IMG/VR virus record: IMGVR_UViG_3300010373_000074
Coordinates: 1 to 43,301 of that record
Length of the DNA stretch: 43,301 bases
Direction: 5' to 3' (one strand)
Source: a virus
The stretch's first letter is position 1, and every line of letters starts with the position of its first letter. Under the pieces are notes generated by a model. The model worked only from the letters and a program-made list of their open reading frames with translations. It had not been told where the DNA came from and did not search any database. Positions 1 through 43,301 of the stretch are shown here, one piece after another. The position numbers and the translations under genes were made by a program.

Positions 1-64
1 CGCGTTACCTTTTATTAAGGTTCGCCACGGTACGAGATAAATTCCGCATGGGGAGGAATATAGC

Positions 65-544
65 GTGGCCCTCGCGCGTTTCTCGGACAGGGGAAGGAAG
101 CCGTCGTCTGCGTCTGACGGTAAGCCGGCCGAACTCAGTAGCCTGCCGTCAGAAATATACTTCGATATCAGCAGATTCCGCGACTTCGCGATCATGCGCG
201 AAAGAGCCCTAGCGGAAATTCTAGGCGCCCCGCATAAGGGTTCCCAGCTTCGTGAATGCATCATCCGCCAAATGATGCTGGCCTTCGCGGGCAACCAAGT
301 TCTGCGCGTGTCTGACTATCAGAGATTGTGCGCGAGATTCGCGAGTCCGCCGGCCATCAGGACCGAAATCGGACGCCTGGAAGGCCGGAAAGTTTTGGTT
401 CTGCAACCCCATCCCGAGGATCGGAGGGCAACGGCGGTATGGCCGACCGAGCGGTCCATTCGATGGTTTAAGGCCAATATCCCTGACCTAAAGAGAAGAC
501 TTTTGCGAATTTTCAATGAGTTAGATAATACGAGTGTGGAGTAA
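65..544 (+). CDS. MarR-like winged-helix DNA-binding protein
   Basis: A 159-residue basic protein starting with GTG at 65, preceded by a strong ribosome binding site (GGGGAGGAA, 51-59). The middle and C-terminal half (about residues 50-140) looks like a MarR-type winged helix: helices, then a recognition stretch (PPAIRTEIGRLEGRKVL) and a wing with charged residues (HPEDRRATAVWPTERS). The wing is followed by a C-terminal helix that could dimerise. MarR-family proteins usually repress nearby promoters as dimers, often with a small ligand. It is separated from the repressor/Cro switch by about 100 bases and runs convergent to the repressor gene. It could be a phage regulator or the last host gene beside a prophage; the sequence does not decide this. 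Family assignment is by motif only. Confidence 0.7.
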   Translation: MALARFSDRGRKPSSASDGKPAELSSLPSEIYFDISRFRDFAIMRERALAEILGAPHKGSQLRECIIRQMMLAFAGNQVLRVSDYQRLCARFASPPAIRTEIGRLEGRKVLVLQPHPEDRRATAVWPTERSIRWFKANIPDLKRRLLRIFNELDNTSVE

Positions 545-643
545 ATCTTTCCTATTCGTATCCCGAACGACGGTTGTATGGTTCCTTACAGCGCTGGTTG
601 CGCGGGAGCCGAGAAGTTATGCCGAGTTGCCGTCCCTGCCGCT

Positions 644-970
644 CTAGACACCCTTGCGAGCCGAAGCCTCAGCAGCATCCAGAGATGGTAGAAGTTCGGC
701 CTCCAATTCTCGCGCCATCCTATGCGGCAGAGCCGACCAGTCCCCCAAAAATACATAGTCAAAGTTAGCCCCCTTGGTGCGGCATAACCGGTACAGGGGA
801 TAAGGTTGGATCGGGTGATTGCCCTGCATCCAATGGTTCAGGACGTGCTTTGACACGTTCATAGGCTCGGCAGCCTCAACATAGCTCATTCCGAGTAGCT
901 TGATGAGCCGCCGCAACCGCTCGCCAGATGCCCTCTGGTGGTCGGCTTGCGTCAAAATAGCGGTTTGCAC
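644..970 (-). CDS. CI-type phage repressor, short HTH protein
   Basis: Reads leftward, divergent from the cro-like gene at 1055. The open frame continues upstream to 1237, but that would run across the cro gene, so a GTG at 970 (another in frame at 979) is the likely start, giving 108 residues. It has an XRE-type helix-turn-helix (SYVEAAEPMNVSKHVLNHWM) followed by a region typical of short alphaproteobacterial phage repressors (GANFDYVFLGDWSALPHRM). It lacks a LexA-like peptidase domain, so SOS self-cleavage is not expected. From the divergent arrangement I infer that it represses the cro promoter at 1020-1047. The start is uncertain because no clear ribosome binding site precedes either GTG; an ATG at 889 is also possible but would cut into the N-terminal helix. 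Confidence 0.72.
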   Translation of the reverse strand: MQTAILTQADHQRASGERLRRLIKLLGMSYVEAAEPMNVSKHVLNHWMQGNHPIQPYPLYRLCRTKGANFDYVFLGDWSALPHRMARELEAELLPSLDAAEASARKGV

Positions 971-1019
971 GGGCAGCACGGTAGGGGTAAGCGCCGCTGC
1001 ACGCGGTAAAATAATGTGC

Positions 1020-1047
1020 TTGCCTAACGGTGAAGCCTCGCTATACT
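1020..1047 (+). promoter_or_regulatory. Promoter of cro-like gene, probably leaderless
   Basis: TTGCCT (1020-1025) and TATACT (1042-1047) are separated by 16 bases and match the sigma70 consensus well. Transcription would start about 7 bases after the -10 element, at or next to the A of the cro ATG (1055). No Shine-Dalgarno sequence lies before that ATG, which fits a leaderless message. An imperfect inverted repeat (GGTAA at 1005-1009, TTGCC at 1020-1024) overlaps the -35 and could be a repressor operator; that last point is inference. Confidence 0.6.
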
Positions 1048-1054
1048 GACACGT

Positions 1055-1282
1055 ATGGGATGCTTCACTCAACCGCAACGGACTCCGCTCGATGCCGTCA
1101 TTGCCGCCGTAGGCAGTGGGGCTGAGCTGGCTCGGCGCCTTGGGGTCAACAAGACAGCCGTTTCGCAATGGCGTCGCCGGGCCATCCCGGTCAACCGCGC
1201 CCGCGAAGTATCCAAGATAAGCGGCATCCCGCTTCACGAGCTGCGCCCCGACGTGTGGACGCCATCGGACGGTGATGCCTGA
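1055..1282 (+). CDS. Cro-like (YdaS-type) HTH regulator
   Basis: 75 residues, ATG at 1055. An XRE/YdaS-type helix-turn-helix lies at about residues 14-50 (GAELARRLGVNKTAVSQWRR, then IPVNRAREVSKISGIPLHEL). The tail LRPDVWTPSDGDA matches the usual end of Cro/YdaS proteins, where HELRPDIWP is a common ending. In such switches Cro represses the repressor promoter and commits the phage to lytic growth. It is divergent from the repressor at 644-970 with an 84-base control region between. There is no ribosome binding site, and a good -10 box sits only 7 bases upstream of the start codon, so translation is probably from a leaderless mRNA. Size and motif both fit the family. Confidence 0.82.
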   Translation: MGCFTQPQRTPLDAVIAAVGSGAELARRLGVNKTAVSQWRRRAIPVNRAREVSKISGIPLHELRPDVWTPSDGDA

Positions 1283-1323
1283 TGCCTAACCCGCACCCTT
1301 TTGAATCGGGGCGGCGGGTGATT

Positions 1324-1414
1324 GCCGCGCGTGGCTCCGCTCGCACTGAGAACGCGCGGCAGGGGGAGCGTAGTCCCGGCCGAATCCGTCAGAGGACACG
1401 GGGACTGCGCTCCC
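1324..1414 (+). ncRNA. Tandem hairpin RNA leader (candidate)
   Basis: Two strong hairpins lie next to each other in the 159-base gap between cro and the gene at 1442. Hairpin 1 pairs 1324-1332 with 1352-1360, nine perfect G/C-rich pairs with a 19-base loop. Hairpin 2 pairs 1364-1377 with 1401-1414, fourteen pairs including one G-U wobble, with a 23-base loop. No run of T follows, so neither is a standard intrinsic terminator. The pair could be an attenuation or antitermination leader, a small RNA, or a protein-binding site at the head of the early operon. The pairing is seen in the sequence; the function is inference. Confidence 0.45.
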
Positions 1415-1441
1415 TTCCCATTTGCAACACAAGGAAACCAA

Positions 1442-1648
1442 ATGTCTCGCGTATTTACGTTGACGATCCGTGGCACGTTGCCGGAAGGCTCTTTTGCCGA
1501 GGCGCGCTCGCTGAGTGCTCTGGAACCTGTCGCAGACGACGTGAAGCAGAAGCTTCTGCTGGCCGGCCTGTCGGATGCGACCGTGGAGAACTCGATTTCC
1601 ACGCCGCGCGGGCCACGCAAGCCGAAGGCGGTTGCCGCAGCGGCGTAA
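1442..1648 (+). CDS. Hypothetical early protein, 68 aa
   Basis: I chose ATG 1442 because it follows AAGGA (1432-1436) with good spacing, although the frame is open further upstream through the two hairpins of the leader. The 68-residue product begins SRVFTLTIRGTLPEGS and ends in an alanine-rich basic tail (RGPRKPKAVAAAA). A beta-strand-like start followed by one helix is all that can be read from it. It is the first gene after the structured leader, so it may depend on whatever that leader does. I do not recognise a family. Codon choice resembles the neighbours, which supports it being real. Confidence 0.6.
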   Translation: MSRVFTLTIRGTLPEGSFAEARSLSALEPVADDVKQKLLLAGLSDATVENSISTPRGPRKPKAVAAAA

Positions 1649-1738
1649 GCGTTTCCAGGGCACTGCCCGGAGCCGGTGAAAGCCCGGCGCTTCTCTTCAC
1701 AACCGGCATTGGTTTGTTTCGCCATCACGGCACTTACA

Positions 1739-2083
1739 ATGTCACAAAACCCTCAGAAAGCACGAAAAATGGCGCCCGCTGTTGAGGTCGCGCAACAGTT
1801 GCGTGGGTGGGTTGTTGACGACATTCGCGCGTGCAGCAACCGAGGCATAGTGAATGCAATCTATGAAGTCGCTCGGCACTACGGGCTAACGCCACGCCGT
1901 GTGCGCGCAATCTACCACGATGAAGTCAAAGCGCCGCTTGCGTGGGAATACCTGCAAGTGCAGCGCAAGAGAGTGGAACGTCTCGCAAGGCTGAATGCCG
2001 AGGCGTCCGAAATCCGGGAACAAATAAAGCAATTGGAGGGGCGGTGTTCCAATGTATCAAATCAACGGTTGCCTTGGTTTTGA
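1739..2083 (+). CDS. Hypothetical protein with HTH-like segment
   Basis: 114 residues from ATG 1739; the frame is open upstream, but this ATG begins the part with protein-like composition. The ribosome binding site is weak. A helix-turn-helix-like stretch (AIYEVARHYGLTPRRVRAIY) lies at about residues 40-60, followed by a charged helix (QRKRVERLARLNAEASEIRE) that could form a coiled coil. This suggests a small DNA-binding protein of the early region, possibly dimeric. The last dozen residues look unstructured. No family is recognised beyond the HTH resemblance. Confidence 0.6.
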   Translation: MSQNPQKARKMAPAVEVAQQLRGWVVDDIRACSNRGIVNAIYEVARHYGLTPRRVRAIYHDEVKAPLAWEYLQVQRKRVERLARLNAEASEIREQIKQLEGRCSNVSNQRLPWF

Positions 2084-2176
2084 CCGGGGCTTTCCAGGCT
2101 GTCGGGCGCAGGTCCACGCGGTTTGCCACGTGGGCAATGGATTGCCGGGATCGCTGGGCGAAGAGGGTCTAGCGTG

Positions 2177-2770
2177 ATGGCTGGGTGTCCTAAAGGCACG
2201 AAGCGATCGGCAGTGACCAAGGCAGCAATTGGCAGCGCGTCGTCTAAGCGATGGGAAAATGCGGAATTCCGTAAGGCGATGACTCCGAAGCTTTCAGCGG
2301 CAGCTAAGGCTCGTTGGAGCCGGGAGCCTCGCGATGAGAATGGCAAGCTAACCAACCCAGCTTTGCGCAAGCACATAGATCGCATCAACCGCCGGAGGAG
2401 CATAGACGATCGCTGGCGCGAGAAGCTGAGCGATGCGGCCCGCCAGTATTGGCAATCGTCTGACAGGCTTATCCGACCCGACGAGAGGATGCTTGCCATC
2501 ATACACGAGAACAACGCCGGACCTGTCGGTATGCAAGCGACCGCCGACACGCTTGGCATCACCGTATCCACGCTGCGCCGTATTCTTCGCGATTACGACA
2601 TCGTTTGGCGGAAATCCAGATCGGCTGCGAAAGTGGCCCCCGAGGTTGGACACCCGTCCAACAACGCAGCGGTAGTCGCTGCGTCCGTGCCTGACGTTTT
2701 CCCTCCCGAAACTGGCGACTCCGATGCTTACGAACCCATCGGGGTCGCCTCTTTTGAGGAGGCCGCATAA
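2177..2770 (+). CDS. DNA-binding protein, NUMOD3-like and HTH motifs
   Basis: 197 residues from ATG 2177 (a GTG at 2174 is also in frame), with GAGGG about 9 bases upstream. The N-terminal third is very basic and contains repeated short helices of the type AAKARWSREPR and WREKLSDAARQYW. These resemble NUMOD3-type DNA-binding modules, which are often found in homing endonucleases, but no GIY-YIG or HNH catalytic motif is present. A helix-turn-helix follows at about residues 115-140 (MQATADTLGITVSTLRRILR). The C-terminal 50 residues are acidic and probably disordered. It lies 2 bases before the GcrA-like gene and is probably in the same transcript. A regulatory role is more likely than nuclease activity. 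Confidence 0.65.
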   Translation: MAGCPKGTKRSAVTKAAIGSASSKRWENAEFRKAMTPKLSAAAKARWSREPRDENGKLTNPALRKHIDRINRRRSIDDRWREKLSDAARQYWQSSDRLIRPDERMLAIIHENNAGPVGMQATADTLGITVSTLRRILRDYDIVWRKSRSAAKVAPEVGHPSNNAAVVAASVPDVFPPETGDSDAYEPIGVASFEEAA

Positions 2771-2772
2771 CG

Positions 2773-3528
2773 ATGCGCGGCGAAGAATGGTCAGAAGAAG
2801 ACATTGTCCGGCTTCGGCAGCTTTGGAACGAGGGTCATTCTGCTGCCGAGATCGGGAGGCGCATCAAGAAGTCCAAGAATGCGGTGATCGGCAAGGTGCG
2901 GCGCATTGGTCTTGTGCACAGACCAAATCCAGTCGCTTGCGGTCGCCCGTTTACCGACGAGGAAAGCGAGATCATCCGAGATGGCGTCGAGTCTGGCCTA
3001 GACGACGATCAAATCGCGGCGCGCCTCACTGACCGGTCTCGCGTGTCTGTGCAGCGCAAGAGATATCGGATGGACCTCCTGCTAAGCGAGGATACCGCCC
3101 GTCGCTTGCAAATGCAGGGCTCAATCAAAAGCGCGGCTAAGGCTCGGGCGAAGCATCGCATCAATCATGCTGCTTCCATCCGGAGGGCTGCTCAGGCTCG
3201 GCAGGAGGCATTCTCTGCCGCCGCTGAACAGGCGAACGGCATTCCTCCGGGTCAATCATCGCAAGCGGTTGTTCCGATGAAACCATTCATGGTCAACGAC
3301 GGCGTGCCCAAGCCGCCGACGTTTCCCGTCCATGCGTTCGATCTGCTTTGTGAGGCCATCCGCAACGACGAGCGGCCGGCGGACGGTTGCCGTTGGCTCG
3401 TGAACGATGGCGGGCCGTGGATGGTGTGCGCCGCCAAGCGTGAACTAGGCGAGAGCTACTGCACGGATCATCTCTCACGTGCCTTTCGGCCATTCGTGGC
3501 GAAACGACAATTGGAGGATGCGGCATGA
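2773..3528 (+). CDS. gcrA: GcrA-family cell-cycle regulator
   Basis: 251 residues. The N-terminus has the GcrA DNA-binding HTH (EEWSEEDIVRLRQLW, then SAAEIGRRI and NAVIGKVRRIGL). The C-terminus has the conserved GcrA ending, with a CRW motif followed by cysteines and a SYC..H..RAF-type stretch (GESYCTDHLSRAFR). In Caulobacter, GcrA binds sigma70-RNA polymerase and stimulates promoters carrying CcrM-methylated GANTC sites. The protein is longer than host GcrA (about 170 residues) because of a second HTH-like repeat (FTDEESEIIRDG, SGLDDDQIAARL) and a basic helix in the middle. It overlaps the next gene by 4 bases (ATGA). A phage copy could redirect host promoters or fire phage promoters at a cell-cycle stage; that is inference. 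Confidence 0.85.
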   Translation: MRGEEWSEEDIVRLRQLWNEGHSAAEIGRRIKKSKNAVIGKVRRIGLVHRPNPVACGRPFTDEESEIIRDGVESGLDDDQIAARLTDRSRVSVQRKRYRMDLLLSEDTARRLQMQGSIKSAAKARAKHRINHAASIRRAAQARQEAFSAAAEQANGIPPGQSSQAVVPMKPFMVNDGVPKPPTFPVHAFDLLCEAIRNDERPADGCRWLVNDGGPWMVCAAKRELGESYCTDHLSRAFRPFVAKRQLEDAA

Positions 3529-3809
3529 ACCGCGACGAACGCCTGGCATCGCTTTTGGAGCGCAACGTGAGGCTAGAGACGGAGCGCAAGGAGCGAAGCG
3601 AAGACATTCGCGAACTTCACAAGGAGGTTGCATCGGCAGGCTACGATCTGCCGGCGTTTCGCTTGGTCGTGAAGCGGGCGATGGAGGCCGACGACAAAAA
3701 ACGCAAGCGCGAGACTGCCGAGCAGATTGCTGAGAGCATGATGGCGGCGTTGGGTGTGCTTGGGGATATGCCGCTCGGTGTTGCCGCGTTAGAGCGCGCG
3801 GTCGCGTGA
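3525..3809 (+). CDS. gapR: GapR-like nucleoid protein (DUF2312)
   Basis: 94 residues starting at ATG 3525, inside the stop of the GcrA-like gene. The arrangement matches the DUF2312/GapR family: a helix (RLASLLERNVRLETERKERS), an EDIRELHKEVASAGYDL core, AFRLVVKRAM, then a final helix (EQIAESMMAALG). GapR is a small alphaproteobacterial protein that binds overtwisted AT-rich DNA ahead of replication and transcription forks and helps gyrase and topoisomerase IV. A phage copy beside a GcrA homologue suggests that the phage manages host chromosome topology and the cell cycle, or protects its own replication forks. The family call is strong by motif; the exact role is inference. Confidence 0.85.
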   Translation: MNRDERLASLLERNVRLETERKERSEDIRELHKEVASAGYDLPAFRLVVKRAMEADDKKRKRETAEQIAESMMAALGVLGDMPLGVAALERAVA

Positions 3810-4288
3810 GTCGTTACGCGCCAGAGCACATGCTGCAAAAGGCGTGTGCGAAGTTCCTCAATCACGCGCTGCCGCCCGATGTCTGGTTTACCGCGATCGA
3901 TCACGCGACACGTAGCGCGACTGAGGGGCAGGACAAGAAGGCGCGTGGCGTAAAGCCGGGGTTGCCCGATCTTATGTTCAAGTTCGACCGACGCACGGTA
4001 TGGATCGAGCTTAAGACCGAGAAATGGCGCCTCCAGGATACGCAGGAAAGCGTTCGCGATATGCTGACGGGCAATGGCGACGACTGGCACGTAGCGCGCT
4101 CCATCGATGACGTAGAGGCCATTCTACGCAGCTATGGGCTGGCCCTACGCGCCACGGCAGGCGGCATCACCGAAAGGCTGCAACAGCGTCTGGAGATGCC
4201 CCGCAAGGCCGGCAAGCCACGCGTCGCCAAGCCGAGTGCTAGCCGCATTCGTCGCACCGAGGCATTGCGGAAGAGGATCGCGTTTTGA
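3806..4288 (+). CDS. VRR-NUC domain nuclease
   Basis: 160 residues from GTG 3806, coupled to the previous gene by a GTGA overlap. Residues about 1-110 form a VRR-NUC domain of the PD-(D/E)XK superfamily: the family G.PDL motif (GVKPGLPDLMF, Asp55), then WIELKTEK with Glu68 and Lys70, and an LQDTQ stretch. All catalytic residues expected for the fold are present. The C-terminal 50 residues are basic and rich in R/K, possibly extra DNA contacts. Phage VRR-NUC proteins are usually grouped with primase and helicase genes and are thought to act as structure-specific nucleases or resolvases during replication and recombination. Confidence 0.88.
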   Translation: MSRYAPEHMLQKACAKFLNHALPPDVWFTAIDHATRSATEGQDKKARGVKPGLPDLMFKFDRRTVWIELKTEKWRLQDTQESVRDMLTGNGDDWHVARSIDDVEAILRSYGLALRATAGGITERLQQRLEMPRKAGKPRVAKPSASRIRRTEALRKRIAF

Positions 4289-4464
4289 GCGCCATCGACA
4301 CAGCGGCGCTGGACGAAGCCGTGCGGCGGTTTCCAGCGCTCCTATCGTTATGCCGAACGACGAATCCTCTGTGCGTGATCGCATGGCCCTTTGACGTGAT
4401 GGAGGCCATCGTTCGCGAATACCGCCTGGTGCTTGCGGAGCGCAACAGGGGGCGTGGGGTGTGA
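4285..4464 (+). CDS. Small hypothetical protein, TTG start
   Basis: 59 residues from TTG 4285, overlapping the TGA of the nuclease gene (TTGA) and ending in a GTGTGA that provides the GTG start of the next gene. The overlaps at both ends copy the pattern of the rest of this operon, which is the main evidence that it is real. The product is one amphipathic helix, a turn with two Cys (LSLCRTTNPLCVIAW), then a second helix (FDVMEAIVREYRLVLAERNR). No family is recognised. Confidence 0.6.
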   Translation: MSAIDTAALDEAVRRFPALLSLCRTTNPLCVIAWPFDVMEAIVREYRLVLAERNRGRGV

Positions 4465-4661
4465 TCCAGCGCCGCGACGATCCCGCAGACGCCCTATGCC
4501 TCCAGTGTGGCATGTGGTGGCCTCCAGGCCACGAATGCACTCACGACGTAACCGCGCCATGCAGCAAGTGCAGCGGTCCCGTAGGGCTACGTTGTTTCGC
4601 GTCGAAAGACGGAATTTGCTGGCGGTGCAGCTCGGGCATTCCGTTGCGGGCGCCGTTGTGA
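4461..4661 (+). CDS. Small zinc-ribbon-like protein
   Basis: 66 residues from GTG 4461, coupled to both neighbours by 4-base overlaps. It carries seven cysteines and two histidines in pairs (CLQC, HEC, CSKC, C, CWRC), a pattern expected for one or two structural zinc sites. Aromatic residues (MWWPPGH) sit between the first two pairs. Such mini zinc proteins are common in phage replication operons and may bind nucleic acid or a host enzyme. No specific family is recognised. Confidence 0.68.
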   Translation: MIQRRDDPADALCLQCGMWWPPGHECTHDVTAPCSKCSGPVGLRCFASKDGICWRCSSGIPLRAPL

Positions 4662-4861
4662 TCGTTGAACCGCCATACGAAGTGCGGCAGCGCGCGTGGG
4701 AACGCGCCTATGTTCTGCGGCAGGAATTCGATGAGTTCCTATTGATGGAGCAGCGCATACGCGCCGAAGTCGTAATCCAGACCGGACCTGAGCATCTTGG
4801 CTGGAACGAGATTGGCGAGATGGCTTGCCTCTACTCGGCTATTGCCGGGGCGCGCGTATGA
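4658..4861 (+). CDS. Small hypothetical helical protein
   Basis: 67 residues from GTG 4658, which overlaps the stop of the preceding gene (GTGA); the end overlaps the ATG of the primase-helicase gene. The frame is open upstream as well, but the overlap pattern of this operon favours GTG 4658. The protein is largely helical and charged (EVRQRAWERAYVLRQEFDEF), with a second helix at the end (LGWNEIGEMACLYSAIAG). Its place directly before the primase-helicase suggests a role in replication, possibly as a loading or accessory factor; this is inference only. Confidence 0.6.
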   Translation: MIVEPPYEVRQRAWERAYVLRQEFDEFLLMEQRIRAEVVIQTGPEHLGWNEIGEMACLYSAIAGARV

Positions 4862-7017
4862 TGTCTGCAACCGGATCGAATGGAACGCCTCACGAGGCCG
4901 TCCCAAATTATGTCAGTTCCCTAAGGGCTAGGCTGTGGGACGCGGGCTTTCGACCAGTCGCAATCTATAATTGGGACTTGGAATGGATAAGTCCGGACAA
5001 TCGCGGGAAACAGCCGAAAGGCAACGCGTGGCGCGAGCGTGCTCTACGCGACCCGCCAGAGGCAACAACAGCGAGCGTCGATCCCAATGCCGTTAACACT
5101 GGCATACTCTCCGATGGCTTGCGGGCTATCGACATTGATATCGACAATCCGACGCTCGCCCATACAGTAAAATCGATGGCGCTTAGCCGATTCGGTGAAG
5201 CACCCATGCGCTACCGGGACAATTCACCGCGCGTGCTACTTCTTTATCGCGCCGAAACCGGGCAGCCGCCAAAGCTTCTGATCACGTCCACACTCGGAAA
5301 GGTCGAAATTCTCGGGGCCGGTCAGCAATTCGTAGCGTTCGGGACACATAAAACCGGAGCACCGCTCCAATGGATGCCAGAGGCGCCCGGAGAAGCCTCC
5401 GCTGATACACTACCGGCGATATCCGAGGCGGACGTTCAGGCGTTCCTAGAGGACGCCTCGCGCGTCTTGGGCGCCAAGGCGCCGGGACCAGCCGCCGCTG
5501 GCGCCGTAGCCTCTCCACGCGGGCTTGGAGCCGATCCTTTACAGGTCGTCGCGGCGCTCGTCGCCATCCCGAACAATGGCCCTCCAGATTGGGAATACTG
5601 GAATCGTATCGGCATGGCGGCGTGGGCTGCCACCGGCGGGTCTGCCGCAGGGCGGGCAGCCTGGCATGCGTGGTCCCAGCAGAACCCGGCCTATGATCCA
5701 GCGGCAGCGGACGAGCGCTGGAACCATTATGCCATCTCTCCACCCAGCAGGATCGGCGCCGGAACACTCTTCCACCTAGCTCGCGAGGCCGAGCCTGCGG
5801 TTGCCGACGATCCTACCCCGGACCCCGAAACAACCGATCCAGGTTGGTGGGAATCGCTGGAGCGGCGGTTTGAAGACGGCGTAAGTGGTGAAATCGACGA
5901 ACCTCCGCAGACCTCCGCGACCTCCGCAGAAGCCAAAACGAGTTCGGTCATCGACCCGCGCGACTGGACGGCGCCGGCTCCGCTGCGTCAGTGGCTCGTA
6001 CAGGACTGGATACCAATTGGCTACGTGACGGGGCTGTACGGCGATGGTGGCCTAGGAAAATCCCTGTTGGCGCAGCAGCTCATGACCAGCGTCGCTTGCG
6101 CTCTTCCTTGGCTGGGAATGGACGTGAAGGGCGGAAAGTCTTTCGGCTTCATGTGTGAAGACGATCCGGATGAATTGCATCGCAGGCAGGAGTCCATAAA
6201 CGGAGCCTATGGCCTACAAATGCGTCACCTGGAGAATCTAAGATATTCTAGTAGGGTAGGTGCAGACAACTTATTAATGACATTTGACGAACGCAATCGT
6301 GGCAATCCGACAGAACTCTTTAGGAACCTTGCGAAATATCTTTCGGACTATCGGCCGAAGTTGGTCGTTATAGACACTCTAGCTGATACGTTCGGAGGAG
6401 ATGAAATCAAAAGGGCTCACGCTAGGCTTTTCATACAGGGGATATGCGGCAATTTAGCACGAGAATACGAATGCGCTGTTGTCATATGCGCCCATCCTTC
6501 TGCGGCTGGTATATCTTCTGGGTCGGGTACTGGCGGCTCCACAGCATGGTCAAATACATTCCGTTCTCGCCTTTACCTACAGGCTCAGAAAGAGCAGCCG
6601 GACGGGCGTGTCCTTTCGCGAATGAAGGCCAATTATGCCCCCGCTAATGCGGAGTTGAGTCTGGAATGGCGCGACGGATGTTTCATGCCGAAGACATCGG
6701 CCGCACGTCTTCCGGCCATCCAGTGGAATGATATTCAGGTCATATTCGCAGAGATTGTAAGGGGCTGGCATGCTGGTGAGCCCTGGTCCAACTCCCCGCA
6801 GACGAAGCGAATCGGCCGTTATCTACCTCTCTGGGCACAGGTCCATCTCGGCATCCAAGAGCGCGTGGTAGCCAAATTTATCGATGAGTGGCTTGCCGGT
6901 GGCTACCTGAAATCGGCTGTTTTCGATGCCCACCGTAAAGTCTTCGGGCTCAAGGTAGTCCGCCATCTACAACCGCCGGTTGGTGATGCGGAGCTTGCGG
7001 AGGTTCCGAATTCATGA
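4858..7017 (+). CDS. Primase-polymerase / RecA-fold helicase fusion
   Basis: 719 residues from ATG 4858 (ATGA overlap). The N-terminal 220 residues are a prim-pol domain: the metal-binding run Asp92-Ile-Asp94-Ile-Asp96 follows NTGILSDG, and GKVEILGAGQQFVAFG fits its second motif. A PriCT-like module follows (W.YWNRIGMAAWAATGG to LFHLARE). After a Pro/Thr-rich linker comes a RecA/RepA-like ATPase with Walker A GDGGLGKS (Lys401) and Walker B LVVIDTLADTF (Asp506), then a HPS motif and a C-terminal winged-helix-like part. It should prime and unwind phage DNA. No separate DNA polymerase gene is seen, so the phage probably uses the host replicase. The stretch at about 6230-6640 is visibly more AT-rich than the flanks, suggesting that the ATPase part came from another source. 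Confidence 0.88.
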   Translation: MMSATGSNGTPHEAVPNYVSSLRARLWDAGFRPVAIYNWDLEWISPDNRGKQPKGNAWRERALRDPPEATTASVDPNAVNTGILSDGLRAIDIDIDNPTLAHTVKSMALSRFGEAPMRYRDNSPRVLLLYRAETGQPPKLLITSTLGKVEILGAGQQFVAFGTHKTGAPLQWMPEAPGEASADTLPAISEADVQAFLEDASRVLGAKAPGPAAAGAVASPRGLGADPLQVVAALVAIPNNGPPDWEYWNRIGMAAWAATGGSAAGRAAWHAWSQQNPAYDPAAADERWNHYAISPPSRIGAGTLFHLAREAEPAVADDPTPDPETTDPGWWESLERRFEDGVSGEIDEPPQTSATSAEAKTSSVIDPRDWTAPAPLRQWLVQDWIPIGYVTGLYGDGGLGKSLLAQQLMTSVACALPWLGMDVKGGKSFGFMCEDDPDELHRRQESINGAYGLQMRHLENLRYSSRVGADNLLMTFDERNRGNPTELFRNLAKYLSDYRPKLVVIDTLADTFGGDEIKRAHARLFIQGICGNLAREYECAVVICAHPSAAGISSGSGTGGSTAWSNTFRSRLYLQAQKEQPDGRVLSRMKANYAPANAELSLEWRDGCFMPKTSAARLPAIQWNDIQVIFAEIVRGWHAGEPWSNSPQTKRIGRYLPLWAQVHLGIQERVVAKFIDEWLAGGYLKSAVFDAHRKVFGLKVVRHLQPPVGDAELAEVPNS
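5901..5929 (+). repeat. Three direct repeats ACCTCCGCAG in helicase linker
   Basis: Copies at 5901-5910, 5911-5919 (last base differs) and 5920-5929 are in tandem. They encode part of the Pro/Thr/Ser-rich linker between primase and ATPase domains. The same word in reverse (CTGCGGAGGT) recurs around 6995-7199, just after the gene. They may be protein-binding sites or only a low-complexity linker. Confidence 0.6.
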
Positions 7018-7199
7018 CCTCCGCAGACTTCCGCAGCGGAACTTCCAATATGATAGTCAGTGCCGTTTCTGCGAGTAATCTCAGTGTCTTGCGGAGGTGC
7101 GGAGGTGCGGAGGTTGCTAGTTCCGCAAGTTTCGCATTCGTAATCCCGCAAACCATTGATTTGTTAGGCGGAGTTCTCTGCGGAGGTTCTTGCGGAAGT
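6995..7199. repeat. Iteron-like repeat cluster, candidate origin
   Basis: The core TGCGGAGGT occurs in direct orientation at 6995-7005, 7089-7098, 7098-7106, 7106-7115 and 7179-7188, with a variant TTGCGGAAGT at 7190-7199. Inverted copies are at 7017-7026, 7027-7036 (one change) and 7121-7129 (variant). The three copies at 7089-7115 are in tandem with an 8-base period. The spaces between them are AT-richer than the surroundings (for example 7041-7080 and 7150-7168). Repeats of this kind next to a primase-helicase gene are typical of replication origins, where the initiator binds iterons. The repeats are seen; origin function is inference. Confidence 0.5.
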
Positions 7200-7304
7200 C
7201 GCCCCCCATACCCCCCTATCCCCTTCGGGGGAGAGAGAGCGCTTGGGGCGCTCCTCCCCCTTGGGGACCAAATCCAAATCAGTGCAACCAAAGCGGGAGT
7301 GTGA
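7014..7304 (+). CDS. Doubtful ORF across the repeat region
   Basis: An open frame of 96 codons begins at ATG 7014, overlapping the helicase stop (ATGA), the coupling style used throughout this operon. Against it, the product has little protein-like pattern: it runs through the tandem TGCGGAGGT repeats and the strong GC hairpin, giving LRRCGGAEV and PPYPPIPFGGERALG. I list it because the start fits the operon, but the DNA repeats are a better explanation of this stretch. If translated, no function can be assigned. Confidence 0.28.
   Translation: MTSADFRSGTSNMIVSAVSASNLSVLRRCGGAEVASSASFAFVIPQTIDLLGGVLCGGSCGSRPPYPPIPFGGERALGALLPLGDQIQISATKAGV
7227..7260 (+). other. Strong GC hairpin upstream of gene at 7306
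   Basis: GGGGGAG (7227-7233) pairs with CTCCCCC (7254-7260), and inside it GAGCGC (7237-7242) pairs with GCGCTC (7248-7253) around a 5-base loop, with a 3-base bulge on the left arm. A smaller CCCC-TTC-GGGG hairpin (7220-7230) competes with it. No T tract follows. It could stop or slow transcription at the end of the replication genes or be part of the origin structure. Confidence 0.5.
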
Positions 7305-7305
7305 A

Positions 7306-7959
7306 ATGACCTACATCGGAAGCATGGCAATGGCGGGGATGAAGGCGAAGGACGACGCGGAGAGGGAGCAGATGCGCATTCAGGGGTTCAGCCCCGAGGG
7401 CGTGGAGGATTTCGCGGCCAAGTGGTTCAGCGCCATCAATCCGTTCATCGGCGGGATGCCGAGCGATGACCAGGCGGCTCAGGATTGCGCCAATGCGTTC
7501 CAGGGGCTGGCGCAGCAGATGGGCGCGATCGGCACGGCCATGAACACGGCACAGCAAGAGGCTTTCGGGCGAGTGTTCAGCGCTCCGCTGGAACCGCCGG
7601 CTATGGCCGAAGCTGCGGCGAAGATCGAGGCGCATTTGGCGCGGGATGCGCAGAAGATTGCCGCGCTCATCCCGGAAATTCCGGCCACTCCGGAAGAATG
7701 GGCGAAGAAGGCTCAGTTCCGCGAATTGCCCTTCATCGCAGTGCCTCGTTCGGCTCCAACGCCAGAGGCGCAGCGCATCGCCGCTCTAGAGGCCGAATTA
7801 GCCGCTTCGAGGGCCGCTCTGGCGGCTGCGGCCACTCAGGCGGTTGCGTTGGTGGGGCAGAACGCAGAGCCCGCCCAGCACCCTTTAAAACGCGCCGTTG
7901 CGGCATGGCCTGGATACGGCGGGATCGACCAGCTTACGGGGAAACCAACTTGGGTGTGA
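7306..7959 (+). CDS. Hypothetical protein, 217 aa, coiled-coil C-terminus
   Basis: ATG 7306 follows GGGAGTG at a good distance; the frame is open further upstream but only through the GC hairpin. The 217-residue product starts with a short hydrophobic helix, then charged helices (MKAKDDAEREQMRIQGFSPE) and a Met/Gly-rich middle (INPFIGGMPSDDQA). Near the C-terminus is an Ala-rich coiled-coil stretch (RIAALEAELAASRAALAAAA), ending in AVAAWPGYGGIDQLTG. No known family is evident. It opens a new run of coupled small genes after the hairpin and repeat region. Confidence 0.75.
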   Translation: MTYIGSMAMAGMKAKDDAEREQMRIQGFSPEGVEDFAAKWFSAINPFIGGMPSDDQAAQDCANAFQGLAQQMGAIGTAMNTAQQEAFGRVFSAPLEPPAMAEAAAKIEAHLARDAQKIAALIPEIPATPEEWAKKAQFRELPFIAVPRSAPTPEAQRIAALEAELAASRAALAAAATQAVALVGQNAEPAQHPLKRAVAAWPGYGGIDQLTGKPTWV

Positions 7960-7968
7960 TGTTATAAT
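7960..7968 (+). promoter_or_regulatory. Extended -10 promoter element (candidate)
   Basis: TGTTATAAT (7960-7968) is a perfect extended -10 element. It overlaps the ATG at 7967, so a transcript from it would begin near 7975, inside the next gene, and would serve only the genes from 8269 onward. No convincing -35 is seen at the usual distance, which is acceptable for extended -10 promoters. It may be chance. Confidence 0.3.
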
Positions 7969-8272
7969 GTATCATTTCCGTTTGTCCCAGCGTTCGGACG
8001 GCTTTGACGTGGCGGAGACCGAGTTCAACGGCATTCCGTTCAAGGTCTCCGGCAGGCATGGCGTGACTATGGCGATTTCCCGCTCGCTGATTTCCGCTGG
8101 CGCCCCTGACGGGCCTTGGGAGGGGGTGAGTAGCGGGTCGGGCGAAAGGCGGCTGTACGGCCGCTCCATGCACGCTCTCGCGGGTCTCACGATTTCCGAC
8201 ACGGACAAGGGCATCCGCATCCAGAAATGGGTTCCGCGCGATGCCGGGGCATTTGCGGAGGCTGCCGAATGA
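7967..8272 (+). CDS. Hypothetical protein, 101 aa
   Basis: I chose ATG 7967 because it is just after the previous stop; the frame is open upstream but would overlap that gene. The end overlaps the next ATG (ATGA). The protein reads as mixed alpha/beta: an N-terminal strand pair (MYHFRLSQRSDGFDV, FNGIPFKVSG), a helix after GRHGVTMAISRSLISAG, and a final strand (DKGIRIQKWVPRD). No ribosome binding site is obvious. No family is recognised. Confidence 0.62.
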   Translation: MYHFRLSQRSDGFDVAETEFNGIPFKVSGRHGVTMAISRSLISAGAPDGPWEGVSSGSGERRLYGRSMHALAGLTISDTDKGIRIQKWVPRDAGAFAEAAE

Positions 8273-8523
8273 CCCCCATCGCAACCGGCCGCCGTCTCAT
8301 GCCCGGCGGCGAGCTGGACGGAGACTGGCAGATCGTGGCGGAGGGCGAGCGCGGCGATTGGGTGTGGTCCGCTGGCTGGTCCCGCATGGCGCTCACGTGG
8401 TTCTGGGAGCGCGTGGAGGCGGGCAGCATCTACGCGGTGCAGGGGCGCACGCCTGGCAAGCCAGCGGACTGCTTCACGCTATACGCCAAGCTGGCGCGGC
8501 GTGTGCAGAGGAGGGCGGCGTGA
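8269..8523 (+). CDS. Hypothetical protein, 84 aa
   Basis: ATG 8269 overlaps the previous stop (ATGA). The sequence is rich in Trp (DGDWQIVAEGERGDWVWSAG, ALTWFWERV), suggesting a small beta-rich fold, and has a basic C-terminal helix (YAKLARRVQRRAA). The last base is shared with the next ATG. It is part of a chain of mini-genes with no recognised families; real coding is supported by the overlaps on both sides. Confidence 0.65.
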   Translation: MTPIATGRRLMPGGELDGDWQIVAEGERGDWVWSAGWSRMALTWFWERVEAGSIYAVQGRTPGKPADCFTLYAKLARRVQRRAA

Positions 8524-8708
8524 TGCTAGCTAAATGCGAACTGTGCGGTCAGGAGATGTCGCTATTGGAACCGGAAGAGACAAAGAGGCTCCGGCAAGAA
8601 AACATCTACCTTCGACATTTACTCAATCTCCATCCTACCGAGCCGCTGATCAACAGCGCGCAGCAGGCAATTATAGCCAAGAATCTGGGAAAGCTCCTAA
8701 ACCGATGA
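8523..8708 (+). CDS. Small protein, Cys pair plus leucine helix
   Basis: 61 residues from ATG 8523 (TGATG junction). The N-terminus has a half zinc-ribbon motif (KCELCGQEM), followed by a charged leucine-rich helix (EETKRLRQENIYLRHLLNLH) that could dimerise as a coiled coil, which would complete a four-Cys zinc site between two subunits. The stop overlaps the next ATG (ATGA). No family is recognised. Confidence 0.62.
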   Translation: MLAKCELCGQEMSLLEPEETKRLRQENIYLRHLLNLHPTEPLINSAQQAIIAKNLGKLLNR

Positions 8709-8824
8709 CAGACCCCCGCTGGCAATGCTGCGAATGCGGCGGCATGGCGTATCCCACGAGCGAGCTATGCCCGTTCTGCGGTGGGAAACGACCGGCGCCC
8801 GAGCCTAAGGAGAAGGTGTCGTGA
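8705..8824 (+). CDS. Mini zinc-ribbon protein, 39 aa
   Basis: A 39-residue product from ATG 8705, coupled by ATGA to the preceding gene and by GTGA to the next. Almost the whole protein is a zinc ribbon: CCECGG, then ten residues, then CPFCGGKR. The first half resembles rubredoxin-like or RNA-polymerase-subunit ribbons. The tail is Pro/Glu/Lys-rich. A nucleic-acid or protein adapter role is possible; nothing more can be said. Confidence 0.62.
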   Translation: MTDPRWQCCECGGMAYPTSELCPFCGGKRPAPEPKEKVS

Positions 8825-9018
8825 GCATAACTCGCCCAATCGACGACTTTTCCGCGCCCGAAGGGTCATGGCCCGACCCGCTTAGCTGGGACAAGCGTAT
8901 CCGCAATCTATCTGATCGTGTTGCGGACTTGGAATTAGCAATAGAGAAGCTACAGAACAAGAATGCGGATGATGGGCGTAGCAAATGGCGCACATTCCGT
9001 TGGGGAGGGTGGAAGTGA
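8821..9018 (+). CDS. Small coiled-coil protein, 65 aa
   Basis: GTG 8821 overlaps the previous stop (GTGA), and the stop overlaps the next GTG. The central part has heptad spacing (RIRNLSDRVADLELAIEKLQ), typical of a short parallel coiled coil, and the tail is Trp-rich and basic (KWRTFRWGGWK). It may oligomerise. Function unknown. Confidence 0.6.
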   Translation: MSITRPIDDFSAPEGSWPDPLSWDKRIRNLSDRVADLELAIEKLQNKNADDGRSKWRTFRWGGWK

Positions 9019-9224
9019 AGATTCTAGATATTTGCGCCATGCCGACATGCGTAGACGCCAATGCGTTTCCTTTGGGGCCAAGCAAGTTCCATGAGTCCCT
9101 TTTTCGCTCATACCACATATTGGCTAAGGCCAAAGAATTGCTGGGATGTGGAGTTCCGCCTGGAGTCGTGCTTGATCTAGTCGGTGAAATGGAATCTGCG
9201 CAGCTTGGTGGTGATAACACTTGA
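9015..9224 (+). CDS. Hypothetical protein, 69 aa
   Basis: Starts at GTG 9015 (GTGA overlap) and ends in TTGA, which supplies the TTG start of the NusG-like gene. The N-terminus looks like a strand with two Cys (KILDICAMPTCVDANAF), followed by two helices (HESLFRSYHILAKAKELLGC, PPGVVLDLVGEME). It is translationally linked to the NusG-like factor. No family is recognised. Confidence 0.6.
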   Translation: MKILDICAMPTCVDANAFPLGPSKFHESLFRSYHILAKAKELLGCGVPPGVVLDLVGEMESAQLGGDNT

Positions 9225-9868
9225 CAACGCACGCCCAATTGCAATATGAACCGGGATACGGACCAGGGGTCACGCTGCCAATGACCTATTGCGCCCGCAG
9301 CATGGATAACGACCATGCGTCGCGTAGCGTTGACTCCCGCTGGTTCGTCATTTCCACCTATCCGCAGGCCGAGTTCCAAGTATGGGCAGCGCTGGGCAAG
9401 TTCCGCCGGCACCTTCCGACGATCGTGACGTATCGGCAGAAAATGCGGCATGGTCGGCCCGTTTTCACCAATGGCCAACGGCTTGCGGAACCGGTTATCC
9501 GCCCGTTCTTCCCCGGTTATCTGTTTGTGTCGCTGGACCTGACCGACCCGAGTTGGGCATCTATCGGGCGCACTCAGGGGGTGAAGCGGCTTATGTGCAG
9601 TACGGAATTGCGCCCTCTGCCGGTCCCTATCGGTGTAGTTGAGGCGCTGATGGCTCAAGGGCGTGCTGGCGATGGTGCGATTGATCCGGGTGCCGCTCCG
9701 CAGTTCGCACCACTCGTGCCAGGTCAGCGGGTGCGTGTGACAGTGAACGGCACGGACCTCGATACGCTGGTCCATATGGCCGAGCGGGATCGCGTGTGGG
9801 TGCTGCTGCGGATGTTTGATCGTGACGTGCCGACTGAGGTTCCGCGTGGTGCGGTGAGGGCGTTGTGA
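9221..9868 (+). CDS. NusG/RfaH-like transcription antiterminator
   Basis: 215 residues from TTG 9221. After a 38-residue leader comes an NGN-type domain: the opening strand SRWFVISTYPQAEFQVW, a basic middle with YRQKMRHGRPVF, then FFPGYLFVSLDL, SWASIGRTQGVKRLM and the helix IGVVEALMAQ. A C-terminal KOW-like barrel begins at FAPLVPGQRVRVTV. NusG family members ride on RNA polymerase; specialised copies such as RfaH suppress pausing and termination in single long operons. Here it lies just upstream of the late virion genes, and no lambda Q-like gene is seen. It is therefore a good candidate for the late-gene activator, acting by antitermination. The domain call is firm; the late-operon role is inference. 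Confidence 0.85.
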   Translation: MTTHAQLQYEPGYGPGVTLPMTYCARSMDNDHASRSVDSRWFVISTYPQAEFQVWAALGKFRRHLPTIVTYRQKMRHGRPVFTNGQRLAEPVIRPFFPGYLFVSLDLTDPSWASIGRTQGVKRLMCSTELRPLPVPIGVVEALMAQGRAGDGAIDPGAAPQFAPLVPGQRVRVTVNGTDLDTLVHMAERDRVWVLLRMFDRDVPTEVPRGAVRAL

Positions 9869-10182
9869 TCGTTCTCCCGCGCGGCGAGGTTCATGGACGC
9901 AAGACTGGATTGGCCGGCGTGCCGGATGAGCAGTTGGCTGCGATTGCCTCCGCTATCTTGGGCTCGAAATGCGAGGCAGAAACGCGGCCCATGTTCTACA
10001 ACGTCATGCAGTTCTCTACGCTGCGGGATGCACCAGAGCATATTGATGATGAGATTGTCCTCACGCATCGCGGTTTCGCGGTCCACGCCGTAATGAGCAG
10101 AGCAGATCGGGCTAGCAGCGCTGAATGGCTGGAAGAGAAATTCATCCGGCCTATGGTCGAGCAGATGATGAGGGCGTTGTGA
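9865..10182 (+). CDS. Hypothetical protein, 105 aa
   Basis: GTG 9865 overlaps the stop of the NusG-like gene (GTGA), so the two are probably translated together. The product is alpha/beta with a central pattern (MFYNVMQFSTLRDAPEHIDD, IVLTHRGFAVHAV) and a C-terminal helix (EEKFIRPMVEQMMRAL). I do not recognise a family. Its coupling hints at a function alongside the antiterminator, but no motif supports this. Confidence 0.65.
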   Translation: MIVLPRGEVHGRKTGLAGVPDEQLAAIASAILGSKCEAETRPMFYNVMQFSTLRDAPEHIDDEIVLTHRGFAVHAVMSRADRASSAEWLEEKFIRPMVEQMMRAL

Positions 10183-10415
10183 AAGTGGTTGACCTTACTC
10201 TCGTATCCGGCGGCTCGATGGAAGCAACCGATCCCAACCTCGTTGAGGACTGGCCGGCTGAAAACGTCCGCATCCTTGAGGCTCAGTTGGCCGGCATTGC
10301 CGAGGGCGGGCTTGCTGGAATGCCGCAAGCGGATATTGACGATATCGTAGCCAGTCTAGAGCGTCAGCTCACTTCGGCACGTAAGATTCTGGAACTGTCG
10401 CATAATGACGATTGA
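10179..10415 (+). CDS. Hypothetical acidic protein, 78 aa
   Basis: GTG 10179 overlaps the previous stop (GTGA); a longer frame upstream would overlap the preceding gene too far. The protein is acidic, with a first part VVDLTLVSGGSMEATD and two helices (ENVRILEAQLAGIA, DIDDIVASLERQLTSARKIL). The end overlaps the TTG start of the next gene. No family is recognised. Confidence 0.6.
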   Translation: MKVVDLTLVSGGSMEATDPNLVEDWPAENVRILEAQLAGIAEGGLAGMPQADIDDIVASLERQLTSARKILELSHNDD

Positions 10416-10729
10416 TCGCGTGGTGCGGTGAGGACGGTTTAGACGTGTGTTGGGCTATAGCCGCCGTTGCCGAGTGCGCGGTGGCCTCAATTCTGGCTAA
10501 TATGACTGACGAGCAACGGCTGGAATATGAGTCCGAGCGAGCGAGAAGGCGCGCATTGGAAATTGCAGAGGCTGAGCGGAGGCACGCGGAGGCTGAAGAG
10601 CGCCGGAGCAGGGAAGAATACGAAGCGAGCTTGAGCAAGTGGCGTATCGCCATGTTTATGCTGATATTCTGGATTCGGGAAGAGTATTACAGATTGCGCG
10701 GTGTTCCTTGTCCAAGACGCTTTTCATAA
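10412..10729 (+). CDS. Membrane-associated coiled-coil protein
   Basis: 105 residues from TTG 10412 (TTGA overlap). It has a hydrophobic N-terminal segment (CWAIAAVAECAVASILA, about residues 13-29), then a long highly charged helix (ERARRRALEIAEAERRHAEA and on), and a second hydrophobic stretch (WRIAMFMLIFWI) at about residues 77-88. This fits an inner-membrane protein with a coiled-coil between two membrane contacts. Its position before the terminase genes gives no function. Confidence 0.6.
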   Translation: MIAWCGEDGLDVCWAIAAVAECAVASILANMTDEQRLEYESERARRRALEIAEAERRHAEAEERRSREEYEASLSKWRIAMFMLIFWIREEYYRLRGVPCPRRFS

Positions 10730-11097
10730 GCCACAACCGCGTTGAGATTGACGACGCATCGGCTCGCACCACGCTCCACGATGGCAAGCAAATCCCCGCT
10801 GTGCCGCACGATACGGACAGCTACCGCGCCACGGCAGAGCGTTTGGGATACGGCAGCGAAACCGGCCGCATGTGCGGTGAGCACGAGCTACTGCACACGG
10901 CGCTGGCGTGTTGGCTAGGGCTGCTAGAGAGCCCGGTGATGCGCTCGGTTGCCGAGGGGGAGGCGCCAACGGACGGCATTACGGTGCTGGAGGAAGAGGC
11001 CGTGATGGCGGTTCAGGCGTACGCGGTTGCGGCTGGTGTGAATCTGACGAGGCGACTGGCGGAGGTATCCGATTGTACTTCAGCGGCGCGCGACTAA
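10708..11097 (+). CDS. Conserved-type phage hypothetical protein
   Basis: 129 residues if TTG 10708 is used; an ATG at 10639 in the same frame would overlap the previous gene by 91 bases. No strong ribosome binding site decides between them. The protein has a strand-rich N-terminus (TLFISHNRVEIDDASA), a distinctive YRATAERLGYG stretch, and an EHELLHTALACWLGL helix. The combination resembles small uncharacterised proteins seen in alphaproteobacterial phages, from memory only. Function unknown. Confidence 0.62.
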   Translation: MSKTLFISHNRVEIDDASARTTLHDGKQIPAVPHDTDSYRATAERLGYGSETGRMCGEHELLHTALACWLGLLESPVMRSVAEGEAPTDGITVLEEEAVMAVQAYAVAAGVNLTRRLAEVSDCTSAARD

Positions 11098-11135
11098 ACC
11101 GATCCCTCAACATCATTGAGAGAAGGCTAATCCGA

Positions 11136-11507
11136 ATGGCACTCGATCTTACCGCATTTCAGGCGGAACTGGCTCGCAACACGAGCCTCACTGGCTCGAT
11201 CAAGGCTGCGATGGACACGCTGAAGGGGCAGGTGGATAGCCTCACCCAGCAGCTTTCCCAGCAGGGTATTGACCCAGCGACGCTGAGCGCGCTTGCCGAC
11301 ATGCAGGCCACGTTGAAGGCCAACGACGACACCGTTGACGCCATCGTGCAGAACACCCCGGCTGCCGGTGGTCAGGACACGACTGGCGGTGGTGCGAGCG
11401 GCGCTGACACGACTGGCGGTGCTGGTGCCGACACGACTGGCGGCGGGGCTCAGACGCCCGCACAGGCGCCAGCGGACCCCAACGCGCCGGCTGGCCCAAC
11501 CAGCTGA
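11136..11507 (+). CDS. Hypothetical protein with Gly/Thr repeat tail
   Basis: ATG 11136 is preceded by AGAAGG at good spacing. The 123-residue protein has a helical N-terminus with coiled-coil spacing (MDTLKGQVDSLTQQLSQQGI) and a C-terminal low-complexity tail containing three copies of DTTGG. The underlying DNA (GACACGACTGGCGG) is directly repeated at about 11377, 11405 and 11430. Similar small proteins near head genes have been annotated as structural or decoration proteins, but there is no motif here to assign one. Confidence 0.68.
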   Translation: MALDLTAFQAELARNTSLTGSIKAAMDTLKGQVDSLTQQLSQQGIDPATLSALADMQATLKANDDTVDAIVQNTPAAGGQDTTGGGASGADTTGGAGADTTGGGAQTPAQAPADPNAPAGPTS

Positions 11508-11514
11508 TCGCTAA

Positions 11515-12012
11515 GTGTCGCGCGCTCCGAATAAACCGCGAAGCAAGAAGGCGTCGGAAGCCAAGCCGCCGATCTATCCCGTAGACCCTGCGTTGCGGTC
11601 TGCGATGGATAGGGTGGCTACGGCAGCCGACGTGCCCAAGCCTACCCCACGCAAGCGGACTCCGAAGCGCGCTGTAGCGGTCAAGACGGGGGTTGCTGAT
11701 GCTGCCCCCGTCAAGCTACGCGGGACCACGCGCAAGGCGATGGTTGAGGCGCAGCGTGAGTTGCAGGAGCAGTGTAAGGCCGCCGAACAATTTGCTGGTC
11801 ATGAGGAATTCTCTGCGTCGTTGGCTCGTGGTGATGTGGGGCGTAAAAGCGCAATGCGAAAATGGGAAGATGAGAATTTCCCATACGAAAAGCCTGACTA
11901 CGCATTGGAGAACAGGCGTAAGCGGCAGGCGGCAACGGATACGTGGATCACGGTAGTTACCGTGTTCGGTGTGATTGTGATTATTGGTTTGATGGCGTGG
12001 TGGGTTGGATGA
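11515..12012 (+). CDS. Tail-anchored membrane protein, basic
   Basis: 165 residues from GTG 11515. The N-terminal 60 residues are basic and Pro-rich (PKPTPRKRTPKRAVAVKTG), the middle is charged and helical, and the C-terminus is a single transmembrane segment (WITVVTVFGVIVIIGLMAWW, about residues 143-162). That makes it a tail-anchored inner-membrane protein with a cytoplasmic basic domain. The stop overlaps the small terminase start (ATGA), linking it to packaging genes. Function unknown. Confidence 0.66.
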   Translation: MSRAPNKPRSKKASEAKPPIYPVDPALRSAMDRVATAADVPKPTPRKRTPKRAVAVKTGVADAAPVKLRGTTRKAMVEAQRELQEQCKAAEQFAGHEEFSASLARGDVGRKSAMRKWEDENFPYEKPDYALENRRKRQAATDTWITVVTVFGVIVIIGLMAWWVG

Positions 12013-12404
12013 AAAAGGGCACTCACGAAGTTCCCGCAGGTCTCGCCGCAGCGCGTGTTGCGACGCAGTTCAAGCCCGGCGAGGGCGGCAGGCCGAAGGG
12101 CACACGCGACAAGCTCTCACGGCGCTTTATCGAGGCGCTGGCGAAGGATTTCGACGAGCACGGCGAGGGCGCGATCAGCGCGGCCCGTGAGCGCGATCCG
12201 GTGGGGTATATGAAGGTGGTTGCTGGTCTGTTGCCCAAAGAGGTGGAGATTAAGCGGCCTGCCGAAGATTTGACAGATGACGAACTTGCAAACGCAATTA
12301 GCCTCATCCGTGCTTCCCTTACAGGAAGTGTTGAAGGCTCTGGAGACGGAGCAGAAGAAGCGGGTTCAGCAGAACAAGCTAGCTCTGTACCGGCCATACA
12401 CTAA
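12009..12404 (+). CDS. terS: Probable small terminase subunit (DUF5681-like)
   Basis: 131 residues from ATG 12009 (ATGA overlap). It has the DUF5681-like signature: FKPGEGGRPKGTRDKLSRRF near the N-terminus, then FIEALAKDFDEHG, DPVGYMKVVAGLLPKEVEI and an acidic DDELANAI helix. Proteins of this kind commonly sit directly upstream of phage large terminases and are annotated as small terminase or terminase-associated. The small subunit recognises the packaging site on phage DNA. The C-terminal 40 residues overlap the large terminase gene by 128 bases and are acidic and Ala/Ser-rich, as expected for a constrained overlapping end. Confidence 0.72.
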   Translation: MKKGTHEVPAGLAAARVATQFKPGEGGRPKGTRDKLSRRFIEALAKDFDEHGEGAISAARERDPVGYMKVVAGLLPKEVEIKRPAEDLTDDELANAISLIRASLTGSVEGSGDGAEEAGSAEQASSVPAIH

Positions 12405-13719
12405 GCAAAGCCTCTTTCACGCCAAGGGTGGACAGTTCCGCGAGAGGCTTCTGAGGGCTGGAAACCAGTTAGGTAAGTCGTTCGCTGGCGCTGCCGAAGC
12501 CGCTTTCCATGCAACCGGGCTCTATCCTGATTGGTGGGAAGGTCGGCGCTGGGATCGCCCGACGACGGGATGGGCCGGCGGCGTGACGAGCGAGGTAACG
12601 CGCGATACGATCCAACGCCTTTTGATTGGCCCGCTCGAAAGCAGGGGAACGGGCCTGATCCCGGCGCGGTGCATCGAGGATACGACGGCAGCCCGTGGCG
12701 TTGCCGATTTGATGGATACGATTCTCATAAGTCACGTCAACGGCGGTACCAGCCGCATTAGGCTGAAATATTTCGAGCAGGGCCGGCAGAAGTGGCAGGG
12801 CGAAACGCTCGATTGGGTTTGGTTCGATGAAGAGCCTCCGGAGGACATTTACACCGAGGGCCTGACGCGCACGAACGCCACGGGCGGCATTGCGTGGACA
12901 ACATTCACGCCGCTGCTCGGCATGTCTAGCGTGGTGCGGCGGTTTCTGATGGAGGATTCGGAGGACCGCTCGGATACGAATATGACGATCGATGATGCCG
13001 AGCATATCGCTCCTGAAGAGCGCGCTCGCATCATCAACAGCCATCCGGCGCATGAGCGCGAGGCTCGCATCAACGGCACGCCCTCGCTCGGATCGGGCGT
13101 CATCTTCCCTGTCACGGATGAGTCAATTTCGATTGAAGCATTCCCGATACCGCCGCACTGGACCGTCATTGGCGCTCTAGACTTTGGCTGGGACCATCCT
13201 ACGGCTGCCGTGCGGCTGGCATGGGATCGTGATGCCGACGCGGTATACGTGACGCACGCTTACAAGATGCGCGAGGCGGTTCCAGCAATTCATGTAGCGG
13301 CGCTGAAGGCATGGGGCGAGGAGATGCCTTGGGCTTGGCCGCATGACGGATTGCAGCACGATAAAGCCAGCGGGGAGCAGTTGGCTGCTCAATACCGCAA
13401 GCTAGGACTGAAGATGCTTCCCGAGCGGGCTCAATACGAGAATGAGCGCGGATCGGGCGTAGAGGCCGGCTTGATGGATATGCTGGAGCGCATGGAAACC
13501 GGACGGTGGCATGTGTTTAGCCATCTCACGGAATGGTTTGAAGAGAAGCGGCTGTATCACCGCAAGGACGGTCGCGTTGTGAAAGAGTTTGACGATCTGA
13601 TGAGCGCTTCACGCTACGGCCTTATGTCGCTGCGGTTCGCGAAGACAGTCAAGCCGAAGCCGAAGGTTGCTGCGGTCCCGACGCTTAGGCCGGGTCCGCA
13701 AGCCTGGATGGGCAGATAA
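12277..13719 (+). CDS. terL: Terminase large subunit, P22 gp2-like
   Basis: 480 residues, close to P22 gp2 (499). The ATPase domain has Walker A AGNQLGKS (Lys67) and Walker B WVWFDEE (Asp184, Glu185). The RNase-H-type nuclease domain begins at the ALDFGWDHP motif (Asp302). The enzyme cuts concatemeric DNA and drives it into proheads through the portal. ATG 12277 lies inside the small terminase gene; the N-terminal helix (VLKALETEQKKRVQQNKLAL) is typical of this family, so the 128-base overlap looks genuine. A P22-type enzyme suggests headful packaging. Confidence 0.93.
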   Translation: MTNLQTQLASSVLPLQEVLKALETEQKKRVQQNKLALYRPYTKQSLFHAKGGQFRERLLRAGNQLGKSFAGAAEAAFHATGLYPDWWEGRRWDRPTTGWAGGVTSEVTRDTIQRLLIGPLESRGTGLIPARCIEDTTAARGVADLMDTILISHVNGGTSRIRLKYFEQGRQKWQGETLDWVWFDEEPPEDIYTEGLTRTNATGGIAWTTFTPLLGMSSVVRRFLMEDSEDRSDTNMTIDDAEHIAPEERARIINSHPAHEREARINGTPSLGSGVIFPVTDESISIEAFPIPPHWTVIGALDFGWDHPTAAVRLAWDRDADAVYVTHAYKMREAVPAIHVAALKAWGEEMPWAWPHDGLQHDKASGEQLAAQYRKLGLKMLPERAQYENERGSGVEAGLMDMLERMETGRWHVFSHLTEWFEEKRLYHRKDGRVVKEFDDLMSASRYGLMSLRFAKTVKPKPKVAAVPTLRPGPQAWMGR

Positions 13720-15915
13720 ATGCGCCAGAAGGGCGACAGCAAAATCATCGAGGAGGCTAAGCGACGCTTCAAAAAGTGCGAGGAGTGGGAAGCCGAAGCT
13801 CGCGCGCACTACAAAGACGACATGAAGTTCGCGGAGGGCGACCCGGACAACGGTTGGCAATGGAACGCGGGCTATGCTGACCAGCGCTCTCGTAACGGCA
13901 CACCAAGCCTCACGCTGAACAAGGTTCGCGAGCAGAACCTCCAGATCGTCAACGACGCGCGGCAGAACAAGCCGCAGATTCGCATTCAGCCGGTTGCTGA
14001 TGGCGCCTCGCGTGCGGCTGCCAAGGTGTTCGAAGGCATCGTTCGCCATATCGAATACATCAGCGATGCGCAGACGGCGTACGACACCGCGACGTATCAC
14101 CAGGTCTACGGCGGCATTGGCTACATCCGACTGCACGCCGAAGTTCCGCAGAACGACACATCATCGTTTGACCAGGAAATTTACATTCGGCGCGTAGCCG
14201 ATCCGCTGTCGGTGTATCTCGATCCTGACATTCAGCGTTACGATGGCTCCGACGCAACGTATGCCTTCGTGTTCGAGAACATGAAGCCGGAGACGTTTGA
14301 CGAGAAGTATCCGAAGTTCAAGGGTAAGGTTGCCAAAGAGGCGCTAGACGGCAACGACGATTGGGGCAACCGCGAGAACGTGCGCGTTGCCGAGTATTTC
14401 CGGCGTTCGCTGAAACAGACCGATACGCTGATGGAAGTGCCGCCGGGGTTATTTCCCGAGATGCCGAACGGCGGCACGATTCGTCGGAGTGAGCTGGAGC
14501 CGGAAGCGGCCGCGTTGCTGGACACGTTTGAGTTACGCACGCGGCCGATCATCGATCCGAAGGTCGAGTGGTTCAAGATCGCGGGCAGTGAGATTATCGA
14601 GCGCGGCGAATGGGCTGGGTCGTATATCCCGATTGCCCGTGTGGTTGGCGAAGAGACCGTGATTGACGGCAAGCTCGATCGCAAGGGACATACGCGCTCC
14701 AGCAAGGATGCGCAGCGGATATACGACTACTACTTCTCGGCGGCTGTCGAGCAGGTAGCGTTGCAGACGAAAACGCCTTGGCTCGTGAACATCGAGTCTA
14801 TCGAGAACTACGAGACCTATTGGGAGCACGCGAACCTCGATAACCGGCCGTATCTGCCATACAACGGGGTCAAAGACGGCGTTGCGCTGCCCAAGCCGGA
14901 GCGCGTGAATCCTCCCACGATGGCGCCAGCGTTTCTCCAGGGGTTGGAGATGGCGGCCAACGCGTTGATGCTCACCAGCGGCCAGTATCAGGCAGAGATG
15001 GGCGCCCCGAGCAACGAGCGCAGCGGCGTGGCGATCAATGCCCGGCAGCGGCAGGCGGACAACGCGACGTATCATTACGTCGATCACCTAGCCCAAGGCG
15101 TGCGCTATCTCGGTCGGATGATCGTCGATCTAGCGCCGAAAATCTACGACACCAAGCGCATCATGCGGATTGTGGGCGAAGACGGCAGCGAGAGCCACGT
15201 CATTCTCGACCCGAATGCACCGCAGGCGCACCAGGAGGTTGACGCCAACGACATCAGCGAAGCGGACGTGACGGCGATCTTCAATCCCGGTGTCGGGCAG
15301 TATCAGGTGGTGAGCGACATTGGCCCCGCGTTCGCCACGCGCCGGCAGGAAGCGTTCAACGCCATTTCGCAGATCATGGCGCACAACCCGCAGTTCATGA
15401 GCTTCGCGGGCGACATCATGTGGAAGGTGAGCGACTTCCCGTATAGCGACGAGTTGGAAGAGCGCTTCAAGCAGATGCTGCCTCCACAGGTTAAGGATGC
15501 GAACGGGCCGCCGCCGGAAGTTGCCGCGATGCAGCAGCAGATGGCGCAGATGCACCAGGCGGCGACGACCACGATACAGCAAGCCGGGCAGACGGTTGCG
15601 CAGCTCAAGCAGCAACTGACGGACCAGCAGCACGAGCAGGCGCGCAAGGATATGGAGTTGCGGCTCAAGTTCATGCAGATGGAAGCGGACGCAAAGGCGC
15701 GCGACTTTGACCAGCGCATGAAGGAGTATCAGGCCGAAACGGCGCGGATGCAGGCCGTTTCCAGCGTTGATCCCGAGGCCATGAAGCCGATTATTCGCGA
15801 GCTGGTCTCGCAGGCGTTGCAGACGCCTATCGTGCCGCTGATGGCGAAGCACGCAGCGGCGGAACAGGACATGCAGCCAGAGCCGCAAGAACCGGCCGGG
15901 CAGACGGTGCAGTGA
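13720..15915 (+). CDS. Portal protein, P22 gp1-like
   Basis: 731 residues, nearly the same as P22 gp1 (725), starting immediately after the terminase stop. The body has the P22-type portal pattern (WNAGYADQRSRNGTPSLTLN, VYGGIGYIRLH, VADPLSVYLDPDIQ). The last 150 residues form a long Gln-rich helix (PPEVAAMQQQMAQMHQAATT and on), matching the barrel helix that in P22 extends into the capsid and senses DNA fullness. Twelve copies form the ring through which DNA enters and leaves and on which gp4 assembles. The gene ends in a GTGA overlap with the next. Confidence 0.93.
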   Translation: MRQKGDSKIIEEAKRRFKKCEEWEAEARAHYKDDMKFAEGDPDNGWQWNAGYADQRSRNGTPSLTLNKVREQNLQIVNDARQNKPQIRIQPVADGASRAAAKVFEGIVRHIEYISDAQTAYDTATYHQVYGGIGYIRLHAEVPQNDTSSFDQEIYIRRVADPLSVYLDPDIQRYDGSDATYAFVFENMKPETFDEKYPKFKGKVAKEALDGNDDWGNRENVRVAEYFRRSLKQTDTLMEVPPGLFPEMPNGGTIRRSELEPEAAALLDTFELRTRPIIDPKVEWFKIAGSEIIERGEWAGSYIPIARVVGEETVIDGKLDRKGHTRSSKDAQRIYDYYFSAAVEQVALQTKTPWLVNIESIENYETYWEHANLDNRPYLPYNGVKDGVALPKPERVNPPTMAPAFLQGLEMAANALMLTSGQYQAEMGAPSNERSGVAINARQRQADNATYHYVDHLAQGVRYLGRMIVDLAPKIYDTKRIMRIVGEDGSESHVILDPNAPQAHQEVDANDISEADVTAIFNPGVGQYQVVSDIGPAFATRRQEAFNAISQIMAHNPQFMSFAGDIMWKVSDFPYSDELEERFKQMLPPQVKDANGPPPEVAAMQQQMAQMHQAATTTIQQAGQTVAQLKQQLTDQQHEQARKDMELRLKFMQMEADAKARDFDQRMKEYQAETARMQAVSSVDPEAMKPIIRELVSQALQTPIVPLMAKHAAAEQDMQPEPQEPAGQTVQ

Positions 15916-16241
15916 GCGACGCTCCAAAGCTTGCCGGCCACTCGTTCGTGCATACAGCCGAGGGCTGGAAGTGCGAGAAGTGCGAGCGGCTGTGGTGCAA
16001 CGTGGTGGCTCGGCAGCCTTCGTGGCCTGGTCATGTGCGCATGGACGATAGCGGCAACCGACTGCCCGAGCCCAGCACTCAGGGCATCGCGTGTGTGGGC
16101 GATCTGAATACGCAGGAGAATGAGCAGATCGACGCCGAGAAGCGGCGTATATGGGAGGCGCTTTGCGAAGCGGCAGGGCATCCGCTGCGGACTACGGTAG
16201 CCGAAGATGATGACCAACATCTTATGGGCTACTGCGGATGA
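15912..16241 (+). CDS. Hypothetical zinc-binding-like protein
   Basis: 109 residues from GTG 15912 (GTGA overlap with the portal gene). A CEKC pair occurs in HTAEGWKCEKCERLWCN, with further Cys at GIACVGD, EALCEAAG and the C-terminal YCG. This suggests a small metal-binding module. It lies between portal and scaffold, where P22 itself has no comparable gene. No family is recognised. Confidence 0.62.
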   Translation: MSDAPKLAGHSFVHTAEGWKCEKCERLWCNVVARQPSWPGHVRMDDSGNRLPEPSTQGIACVGDLNTQENEQIDAEKRRIWEALCEAAGHPLRTTVAEDDDQHLMGYCG

Positions 16242-16423
16242 AGCCGCCGGCTCACCAAGTCTCCAAACTGGAGGCAGAGTACGGCAAGGGCATGAAATCG
16301 GCGCATTGCGGCATATGTCGGCATTTCGGCCCGCCGCACGATTGCGAAGTGGTTATTGGCACCGTCAATAGCGATGGATGGTGCAAATATTTCGCGTCGG
16401 GAAACCCATTGAAGGCCAACTGA
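16238..16423 (+). CDS. Small four-cysteine protein, HiPIP-like pattern
   Basis: 61 residues from ATG 16238 (ATGA overlap). Cysteines at 24, 27, 36 and 49 are arranged as HCGICRHF..., DCEVVIG..., DGWCKYF. This spacing and the GWCKYF ending resemble the high-potential iron-sulphur (HiPIP) pattern and small proteins near P22-type portal genes that carry that annotation. The four cysteines could hold an iron-sulphur cluster or a zinc ion. Its location between portal and scaffold suggests an assembly role, but this is not known. Confidence 0.62.
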   Translation: MKPPAHQVSKLEAEYGKGMKSAHCGICRHFGPPHDCEVVIGTVNSDGWCKYFASGNPLKAN

Positions 16424-16479
16424 CGGAACGGGCTACCAGGGACCGTAATTCCTGCGGCGGCTACAACCCAAGGAACACC

Positions 16480-17235
16480 ATGAGCGAGACGACCGAGGCT
16501 CCGGCGACCGAGCCCACCGACACCACGAATACCGCCCCTGCGGAGGGCGTACAGGCCACCGAGGCGCCGGCCGCGCCAGAGCAACAGGAGCCAACACCAG
16601 CCGCCACAGAGGCGCCCCCGAAGGAGGATTGGCGCGAGCAGCGCATCCGGGCTCTCACGGCCAAGCACGCCGCCGAAGCTGAGCGCGCGCGGGCTCTGGA
16701 GGAGCGGCTAGAGGCGTTGACGCGGGCACAGGCGCAGCCGGCCCAGCCAACAGCTACGCCCGCTCAGCAGACCGCCGCAGTGCCGCAGAACGATATGGAA
16801 GCGCGGGTTGCGGCGGAGGTGGAGCGCCGACAGTTCGATGAGGCGTGCAACAACACCTATAGCGCGGGCAAGTCCAAGTTCACGGACTTTGACGACGCGG
16901 TGAAGGGCTTCACGCTCATCGGCGGTGCGCCGAAGCCGTTCCTAGAGGCGGTGACGGCGCTTGAGCACGGCGCGGACGTGTTCTACGCGCTCGGCAAAGA
17001 CCCCGGCGAGGCCATTCACATCATCGGCCTGCCGCCGGCCAAACAAGCAATTGCGTTGGCGAAGCTGGAGGCCAAGCTAACGGCTCCTCCGCCGCCCAAG
17101 GCAGTTTCGCGGGCGCCATCTCCCATCTCGCCCATTGCTCCTGGCAATGAGGTTGACGAAAACGCAGAGCCGGACCCGGCCGAGAACCCGAAAGCCTATA
17201 TGGCATGGGTAGCTAAGCGTGTTGCTAGGCGGTAA
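16480..17235 (+). CDS. Scaffolding protein, P22 gp8-position
   Basis: 251 residues from ATG 16480, with AAGGA upstream; the frame is open earlier but would overlap the small Cys gene. The N-terminal 50 residues are Pro/Ala/Thr/Glu-rich and disordered; a coiled-coil helix follows (KHAAEAERARALEERLEALT), then a Pro/Gln-rich part and a more ordered region (FTDFDDAVKGFTLIGG). The C-terminus is short and basic (YMAWVAKRVARR), like the coat-binding helix-turn-helix at the end of P22 gp8. Composition, length (P22 gp8 is 303) and position between portal and coat make it the scaffold that shapes the prohead and then leaves. Confidence 0.82.
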   Translation: MSETTEAPATEPTDTTNTAPAEGVQATEAPAAPEQQEPTPAATEAPPKEDWREQRIRALTAKHAAEAERARALEERLEALTRAQAQPAQPTATPAQQTAAVPQNDMEARVAAEVERRQFDEACNNTYSAGKSKFTDFDDAVKGFTLIGGAPKPFLEAVTALEHGADVFYALGKDPGEAIHIIGLPPAKQAIALAKLEAKLTAPPPPKAVSRAPSPISPIAPGNEVDENAEPDPAENPKAYMAWVAKRVARR

Positions 17236-17243
17236 GCAGCGTA

Positions 17244-17420
17244 ATGCCATACGTTATCGTCTATAGCCTCCGTGAAGATAAGACGTTCCAGTGCAATGTG
17301 GATGAAAGCACTGCCGCCAAGGCTAAGCTGAATGGTGCCACGGTAAGTTACCAGCCGTTTGAAGGCATTCCTTTCGAGTCTCGCTACTTTTCGGAGCGGA
17401 CTGCGGCCAGTAGTAACTAA
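17244..17420 (+). CDS. Small hypothetical protein, 58 aa
   Basis: An open frame from ATG 17244 to TAA 17420, in the gap between scaffold and coat. The translation is protein-like: strands (PYVIVYSLREDKTFQCNVDE), a helix (STAAKAKLNGAT) and aromatic residues (FEGIPFESRYFSERT). It lies 8 bases after the scaffold stop, with only a weak GGTAAG upstream. Real coding is likely because the composition and codon use match neighbours, but no family is recognised. Confidence 0.58.
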   Translation: MPYVIVYSLREDKTFQCNVDESTAAKAKLNGATVSYQPFEGIPFESRYFSERTAASSN

Positions 17421-17595
17421 ACCCGACTTCCGCCGGGATTTTGCGGATGCGACGGGCTTAAAGCCAACCCTTCTGTGCGGGGAATAGCACTGCGGCGTGC
17501 CTATTTCGGAATTGGATGCGGATTCTACACGGCTTTTCTTCCATTTCCTGAAACTGCCCCAAGAACTGAATTGTGAGGGGCAATCAGACAGCACG

Positions 17596-17618
17596 ATCAC
17601 GCTCTTGGAGCGCGTGAT
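17596..17618 (+). other. Hairpin before coat gene
   Basis: The 222 bases from 17421 to 17642 hold no gene. Within them ATCACG (17596-17601) plus CTC (17602-17604) pairs with GAG (17608-17610) plus CGTGAT (17613-17618), with a 2-base bulge, followed by TATATTT. It resembles a weak terminator or RNA-processing site and is 15 bases upstream of the coat ribosome binding site (AGGAG). It could stabilise or define the 5' end of the coat message. Confidence 0.35.
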
Positions 17619-17642
17619 TATATTTCAGGAGACCTATTCGCT

Positions 17643-18893
17643 ATGGCGAATAACCTAATTACGCCAGTTAAGATCGCGTTGACCGCGATCGAGCTTTGGA
17701 AAAACAGCAACGCCTTCGTTCGCAGCGTCACTCAGGAGTATGTGAACGAGTTCGCGCGCACGGGCGCGAAGGCTGGCACGCAAATCCGCATCCGCAAGCC
17801 GGTGGACTTCATCGTGCAGACCGGCCCGACGACCACCGTTCAGGATGTCGTGGAAAGCTACACCACCCTGACGGTCGCGACGCAGAAGAACGAGTCGTTC
17901 TCGTTCAGCTCTGCCGATCTGACGATGGTGATTGACGACTTCACCCGGCGCTACATCCGCCCGGCCGTCAACAACATGGCCGGCGCCGTTGCTGGCGACA
18001 TGATGAGCGCTATCGAAGGTCAGTCCTCGGGCTGGGCTGCCACCTACGACAGCTCGGGCAACTTGCTGACCCCGACGATGGCGGCGTGGCTGAATGCAGC
18101 GGCAAACCTCACGCTGAACTCGGTCCCGGATTCGCGGATGCTGGCGGTCACGCATCCGTCGAGCATGGCGAACTCGGTTGCCACGTTCTCCAACCTGTTC
18201 AACAGCCAGCAGCGCATTGGCCAGCAGTACGAGAACGGCGTGATTACCCACGCGCTCGGCATGGACTGGATGAACGAGGTTACAACGCTCGTTCACACCA
18301 CCGGCACGCTGGCGGCTTCTGGCAGCACCTACACGGCTGGCAAGGGGTGGAGCTTCGGCACGGTCTCTGGTGCGAACCAGACGGGCAGCTCGATCACGAC
18401 GGCGGCGCTGACCGGCACGCTCAAGAAGGGCGACATCATTCGCATTGCTGGCGTGAACGCGGTTAACCGCATCACCAAGGCGGATACGGGATTGTTGCAG
18501 ACGTTCGTTGTCACGGCAGACGTGGCGAGCGGCGCGACCAGCATTCCGATCTATCCGGCTCTCACGCCGTCCAATGCTGGCGTCTCGGTGCCCTACCAGA
18601 CGGTGATGAGCAGCCCGGCCAACAGCGCGGTCATTTACTGCGTCACTGCAGCCAGCAGCCAGTATCGCAAGAACCTGGTGTTCAACCCGATGGCTGTCAC
18701 TCTTGCGATGGTCGATCTTGAGGGCGATCTCGCTGGCGCCAACGTGTCGCGCCAGACGCAGGACGGCATTTCGATGCGTGTCGCTAGCCAGTGGATTTTT
18801 ACCACTGACCAGAACCCGACCCGTCTCGACGTGCTCTATGGCAATGCCGTTTTGATGCCCGAATGGATTACAACCGTTGCCGATCCGGTCTGA
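17643..18893 (+). CDS. Major capsid (coat) protein, P22 gp5-like
   Basis: 416 residues; P22 gp5 has 430. Strong ribosome binding site (CAGGAG, 17626-17631). The N-terminus (ALTAIELWKNSNAFVRSVTQ) and the central KPVDFIVQTGPTTTVQDVVE region match the P22 coat pattern, and a Gly/Ser/Thr-rich inserted region at about 210-320 corresponds to the extra I-domain of P22-type coats. The C-terminus (SRQTQDGISMRVASQWIF) is the usual conserved ending with a Tyr/Gly-rich coda. It forms the icosahedral head. The gap before it suggests separate control for high expression. Confidence 0.9.
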   Translation: MANNLITPVKIALTAIELWKNSNAFVRSVTQEYVNEFARTGAKAGTQIRIRKPVDFIVQTGPTTTVQDVVESYTTLTVATQKNESFSFSSADLTMVIDDFTRRYIRPAVNNMAGAVAGDMMSAIEGQSSGWAATYDSSGNLLTPTMAAWLNAAANLTLNSVPDSRMLAVTHPSSMANSVATFSNLFNSQQRIGQQYENGVITHALGMDWMNEVTTLVHTTGTLAASGSTYTAGKGWSFGTVSGANQTGSSITTAALTGTLKKGDIIRIAGVNAVNRITKADTGLLQTFVVTADVASGATSIPIYPALTPSNAGVSVPYQTVMSSPANSAVIYCVTAASSQYRKNLVFNPMAVTLAMVDLEGDLAGANVSRQTQDGISMRVASQWIFTTDQNPTRLDVLYGNAVLMPEWITTVADPV

Positions 18894-18917
18894 TCATTGG
18901 GAATAGGAGCTAATTAA

Positions 18918-19382
18918 ATGGCGTTCGATCATCTTCGATTCCCAATCACGCGGTATCATCCGGTGCTTGGCAAGCGCACTGCCGACACGCACGACGACCT
19001 TGATCGCGTGTTTGTCGGTCCGGAGCACAACTGGTTCGAGACTCCGGAAGAGGCTGACATGCACCGCACTGCGGCAGAGGCCGCGATGGTGCTGCACAAC
19101 AGCACTCGGATGCGTGTCGATACCATCGCTTCCGAGGGCGACCCGGATAGCGAGACGCCCGATCTTGCCGAGCAGACCGATATCTGCACGGTCGTCAACA
19201 GCGTGCAGCACCAGGAATACGTGGTGAAACCGATCCTGGAGGCTCCGACCGACGAGGAGCGGCAGGAGCAGGCGGCTCGCGTTGAGAAGGCGGCGCAGAA
19301 GCGTCGTGACGACCTGGCGCGCGAGGCTGATGTTCGTGTGGAGGCAACGCCCGCTTCCCACGAAGAGTCTTCGGCGGGCTAA
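18918..19382 (+). CDS. Hypothetical protein after coat gene
   Basis: 154 residues from ATG 18918, with AGGAG 8 bases upstream. The sequence is acidic and partly disordered; recognisable blocks are FPITRYHPVLGKRTADTHDD, FVGPEHNWFETPEEADMH and a charged C-terminal helix (EERQEQAARVEKAAQKRRDD). Head-region proteins of this type are sometimes decoration or completion proteins, but I see no motif. The stop is directly followed by the GTG of the gp4-like gene. Confidence 0.66.
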   Translation: MAFDHLRFPITRYHPVLGKRTADTHDDLDRVFVGPEHNWFETPEEADMHRTAAEAAMVLHNSTRMRVDTIASEGDPDSETPDLAEQTDICTVVNSVQHQEYVVKPILEAPTDEERQEQAARVEKAAQKRRDDLAREADVRVEATPASHEESSAG

Positions 19383-20228
19383 GTGACTACCGCACGCGAA
19401 ATTATCGACCTCGCGTTGCGCGACGCTGGTGTTCTCGGTGTGGGGCAAACGGCCTCCGCCGAGGACACCAACGGCGGCTTGCGTCGGCTCAACATGATGC
19501 TCGGTCAGTGGAATGCGCAGAGGTTTCTCGTATTCCGCCTGATGGACGCGTGGTGCCAATCCACGGGTGCGATCAACTACCAGGTCGGACCCGGAGGAGA
19601 CATTGACATGCCGGTGCGCCCCGCTCGCATAGAGGGGGCATTCTTCCGGCAGGGCGGCTCAACGCCGCACGAGTTTACACTGGACGGCAGCATTACAGAC
19701 GGTTCCGATGTTCTCGCTCCGGCTATTACGGGCGGCAACATCATAGATTGGCCGCTTAGGCTTATGGAGAGCCGTGAGGAATACAACTCAATCGCCCTGA
19801 AGGGATTGGGTATGTTTCCTACGGCTGCTTACTATGATCCGCAGATGCCGTTCGGGCGGCTGTATGTGTGGGCGGTGCCGCCATCGGCTTACGAGCTGCA
19901 TATTCTGGTGCGGGCTCCGTTGCAGACGTTCCCGAATTTGAGCGACAACTTTCTGCTGCCTCCAGAGTATGACGAGGCGATTCACTACAACCTCGTGGTG
20001 CGGTTGCAGGCGGCTTACGGGCTGTCTCCCACACCATTTGCGATTGACCGTGCGCGCAATGCGATGAGCGTCATTCGCTCCGCCAACGCGCAAATCCCGC
20101 TGGCGAGGATGCCTGCCGCTCTTTGGCATAGGCATGTAGGGCAGGGCAGTTATGGTGTCGGGGCGTTCGGGTTCGCGCCGTCTGCATCGGATGGAAAGTT
20201 CATTTTGAATAAGAGCACATTAGGATGA
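19383..20228 (+). CDS. Tail accessory factor, P22 gp4-like
   Basis: 281 residues from GTG 19383, directly after the previous stop. The N-terminal helix block (TTAREIIDLALRDAGVLGVG, then GLRRLNMMLGQWNAQRF) is the usual beginning of P22 gp4-type proteins, the first tail factor to bind under the portal, which helps to keep packaged DNA inside. P22 gp4 has 166 residues; this version is longer because of a beta-rich C-terminal half (INYQVGPGGDIDMPVRPARI and on), as in many gp4 homologues outside Salmonella. Placement after coat matches P22. Confidence 0.85.
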   Translation: MTTAREIIDLALRDAGVLGVGQTASAEDTNGGLRRLNMMLGQWNAQRFLVFRLMDAWCQSTGAINYQVGPGGDIDMPVRPARIEGAFFRQGGSTPHEFTLDGSITDGSDVLAPAITGGNIIDWPLRLMESREEYNSIALKGLGMFPTAAYYDPQMPFGRLYVWAVPPSAYELHILVRAPLQTFPNLSDNFLLPPEYDEAIHYNLVVRLQAAYGLSPTPFAIDRARNAMSVIRSANAQIPLARMPAALWHRHVGQGSYGVGAFGFAPSASDGKFILNKSTLG

Positions 20229-22279
20229 CGGGTTTCCCATGGGCTTCCGGAGATGAACTGGATGCTGATGATCTGAACGATGCGATTAATTCTCGCGCTC
20301 CTTCGGTTGCTCTGACAAATGCAGATACCGCTTTAGCAAACGCAGCTGCGGCCCAGACCGCAGCTAACGATGCGGCTACGGCGGCGATTGCTGCGCAAGC
20401 TACGGCAGATGCCGCGTTGCCGTTGTCTGGCGGCACAATGTTGGGCGACCTGACTCTAAAGGGAGACCCCACCGCTCCTCTACACGCGGCCACGAAGCGA
20501 TATGTGGACGCCACAAGTGGGAATGTAACCGGTCCTAGTAGCAGCATATCCGGAAATATCGTCGCGTTCGATGGTACCGGTGGAACGTCGATATCTGATG
20601 CTGGGATTTCGACATCGTTAGGAGGGATACAAGCTAACTCTACGGGGAGTTTCTTTACCAATCAGTCTACTCCTGCCGTTCTTTTTAAGGTGGGCGACAG
20701 GTTATACGGAGGGGCGGCCACCGTTTATAACGGTGAATTTCCGCAAAGCAGTGGTAATACGACGTGGGCCGATGCCGTCTGGGGCTTTTGTATCGTTGGC
20801 GCATCCGATTGGGGCGTGATCGACGATCATAGTGTCCAAGCGATTACCGCAGTGTCTCAGGCATCGGAAACGATTCCCGTTGGCTCCCAAGGGGCTATGG
20901 GCGGCCAATTTTTAAGTTACAATCCCGCAGCGACACAAACTGTGTCGAGCTGGGGTGTTTACGCGGAGTCTCGACGCATAGACGGCGCCAACAACGCTAT
21001 ATTTGGCGCGGAGATTGATACAGCCAATCTGGGGAATGACGTATATAGCGGCCCTACGTTTGCCAATTCAGCCGGATTCTCTGCTGGTCTATGGGTGGCC
21101 AGTGGGGCTGGGATGGACCCAGCACTACTTACTCCGTCAACCTGGGCAATCGGCATTGCCAATAACGGCAGCACGTTCAACGTCGGAATAAACTTCCACA
21201 CAGCAGCCATCACCGGCACTGATGGAACGTCCGGGTTCGGACAAGCGATATTCATGGGGCCACATCAGGGCCTGTCATGGTCGAATATGTCCGGCGAGGA
21301 GACGGCCAGGATATACGGCACTGGAACCGTAGCCGCAAACGAACAGGATTTGGTGTTCCAAGATGCCGGAACGACGGTCTTTCAGGGAACCAGCCAAGTA
21401 TTCCAGGTTTCTCACATCGCAAACGCCGTCAACGGTGTAAATATACATCCATCCGCAACCGGTAATCCGACCGGCGTATTCGCATTCGGATCGGATGCCA
21501 ACGTTGCCCTACAATTGTCTCCGCAGGGGAGTGCCCCGGTACTTTTCACATCAAACATAACTCCAAATATAGACAATGGGTTTTCATGCGGTCAAAGCGG
21601 CTCCCGTTGGAGTTCGATATGGGCAGCAAACGGCACGATTCAGACATCCGATCCGACACTGAAGACCGATATAGCGCCGCTCCCGTCAGTACTTTCTCTG
21701 GTCGCAGACCTGTCGCCCGTTACTTACAAATGGAAGGACGGCGGCTTATCGCCGGAGGCGAAGCTGGTTGAGGTAGACGAACCGGTATTTAAGACCGTCA
21801 CTGAGACGGTAGACGAGCCAGAGGTTCAGAAGGACGGAACCGTGCGACTGGTAAGTCATACCAAGCAACGTAGAGAGCCGGTTGTTGACTTATTGCCGGT
21901 ATTGGATGCGACAGGGAAGCCGGTTGTCGATCGGATTATTGCCAGGACAGTGCGGAACGACAAAGGCCATCGTGAGCACGTTATGGAAGACCGGCCCAGA
22001 ATGCACGCCGTCCATCGGACGGAGAAAGTCACCAAAACCATTTACGAAAACGTTTCCCGCCCTGGGAAGCGCACGCATTGGGGATTCTTGGCGCCAGACG
22101 TAAAATCCGCATTTGAAAAGATGTCGATGGACTTTGGCGGATACATTAAGGGCGAGGATGGGACAGAGGCCATTCGCCCAGACCAACTGATCCCCGTTCT
22201 TTGGAAGGCCGTTCAAGAGCTTTCTGAAGAAATTACATCGCTCAAAGAGCGTTTGGCTAAGCCAAATACGGCGCACTGA
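20225..22279 (+). CDS. Tail fibre with S74 chaperone domain
   Basis: 684 residues from ATG 20225 (ATGA overlap). N-terminal part: FPWASGDELDADDLNDAINS, then Ala-rich helical repeats and a fibre motif (LPLSGGTMLGDLTLKGDP). The long middle is Gly/Ser/Thr-rich beta structure. From Ser475 an intramolecular chaperone/peptidase S74 domain begins (TSDPTLKTDIAPLPSVLSLV), which trimerises the fibre and cuts itself off at the Ser-Asp site. The domain is 210 residues because of an unusual charged insert at about 503-610 before HWGFLAPDV. Fibre proteins bind host surface glycans. P22 has no gene in this position, so it is an addition. Confidence 0.82.
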   Translation: MTGFPWASGDELDADDLNDAINSRAPSVALTNADTALANAAAAQTAANDAATAAIAAQATADAALPLSGGTMLGDLTLKGDPTAPLHAATKRYVDATSGNVTGPSSSISGNIVAFDGTGGTSISDAGISTSLGGIQANSTGSFFTNQSTPAVLFKVGDRLYGGAATVYNGEFPQSSGNTTWADAVWGFCIVGASDWGVIDDHSVQAITAVSQASETIPVGSQGAMGGQFLSYNPAATQTVSSWGVYAESRRIDGANNAIFGAEIDTANLGNDVYSGPTFANSAGFSAGLWVASGAGMDPALLTPSTWAIGIANNGSTFNVGINFHTAAITGTDGTSGFGQAIFMGPHQGLSWSNMSGEETARIYGTGTVAANEQDLVFQDAGTTVFQGTSQVFQVSHIANAVNGVNIHPSATGNPTGVFAFGSDANVALQLSPQGSAPVLFTSNITPNIDNGFSCGQSGSRWSSIWAANGTIQTSDPTLKTDIAPLPSVLSLVADLSPVTYKWKDGGLSPEAKLVEVDEPVFKTVTETVDEPEVQKDGTVRLVSHTKQRREPVVDLLPVLDATGKPVVDRIIARTVRNDKGHREHVMEDRPRMHAVHRTEKVTKTIYENVSRPGKRTHWGFLAPDVKSAFEKMSMDFGGYIKGEDGTEAIRPDQLIPVLWKAVQELSEEITSLKERLAKPNTAH

Positions 22280-22289
22280 GGATTTGAGA

Positions 22290-24791
22290 ATGCGCAAATT
22301 GCTTCTGCTTGGTTCCGCGTTGGCGCTCGCTCCGTTTGCGGCAGATGCGCAGAGGCCGCCGTCCTTTTTGCAGGGGCAGTCCCTCTCCTATTCGATGCTG
22401 AATAAGGCGTTTCAGAACACCATTGCCCTGAACGGCCTTAGCATAGTCGGAGCGTGTTCTGGCAATAGCTCGCCCAACGGTCCGAATCAGGCGACGATCA
22501 CCGTCACATGCCCCGGCGCTGGCCAGCCGCAGGGGCCGAATGGCTCCATCCAGTTGAACAATGGCGGCTTGTTCTCCGGCGTCACCATGAACGGCGATGC
22601 TGTGATGGATGCCAACGGCGTCCTGACGCTGAACACAGTCCCTGTCGCCAAAGGGGGCACAGGAGCCACTACGGCGGCGGCTGCACGGGTTAATCTGGGC
22701 ATCGCGACGGTTGGTGGCACGGGAGCATATAGCGACCTCACGGGCCTTCCCACGCTCGGCACGATAGCATCGCAGGCCATGCCGGGGGCTGGGCTTGTGA
22801 ACAGCACCGGAACCGCTCTGACGCCAGTACCCGCGATGAGCGGCGATGCGACGCTGAACCTGACCACTGGCGTCCTGACTCTCGGCACGGTCGGGGTGCC
22901 CAAAGGCGGAACGGGCGCCACGGCGTTTACGGCGCACCAACTTCTGGTCGGACAGGGACAGCTCGGCGTCACCACAACGACGGGCGGCACCTCGGGACAA
23001 GTGCTGACGAGTCAGGGGCCGAACTCCGATCCGACGTGGCAGACGCTATCTGGCGGAGGCGGCACGGGGCTTTCTCCCATCGCCAACAACACCCTGCTTG
23101 CCAATACGAGCGGGTTCAGTGCCAATCCTATCTCCACCACAATGACCGCCATGCTCGATGCCGGCATGGGCTCAACGCGCGGCTCCATCCTTGAGCGCGG
23201 CGCGTCCGGTTGGCAGCCGATTGTTCCCGGCACCGCTGGCAACTGCTGGACGAGCAACGGCATCAACGCCGATCCGAGCTGGCAGCCCTGTTCAGCTGGA
23301 ACTTCGTTCTCCGGGACTGGCGGCGTGGTTGGCGTGGATGCGAACGGCACACCGTTCGTATTCTCACTCAACAATCTGGCCGTTTCGACAGGGACTGGTT
23401 CAGGCGTCTTGTCGGTATCGCCGGGCGGCGGCACGTCGTCGGAACAGGTCAACCCGCAGACTGATACGACATACACAACGTCATCGGGCGACGCTACTCA
23501 GCTAATCACGTTCAGCAATGCGTCTCCTGTTGCTGTCACACTACCGGACCCTGGCACAGACATTCTGGGCGGTTGGTTTGCGGATTTCAGCAATTTAGGC
23601 GTTGGCCCTGTTACGTTTACGCCTGCTGGCAGCACGATTGATGGTGCGGCTAGCATCACGCTCTATCAGGGACAGGGCATTCGCATTGTCTCTGACGGCA
23701 ACAACTATTTCACGCAACGCGGCGGAATGCAGCCCACACAGATCGGGCCGCTGATTAACGTTCTGCCGGGCGCATCAGCTGTAGCTGACGCTGACACATT
23801 CCCCGTTGTGCAATCTGGCACAACTGCATCCAAGCAGACGATGGGCGCAGTGTGGACATGGGTTGGCGGTCACATGCCGAACTATCAGCCGCCCCAGGTT
23901 ATTGCGAGCACGAATTTCACGCTCGACGCCAATACGCATAACGGCAAGATCGTCACGGCTACGGCGCCCATCACTGTGAGCTTGCCTGCGGCTCTTGCGA
24001 GCTTGGGTGTTGGCTTTCGGACTGCGATCTTCAATCAGTCTGGTGGAGCTATTACACTTTCCAATGCGGGCGCTTCGTGGGGTGCGTGGGCCACCAGCTC
24101 TGGATCGCTTTCTATTCCGAACGGGCAAACGGCGCTTGTGACAGTGATAAAGCCGGCTACTGCTGGTGTCGTCTTTGCTGCTATCAGCACCACAGCGAGC
24201 GGCGGCGGAAGTAGTGTTAGTTTCCCGCCAGTCTCCGGCCGTTTCTATGCTCCCGACATAACGACGATAGGAAACCTGACACCGGTAACGGGGCGACTGT
24301 ACGCGCTACCGTACATTCTCCGGGCTGGCACTTATCGCGGAATGGCATTCGGGGTTCAGACTGGTCCATCGACCACGACGACATGCCGACAAGGAATCTA
24401 TTCCGACAACGGGTCGGGGAAGCCAGGAGTTCTGCTTGCCGAGAATATCGATTCTGTGCCAACGGGGTTCACAGGGAACGTCTACAACGACTTTACAGGT
24501 GGGGATTATACCGCCGCCACCGACATTCCTGTGTGGCTAGCTACTACCTGCAATGGCCCTAATGGAATGGTGGTCTACGCCGCTGATCTAAAATCTGGAT
24601 ATCTTCAGGGCTTTACGTTTTCGCAGTTAGGTTCTACTAACGGATTTGGCGTCAATCCGGACCTAGGCCTATATTCTACTGTCATCACGACTTATCCTGC
24701 TGGAACCTTGGCATCTACCAATTCGGGTAATTTCGGCGCGGTTGCGTATGCGCTCGGTTCGGTTACTGCTCCGAATATAAGGGCTCGATGA
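22290..24791 (+). CDS. Large fibre-like protein with signal peptide
   Basis: 833 residues if ATG 22290 is used (TTG 22284 adds MR); GAGG lies upstream. The N-terminus is a textbook Sec signal peptide: RK, a hydrophobic core (LLLLGSALALAPFA) and a cleavage-type ADAQ. The body carries tail-fibre repeats (VAKGGTGATTAAAA and VPKGGTGATAFTA) and Gly/Thr-rich beta structure; cysteines occur in close pairs (VGACSG..VTCPG, AGNCWTSNG..QPCSAG), which would suit disulphide bonds outside the cytoplasm. The C-terminal 200 residues differ in style (SGRFYAPDITTIGNLTPVTG). Virion proteins do not normally need export, so this signal is unusual. It may serve as a secreted fibre or surface factor. Confidence 0.75.
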   Translation: MRKLLLLGSALALAPFAADAQRPPSFLQGQSLSYSMLNKAFQNTIALNGLSIVGACSGNSSPNGPNQATITVTCPGAGQPQGPNGSIQLNNGGLFSGVTMNGDAVMDANGVLTLNTVPVAKGGTGATTAAAARVNLGIATVGGTGAYSDLTGLPTLGTIASQAMPGAGLVNSTGTALTPVPAMSGDATLNLTTGVLTLGTVGVPKGGTGATAFTAHQLLVGQGQLGVTTTTGGTSGQVLTSQGPNSDPTWQTLSGGGGTGLSPIANNTLLANTSGFSANPISTTMTAMLDAGMGSTRGSILERGASGWQPIVPGTAGNCWTSNGINADPSWQPCSAGTSFSGTGGVVGVDANGTPFVFSLNNLAVSTGTGSGVLSVSPGGGTSSEQVNPQTDTTYTTSSGDATQLITFSNASPVAVTLPDPGTDILGGWFADFSNLGVGPVTFTPAGSTIDGAASITLYQGQGIRIVSDGNNYFTQRGGMQPTQIGPLINVLPGASAVADADTFPVVQSGTTASKQTMGAVWTWVGGHMPNYQPPQVIASTNFTLDANTHNGKIVTATAPITVSLPAALASLGVGFRTAIFNQSGGAITLSNAGASWGAWATSSGSLSIPNGQTALVTVIKPATAGVVFAAISTTASGGGSSVSFPPVSGRFYAPDITTIGNLTPVTGRLYALPYILRAGTYRGMAFGVQTGPSTTTTCRQGIYSDNGSGKPGVLLAENIDSVPTGFTGNVYNDFTGGDYTAATDIPVWLATTCNGPNGMVVYAADLKSGYLQGFTFSQLGSTNGFGVNPDLGLYSTVITTYPAGTLASTNSGNFGAVAYALGSVTAPNIRAR

Positions 24792-25972
24792 TGCGAGCCC
24801 TATTGCTAGGAACGGCTATTTGCTTTGTCGCTTGTAGCGCCGATGCCGCAATCTTGCACGTCGGGCCGGGCCAGACTTACGCCACGATTCAAGCGGCGGT
24901 GGACGCGTCCAGCGACGGCGATACGGTAGAAGTGCAGTCTGGCACTTACACCAACCAGACTGCCTCCATCGTGAAGAGCATCACGCTTACGGCGGTTGGT
25001 GGTCGGGTGAGCGTGCCGCAGACGGTTGCTGTGCCCAACCAAAAGGGCATCTTCGTCGTGGGCAGTCTTACCACGACGCCGCGCGTCACGATCGATGGCT
25101 TTGATTTCAGCGGTGCGACTACGCCTTTTGGCAACAATGCCTCTGGCGTGGTTTACCAATCCGGATATCTGACCCTGACCAACGATTCATTCCACGATAA
25201 CCAGGACGGCATTCGCGCCGCGCCTAGTACTGTTGGTAGCCTACTGATCGACCACTGCGAATTCGGCAACAACGGCATTAACGACGGCCTTACGCACAAC
25301 GTCTACGTCGGCATAATCCCGCAATTCACGATCCAAAACAGCTACACGCACGATCCGAAGGGCGGGCACGAGATAAAGTCTCGCGCCCTCAATACCTACG
25401 TCGTGAATAACCGGATTTTCGACAACGCTGGGAATGGCTCGTATCAGGTCGATATCCCGCAGGGCGGCAACGTGACCATCACAGGGAATATCATCCAGCA
25501 GGGCACGAACAACGCCAATCCGAACATCATTGCTTATGGCGAAGAGAACGTTACTCAGAATCCCGGTAACGCCGTATCGGTCTCGAACAACGTGTTCGTG
25601 AATGATGATACGGGACATGCGCCGGTCGTGATGTTCAATCAGCGAACCGAAACGGCGGTTCTCACGAACAATAGCTATTGGGGCATCACGTCGGGTCAGA
25701 TTGCCGGTGGCAGCGGCCCCGTCAGTAGCTCGGGAGATGTGTTCCTAGGATCGCGCCCGACTCTGGATACGACGACGGTTCCCTATATGACGACGTATCC
25801 CATACCCATGACGCTTTCGGTCATCGCCGGGCGGCTTTCAATCACTAACGGCTTGCTGGCGATGGTGCCGCCCGGCAGCACGGGCGGGGGCGGTGGCGCT
25901 GTTGCCGGCGCATGGGCCGACGCAGACGGCACCGTGATTACAGATGCTGACGGCACGTCGATTACAGACTGA
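24788..25972 (+). CDS. Secreted beta-helix (pectate-lyase fold) protein
   Basis: 394 residues from ATG 24788 (a second ATG at 24791 is equally possible), overlapping the previous stop. The signal peptide is clear (MRALLLGTAICFVACSADA, cleavage near ADAA). The rest is a right-handed beta-helix: ILHVGPGQTYATIQAAVDAS, then repeated N-rich turns (NDSFHDNQDGIR, NSYTHDPKGGHEIKSR, NNRIFDNAGNGS, VSNNVFVNDDTG). Such folds bind or cut surface polysaccharides and form phage tailspikes. No catalytic set can be identified by eye. The C-terminus repeats ADADGT.VITDADGT.ITD. Paired with the flanking genes, it forms a cassette of exported fibre-like proteins. Confidence 0.78.
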   Translation: MMRALLLGTAICFVACSADAAILHVGPGQTYATIQAAVDASSDGDTVEVQSGTYTNQTASIVKSITLTAVGGRVSVPQTVAVPNQKGIFVVGSLTTTPRVTIDGFDFSGATTPFGNNASGVVYQSGYLTLTNDSFHDNQDGIRAAPSTVGSLLIDHCEFGNNGINDGLTHNVYVGIIPQFTIQNSYTHDPKGGHEIKSRALNTYVVNNRIFDNAGNGSYQVDIPQGGNVTITGNIIQQGTNNANPNIIAYGEENVTQNPGNAVSVSNNVFVNDDTGHAPVVMFNQRTETAVLTNNSYWGITSGQIAGGSGPVSSSGDVFLGSRPTLDTTTVPYMTTYPIPMTLSVIAGRLSITNGLLAMVPPGSTGGGGGAVAGAWADADGTVITDADGTSITD

Positions 25973-25984
25973 GCAGGAGAAATT

Positions 25985-26716
25985 ATGTCTCGCTTCTTTG
26001 CATCGGCGCTCCTTGCGTCTGTCGCATTGGCTGCGCCGGCATTCGCCGCGAATACGATTGACAACCATGCAGCGATCTCGCAGCCGGTTGTGACATCGGA
26101 CGAAATGCTTCTTTGGCGCTCGCCATCGACCACGGCGAAAACCACAGTCGGGCAGTTGTTCGGGCTGATGGGCGTCTCTGGCGACTGCTCGGGCACCACG
26201 GGGCCTATCGTGTCGATCGTGTGCAGCCTGCCAGCTAGCAAGATCACCAGTGGCACGTTCGCGGCGGCGCGGTTGCCCACTCCCACAGCGAGTAGCCTCG
26301 GCGGCGTGCAGTCGATCGCGCCCGTGACGCATCAATTCGTTACGTCGATCTCGAACACAGGAGCCCCTTCCCTCGGGCCTATTTCCGTAGCCGATCTAAG
26401 CGACGGTTCCTCAACGATGAGCGGAGCCGATATCAGTAACGCAATGCGTAGTGGAAGCTCGCCAACCGTGACGAGTTGCGGAACATCTCCCACGGTCGGG
26501 TCGGGATCGACCGATTATAGCGGAACCATAAACGTAGGCTCGGGAACGGTCACGGCCTGTACAGTGACGTTCAACGCTACCCACTCGCCGCAGCTGCGGT
26601 GTTGGGTTGCTCCTAGCACTCCAGTTGCATGGGGCACAAATCCGAGCACCGTTGCCCTTGTGGTATCGTTTTCTTCGTCGATTGGCGCCGGAAAGTTCGA
26701 TTATGGATGTAATTAG
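25985..26716 (+). CDS. Exported fibre-like protein, 243 aa
   Basis: ATG 25985 follows AGGAGA. The N-terminus is a signal peptide (FFASALLASVALAAPAFA, cleavage AFA-A). The mature part starts NTIDNHAAISQPVVTSDEML, then carries a phage-fibre motif with a likely disulphide (GVSGDCSGTTGPIVSIVCS) and an AARLPTPTASSLGGVQS block that is common in short tail fibres. The C-terminal Gly/Ser/Thr-rich part has two further Cys pairs (VTSCGTSPT, VTACTVTF). It is the third consecutive gene with a Sec signal. A role in binding outside the cytoplasm is inferred. Confidence 0.75.
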   Translation: MSRFFASALLASVALAAPAFAANTIDNHAAISQPVVTSDEMLLWRSPSTTAKTTVGQLFGLMGVSGDCSGTTGPIVSIVCSLPASKITSGTFAAARLPTPTASSLGGVQSIAPVTHQFVTSISNTGAPSLGPISVADLSDGSSTMSGADISNAMRSGSSPTVTSCGTSPTVGSGSTDYSGTINVGSGTVTACTVTFNATHSPQLRCWVAPSTPVAWGTNPSTVALVVSFSSSIGAGKFDYGCN

Positions 26717-26745
26717 TCCTTCGAGCAGGCTGTCAAGGTAAGATT

Positions 26746-28164
26746 GTGAGCAGAATTGCGCTTACCTCCGGGGCCTACCAGGCTAGAAGCATAATCGCAG
26801 CGGCCCAACGTTCCCTTAATCTCTTTGCGGAGAAGAACCCTACCGACGCCCCGGTGCCATTTACCTATTACCCCACGCCTGGGACAAGACTGCTTGGCAC
26901 ATCTCCCAACAATGTCGGCTGGCGGGGTCTCTATGCGGCGACGAACAGTAAGCTGTATGGGGTGTCGGGCAACACGGTCTATGCGATAGGCTCAGACTGG
27001 TCGTTTTCCTCAATGGGGACGATTGGCACTTCGTCTGGCCCGGTGAGCATGGACGATAATGCCACCACGATCGCTCTGGTGGATGGCTCAACCAGCGGAT
27101 ACGCCATCGATCTTGCGGCTTCTACGATGACGGCTATCACAGGAGACGCTTTTTACGGCGCTGACCACGTATCGTATATCGACACGTACTTCCTTTTCAA
27201 TAAGCCTGGAACACCTCAGTTCTATAGTAGCGACAGTAATTCACTCACTTTCGACTCTCTATGGTTTGCAAACAAAGTCGCATACTCGGATCATCTGGTG
27301 ACGTTGGCGGTTGCCCACCGCGAAATATGGCTTCTCGGTCAAACCACGTCTGAGGTGTGGATCGACGCAGGAGCCGCGCAATTTCCGTTCCAGGCCATGC
27401 AGGGCGTTTTTATCGACTACGGTTGCGCCGCGAAATACAGCGTGGCGAAGACGGACAACGCGCTGTTTTGGCTGGCGCGTGACAAAACCGGGCAGGGGAT
27501 CGTGCTGCGCGGTGCTTCATACGAGGCGACGCGAATTTCAACCCACGCCATCGAGAATGCGATATCGAAGTATCCGTCGATTTCTGATGCAATCGGATTC
27601 TGCTATCAGCAAGGCGGGCACGTTTTCTACGTTCTGACATTCCCTCGCGCCGATCAGACTTGGGTTTACGACATCTCGACCGGCCAGTGGCATGAATGGT
27701 GCTGGATCGACAGCAACGGCATTGAGCGTCGCCACCGCGCGAACTGCCATGCCTTTTGCTACGGCACGAACGTTGTCGGGGATTGGGAGAGCGGCAACAT
27801 CTACGCGCTCGATTCCAATGCCTTCACGGATAACGGAGCCCCCATCAAGCGCGTGCGCGGATTCCCGCACATGGTTGAGGACGGTAAGCGGGTGATGTAT
27901 CGGCAGTTCATTGCCGACATGCAGGTTGGAACGGCTCTTCCGACGAATGATGCCACGGTCAGCTTGCGGTGGTCGGACGATCGCGGGGCGAGCTGGGGCA
28001 CGCCAGTTCAGGGTTCTCTCGGCGCAACGGGCGAATATCTGACTTCAATACAGTTTCAGCGCCTCGGCATGGCGAGAGACCGAGTGTTTGAATTGGCGTG
28101 GTCTGCGCCAGTGTCTACGGCTCTTAACGGTGCGTTTGTTGATGCGCGAGTAGCTGCGACTTAG
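26746..28164 (+). CDS. Tail hub / DNA stabilisation protein, P22 gp10-like
   Basis: 472 residues from GTG 26746, the same length as P22 gp10. The N-terminus (RIALTSGAYQARSIIAAAQR, NLFAEKNP, PVPFTYYPTPGTRLL) is the characteristic start of Phage_stabilise family proteins, followed by beta-propeller-like repeats (GLYAATNSKLYGVSGNTVYA; LVTLAVAHREIWLLGQTTSE) and WVYDISTGQWHEW. gp10 hexamers bind below gp4 and hold the tailspikes. Gene order gp4, gp10 follows P22 apart from the inserted fibre genes. The family call is confident. Confidence 0.9.
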   Translation: MSRIALTSGAYQARSIIAAAQRSLNLFAEKNPTDAPVPFTYYPTPGTRLLGTSPNNVGWRGLYAATNSKLYGVSGNTVYAIGSDWSFSSMGTIGTSSGPVSMDDNATTIALVDGSTSGYAIDLAASTMTAITGDAFYGADHVSYIDTYFLFNKPGTPQFYSSDSNSLTFDSLWFANKVAYSDHLVTLAVAHREIWLLGQTTSEVWIDAGAAQFPFQAMQGVFIDYGCAAKYSVAKTDNALFWLARDKTGQGIVLRGASYEATRISTHAIENAISKYPSISDAIGFCYQQGGHVFYVLTFPRADQTWVYDISTGQWHEWCWIDSNGIERRHRANCHAFCYGTNVVGDWESGNIYALDSNAFTDNGAPIKRVRGFPHMVEDGKRVMYRQFIADMQVGTALPTNDATVSLRWSDDRGASWGTPVQGSLGATGEYLTSIQFQRLGMARDRVFELAWSAPVSTALNGAFVDARVAAT

Positions 28165-28185
28165 CATTTGGAGTGAGGATTCCGT

Positions 28186-28833
28186 ATGACTGGTTATTCT
28201 GACTATGCGGCCCGCAAGATTCTAGATCATTCGGTGGGCAAGACTTCTTGGACTATGCCAACCGCATATATGGGTCTCTACACCGTCCTGCCGACTGATG
28301 CTGGCACGGGCGGCACTGAGGTATCGACGGGCTCTTATGCGCGTGTCGCTACGTCTGGCGCCACATGGAACGCAGCTTCCGGCAGCGCACCATCCTCGAA
28401 TAGCAATGCGGCGGCCATCACTTTTCCGACCAGCACCGGCTCTTGGGGCTCGGTGGTCGGATGGACGATCATGGACGCGGCAACGGCGGGCAATCAGATT
28501 TTCTCGGACTATTTCGGTGGCTTTCTCTGGCTGCCGTTTACATGCACTAGTGCATCGCCAGGTGTGTTCACGGTGCCATCTCATGGCTTTAGCAACGGCG
28601 ATACCGTGGTGGTCACGGCAGAGGACGGCGGCGCGCTGCCAGCGACGGCCGGTTCGTTTGCGGGCCTCCTAACGGTGGCTAGCGCGACTACAGACACATT
28701 CACTGTCGGTGTGAACACCACCGGCACTGGCTCTGGCATGGTGCGTAAGGTGGTCGCACAGACAATCGGTGCTGGAGTCACGCCCTCTTGGGCTGGAGGC
28801 ACCCCCGGTGCCTTTGTGTTGACCCTTGCCTAA
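28186..28833 (+). CDS. Tail-fibre-type protein (first copy)
   Basis: 215 residues from ATG 28186, preceded by GGAGTGAGGA. The N-terminus (TGYSDYAARKILDHSVGKTS, TMPTAYMGLYTVLP) is the common phage tail-fibre head seen in many alphaproteobacterial phages. A Gly/Ser-rich beta region follows, then a FTCTSASPGVFTVPSHGFSN block and a conserved-looking end (GAGVTPSWAGGTPGAFVL). Nearly the same 215 residues return as the C-terminal domain of the next gene, so this is one half of a duplication. It likely attaches a fibre or a capping domain to the tail. Confidence 0.78.
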   Translation: MTGYSDYAARKILDHSVGKTSWTMPTAYMGLYTVLPTDAGTGGTEVSTGSYARVATSGATWNAASGSAPSSNSNAAAITFPTSTGSWGSVVGWTIMDAATAGNQIFSDYFGGFLWLPFTCTSASPGVFTVPSHGFSNGDTVVVTAEDGGALPATAGSFAGLLTVASATTDTFTVGVNTTGTGSGMVRKVVAQTIGAGVTPSWAGGTPGAFVLTLA

Positions 28834-28841
28834 AGCGTAAA

Positions 28842-30779
28842 ATGGCAACGCTCTACGTCTCGACAACGGGCAGCGACGCGGCGGCCGGCACGATCGGCGC
28901 TCCCTTCGCTACCGTCACGCACGCTGCCAATGTCGCCACGGCCGGTAGCTCTGTTTTCGTGCGCGCGGGAACCTACAGTGAGGCCGTGACTGTCGGCAGC
29001 AGCCGGGACGGCACATCGGGATCGCCTATCGTCTATGCGCCATTCACCGGCGAAACGGTGATCTTTGACGGTTCGGCCCTTGCGGCTGGCACAGACATCA
29101 TTTCTATCTTTGCCGACTACATCACTTTTACCGGGTTCGAGATCAGGAACGCCAAGAATCACGGTGTCATGGCGTACGACACGCACGGCGTCGTCATATC
29201 GAACAATGTCATCCACGGCTGCATTCAGCACGGCATCTGGGCAGGCGGCGAACTCGGCGCTTCATCCAATACAATGATCAGCGGCAATACGGTCTATGAC
29301 TGCTGTCGCTCCAATGTGGCTCGGTCTGGCGGCAGCGGGTGGGGCCAGGGAATCGGCGTCAACTTCTCCGATGGCTCCACGATCACCGGCAATACCGTCT
29401 ATAAGAACTACGGCGAGGGGATCGGGGCGCCACAGAGCAGCGGGGTCACGATCTCGCACAATGTCGCCTATGACAACTACTCCATCAACATCTACCTCGA
29501 CAACTCGCCCCTTGCGGTCGTCGATAGCAACCTGACCTATTCCAGCGGAGATACGGGCTACTATCATGGCACCACGCCAGTTCCGTCCGAAGGGATAGGT
29601 TTTGCGATTGAGACTGTCTCATCCCAGCGCCCGTTAACCAGCCCGATCGTCACCAACAACATATCCATCAATGATCTGATCGGCATCTACTACGGCAACT
29701 ATGGGACTGGCGGCGGTATCCAGAACGGCGTTTTCGCCAACAATACAGTCGTCAATCCATATTCCTCGGGGAAGTGCGTTAACTTCGATGCCGATGCCGG
29801 CCATTCTGGCAACGTTTTTCGCAACAACATCGTCTACCGTAGCCCCGCTGGAACGCTGATTACCGGTACGACCACCGGCTTTACGTTCGATCACAATTGC
29901 TGGTTCGGCACGACCCCTACTGGCTCGTGGCGCGGAACTGGCGATGTCGTTGGCGATCCCATTCTGATTAATCCGGGAACGTTCGTTGCGACCGATTATA
30001 AGCTAAGCACGGCGTCTCCTGTTAAGAGTGCCGGAACTACCATAGCGACGGTTACAACAGACTATTCCGGTGCAACGCGCACGGCTCCTTACAGCATGGG
30101 TGCGTTTGGGCCTCCCGCTGCGGCACTCATCGTAAGCACCGGATATTCCGACTACGCTTGGCATAAGATTTTCGATCACTCGGTTGGCAAGACGGCATGG
30201 ACAATGCCGACTGCTTATATGGCTTTGTTCACAACTCTGCCGAAAAGCGATGGGACTGGCGGTGTGGAAGTAAGCGGTGGCTCCTATGCGCGAGTCACCA
30301 CGTCTGGCGCCACATGGAACGCGGCCGGCGGCAGCGCGCCGTCATTCAATAGCAATGCTGCAACTATTTCCTTTCCACTTTCGACGGCTTCTTGGGGCGC
30401 AGTTTGCGGTTGGGGAATCATGGATGCGGTTTCCGGCGGGAATCAGATTTTCGCTGATTTCCTTGGGGCGTCTTTGTATGTGCCTTTCACATGCACCAGT
30501 GCATCGCCTGGAATTCTGACGATTCCGGCGCATGGCTTTAGCAACGGCGATACGGTTATTGTAACCTCAGATGCCGGCACGTTGCCTGCAACTTCCGGAT
30601 CGTGGGGCGGGTTGCTGACAGTCGCCGGTGTGACCACGGACACATTCAATGTCGGGGTAAACACTACAAGTTCGGGATCGGGAATGCTCCGTAAGGTGGC
30701 GACGAAAACGGTTGGGGCTGGCGTGACTCCCTCTTGGGTTGGCGGCGCCCCAGGCGCCTTTGTGTTGAGGCTTGCCTGA
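28842..30779 (+). CDS. Beta-helix tailspike fused to fibre domain
   Basis: 645 residues from ATG 28842. Residues about 1-430 are a right-handed beta-helix of the pectin-lyase/DUF1565 type (YVSTTGSDAAAGTIGAPFAT, then repeated NN/turn motifs such as VISNNVIHGCIQHGIWAGGE and SGNTVYDCC). Residues from about 433 repeat the whole product of the preceding gene (TGYSDYAWHKIFDHSVGKTA to GAGVTPSWVGGAPGAFVLRL). The fold suggests polysaccharide binding or cleavage at the host surface. The fusion of a spike with a fibre domain already coded upstream looks like gene duplication followed by joining. No catalytic residues can be assigned. Confidence 0.8.
   Translation: MATLYVSTTGSDAAAGTIGAPFATVTHAANVATAGSSVFVRAGTYSEAVTVGSSRDGTSGSPIVYAPFTGETVIFDGSALAAGTDIISIFADYITFTGFEIRNAKNHGVMAYDTHGVVISNNVIHGCIQHGIWAGGELGASSNTMISGNTVYDCCRSNVARSGGSGWGQGIGVNFSDGSTITGNTVYKNYGEGIGAPQSSGVTISHNVAYDNYSINIYLDNSPLAVVDSNLTYSSGDTGYYHGTTPVPSEGIGFAIETVSSQRPLTSPIVTNNISINDLIGIYYGNYGTGGGIQNGVFANNTVVNPYSSGKCVNFDADAGHSGNVFRNNIVYRSPAGTLITGTTTGFTFDHNCWFGTTPTGSWRGTGDVVGDPILINPGTFVATDYKLSTASPVKSAGTTIATVTTDYSGATRTAPYSMGAFGPPAAALIVSTGYSDYAWHKIFDHSVGKTAWTMPTAYMALFTTLPKSDGTGGVEVSGGSYARVTTSGATWNAAGGSAPSFNSNAATISFPLSTASWGAVCGWGIMDAVSGGNQIFADFLGASLYVPFTCTSASPGILTIPAHGFSNGDTVIVTSDAGTLPATSGSWGGLLTVAGVTTDTFNVGVNTTSSGSGMLRKVATKTVGAGVTPSWVGGAPGAFVLRLA
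30138..30776 (+). repeat. Duplicate of the gene at 28186-28833
   Basis: The C-terminal third of the beta-helix gene repeats the upstream gene almost residue by residue; blocks such as FTCTSASPG, HGFSNGDTV and GAGVTPSW are identical. DNA similarity continues to the very end of both genes (GGCGCC/GGCACC..GCCTTTGTGTTGA). This is a direct duplication of about 640 bases, diverged by scattered substitutions and a few short indels. Confidence 0.85.
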
Positions 30780-31180
30780 TGGCAGACACGTGGTTTGCGA
30801 TTACGGACGCGAGCGGCAACCTGTTGAGCACGGGAACCGTCCTCGATTCGTTGCAGAGTTATGCGGATCGCGGGCTTACCGTGATAACGCTGTCGGGTAA
30901 TCCAGCCGGCCAGTTGTGGAATCCGGCAACGAGGACGTTTTCGCCGGTTGGTGCTGGACTCAATGCTTACTCAAAGGCCGATTGGCTGCGGCGGTTTACC
31001 CCTGCTGAATTGGCGGCGTTTCGCAACAGTGCTGATGCAAGCATAGTAGCCTTTCGCTATGTGTTCGAGAACGACTCTGCGGTCATTCCGCAGGGACCGG
31101 ATGTTCAGGCGGTTCTCGCGCATGTCGTCGCGATCGGTATGTTGTCTGCGGCGCGCGCTGCGGTCCTTGGCGCCAACTGA
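30779..31180 (+). CDS. Small tail-region protein, 133 aa
   Basis: ATG 30779 shares a base with the previous stop (TGATG). The N-terminus is beta-rich (DTWFAITDASGNLLSTGTVL), then QLWNPATRTFSPV and a helical second half (SKADWLRRFTPAELAAFRNS, VFENDSAVIPQGPDVQAVLA). Proteins with this layout often follow fibre genes in tail modules and may be fibre assembly proteins; no family is certain. Confidence 0.68.
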   Translation: MADTWFAITDASGNLLSTGTVLDSLQSYADRGLTVITLSGNPAGQLWNPATRTFSPVGAGLNAYSKADWLRRFTPAELAAFRNSADASIVAFRYVFENDSAVIPQGPDVQAVLAHVVAIGMLSAARAAVLGAN

Positions 31181-32043
31181 TGGCAGGTGGGTTTCCCGTC
31201 AGCTACCAGTTTTGTCCTTTTCCAGGGTCGGCTCCGTCCTTTGCGCATGGAATTTCTGTGGCTCCGTCTGCGACGGCGAACACGACTGGCGCTTGGGTAG
31301 AGCTTATCTCAGCCACCAGCTATGATACGTCGTGGTTACTCATTAGTGTACAAGACCCTGGGACGGCCACAGCGCTAAACTCTGTTTGCATTAACGTGTC
31401 CACCGGAAGCACTGGGAATGAACCGGCATCCATTCTTATCAACAACCTGATCTGCCTTCGGGACTCGCTTTCTAGCGTAGCCGGGCAGGGGGCCACTTAT
31501 CTCATTCCTACGCAGGTTAAGGCTGGCACGAGGCTTTCCGCAAACGCGCAGAGTTCTGGTGCCGCAGCGGCGGCACTGTTCGTTTCGATACTTCCGATCG
31601 CCGGGGCCTTCGGATGTATCTCTGGTGGGAGTGCGATTGACACCTACGGATTTTCGCCATCTACGACGCGAGGCGTTGTAGTGGACCCTGGCGCATCCGG
31701 GTCTACTAAGGGCGCATATATCGAGGTTGTTTCATCGACATCGTATGATTTGGCCGGATTCATTCTCGGATTTGATGCGGGAGGAACGAGCGGGTCATCG
31801 GCGCTGGCTTGGACGTTAGACGTTGCTGTAGGCTCTCTAGGAAATGAGATCGTGATATTTCCCGACTTGCAGATATACGGAAGAGGAACGAGCGGCACGT
31901 ATAAAGCGATATACCCGGCCGCTACATCGTTTATCCCGGTCCAGATTCCCGCAGGTTCGCGAATTGCAATTCGGGCTCAGTGCAATTCGGGCACAGCCGC
32001 ACCGAGAGTGTTTGGAGTTACCTTGTATGGAGTGCGACTATGA
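31180..32043 (+). CDS. Tail protein with internally duplicated beta domain
   Basis: 287 residues from ATG 31180 (TGATG junction). The protein is Ser/Thr/Gly-rich and made of two similar halves: first half TGAWVELISATSYDTSWLLI ... STGSTGNEPASILINNLI; second half KGAYIEVVSSTSYDLAGFIL ... VGSLGNEIVIFPDLQIYG. Each half looks like a beta-sandwich of about 140 residues. This is consistent with a fibre tip or adaptor. The stretch is somewhat more AT-rich than the head genes. No family is recognised. Confidence 0.7.
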   Translation: MAGGFPVSYQFCPFPGSAPSFAHGISVAPSATANTTGAWVELISATSYDTSWLLISVQDPGTATALNSVCINVSTGSTGNEPASILINNLICLRDSLSSVAGQGATYLIPTQVKAGTRLSANAQSSGAAAAALFVSILPIAGAFGCISGGSAIDTYGFSPSTTRGVVVDPGASGSTKGAYIEVVSSTSYDLAGFILGFDAGGTSGSSALAWTLDVAVGSLGNEIVIFPDLQIYGRGTSGTYKAIYPAATSFIPVQIPAGSRIAIRAQCNSGTAAPRVFGVTLYGVRL

Positions 32044-32366
32044 GCTGGACCCTAGACTCTAGCGGCACTCAGACAGCCACTGTGGGCACGAAACACTCGT
32101 TAGCTACATCCACAAGCAACGGCACATTCATATTTGAAGCCGATCTGGGTAATCTGGCTGCGGGCGAGGGCGTGCGATTGACTGTAGAGGGCATTACGCT
32201 TTCCGGTGGATCGTCTGGTATTATGTGGCCGGGGACTTATGTCGCGCCTCTCGTGGCCACGCGGGTTCAGGCCCCACCTGTCGCATCGAATATTTCCATC
32301 ACCGTCACGTTGACGCAGATAAGCGGCACTGGCCGGGCTTTTCCTTGGAAATTGCTTAGGGTGTGA
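32040..32366 (+). CDS. Small beta-rich tail protein, 108 aa
   Basis: I chose ATG 32040 because it overlaps the previous stop (ATGA). The product begins SWTLDSSGTQTATVGTKHSL and has repeated strands (TFIFEADLGNLAAGEGVRLT, VASNISITVTLTQISG). It resembles small tail completion or fibre-adaptor proteins found beside tail fibres, but no specific family is clear. It lies between the duplicated-domain protein and the repeat protein and is probably co-transcribed. Confidence 0.66.
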   Translation: MSWTLDSSGTQTATVGTKHSLATSTSNGTFIFEADLGNLAAGEGVRLTVEGITLSGGSSGIMWPGTYVAPLVATRVQAPPVASNISITVTLTQISGTGRAFPWKLLRV

Positions 32367-32384
32367 ATCTAGTCGGAGGGCGAA

Positions 32385-33533
32385 TTGTCCTACGTTTACG
32401 CCCTCCCGGCTGAACTTACGGGGGCAACCCCGCTTGCATTAACCAGTCGCGGGGCTGCGTTCTCGCGCGGCCGGTCTGTTCTTTCGCTTTCTCAGGCACT
32501 AACCTCTGTTGGTAGTGTACGGTCGCAGGGCCAAAGCGTTCTTTCGCTTATCCAGGCGCTAACGTCCCGTGGCGCCGGATATTCGCGCGGCAAAGGCGTT
32601 CTCTCGCTTTCTCAGCCTCTTACCGCTCGGGGCTCCGCGTTTTCTCGGGGGCACAGCACTCTTTCGCTCTCGCTGGCCCTGACATCGGTTGGAAGCACAC
32701 GATCCTCGGGTAGTGGCGCTCTTTCATTCTCCCAGGCTCTGGCGTCGGTTGGAAGTGCAAGGTCGCAGGGTCAAGGCGCTCTCTCGCTTGTCCAGGCCTT
32801 GGCTTCGCGTGGTTCCGGATACTCGCACGGCAAAAGCGCCCTTTCGCTTTCTCAGGCGCTGACTTCGCGTGGTGCAGCATTTTCGCGTGGCAAGGTTGCT
32901 CTCTCGCTCATCCAGCCCCTCACGGCTACGGGCTCAGCATTTTCTCAGGGGCGGGGCACCCTATCGCTTTCCCAGCCTCTGATATCGGTTGGTAGCGTAA
33001 GGTCACAGGGCCAAGGCGCTCTGCTTCTCTCGCAGGCCCTGACATCGCGTGGCGCGGCGTTCTCGCGCGGGCGCGGTGCCCTTACTATGTTGTTGTCTCT
33101 GCACCTGACTTCGCTCGGCAGCGCGCGGTCCACGGGCAGAAACGGCCCCTTCATTCTATCTCTTGCGCTCGTGTCGCAAGGTTCTTCGTTCAGTCGTGGT
33201 CGTGGTGTTCTGACGGTAGACGGCACGCCGTTGGCGTTCGTCTCACGCGGAAGCGCATTCAGCCACGGCCGAGACGTTCTTACCCTTCCTATCATCGTGC
33301 CGCTGCATTCTAGAGGACAGGCTTTTGCGCATGGCGGGATGGTGCGCGGCGGTCGGCAAGGCACGGGCGTTCTGACATTAAGGCCCTTCATACCAGCTCA
33401 GAACATCATCAACATCGGAATGCCGCAGCGTGGGCTTCCGATTGCCGATCCGAAAACCGGACAGATGAACCAAAACTGGTATCTGTTCTTCCATGCACTC
33501 TGGCAGCGGGGCGGTGGCCCCATAGGGAATTGA
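32385..33533 (+). CDS. Virion protein of fifteen 20-residue repeats
   Basis: 382 residues from TTG 32385, with GGAGGG upstream. Residues 18-217 are ten exact-length 20-residue units of the form ALTSRGAAFSRGRSVLSLSQ; five longer degenerate units continue to about 334. Each unit has a Ser-Xaa-Gly pair, an aromatic or Val, RGxG and an LSLxQ strand, so it could form a beta-solenoid or stacked hairpins. The last 48 residues switch to a virion motif (GMPQRGLPIADPKTGQMNQN, NWYLFFHALWQR) that is common in P22-like tail modules, often near the needle or ejection genes. I do not recognise the repeat from any family. It is rich in Arg and Ser and has no Cys. Confidence 0.78.
   Translation: MSYVYALPAELTGATPLALTSRGAAFSRGRSVLSLSQALTSVGSVRSQGQSVLSLIQALTSRGAGYSRGKGVLSLSQPLTARGSAFSRGHSTLSLSLALTSVGSTRSSGSGALSFSQALASVGSARSQGQGALSLVQALASRGSGYSHGKSALSLSQALTSRGAAFSRGKVALSLIQPLTATGSAFSQGRGTLSLSQPLISVGSVRSQGQGALLLSQALTSRGAAFSRGRGALTMLLSLHLTSLGSARSTGRNGPFILSLALVSQGSSFSRGRGVLTVDGTPLAFVSRGSAFSHGRDVLTLPIIVPLHSRGQAFAHGGMVRGGRQGTGVLTLRPFIPAQNIINIGMPQRGLPIADPKTGQMNQNWYLFFHALWQRGGGPIGN
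32436..33386 (+). repeat. Tandem 60-base coding repeats
   Basis: Ten in-frame units of 60 bases (32436-33035) are followed by five units of 63-87 bases. Units differ at many third positions yet keep blocks such as GCGCTCTTTCGCTTTCTCAG and variants. Two flavours alternate, one with SVGSxRSQGQ and one with SRGxxFSRG, suggesting growth by copying of multi-unit blocks. Confidence 0.85.
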
Positions 33534-34087
33534 TGCCGCATTTTACACGCATCGCGGACGGCATCGATGTTCGTCCGATCCTTTGCCAACTAGACGCGCA
33601 TCCCGAGCTTTGGGATCAGCATACGGCTCGCAAGATCGCGCCCGGCACACCGCATTCGCAGATGTCGGATATCTGGGTGCGGTGGCGTGCTCTGGAGGAA
33701 CTACGCGAGCCGAAGGATTACGCGGAGCCGCATTTCGGAGTCTGGTATCCGGCTTGGCACGCGCTATCGGCCTTACAGCCTCTGGTCTACGGGCTCATGG
33801 CGCAAGTGCGGTGCGTGCATCTCGGAGGCATCCTCATTACGCGTATACCACCGGGCGGGGGGATCGAACCACACCACGATCGCGGCCCCTGGCACGCTGA
33901 ATATCACAACTGCAAGGTCTATGTGCCGCTTAAGAGTAACGCCCGTTGCGTCAATGTGTGTGAGGGTGAAGAGGTCAATATGAGGGTCGGAGAAATCTGG
34001 ACCTTTAACAATCTCCTAGTCCACAGCGTTGAGAACAACGGCGCGGAAGAGCGGATTACCGCCATTATCAGTATGCGAGTTGAGTGA
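33533..34087 (+). CDS. 2OG-Fe(II) oxygenase (Asp/Asn hydroxylase-like)
   Basis: 184 residues from ATG 33533 (shares a base with the previous stop; TTG 33530 is also open). The fold markers of aspartyl/asparaginyl beta-hydroxylases are present: the HxD iron site at His114 and Asp116 (GIEPHHDRGPWH), the distal His164 in LLVHSVENNG and the 2-oxoglutarate Arg174 in AEERITAI. Strands such as YHNCKVYVPL complete the jelly roll. Such enzymes hydroxylate a protein residue or a small molecule using Fe(II), O2 and 2-oxoglutarate. Its place among tail and ejection genes raises the chance that it modifies a virion protein. The target is unknown. Confidence 0.82.
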   Translation: MPHFTRIADGIDVRPILCQLDAHPELWDQHTARKIAPGTPHSQMSDIWVRWRALEELREPKDYAEPHFGVWYPAWHALSALQPLVYGLMAQVRCVHLGGILITRIPPGGGIEPHHDRGPWHAEYHNCKVYVPLKSNARCVNVCEGEEVNMRVGEIWTFNNLLVHSVENNGAEERITAIISMRVE

Positions 34088-34434
34088 TGGATTACGAGAT
34101 TGCGCCAGAGCAGCCGTACGGCGTCGAAATCAAAATGGCCGATGGTATTTTCGTCAAGCAGATGGCCATACCCAAGGCCGGAACCATCGTTCCTCAGCAT
34201 TCCCACAAATATGAGCACCTGAGCATGCTGGCGCGTGGGTCCGTGCGTGTCTTGCGTGATGGCGAGGACGCCGGTCTGTTCTACGCTCCGACCGGTATTC
34301 ACATTCCTGCCGGCTGCAAACACACATTTTGCAGTTTGGAAGACAATACGGTCATCTATTGCATCCATAATATCAAGACCGCCGAAGAAGTCGAGATATT
34401 GGAAGAGCATCACATTGTAAGGGGTGCGGCCTAA
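34087..34434 (+). CDS. Cupin-domain protein
   Basis: 115 residues from ATG 34087 (a GTG at 34084 gives one more). A single cupin barrel is visible: the first motif has HSHKYEHLSMLARG with two His and a Glu, and the second motif has GIHIPAGCKHTF with Pro and His. Cupins of this size bind a metal and act as isomerases, dioxygenases or sensors. It overlaps the oxygenase gene by one base, and both are beta-barrel metal proteins, so they probably act together. The reaction cannot be read from the sequence. Confidence 0.78.
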   Translation: MDYEIAPEQPYGVEIKMADGIFVKQMAIPKAGTIVPQHSHKYEHLSMLARGSVRVLRDGEDAGLFYAPTGIHIPAGCKHTFCSLEDNTVIYCIHNIKTAEEVEILEEHHIVRGAA

Positions 34435-35345
34435 TGCCCTGGGCTGTAGCTGCCGCTGGCATCGGTCTCGTTGGCGCTGGGATTTCCGCTTCTGGCGCAA
34501 GCAGTGCGGCTGGAGCACAATCAAGCGCTGCGAAGAACGCCGCCGCGCAGAATCTTGCTCAGTTCCAACTAAACTACAACACGCAAAACCCATTCGTAAC
34601 CCTTGGGTATAACGCACGAGACCAACTTATCAACGATAACGACCTTTACAAGTATGCGAATTACCAGTCGCCATATCTAGCGCAAGCGGGGCAAAACGTT
34701 CCCGGCCAGATCAGCTTGCCTAATGCTCCGCAACCCATGACGCAGGCTCAGCTTGAGCAGACGCCGGGATATCAGTTCAATCTGTCTCAGGGGCTCAAGG
34801 CCACTCAAAGTGCGGCTGCTGCTAAGGGACTAGGCGTGTCTGGGGCGGCACTCAAGGGAGCCGCGACGTATGCAACAGGTCTAGCAGATAGCACCTATCA
34901 GAACCAATTCGCGAATGCGCAGCAAATTTACGCTGACCTGTTCCAGAATGCCCAGCAGGGCTTTGCAAACCAGCAAACGCGATATGGAGACTATCTGAAT
35001 CTTGGTTCTCAGGACATGGCAAATCGCCAGAATCAGATCAATGCTCTGTTGAATGCCACGACGATAGGTCAGAATGCTGCATCCCAGGTTGGGAGCCAAG
35101 GCGTGCAATCGGCTGCTAACACAGGAAACTATCTTACGCAGGCTGGAAATGCACAAGCGGCAGGCTCGGTCGGGACGGCCAACGCTCTGAGCGGTGGGTT
35201 GCAGAATGCCTTCAACAACTACCAGCAATATCAGATGCTGAATAATTTGTTCGGCAACGGGAATACCGGCGGCAGCAATAATCTCGTCAACGGGTTCGAC
35301 AACGCCGCCTACAGTTCTGGCGGCAGCATCTTCGGTTCGATTTAA
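34434..35345 (+). CDS. DNA ejection protein, P22 gp7-position
   Basis: 303 residues from ATG 34434. The N-terminus is a hydrophobic Gly/Ala-rich segment (WAVAAAGIGLVGAGISASGA) that can insert into membrane. The middle has the pattern common in P22-type internal virion proteins (TPGYQFNLSQGLKATQSAAA, LGVSGAALKGAATYA, GLADSTYQNQFANAQQIYAD), and the rest is Gln/Asn-rich helix. P22 gp7 has 229 residues and is one of three proteins that leave the head before DNA and build a channel across the cell envelope. Position ahead of the gp20- and gp16-like genes supports this. Confidence 0.82.
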   Translation: MPWAVAAAGIGLVGAGISASGASSAAGAQSSAAKNAAAQNLAQFQLNYNTQNPFVTLGYNARDQLINDNDLYKYANYQSPYLAQAGQNVPGQISLPNAPQPMTQAQLEQTPGYQFNLSQGLKATQSAAAAKGLGVSGAALKGAATYATGLADSTYQNQFANAQQIYADLFQNAQQGFANQQTRYGDYLNLGSQDMANRQNQINALLNATTIGQNAASQVGSQGVQSAANTGNYLTQAGNAQAAGSVGTANALSGGLQNAFNNYQQYQMLNNLFGNGNTGGSNNLVNGFDNAAYSSGGSIFGSI

Positions 35346-35354
35346 GGGGCGCAC

Positions 35355-36851
35355 ATGGCAATCGACGCGTCAATCCCCCTTGGGGTTAAGCCGGTCCAAC
35401 TCCAGAACCCATTGGCTCTGGCCGGGCAGGCTGCGCAGATTCAGAATGCCGTCAATGCCAATCGACTATATCAGTCGCGTGTGGCTGCGGGGCAGGCGTT
35501 TCAGCAGTCGATTGGTCCTAACGGCACACCTAACCAGAATCTGTTGTTACAGAACCTCGCGGCAAATCCGCAAGCTGCTGCGATGGCGCAAGAGTCGGCC
35601 AATAGCGGACAGGCGTTGGTGAACTCGAATTTCGGCTTTAACACTGCTCAGCAGACAGCGCTTTCATCGATCATCGGTTCGCAGCTCACCCAAGGCGATG
35701 ACCAACAGAACGCCGATGCGTATAAGCAGCGCATTATGTATGCTCGCCAAGCCGGATTGATTGACGATCAGCACCTTGCGGCTGCTTTGCAGAACATGCC
35801 GCCACCTGATGCTGGACCGCAGGCGTACCGTCAGTTTGGGACTAAATTGCTGATCGGCTCGCTTGCCGGGCCGCAGGTAGCGCAGCAGGCGTTCGGCGCC
35901 CCGGTGTCCGTCGATAATGGACAATTCCTGCAAGGGGGCGTGCAACAGAGTCCGGTTATGGGGGGCGCCATCGTGCCCAATGGACCGGCAACGCCTGTTG
36001 GGCTGCCGTCTCGCACAACGCTCATCACGCCGACTCCTGGCTTTGATCCCGTCACTCAGGCGCCGATTTCGGAACCCCTTGGCGCGCGCGCGGCACAGCA
36101 GGGGATGGGCGCACAACTCGGCCCGGCCGGGCAAACCATTCCCAATGCTCGACAGGGCAGGTATCCCATGACCGCCGCCCAAACCGGACCTGCATTGGGA
36201 CAGCAAGAAGCAGCCGGCGTATCGGCTGCGGAAAACGCCAAGCAGGGTATCGATCTCGGGAAAACGGCGGATCAGGTGCCGACCCGCAAGGCGGCGTTGG
36301 ACAACATGCTTTCCGATCTGCAAACGCTTAATACCGGGCCGGGAGCAGATTGGGAAAAGACAGCAAACGCGCTTTCCAGTCGCCTTACCGGACTCGGCAT
36401 CACCATGTCTCCGGATCAGATTGCGAAACAGGAGAGCTTTGCCAAACTGTCGAAGCAAATCGCGCTCGCGCAGACTTCGGCGCTTGGGGCAGGCACGGAC
36501 GAAAAGTTGACCACGGCTCTCGGCGCCAACCCGAATACCGACCTATCGAAGCTCGGGAACACTCAGATTGTCGGTATGCTCAAGGGCAACGAGGACGCGA
36601 TTGCGCTCAAAAATCTCGCGTGGCAACAATACCAGGCTCAGCATGGCCCGCAGTCTTACGGGCAGTTCTCGACGCAATTCAATCACAGCTTCGACCCGCG
36701 CGCGTTGCAGGCTGTCTATATGTCTCCAGAGGACAAGGCAAAGCTTGCGGCAAGCTTGAATAAAGACCCGCTAGCCAAGGCGCGATTTGTCGCGACGCTG
36801 AAACAGGGTATGGCGGCTGGCATCATTCAGGCGCCATCGAATGGACAGTAG
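35355..36851 (+). CDS. DNA ejection protein, P22 gp20-position
   Basis: 498 residues from ATG 35355, with AAGGGG upstream; P22 gp20 has 471. It is Gln/Ala/Asn-rich with long helices (LALAGQAAQIQNAVNANRLY, NQNLLLQNLAANPQAAAMAQ) and a Pro/Gly-rich central linker (NGPATPVGLPSRTTLITPTP). Composition and location between the gp7-like and gp16-like genes indicate the second internal virion protein. Sequence similarity to P22 gp20 cannot be seen by eye. It overlaps the transglycosylase gene by 11 bases. Confidence 0.75.
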   Translation: MAIDASIPLGVKPVQLQNPLALAGQAAQIQNAVNANRLYQSRVAAGQAFQQSIGPNGTPNQNLLLQNLAANPQAAAMAQESANSGQALVNSNFGFNTAQQTALSSIIGSQLTQGDDQQNADAYKQRIMYARQAGLIDDQHLAAALQNMPPPDAGPQAYRQFGTKLLIGSLAGPQVAQQAFGAPVSVDNGQFLQGGVQQSPVMGGAIVPNGPATPVGLPSRTTLITPTPGFDPVTQAPISEPLGARAAQQGMGAQLGPAGQTIPNARQGRYPMTAAQTGPALGQQEAAGVSAAENAKQGIDLGKTADQVPTRKAALDNMLSDLQTLNTGPGADWEKTANALSSRLTGLGITMSPDQIAKQESFAKLSKQIALAQTSALGAGTDEKLTTALGANPNTDLSKLGNTQIVGMLKGNEDAIALKNLAWQQYQAQHGPQSYGQFSTQFNHSFDPRALQAVYMSPEDKAKLAASLNKDPLAKARFVATLKQGMAAGIIQAPSNGQ

Positions 36852-38961
36852 CTTCGATCCAATCTTCGATGCGGCGGGCAAGCAGTACGACATTGACCCG
36901 ACCGTGCTCAAGGCGTTGGCGTTGCAGGAGAGCCGGGGAAACGTCGATACGCCCCCGTCGAAAGCCGGTGCGGTCGGCCTCATGCAGTTTATGCCAAAGA
37001 CAGCTACGGCAATCGGGATCGATCCGACCAACCCGGTTGAGGCCATCTTCGGCGCTGCCAAACTGCTCGACCAAAACCTAAAGCAGTATCACAATCTGCC
37101 GGACGCATTGAAGGCGTACAACGCCGGGAATCCGTCTCGATGGAACAACCCGGAGACGGCGGCTTATGTGCCGGGCGTGGCAGCCAAGTATCAGCAGATA
37201 GTGTCCAACAAGCGCGTTCCGACTGGCGCGGGGGCTGCCGACGACGCGTTGCTCGGAAGCTTTCTGGGAGGCTCGGGGAAGCCGTCTGGGGCCGCTGCGG
37301 AACCGGCGCCCCCTACCGTAGCCCCTGCCGACGATCAGTTGCTCAGCGGCTTCTTATCGTCTCCTGCTGCGGAACCATCTGCGCCGGCACCTACGCCGCA
37401 AACGGCATCTCCGCAGGCGCAAGCTACGGCGCCAATGACAACGCCTCCTGGCGTACCGCAATGGCTCCACGATGCGGCCAACACCACGGTTGCCGGCCTC
37501 AACCGCGCAGCTCACGATGTTGCCGATCTGCCCGTGCAAGCTGGCGCTTACCTAGCTGACAGGGCTGGGTTGACGCAAACTGCATTGCCCGCCATGCAGG
37601 CTGAACAGGCGCAAGCACGGAATGCGTTCCAGCAGAACTATGGCAGCAACCCGCTGGCCCAAGGCGTGCGCATAGGCGGAGACATAGGAGCAACCCTGCT
37701 GCCGGGCGGTTTGGTCGGGCGCGGCGTAACGGCGGGCGGCAATGCTCTGCTGGGCACGGGGAGCGCTCTCGCGCGAATGGGCACGGGAATTGTCTCTGGT
37801 GCCGCGCAAGGCGCCACGGGGGCCGCTCTCACGGCGGGATCGTCCGACCAGCCGCTAGGGGAACAGATCGCAACCGGAGCGGCTGTAGGTGGCGTTCTGG
37901 GTGGCGCTGTGCCGCTGGTGGGCAAGGCTCTAGGCGCGGGGAAGATCAGCCCGGAACTAGCCGGCGTTGCCAAGGATGCGCAAGCTCTTGGCGTGCCCGT
38001 CTATGGCGGACAGATCAGCGCTAATCCAATGGTGCGCGTGGCTAATAGCGTCGTGAACAAGCTGCCTCTCTCCGGCGCCGGTCCGGCAGCCGAAGCGCAG
38101 CAGACTGCTATCAATCGGGTTATAGCAGCTTCGATGGGACAGCGGGCGAACAAGCTCACTCCGGCGGTGATGGATGCGGCCAAGCGCGACACGGGCAAGC
38201 TGTTCGATGAGGTGGCGAACAAGGTCACGATCCAAGCGGATGACCAGCTTCTAAGCGATCTGGGGAATATCGAATCTGCTTTGAAGTTCGTTCCCCCTAG
38301 CGAGCAGGGGGTCATTCGTTCGCACATCACGAATGTTCTGGAGACAGCAGTTAATGGCGACGGCGCCATCAATGGGAAGGCTTATCAGGCACTAACCGCG
38401 AAAGGTGGACCGCTCGATATAGCGGTCACAAAGGGCGCCGATCCGACCGTTAGGCATTACGTTGGAGAGATTCGCAACGCGCTGGATGATGCTTTGGAGC
38501 GTTCAACCCCAGCCGATCTCCGGGCCAAACTGACGCAGGCTCGCAGTCAGTGGAAGGCCATGAAAACGGTTGAGGATTTGGCTGAAAAATCCCCAACAGG
38601 AGATATCAGCCCGGCAGCCCTAATGACGCCAGTGCGGCAGGCGTATGGCGGTGGCGGCAATCTCGGGATGGCCTATAACACTACTCCGCCGACGCTCGTG
38701 CAGTTGGCCCGCCTTGGGCAAGTCATCAAGGAGCCTCCAAGCTCCGGAACGGCAGAGCGGCTGGCCGTGATGTCTCAGCTCGGCAATCCGCTGGCGTGGG
38801 CTCCTATGGCGGCATCTCTGGGAGCGGGAAGGGCACTAGGAGCGGGGCTACGCAGCGATGCCTTTACTAACATGCTGCTCAACCCCGGTGTGTCAGGTGT
38901 AAATCCGCTCGCGGTTCAAACGGCTCGTCAGCTTGAAGATTTGCGTGCGCGGCGGCCTTAG
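36841..38961 (+). CDS. Ejection protein with lytic transglycosylase domain
   Basis: 706 residues; P22 gp16 has 609. The first 125 residues are an SLT-type transglycosylase: catalytic Glu30 in ALALQESRG, then AGAVGLMQFMPKTATAIG and LKAYNAGN. It should open a hole in peptidoglycan for the DNA channel. After a Pro/Ala-rich region comes a hydrophobic Gly/Ala-rich stretch (about residues 275-365: ATLLPGGLVGRGVTAGG and on) able to enter membrane, and a long helical C-terminus. As the third ejection protein it is in the gp16 position. Start ATG 36841 lies within the previous gene. Confidence 0.87.
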   Translation: MDSSFDPIFDAAGKQYDIDPTVLKALALQESRGNVDTPPSKAGAVGLMQFMPKTATAIGIDPTNPVEAIFGAAKLLDQNLKQYHNLPDALKAYNAGNPSRWNNPETAAYVPGVAAKYQQIVSNKRVPTGAGAADDALLGSFLGGSGKPSGAAAEPAPPTVAPADDQLLSGFLSSPAAEPSAPAPTPQTASPQAQATAPMTTPPGVPQWLHDAANTTVAGLNRAAHDVADLPVQAGAYLADRAGLTQTALPAMQAEQAQARNAFQQNYGSNPLAQGVRIGGDIGATLLPGGLVGRGVTAGGNALLGTGSALARMGTGIVSGAAQGATGAALTAGSSDQPLGEQIATGAAVGGVLGGAVPLVGKALGAGKISPELAGVAKDAQALGVPVYGGQISANPMVRVANSVVNKLPLSGAGPAAEAQQTAINRVIAASMGQRANKLTPAVMDAAKRDTGKLFDEVANKVTIQADDQLLSDLGNIESALKFVPPSEQGVIRSHITNVLETAVNGDGAINGKAYQALTAKGGPLDIAVTKGADPTVRHYVGEIRNALDDALERSTPADLRAKLTQARSQWKAMKTVEDLAEKSPTGDISPAALMTPVRQAYGGGGNLGMAYNTTPPTLVQLARLGQVIKEPPSSGTAERLAVMSQLGNPLAWAPMAASLGAGRALGAGLRSDAFTNMLLNPGVSGVNPLAVQTARQLEDLRARRP

Positions 38962-39232
38962 TGGCGCGGCTGCGGGCAATGTCCTCGCGCGTCCATTTCA
39001 CAATGCATGGTATGAAGGCGAAAAAGAAACCGGCAACGCCGGCATACAGCAAAGCGTACTGATGGGCTGGGCCGAGTCTTTCGAAGCCCGGTTCGGTAAG
39101 CATCGGCTGGACCCAGATAGCGCAGAACATCAGGAACGAGGGCACGATCATTAGGAACGCCATTATCGACGATCCTCTGATCCAGAATGCGAACATAGCC
39201 AAAGCAGCGACTACAGCCACCACAGTCAGCAC
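38879..39232 (-). CDS. Antisense membrane protein, sieA-position
   Basis: 117 residues from GTG 39232 on the minus strand, with AAAGG about ten bases upstream; a TTG at 39304 would add 24 residues including a basic stretch (TKFRERRN). Three transmembrane segments are evident at about 2-18 (LTVVAVVAALAMFAFWI), 22-41 (SIMAFLMIVPSFLMFCAIWV) and 59-78 (YALLYAGVAGFFFAFIPCIV), then a charged C-terminal tail. It fills a 310-base gap between the gp16-like and tailspike-position genes and points against them. In P22 this interval holds sieA, a leftward gene whose membrane protein blocks superinfecting phage DNA. I infer the same role; no sequence similarity is shown. Confidence 0.62.
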   Translation of the reverse strand: MLTVVAVVAALAMFAFWIRGSSIMAFLMIVPSFLMFCAIWVQPMLTEPGFERLGPAHQYALLYAGVAGFFFAFIPCIVKWTREDIARSRATKAAAHANLQADEPFEPRADLHLTHRG

Positions 39233-39271
39233 GGCATTACGCCTTTCACGGAATTTCGTAGCGGGTACATA

Positions 39272-40309
39272 ATGGCAAGTTTGATTCCCCCCGGCAAGGT
39301 TCAATTCCTAGACGCTGACGGGAAGCCGTTGGCTGGCGCTAGTGTAGATTTCTACATCCCAGGCACGACAGATCGCAAGGACACGTACCAGGACGCGGCG
39401 CAAACGACTCTGAATACCAACCCGGTCATTCTCAATGCAGCTGGCGAGGCGGTGATCTACGGCACAGGGGTGTACCGGCAGGTCGTGACTGACGCTTCCG
39501 GCAACCTGATCTGGGATGTGGAGACAGCCGAGCCCGGCACACAGATCGATAGCAGCACAGTAGCAGACTTTCTATCCGTCTCGGGAACGTCTTCTCTTTC
39601 TGATGTAAACATATCGGGCGTCTTGAATGCGACGAATGTAACGGTAAGCGGAAACTTGTCCTCCGGCGGAATATTCTCGGCTCCTGGCACGTCTGTTCTC
39701 GGCACAGCCACGGTCGATAATCTTATTGTTAACGTCAATGCCAACCTGTCCACCACCAATCTTACGGGAAATCTTGGTGTGACCGGAGATTTGTTCGTTT
39801 CTGGCGTTTCGTCTGCCGGAGATACAACACTCACAACCCTTACTGTGACGAGTGGTATTAATGGGTCTGCTGTCGGATGGTCATTGTTCCCAACAGGGAC
39901 CGGTGCTTTTAATGGTCCCTATACTGTTGGAGTGAGTGTTTCATCCGCCGTTTTGGCGGGATCGTTTATCGCGGCCTCTGATGCTCGCGTGAAAATCAAC
40001 GTAGCAGATGTGCCGTTTTCGGATGCTTACCGCTTCGTCCGGACCATGCGCGCCAAGATTTTCATGAAAGATGGCGCTCCAGATGCAGGCTTCATTGCCC
40101 AGGATGCCATACTGAATGGCTTTCAGAGGATGGTCGTTGTCACGAATACGGACGATCCTCGCATGTCGCACGGCGACGATGTTTCGCCTGTCGGGAAACG
40201 ACTCAACCTAAATTACAATCACGCTACCGCATACCATCATAGGATGATAGACTACCTCCTCGATCGCGTGGACGATTTGCAGAAGCAGATTGACCTATTG
40301 AAGAACTGA
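39272..40309 (+). CDS. Tail fibre in gene 9 position, S74 end
   Basis: 345 residues from ATG 39272, with a weak GCGGGT upstream. The N-terminus (GKVQFLDADGKPLAGASVDF, YIPGTTDRKDTYQDAAQTTL) is a common particle-attachment head of podovirus tail fibres. The middle is a Gly/Ser/Thr fibre with periodic strands (LSDVNISGVLNATNVTVSGN). From Ser236 a compact S74 chaperone domain begins (SDARVKINVADV), with GFIAQDAI and a final coiled-coil helix (DYLLDRVDDLQKQIDLLK). The gene stands where P22 carries tailspike gene 9 and is probably the receptor-binding fibre. It is short, lacking an enzymatic beta-helix. Confidence 0.8.
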   Translation: MASLIPPGKVQFLDADGKPLAGASVDFYIPGTTDRKDTYQDAAQTTLNTNPVILNAAGEAVIYGTGVYRQVVTDASGNLIWDVETAEPGTQIDSSTVADFLSVSGTSSLSDVNISGVLNATNVTVSGNLSSGGIFSAPGTSVLGTATVDNLIVNVNANLSTTNLTGNLGVTGDLFVSGVSSAGDTTLTTLTVTSGINGSAVGWSLFPTGTGAFNGPYTVGVSVSSAVLAGSFIAASDARVKINVADVPFSDAYRFVRTMRAKIFMKDGAPDAGFIAQDAILNGFQRMVVVTNTDDPRMSHGDDVSPVGKRLNLNYNHATAYHHRMIDYLLDRVDDLQKQIDLLKN

Positions 40310-40448
40310 GATTTCGAGCGGGGCCGCAGCCGGGCTGCCACCTGGCTACGACCCCTGACGCACCCACGTCCGTGTGAGGGACAAGAATGCGCTGCCCTAT
40401 CGTTGCCCTTTCCAGGCCGGTGCGCAACCGACGCGCCGGGGCAATCTA

Positions 40449-40922
40449 ATGCTCGATAACAACCGGGAAGCGACACTCGAATGGTGTTGGCCAGCGCCGA
40501 TTCGGAGCCCCGTGGCAGTGACCCGTAACAGACCACTAATCCCGAGACACCTTTCTGACCTTTATGCGCGTGACCTGCGTTCGCCCGAATTATGGAGCGG
40601 GACCACAGCCATAGCTTGGGCTGTGGCGTTTTTCGCGGGTGGCCAAATTTTGCCACCAGCTACCTTCGATTTGATGGAACGTCTTGCTTCGGGCAACAAG
40701 TGGGCTTTGTTCTGTCTGATCGGCGGAATTGCGCAAGTCCTGTCCGTCGTTCTGTATTCCAGATATGCGAGATGGATTTGCGCCGTCGTAATGGGATGGT
40801 TCCCCCTTACTGTGTCTATCTCGATTGCATACTCGCCATACCTAGTACACATCGCAGTGTATGGCGGCTGGTTTTTTATGAATCTGTATTCCATTTTGCG
40901 GCTGCCGCGCCGTGCGCGCTGA
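40449..40922 (+). CDS. Multi-pass membrane protein
   Basis: 157 residues from ATG 40449; GTG 40374 in the same frame is possible but gives a poorly conserved-looking lead. The first 60 residues are soluble (NREATLEWCWPAPIRSPVAV), then about four transmembrane segments follow (TTAIAWAVAFFAGGQIL, WALFCLIGGIAQVLSVVLY, WICAVVMGWFPLTVSISIAY, VHIAVYGGWFFMNLY). It begins the lysis region after a 139-base gap (40310-40448) in which I see only a short GCAG..CTGC stem. It could be an antiholin, holin or exclusion protein; there is no family evidence. Confidence 0.62.
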   Translation: MLDNNREATLEWCWPAPIRSPVAVTRNRPLIPRHLSDLYARDLRSPELWSGTTAIAWAVAFFAGGQILPPATFDLMERLASGNKWALFCLIGGIAQVLSVVLYSRYARWICAVVMGWFPLTVSISIAYSPYLVHIAVYGGWFFMNLYSILRLPRRAR

Positions 40923-41384
40923 ATGTCGCAAGAGCCATTATCTCCGTGGGTTCCGGCAGTAGTTGGCATCGTCATCCAAGGCGCTACAGCCGCATTTGCC
41001 TGGTTCAAGTTCTTTAGGGACGGTTCGGAAAAACGGACAGAGAGCGTTTATGAACTGCGCGATAAACTCCGCTCTACCGAAAAAAGCCGCGATGACGAAG
41101 CGTATGCCAGACTGGAGCGAGAGAACGTCCGGCTTCTAGCGCGGGTAGACGACCTTGAATCGGACAAAGCCGAGATAGCCCGCGACCGGGATAGAGGCTG
41201 GTACCTTGCCCGATGGTGGGAGGGCTATGCCCACGACATCAAACATACCTTCGCCAATCTCTTGTTCAGAGCCAATGGGCGTTTGGAATTGGCGAAGATG
41301 GAGACGATTCCGGTCCCTGAAATCCATTGGCCCACATTGGAAGAACCAATGCCAAAGCCTCGCGAAAGCAAGCCCGATGTATGA
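40923..41384 (+). CDS. Membrane coiled-coil protein, spanin (Rz)-like
   Basis: 153 residues, ATG directly after the previous stop. A single N-terminal transmembrane segment (VPAVVGIVIQGATAAFAWFK, about residues 10-29) precedes a long charged coiled coil (YELRDKLRSTEKSRDDEAYA, ENVRLLARVDDLESDKAEIA) and a C-terminal Pro-rich tail. That layout, membrane anchor plus periplasmic coiled coil, is that of an Rz-type inner-membrane spanin, which helps to disrupt the outer membrane at lysis. No Rz1 lipoprotein is embedded in another frame, but a lipoprotein gene occurs nearby at 42297. Confidence 0.6.
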   Translation: MSQEPLSPWVPAVVGIVIQGATAAFAWFKFFRDGSEKRTESVYELRDKLRSTEKSRDDEAYARLERENVRLLARVDDLESDKAEIARDRDRGWYLARWWEGYAHDIKHTFANLLFRANGRLELAKMETIPVPEIHWPTLEEPMPKPRESKPDV

Positions 41385-41502
41385 CGACCAGGAAGAGCAC
41401 GAGCCGCCAGAACCGAGCGGAGCGCCAGCGTGGGCCGGCGTGTGCGTGTTGGTCCTGCTTCTGGCCATCGCGTGCCTAGTCGTTGACAGCATCCCATTCT
41501 AG
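41377..41502 (+). CDS. Mini membrane protein, 41 aa
   Basis: ATG 41377 overlaps the preceding gene by eight bases. The product has an acidic Pro-rich N-terminus (YDDQEEHEPPEPSGAP) and one transmembrane segment (AWAGVCVLVLLLAIACLVVD). The acidic N-terminus suggests an N-out topology. It may be a pinholin-type or lysis-regulating peptide; many phage lysis regions hold such single-span genes. An alternative short frame from ATG 41381 lacks a hydrophobic segment and is less likely. Confidence 0.5.
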   Translation: MYDDQEEHEPPEPSGAPAWAGVCVLVLLLAIACLVVDSIPF

Positions 41503-41511
41503 GAACCGACA

Positions 41512-41682
41512 ATGCTCATTGTTCTGATCTTGGTTTTGCTCTTGTGTTTCGGCGGCGGGTTCTATGGCAGCCGGGCAGGGTGGGGACCGCATTACGCCTA
41601 TGGCGGCTTCGGGATCGGCGGTATTTTGCTCGTTCTGCTGATCGTGTGGCTGATTTTCGGCGGCATTGGATACCGCTGGTAA
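41512..41682 (+). CDS. Small two-span membrane protein (DUF3309-like)
   Basis: 56 residues from ATG 41512, nine bases after the previous stop. Two hydrophobic segments (LIVLILVLLLCFGGGFYG and IGGILLVLLIVWLIFGGIGY) flank a short polar turn (GWGPHYAY). The arrangement resembles DUF3309-type tiny membrane proteins of proteobacteria. In a lysis region it could act as a holin, but the family itself has no known function. It is followed by a 103-base gap without clear features. Confidence 0.58.
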   Translation: MLIVLILVLLLCFGGGFYGSRAGWGPHYAYGGFGIGGILLVLLIVWLIFGGIGYRW

Positions 41683-41785
41683 GAAGCCCCGAACCTCATC
41701 CCTCACATCCTACGGGGCGCTAGATGGATGGGCTCGGCTCATTCAGCCGCGTGCCGCTTCTAATCCATCATCACAGAGAAAATCA

Positions 41786-42286
41786 ATGCACGAAACAACG
41801 ATGGCGGTTCTCGTGCCGCTGTTCGATAGCCTCCTAGGCATCGTTGCCACAGTCGCCATCGCAATTGCGAGCGCGCTTATCAGCAAGTACGTCAAGGACA
41901 AGGGCGCGCGCGACACTCTGACGAACGCGCTCAACAACGCATCGGGCGTGGTGCTGCATTACGGTCAGACGCAGGGCGATCAGTTCCTCCAATCGCACTC
42001 GGTCAAGAGTGCCGCTCTTATGGAGGGGATGCAGTATATCGCGGATCAAGCCGTGAAAGCCAAGGATCACTTCGGCCTCACGGATGCGGATATCGCAACC
42101 AAGCTCACCGCGCACGTCGCCAAGGCACTATCGCTGGCAACGCCGATCCCGCCCTCTGCTGCGCCCGTCGTGGTCGTCAACCCCGAGGTGCCAGCGGAGC
42201 CAATCGCCCCGCCAGCGGCGCCCCCAGAGCCCCCTAAGCCAGTTCCCGTGCCTGCTCCGATCGTGCCTCCCGTTTCAAAACCATAG
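41786..42286 (+). CDS. Holin-like protein (LLH-type layout)
   Basis: 166 residues from ATG 41786; a second ATG at 41801 and AGAGAAA upstream leave the exact start open. One transmembrane helix (LLGIVATVAIAIASALISKY, about residues 15-34) is followed by a basic turn and amphipathic helices (DTLTNALNNASGVVLHYGQT, SAALMEGMQYIADQAVKAKD, DADIATKLTAHVAKALS), and then a Pro/Ala/Val-rich tail. The first 120 residues match the layout of Phage_holin_6/LLH holins. Holins trigger lysis by forming membrane lesions. It could also be a structural membrane protein; support is moderate. Confidence 0.58.
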   Translation: MHETTMAVLVPLFDSLLGIVATVAIAIASALISKYVKDKGARDTLTNALNNASGVVLHYGQTQGDQFLQSHSVKSAALMEGMQYIADQAVKAKDHFGLTDADIATKLTAHVAKALSLATPIPPSAAPVVVVNPEVPAEPIAPPAAPPEPPKPVPVPAPIVPPVSKP

Positions 42287-42296
42287 AGGATATCCA

Positions 42297-42821
42297 ATGC
42301 GTTTCTTTCACCGCAGGGGGCTGTTTGCCCTCGCCATCCTACCTGCGTTCATGTTCGCAGGCTGCTCGTCCACCACCGGCAACGGCACCACGCCAACGCA
42401 GGTGCTTGCGGACGCATCGGCCATCGTGACCGCGCTCGGTAATGCCGTGATGCAGATCGGCGTTCAGTCTCCGGGCCTGATCCCGGATGCGCAGATCACG
42501 CAGATCAAGAGCTACATCTCCGACGCTAATTCGCTGCTGGGCTCGCTCTCCGCCAGCACTGCGGCCAATGAGTCGGCAACCGTACTCAATCAGGTTTGCA
42601 ACGACGTGGAAGCTGTTCTCGTCACGCTCACGAAGACGCAGAGCTTGCCGCCGCAGTACGTGTCCATCGTGCAGGCCGCAGCGGTGGTCCTGCCGATCGT
42701 CCAAGCGTTCGTGAACGCCACGCTCGGCATTGTCAATCCCGCGCCCGCTCCGGCCGCTGTCTCGGCTGCTCAGTCGCATATGACGGTTAGCCAAGCTCGT
42801 CACGTCTTGGGCGAGCACTAA
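42297..42821 (+). CDS. Phage lipoprotein, 174 aa
   Basis: ATG 42297 is preceded by AGAGGA. The N-terminus is a lipoprotein signal (RRGLFALAILPAFMFAGCSS) with lipidation at Cys23. The mature protein is helical and Ala/Val-rich (TQVLADASAIVTALGNAVMQ, QVCNDVEAVLVTLTKTQSLP, VSIVQAAAVVLPIVQAFVNA). It is longer than most Rz1 outer-membrane spanins. With the coiled-coil membrane protein at 40923 it may form a spanin pair, or it may be an envelope protein that alters the host surface. The stop shares a base with the next ATG. Confidence 0.68.
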   Translation: MRFFHRRGLFALAILPAFMFAGCSSTTGNGTTPTQVLADASAIVTALGNAVMQIGVQSPGLIPDAQITQIKSYISDANSLLGSLSASTAANESATVLNQVCNDVEAVLVTLTKTQSLPPQYVSIVQAAAVVLPIVQAFVNATLGIVNPAPAPAAVSAAQSHMTVSQARHVLGEH

Positions 42822-43301
42822 TGAAGCTAGGGCGGCTTCCTGCCGATCCAGCCGCCATCTCTCGTGCCCCGCAGCTCGCGGGGCACAGGATGGCCTCTAT
42901 GCCGCCGCCGCCTAAGCTGGTGAGGAGCCATATCGACTTCACTCCGGGGTTAGACGCCAACGATATGCTAGGCGACTGCACTGCGGTAGGAATTGCCAAC
43001 GCGGCGCGCGCGATAGCGGTGCTCAACGGCTTCGGTATCGACATCCCCACGAGCAAGGTGGTGGACTTCTATTCCGAGTCCACCGGCTTTGATCCGTCCG
43101 ACATGTCCACCGACTTGGGCGGCGTGGAACTAGATGTTCTGGCCTATCAGTTGCGGCACGGCTTCGACCACGGCGGGCAGACTGAATTAGTCGGCACGTT
43201 CGCCACGTTCGATCCCGCAGACCGCGCGCTGATGGCAAACGCTATGGCGAAATGCGGAGCGGTGTATCTCGGTGTCAATCTGGCCGAAGCGGATCAGGAT
43301 A
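42821..43301 (+). CDS. Papain-fold-like phage protein (partial, 3' cut)
   Basis: The frame opens at ATG 42821 and is still open at the window end, giving 160 codons. Motifs: KLGRLPADPAAISRAP at the start, then DANDMLGDCTAVGIANAARA, in which the GDC..A..A block matches the nucleophile-Cys region of papain-like proteins common in alphaproteobacterial phages, and YSESTGFDPSDMSTDLGG plus AYQLRHGFDHGGQTE. A catalytic His would lie beyond the window. The role may be a peptidase or amidase; involvement in lysis is suggested only by location. Confidence 0.68.
   Translation, partial: MKLGRLPADPAAISRAPQLAGHRMASMPPPPKLVRSHIDFTPGLDANDMLGDCTAVGIANAARAIAVLNGFGIDIPTSKVVDFYSESTGFDPSDMSTDLGGVELDVLAYQLRHGFDHGGQTELVGTFATFDPADRALMANAMAKCGAVYLGVNLAEADQD
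42864..42886 (+). other. Perfect 9-bp hairpin inside last gene
   Basis: GTGCCCCGC (42864-42872) and GCGGGGCAC (42878-42886) are perfect complements around a 5-base loop. It lies near the start of the papain-fold-like gene, just ahead of an in-frame ATG at 42890. It may slow translation early in the gene or may be chance in GC-rich DNA. Confidence 0.45.

Follow-up and report, generated by a model that had tools for sequence, protein, structure and literature searches.

GcrA binds region 2 of sigma through its C-terminal domain, and the Caulobacter crescentus protein combines one DNA-binding domain with an unstructured linker, according to the accessible part of a review (PMC7403470). Among phage proteins, gp222 of phiCbK is a known GcrA homologue (available portion of PMC3556154), and phage GcrA has so far been taken for a duplicate of the host's own regulator. 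GapR in Erythrobacter phages is termed a first in the accessible text of PMC12185513, and the cargo of phiLM21-like prophages includes GcrA and a COG3750 (UPF0335) protein according to a partly available account (PMC12429752). CtrA is a known route of alphaproteobacterial phages' interest in the host cycle, and GcrA sites display no positional asymmetry in any phage subset (both from the available part of PMC9437464). Searches of open-licence PubMed Central texts, in their accessible portions, turned up no description of overlapping GcrA and GapR genes or of a phage GcrA with several HTHs.

Here, we analyzed IMG/VR record IMGVR_UViG_3300010373_000074 over its full length of 43,301 bases (hereafter, the window). 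The nearest matches of its terminase are Rhizobium phages (59% identity) and its portal protein is P22-like; therefore, an alphaproteobacterial host is likely and one from the Hyphomicrobiales probable. The sole close relative is an IMG/VR contig, IMGVR_UViG_3300037466_001282 (locus L004). A tyrosine integrase is present in the L004 record and in Rhizobium phage RHph_Y25; no match to one was obtained in the window, which may be a fragment. As originally predicted, the window contains two ORFs of 251 aa (2773-3528) and 94 aa (3525-3809) which share four bases, ATGA, at positions 3525-3528.

Domains of the GcrA-family protein

The first ORF (2773..3528, plus strand) encodes a GcrA-family protein for which PF07750 and an AlphaFold2 model (mean pLDDT 74.5, pTM 0.35) predict two HTHs, a helical linker and a C-terminal CCCH domain. 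It matched PF07750 with 73.6 bits (cut-off 26.9) in three stretches of one frame, and the solved GcrA 7ye1 by sequence with an E value of 2.6e-8. The second ORF (3525..3809, plus strand) encodes a GapR-family protein, which scored 39.8 bits against PF10073 (cut-off 22.6) and matched GapR chains in the PDB with E values from 1.4e-6 (6cfy) to 2.1e-4. The domain search proposed along with the GcrA assignment thus bears it out, as does PF10073 for the GapR assignment, and since both scores lie above curated Pfam cut-offs chance is ruled out as the source of the matches. The NCBIfam equivalog cut-offs were not reached either for GcrA (NF050816, 48.9 bits, cut-off 280) or for GapR (NF052541, 30.1 bits, cut-off 140). 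Because they lie above the Pfam cut-offs and far under the equivalog cut-offs, the two proteins are, judged by sequence, family members and not host orthologues. The GcrA-family protein is over-long, as had been pointed out, with 251 aa compared to 146-239 aa in bacterial GcrA ORFs (77 ORFs from 80 loci, lengths counted from the first possible start).

The N-terminal unit, HTH1 (aa 5-50; 2785..2922, plus strand; recognition part SKNAVIGKVRRIGL), corresponds to the canonical GcrA DNA-binding domain by structure match and conserved residues. Its helices are predicted at 8-19, 24-31 and 35-45, in a block with pLDDT mostly above 90. The GcrA DNA-binding domain was its top structural match, with 40-43% identity (PDB 5yiu, Z 9.2, rmsd 1.8 over 47; 5yiv, Z 8.8, rmsd 0.9 over 44); the PDB rows of the structure searches were mostly Myb/HTH domains, and the absence of other families there excludes none. 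HTH1 contains NAVIGKV and retains 10 of the 14 strongly conserved recognition-part residues of bacterial GcrA. HTH2 (aa 60-105; 2950..3087, plus strand) is a divergent second unit covered by the second PF07750 stretch (E 4.6e-5), with helices predicted at 62-73, 78-87 and 90-114 (pLDDT about 71-83) and five of the 14 residues retained. The second HTH suspected in the original prediction is supported as a real unit by a weak match to our own HTH profile, built without the window (E 0.003), by the predicted three-helix fold and by a conservation in L004 (28/46 identical) that exceeds that of HTH1 (17/46).

A long helix (118-155) is predicted between HTH2 and the C-terminal domain (aa 203-240; 3379..3492, plus strand), which would correspond to GcrA's sigma-interacting domain; it is covered by the third PF07750 stretch (E 5.9e-4) and folded around 205-240 in the model. 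Its alignment with solved GcrA is weak (8.2 bits; 5.6 bits with a two-sequence profile). Residues C206, C219, C230 and H233 are invariant across 22 and 19 aligned GcrA proteins, and this C-C-C-H quartet would be structural or zinc-binding. Quartet and PWMVC motif are both retained in the window and L004 while other parts of the protein drift. The window protein shares with Caulobacter GcrA (5yiu, 5yiv, 7ye1) the N-terminal HTH fold, the recognition part and the C-terminal C-C-C-H domain, but differs from it in having two HTHs and a linker predicted to be helical and long. Akin to the window protein, phiCbK gp222 is a phage-borne PF07750 protein (89.1 bits), but it has 182 aa and one matched stretch. 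The GcrA of Brevundimonas phage Bajun (ON529858, BAJUN_00520) does have two HTHs and a C-terminal domain; however, it is followed by a 1.4-kb hypothetical gene. Neither the phiCbK nor the Bajun genome has a PF10073 match.

The GapR-family partner and the early gene run

The partner shares PF10073 with Caulobacter GapR and with phage GapR (DUF2312) proteins, but differs from them by its 94 aa, a short insertion, a C-terminal tail and scores far below the equivalog cut-off. By eye, four of the eight GapR DNA-contact positions (residue list from PMC7498317) are basic in the window protein, namely R21, R29, R46 and K50, and the counterparts of GapR K49, K56, K60 and K66 are not.

Preceded by a Cro-like gene and followed by replication genes, the pair belongs to a run read rightward, on the plus strand. 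At its head lies a Cro/YdaS-like regulator (1055..1282; PF15943 46.4 bits, PF14549 33.8 bits), followed by a 68-aa protein of no known family (1442..1648), a small HTH-like protein (1739..2083; weak Pfam HTH match below cut-off) and, upstream of the GcrA-like gene, a protein with a weak HTH match (2177..2770; HTH_23 E 0.011, below cut-off). A GGAGG at 3513-3517 is placed 7 bases 5' of the GapR-like start. The GapR-like gene in turn overlaps by GTGA with a VRR-NUC nuclease gene (3806..4288; PF08774 28.0 bits, cut-off 23.8), and a primase-polymerase/AAA replication protein is encoded downstream (4858..7017; PF13481, PF08707, PF09250). Owing to this layout, the genes from 1055 rightward would form a single early operon.

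L004 has the overlapping GcrA-GapR pair, the leader hairpin described below and the NusG-like gene as in the window, but another gene in the place of VRR-NUC. Its GcrA differs in having three predicted HTHs (9-45, 81-117 and 138-175) where the window has two; the best structural row of its model was 5yiu (Z 7.9). Among the six genes compared, the 68-aa protein is the best conserved (93% identity); the gene at 1739 is 80% identical, GapR 68% and GcrA 42%, the C-terminal domain of the latter being identical in 17 of 38 positions. Most of the recognition part is lost from the L004 HTHs, which retain three, four and four of the 14 strongly conserved residues. At least two phages therefore preserve GcrA and GapR side by side. 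Directly upstream of the L004 GcrA gene, positions 3503-4123 encode three tandem GcrA/Myb-like HTHs without the C-terminal domain (by eye).

From what was computed, that is the families, the predicted HTH folds, the overlapping reading frames, the preservation of both genes in L004 and their repeated proximity in other phages described below, we lean, by a modest degree, towards the following reading. In this P22-like phage, probably of an alphaproteobacterium, the pair would be an early, translationally coupled unit of a sigma70-tethered activator, whose HTH array has been re-addressed, and a supercoil-binding clamp. The C-terminal domain of the GcrA-like protein would hold host RNA polymerase via sigma region 2, and the tandem HTH array, with two units here and three in L004, would pick promoters. 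Its address would have changed and its grip on the polymerase been retained, because the L004 GcrA drifts fast and little of the recognition part is left in its HTHs while the pair is kept. The GapR-like protein would clamp overtwisted DNA and so aid topoisomerases during phage replication and strong transcription. Since it has gained a second DNA-binding unit, the GcrA-like protein probably steers host RNA polymerase to new places and is not a plain copy of the host regulator. Sigma binding, DNA targets, topoisomerase help and the joint purpose of the pair are what we infer here, with phage promoters appearing likelier targets than host ones; a sigma-tethered activator of changed address with a topology clamp is, in our view, the most economical mechanism. 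Against this reading stand the weak alignment of the C-terminal domain with solved GcrA, the four of eight GapR contact positions that are not basic, the many phages bearing one gene alone, and the sighting of a tandem-HTH GcrA with overlapping GapR in two contigs only.

Alternatively, the GcrA-like protein could serve a phage control circuit only, as a GcrA-type HTH repressor or activator of the phage's own operons whose C-terminal domain no longer binds sigma. HTH or HTH-like proteins do stand in series at 1055, 1739, 2177 and 2773 (those at 1739 and 2177 scoring below cut-off), the gene directly upstream of GcrA in L004 has three more GcrA-like HTHs, and HTH-only relatives adjoin GapR in other contigs. 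However, such a circuit does not sit well with a C-terminal quartet and PWMVC motif kept in both phages, and we are inclined to doubt it.

GcrA and GapR genes in other phages

The distribution of the two genes was analyzed in viral contigs drawn by similarity, namely the best 80 of 170 confirmed loci for GapR and 80 of 108 for GcrA; frequencies in these sets are not those of all phages. PF07750 was matched at E<=0.01 in 27 of the GapR-picked contigs (23 above cut-off), leaving 53 of 80 without GcrA. In these 27 contigs, the two genes lie less than 1 kb apart in 13 cases and less than 3 kb apart in 20, where uniform placement would give 3.5 and 8.0, and they are on the same strand in 23. After clustering at 80% GapR identity, 12 of 22 pairs are within 1 kb (2.2 expected) and 19 of 22 within 3 kb (6.1 expected). 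Because early genes cluster, a null of uniform placement is not fully adequate; a test confined to the 21 clustered pairs within 6 kb corrects for this in part, and there 12 were within 1 kb compared to 4.3 expected (simulated P 2.5e-4). The GcrA-GapR neighbourhood is hence not a fluke, and the two genes have a wider tendency to sit near each other.

From the GcrA side, PF10073 was matched at E<=0.01 in 13 of 78 contigs (11 above cut-off), 65 lacking GapR; the 78 are the set of 80 minus two already in the GapR set. None of six GcrA-bearing annotated phages tested had PF10073, and PF07750 was absent in three alphaproteobacterial phages tested (nearest by terminase; two GapR-bearing). A strict GcrA-GapR module as a general rule is rejected, since in the majority of phages bearing either gene its partner is absent. 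Of the module proposed originally, the part that stands is that the genes keep company (20/27 within 3 kb, 8.0 expected), and the part that falls is a fixed two-gene module. A phage GapR query matched 155 of 50,697 annotated phage records, and a phage GcrA query matched 25; because of the former count, the "first" in the accessible text of PMC12185513 concerns a widespread gene.

The same counts bear on a reading without any joint purpose, in which two early-region genes were separately acquired and touch by happenstance. Most phages having one gene without the other would agree with this, as would phiCbK, where GcrA is followed by a gene with a match to DNA polymerase A, and a clustering of early genes is to be expected anyway. 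Yet the overlap is retained in L004 in spite of heavy divergence and proximity exceeds chance even inside 6 kb, so that we hold happenstance to be a rather improbable account.

To place the two HTHs of the window, CTD-bearing ORFs were scanned with a single profile, whose counts are lower bounds (it found one of the three predicted HTHs of L004 and missed the extra ones of contig L065). By this count the window protein has two HTHs, and one HTH was found in 80 of 80 bacterial ORFs, in 75 of 80 ORFs from GcrA-picked viral contigs (none in 5), in 22 of 23 from GapR-picked contigs (none in 1) and in four of five from annotated phages, the fifth being the two-HTH protein of phage Bajun. By eye, L065 contains neighbouring ORFs at 2183-3352 and 3277-4287 with three and two GcrA-like HTHs, respectively, the first also having the GcrA C-terminal domain. 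Among the 50,697 annotated phages, neither the window GcrA nor its HTH2 had a close relative, and a search of bacterial genomes with A1 peptide patterns gave no relatives. When viral sequences were scanned with HTH2, the sole hits were the L004 record and a small HTH protein that adjoins a terminase and is unrelated. Tandem-HTH GcrA with overlapping GapR was seen in two contigs only. In the control genome of Sulfolobus acidocaldarius, an archaeon, PF07750 also gave matches above its cut-off.

GANTC sites and the leader hairpin

GANTC sites had been noted at 1081, 1303 and 1382, with the caution that their number might be due to chance. The sites are present and the caution was right: the region 540-3810 contains 7 sites compared to 7.9 at the window's own density. 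The whole window is depleted, with 105 sites compared to 177.3 expected from dinucleotide shuffles, and an enrichment in the phage control region is rejected. Nor does depletion set GcrA phages apart, since it is general: in a comparison of sets, observed/expected was 0.63 in the window, 0.38 in both GapR-only and GapR+GcrA contigs, and 0.45 both at bacterial gcrA loci and in GcrA-picked contigs. Region 540-4900 gave a single promoter-like site (1020-1047), a yield not above that of shuffles, and this site lacks GANTC.

Sites 1303 and 1382 are preserved in the L004 leader; site 1081 is not. The GAATC of 1382 is located in the invariant apical part of a conserved leader RNA hairpin (1363..1415, plus strand, in the stretch 1355-1419), and this hairpin is a rival reason for its conservation. 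The stem comprises 15-16 bp, the apical part is identical in L004, two stem pairs are changed on both sides, and the fold z is -2.6 in the window and -3.4 in L004. Rfam gave no match in the window, and among 32 sources from roughly 300 loci copies of the hairpin were found only in the window and L004 (with the overlapping L298).

Takeover of the host cycle, as originally suggested, is possible: phage GcrA would read methylated GANTC at host promoters and force or hold a DNA-replicating state, and GapR would support the forks. HTH1 with its NAVIGKV and 10 of 14 recognition-part residues fits this, and the proposal resembles one made for phiCbK gp222 in the available part of PMC3556154. The methyl marks would have to be host-made, since no PF01555 methyltransferase was found in the window or L004 records. 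However, L004 has the pair with most of the recognition part gone, the window is GANTC-depleted, as are other loci, both phage and bacterial, that carry these genes, conservation is higher in HTH2 than in HTH1 and the protein scores far below the GcrA equivalog cut-off; we therefore consider takeover unlikely. As a conserved function of the GcrA-like protein, the reading of methyl-GANTC in particular is not supported: it appears unlikely because the L004 HTHs keep little of the GcrA recognition helix (3-4 of 14 residues compared to 10 in HTH1 of the window), GANTC is not enriched in the phage region and the promoter-like site is without it.

Returning to the sigma-tethered activator with its topology clamp, the extra HTHs, the coupling to GapR and the L004 HTHs devoid of most recognition residues suggest that GcrA serves phages as a scaffold which binds sigma and on which DNA readers can be exchanged. 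This bears on how sigma-activators of the GcrA class find promoters and on whether the class depends on reading methylation. More speculatively, and with low confidence, phage GcrA in general could be a readdressable sigma70 guide, in which a fixed C-terminal grip and a fast-changing HTH array form one translational unit with a supercoil clamp. New promoter addresses would then arise as HTH units are added or altered, and the clamp would suit the same templates as the guide. If true, the pair would make up, together with the leader hairpin and the NusG-like protein, a phage transcription takeover kit covering initiation, topology and elongation. Hairpin and NusG-like protein could be a LoaP-like antitermination pair.

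The NusG/RfaH-like protein of the window is encoded at 9221-9868 (PF02357, 52.8 bits). Its gene is also present in the L004 record, and four of the 28 records tested have one.

Follow-up and report, generated by a model that had tools for sequence, protein, structure and literature searches.

Predicted Sec signal peptides on three consecutive fibre-like genes of a P22-type podovirus and on related phage fibres and tailspikes

Three consecutive fibre-like genes (genes 1–3) of a P22-type, short-tailed podovirus each begin with a predicted Sec signal peptide. On balance, we favour the reading that their products are late fibre-like adhesins that are exported through Sec, cleaved, oxidised in the case of genes 1 and 3, and bound to virions at lysis. 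This reading draws on sequence features, namely the signals and their conservation pattern, the number of cysteines, the operon context, and the fusion of a signal to a tailspike head-binding domain in other phages. The three genes appear to be members of a broader class of exported fibres and spikes, seemingly undescribed so far, that would be stabilised by disulphides. Open PMC full texts were searched for accounts of tailspikes or fibres with signal peptides and yielded none (subscription papers lay outside this search).

The window, i.e., the whole stretch of DNA analysed, comprises the 43,301 bases of one viral record, whose + strand encodes a P22-type virion module (Table 1). Genes 4 and 10 are adjacent in P22; four genes separate their counterparts in the window. 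Genes 1–3 lie between the gp4-like and gp10-like genes and not after the ejection-protein genes. The sequence-only reading had called the row of three fibre-like genes with signals the most unusual organisation in the window, which is a fair description. A search with profile A6 located the tailspike head-binding domain in the window at 39272 only; genes 1–3 lack it. In the Pfam search, PF23140 (Podophage GP4 fiber I, Pfam Gp80) matched the genes at 28186 and 28842 and was not found in genes 1–3. These two adjoining genes (28186-28833 and 28842-30779) share the gp80-type fibre domain, which is fused behind a beta-helix in the latter, and their junctions are near-identical in sequence (WAGGTPGAFVLTLA and WVGGAPGAFVLRLA). 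Further downstream, the product of 32385-33533 is built of ~25-residue repeats (LTSRGAAFSRGRGVLSLSQALTS), and an Asp/Asn beta-hydroxylase-like gene (PF05118, 1e-11) and a cupin-like gene (33530-34434) are placed between the fibre genes and the ejection-protein genes. Close to the window end, 42291-42821 encodes a putative lipoprotein (LPAFMFAGCSS) that is also present in a 57 kb relative and has no Pfam match; it would add another exported product, one that probably belongs to the lysis or host-surface region.

Table 1. Predicted features of the window, with positions counted from its first base
Feature	Position	Strand	Basis
Terminase	12277	+	Part of virion module
P22 portal	13720	+	PF16510, 6e-153
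P22 coat protein	17643	+	PF11651
gp4-like head-tail adaptor, upstream border of the cassette	19383..20228	+	phrog_637, 6e-14
Signal-less fibre with S74 chaperone domain, adjoins gene 1 upstream	20225..22279	+	PF13884
Gene 1, putative exported fibre-like protein, 833 aa	22290..24791	+	ORF; predicted signal
Signal peptide of gene 1, MRKLLLLGSALALAPFAADA, cut before QRPP	22290..22349	+	Rule-based scorer
Gene 2, putative exported right-handed beta-helix-like protein, 394 aa	24788..25972	+	ORF; predicted signal
Signal peptide of gene 2, MMRALLLGTAICFVACSADA, cut before AILHV	24788..24847	+	Rule-based scorer
Shine-Dalgarno AGGAG of gene 3	25975..25979	+	Sets start before hydrophobic segment
Gene 3, putative exported fibre-like protein, 243 aa	25985..26716	+	ORF; predicted signal
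Signal peptide of gene 3, MSRFFASALLASVALAAPAFA, cut before ANTID	25985..26047	+	Rule-based scorer
Four-cysteine C-terminal domain of gene 3	26432..26713	+	Common to signal-bearing fibres of unrelated phages
gp10-like head closure protein (Hc3), downstream border of the cassette	26746..28164	+	phrog_578, 8e-115
Signal-less fibre with tailspike head-binding domain	39272..40309	+	Profile A6

Signals were called by a home-made rule that combines a basic n-region, an uncharged hydrophobic h-region and an A-x-A type cleavage site. Among all window ORFs, the rule-based scorer picked only genes 1, 2 and 3 (scores of 6.2, 5.5 and 5.2), and the runner-up reached 3.9 from an internal start. The Sec signals that had been noticed from the sequence alone on the genes at 22290, 24788 and 25985 were recovered, each with a basic n-region, a hydrophobic h-region and a small-x-small cleavage site. 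As a control, the rule fired on 4 of 244 ORFs (1.6%) of P22, T7, BPP-1, Pam1 and BA3, none of them a fibre or spike.

The same reading had described tail-fibre motifs or a beta-helix behind the signals, and this held in part. The motifs GGTGAT, GDATL and DPSW are visible and gene 2 has beta-helix character, but neither gene 1 nor gene 3 had a significant match to a fibre family in Pfam or PHROGs. A PDB search matched gene 2 to a PL6 lyase at E = 0.07 only, and its product is perhaps a polysaccharide-binding or -cleaving beta-helix. No match to genes 1–3 was found by tblastn against 50,697 phage records, and AlphaFold2 with shallow alignments returned poor models (mean pLDDT of 42.6 for gene 3 and 47.1 for gene 2). 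An N-terminal motif, G..L....LN.A[FI], is common to gene 1 and the signal-less fibre at 20225; the independent cases are few and the link is suggestive. The claim that two of the genes contain cysteines suited to disulphide bonds agrees with the counts, as the mature parts of genes 1 and 3 contain six cysteines each. Those of gene 1 (residues 56, 74, 319, 334, 699 and 754) are all invariant in the related records L010 and L066. Both genes therefore show the even mature count of an oxidised periplasmic protein (DsbA substrate), whereas gene 2, with a single mature cysteine, does not.

The cassette has relatives in L010 (a 57 kb record), L066, L050, L002 and L011, the last of which carries a truncated GH5-like/collagen-binding protein in the gp4-gp10 slot. 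In most of the more distant gp10 relatives, this slot holds no signal-bearing genes, so the cassette is a feature of the window's branch. Of note, three of the relatives carry a fourth signal-bearing gene of ~970-990 aa behind gene 3 (L010:5068-8004, L002:1363-4329 and L011:1851-4760), which is absent from the window and has no Pfam match. Two of its three signals resemble a twin-arginine signal at their start (NRRRFLLGG, NRRKLLGG), and Tat export is therefore possible. The 57 kb relative has an additional signal-bearing ORF of 893 aa (L149:14555-17236, - strand), whose mature N-terminus is similar to that of the fourth gene (LTLNGKVLTVGGQVLTEPS).

The C-terminal 95 residues of gene 3 make up a four-cysteine domain (C-domain) that is absent from genes 1 and 2. 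A scan with this domain gave 71 viral loci, in which the ORFs that carry it range from ~115 to 1,500 residues; their bodies (fibre, spike or lyase) are unrelated to one another, and nearly all have a predicted signal. Among those with a known 5' end, 33 of 40 distinct ORFs passed the signal rule automatically, compared with 41 among 183 further fibre-like genes and 35 among the 709 remaining, non-fibre genes of these related loci. Most of the ORFs that failed either are over-long, the good signal lying at an internal start codon, or have a signal just below the threshold. Families assigned to the signal-bearing proteins by Pfam and PHROGs were collar, pectate-lyase, GDSL, LamG, tail fibre and tail spike. 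Cysteines 1-4 are present in 51, 50, 48 and 48 of 51 non-redundant members, and the gaps are mostly at contig ends. The sole full-length domain without cysteines 3 and 4 (L115) has lost them jointly, which hints at disulphide pairs 1-2 and 3-4. Searches with tblastn of the 50,697 phage records and of plasmids gave no match to the C-domain, and its PDB matches were weak and probably due to chance. A first genome scan gave no relative. The second scan found an Acetobacteraceae prophage (L125), which together with Acetobacter phage phiAX1 offers the nearest named host hints, and membrane-anchored proteins with few or no cysteines and ~35-55% identity over part of the domain. The latter (L127-L137) come from MAGs labelled Saccharibacteria, Patescibacteria, Parcubacteria or just bacterium, mostly from Saccharibacteria-type genomes.

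Exported bacterial proteins favour even cysteine counts (PMC7678975), and the same bias was found here. Among non-redundant full-length fibre-like ORFs, 54 of 66 signal-bearing ones have an even count and none has zero, whereas the signal-less ones comprise 24 with an even, 49 with an odd and 44 with a zero count (24 even of 73 that contain cysteine; Fisher 4e-9). Part of this set was gathered through the C-domain, which leaves parity intact because four cysteines do not change it; with C-domain members left out, signal-bearing ORFs are 29 even versus 7 odd. The bias recurred in non-redundant full-length tailspikes with a head-binding domain, where the signal call used hydropathy only and was blind to mature cysteines. 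All 30 such tailspikes with a signal have an even count (2 to 20 cysteines in 341 to 1,370 residues), compared with 11 even, 19 odd and 1 zero among the 31 without (Fisher 5e-8, with kinship not fully removed). Cysteine density is similar in the two groups (1.19 versus 1.11 per 100 residues). The tree of the head-binding domain shows just two changes of signal state. The trait is accordingly lineage-inherited, the Fisher value overstates independence, and an independent-pairs test of signal against parity has no power. What is repeated many times is the retention of parity while the number of cysteines changes.

Signal-bearing tailspikes would link export to the virion. In L071/L117, the signal peptide is followed directly by a tailspike head-binding domain. 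This domain corresponds to tailspike domains of solved structure (9vyg, 7eeq), and the N-terminus of the signal-less fibre at 39272 in the window shares 58% identity with it. L118 and L120 likewise combine a signal with this domain, and their signals are unrelated. The predicted cleavage sites (AQA-TLLPNAK and FG-QTSLLPNAK, the hyphen marking the cut) coincide with the starts of signal-less members (MASLIPPGK, MATLLPNGK). The L117, L118 and L120 records are 48-57 kb long and have a P22 portal and exactly one head-binding protein each; in L117 and L118 this protein is encoded directly after the ejection genes. A further scan with the head-binding domain, in which 80 loci were taken of 280 candidates, gave sixteen more signal-bearing records with one head-binding protein each and a P22 portal in 14 of 16. 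Overall, 19 of 19 signal-bearing records have exactly one head-binding protein and 17 have a P22 portal; because selection of the loci rested on similarity to a query with a signal, the share with a signal is no measure of prevalence. In some P22-portal podoviruses, the exported protein is probably the virion tailspike itself. Because true tailspikes with a head-binding domain carry signal peptides, the premise of the sequence-only reading, by which export of virion components is not expected, probably does not hold for these phages. Of the three roles it had offered (periplasmic fibre assembly, decoration of the cell surface and secreted polysaccharide binding), periplasmic fibre maturation is favoured for the class on the same grounds; for the window's own genes, attachment to the virion, surface decoration and secreted polysaccharide binding are all candidate roles.

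Two other accounts concern the N-termini themselves. If the signals had arisen by chance or from wrong starts, translation would begin behind the hydrophobic segments and the proteins would be cytoplasmic, and downstream GTG/TTG/ATG codons are indeed present in each gene. However, ribosome-binding sites precede the signal-bearing starts, with AGGA at 22279-22282 for gene 1, the Shine-Dalgarno sequence of gene 3 (Table 1) and only a weak AAGG for the translationally coupled gene 2, whose start overlaps the stop of gene 1 as ATGA. At start codons right behind the hydrophobic segments, such sites are weak or absent. Moreover, the signals are retained in 2-5 relatives per gene, and the rule fires rarely on reference phages. 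We consider this account largely refuted and extremely improbable. Also improbable, though somewhat less so, is an uncleaved hydrophobic N-terminus that acts as an anchor, either tethering the fibre to the membrane or docking it within the tail. The N-terminus of gene 1 would suit such an anchor, as its signal is 85% identical among relatives and the mature part 76%. Against this, all three genes have small-x-small cleavage sites, and the segments of the other two drift: the signal of gene 2 is 32% identical to that of L010 (mature part 91%) and the signal of gene 3 is 27% identical to that of L002 (mature part 77%). In addition, the predicted cleavage site of the exported tailspikes is the usual start of the head-binding domain.

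A more serious contender, which we nevertheless rate well below virion binding, accepts export but places the products off the virion, as secreted or surface-held binders or enzymes acting on the polysaccharide or receptors of the infected cell. They could aid virion release, stop wasteful re-adsorption or exclude superinfection. Such roles fit the lack of a head-binding domain in genes 1–3, and they are consistent with the similarity of gene 2 to secreted beta-helix proteins, with the GH5-like protein in the slot of L011, and with the two signal-bearing genes, one a GH66 glycoside hydrolase, in the gp4-gp10 slot of phiAX1. The window phage also already owns the signal-less fibres 20225, 28186, 28842 and 39272. 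On the other hand, genes 1–3 use tail-fibre repeats and sit within the virion operon, which is not a moron-like place, and the signal-bearing head-binding tailspikes of related phages suggest that export and virion attachment are compatible.

We return to export followed by virion binding. Export of the three window proteins is well supported, as is disulphide formation, by the drifting signals of genes 2 and 3, the conserved cysteines and the even-cysteine bias. In the proposed course of events, genes 1–3 would be translated late, alongside the head and tail genes, and their products would pass through the host Sec translocon and be cleaved by signal peptidase I. The products of genes 1 and 3 would be oxidised by the host Dsb system in the periplasm and thereby stabilised by disulphides. 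The mature adhesins would wait in the periplasm and dock on finished virions once the cell has been opened by holin, endolysin and spanin. Such late docking is plausible given podovirus assembly, in which tailspikes are added last, and given the ability of P22 tailspikes to bind finished heads in vitro. The weakest step is virion attachment of the window's own three proteins, because no head-binding domain was found in them. Three findings count against this course: the window's head-binding fibre at 39272 has no signal, gene 2 has one cysteine only, and the GH66 enzyme in the same slot of phiAX1 also fits a secreted enzyme.

A broader proposal, to which we give equal measures of belief and doubt, is that many P22-type podoviruses use two-compartment assembly, in which heads are built in the cytoplasm while tailspikes and further fibres are exported through Sec, trimmed and disulphide-bonded in the periplasm and fitted at lysis, the cassette described here being one branch. 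If true, this would be a large exception to the textbook view that tailed phages assemble entirely in the cytoplasm. Phages of the exported-tailspike class would then depend on host Sec, signal peptidase and Dsb, and their spikes could be shared among co-infecting phages, in the periplasm or the lysate. Recombinant spikes and depolymerases of this class would need an oxidising compartment for their production. A signal peptide combined with an even cysteine count could serve as a genomic marker for exported fibres among 'hypothetical' phage genes.

Among known systems, the closest structural counterpart is the tailspike of Pseudanabaena phage Pam1 (PDB 7eeq; also 9vyg/9vyh), which has the head-binding domain in common with L117, L118, L120 and others, and is encoded after the ejection genes, as in L117 and L118. 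Unlike the L117, L118 and L120 proteins, Pam1, PAE2, P26218 and the window's 39272 begin directly with this domain and have no signal; genes 1–3 differ from the Pam1-type tailspike in lacking the domain. Fibre-like proteins with a signal also occur in cultured phages, namely BcepC6B gp19 (tail fiber) and Xanthomonas phage PBR31 orf035 (putative structural protein). Like genes 1 and 3, both have even mature cysteine counts; they are not known to be homologous to genes 1–3, and the annotations inspected do not mention the signal. The one mention of a signal peptide in the PBR31 paper concerns an esterase (PMC10975493). In Acetobacter phage phiAX1 (LC644973), two consecutive signal-bearing genes occupy the same gp4-like/gp10-like slot; they encode a fibre-like protein and a GH66 enzyme, whose GH66 domain is unrelated to genes 1–3. 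The use of host Sec by phage late proteins has a precedent in the Sec-exported endolysin Lys44 of fOg44 and in SAR endolysins (PMC6116005; PMC3765740). Those proteins are lysis enzymes, whereas the class to which the window genes appear to belong consists of fibre- or spike-like proteins with predicted cleavable signals and disulphide-type cysteines.
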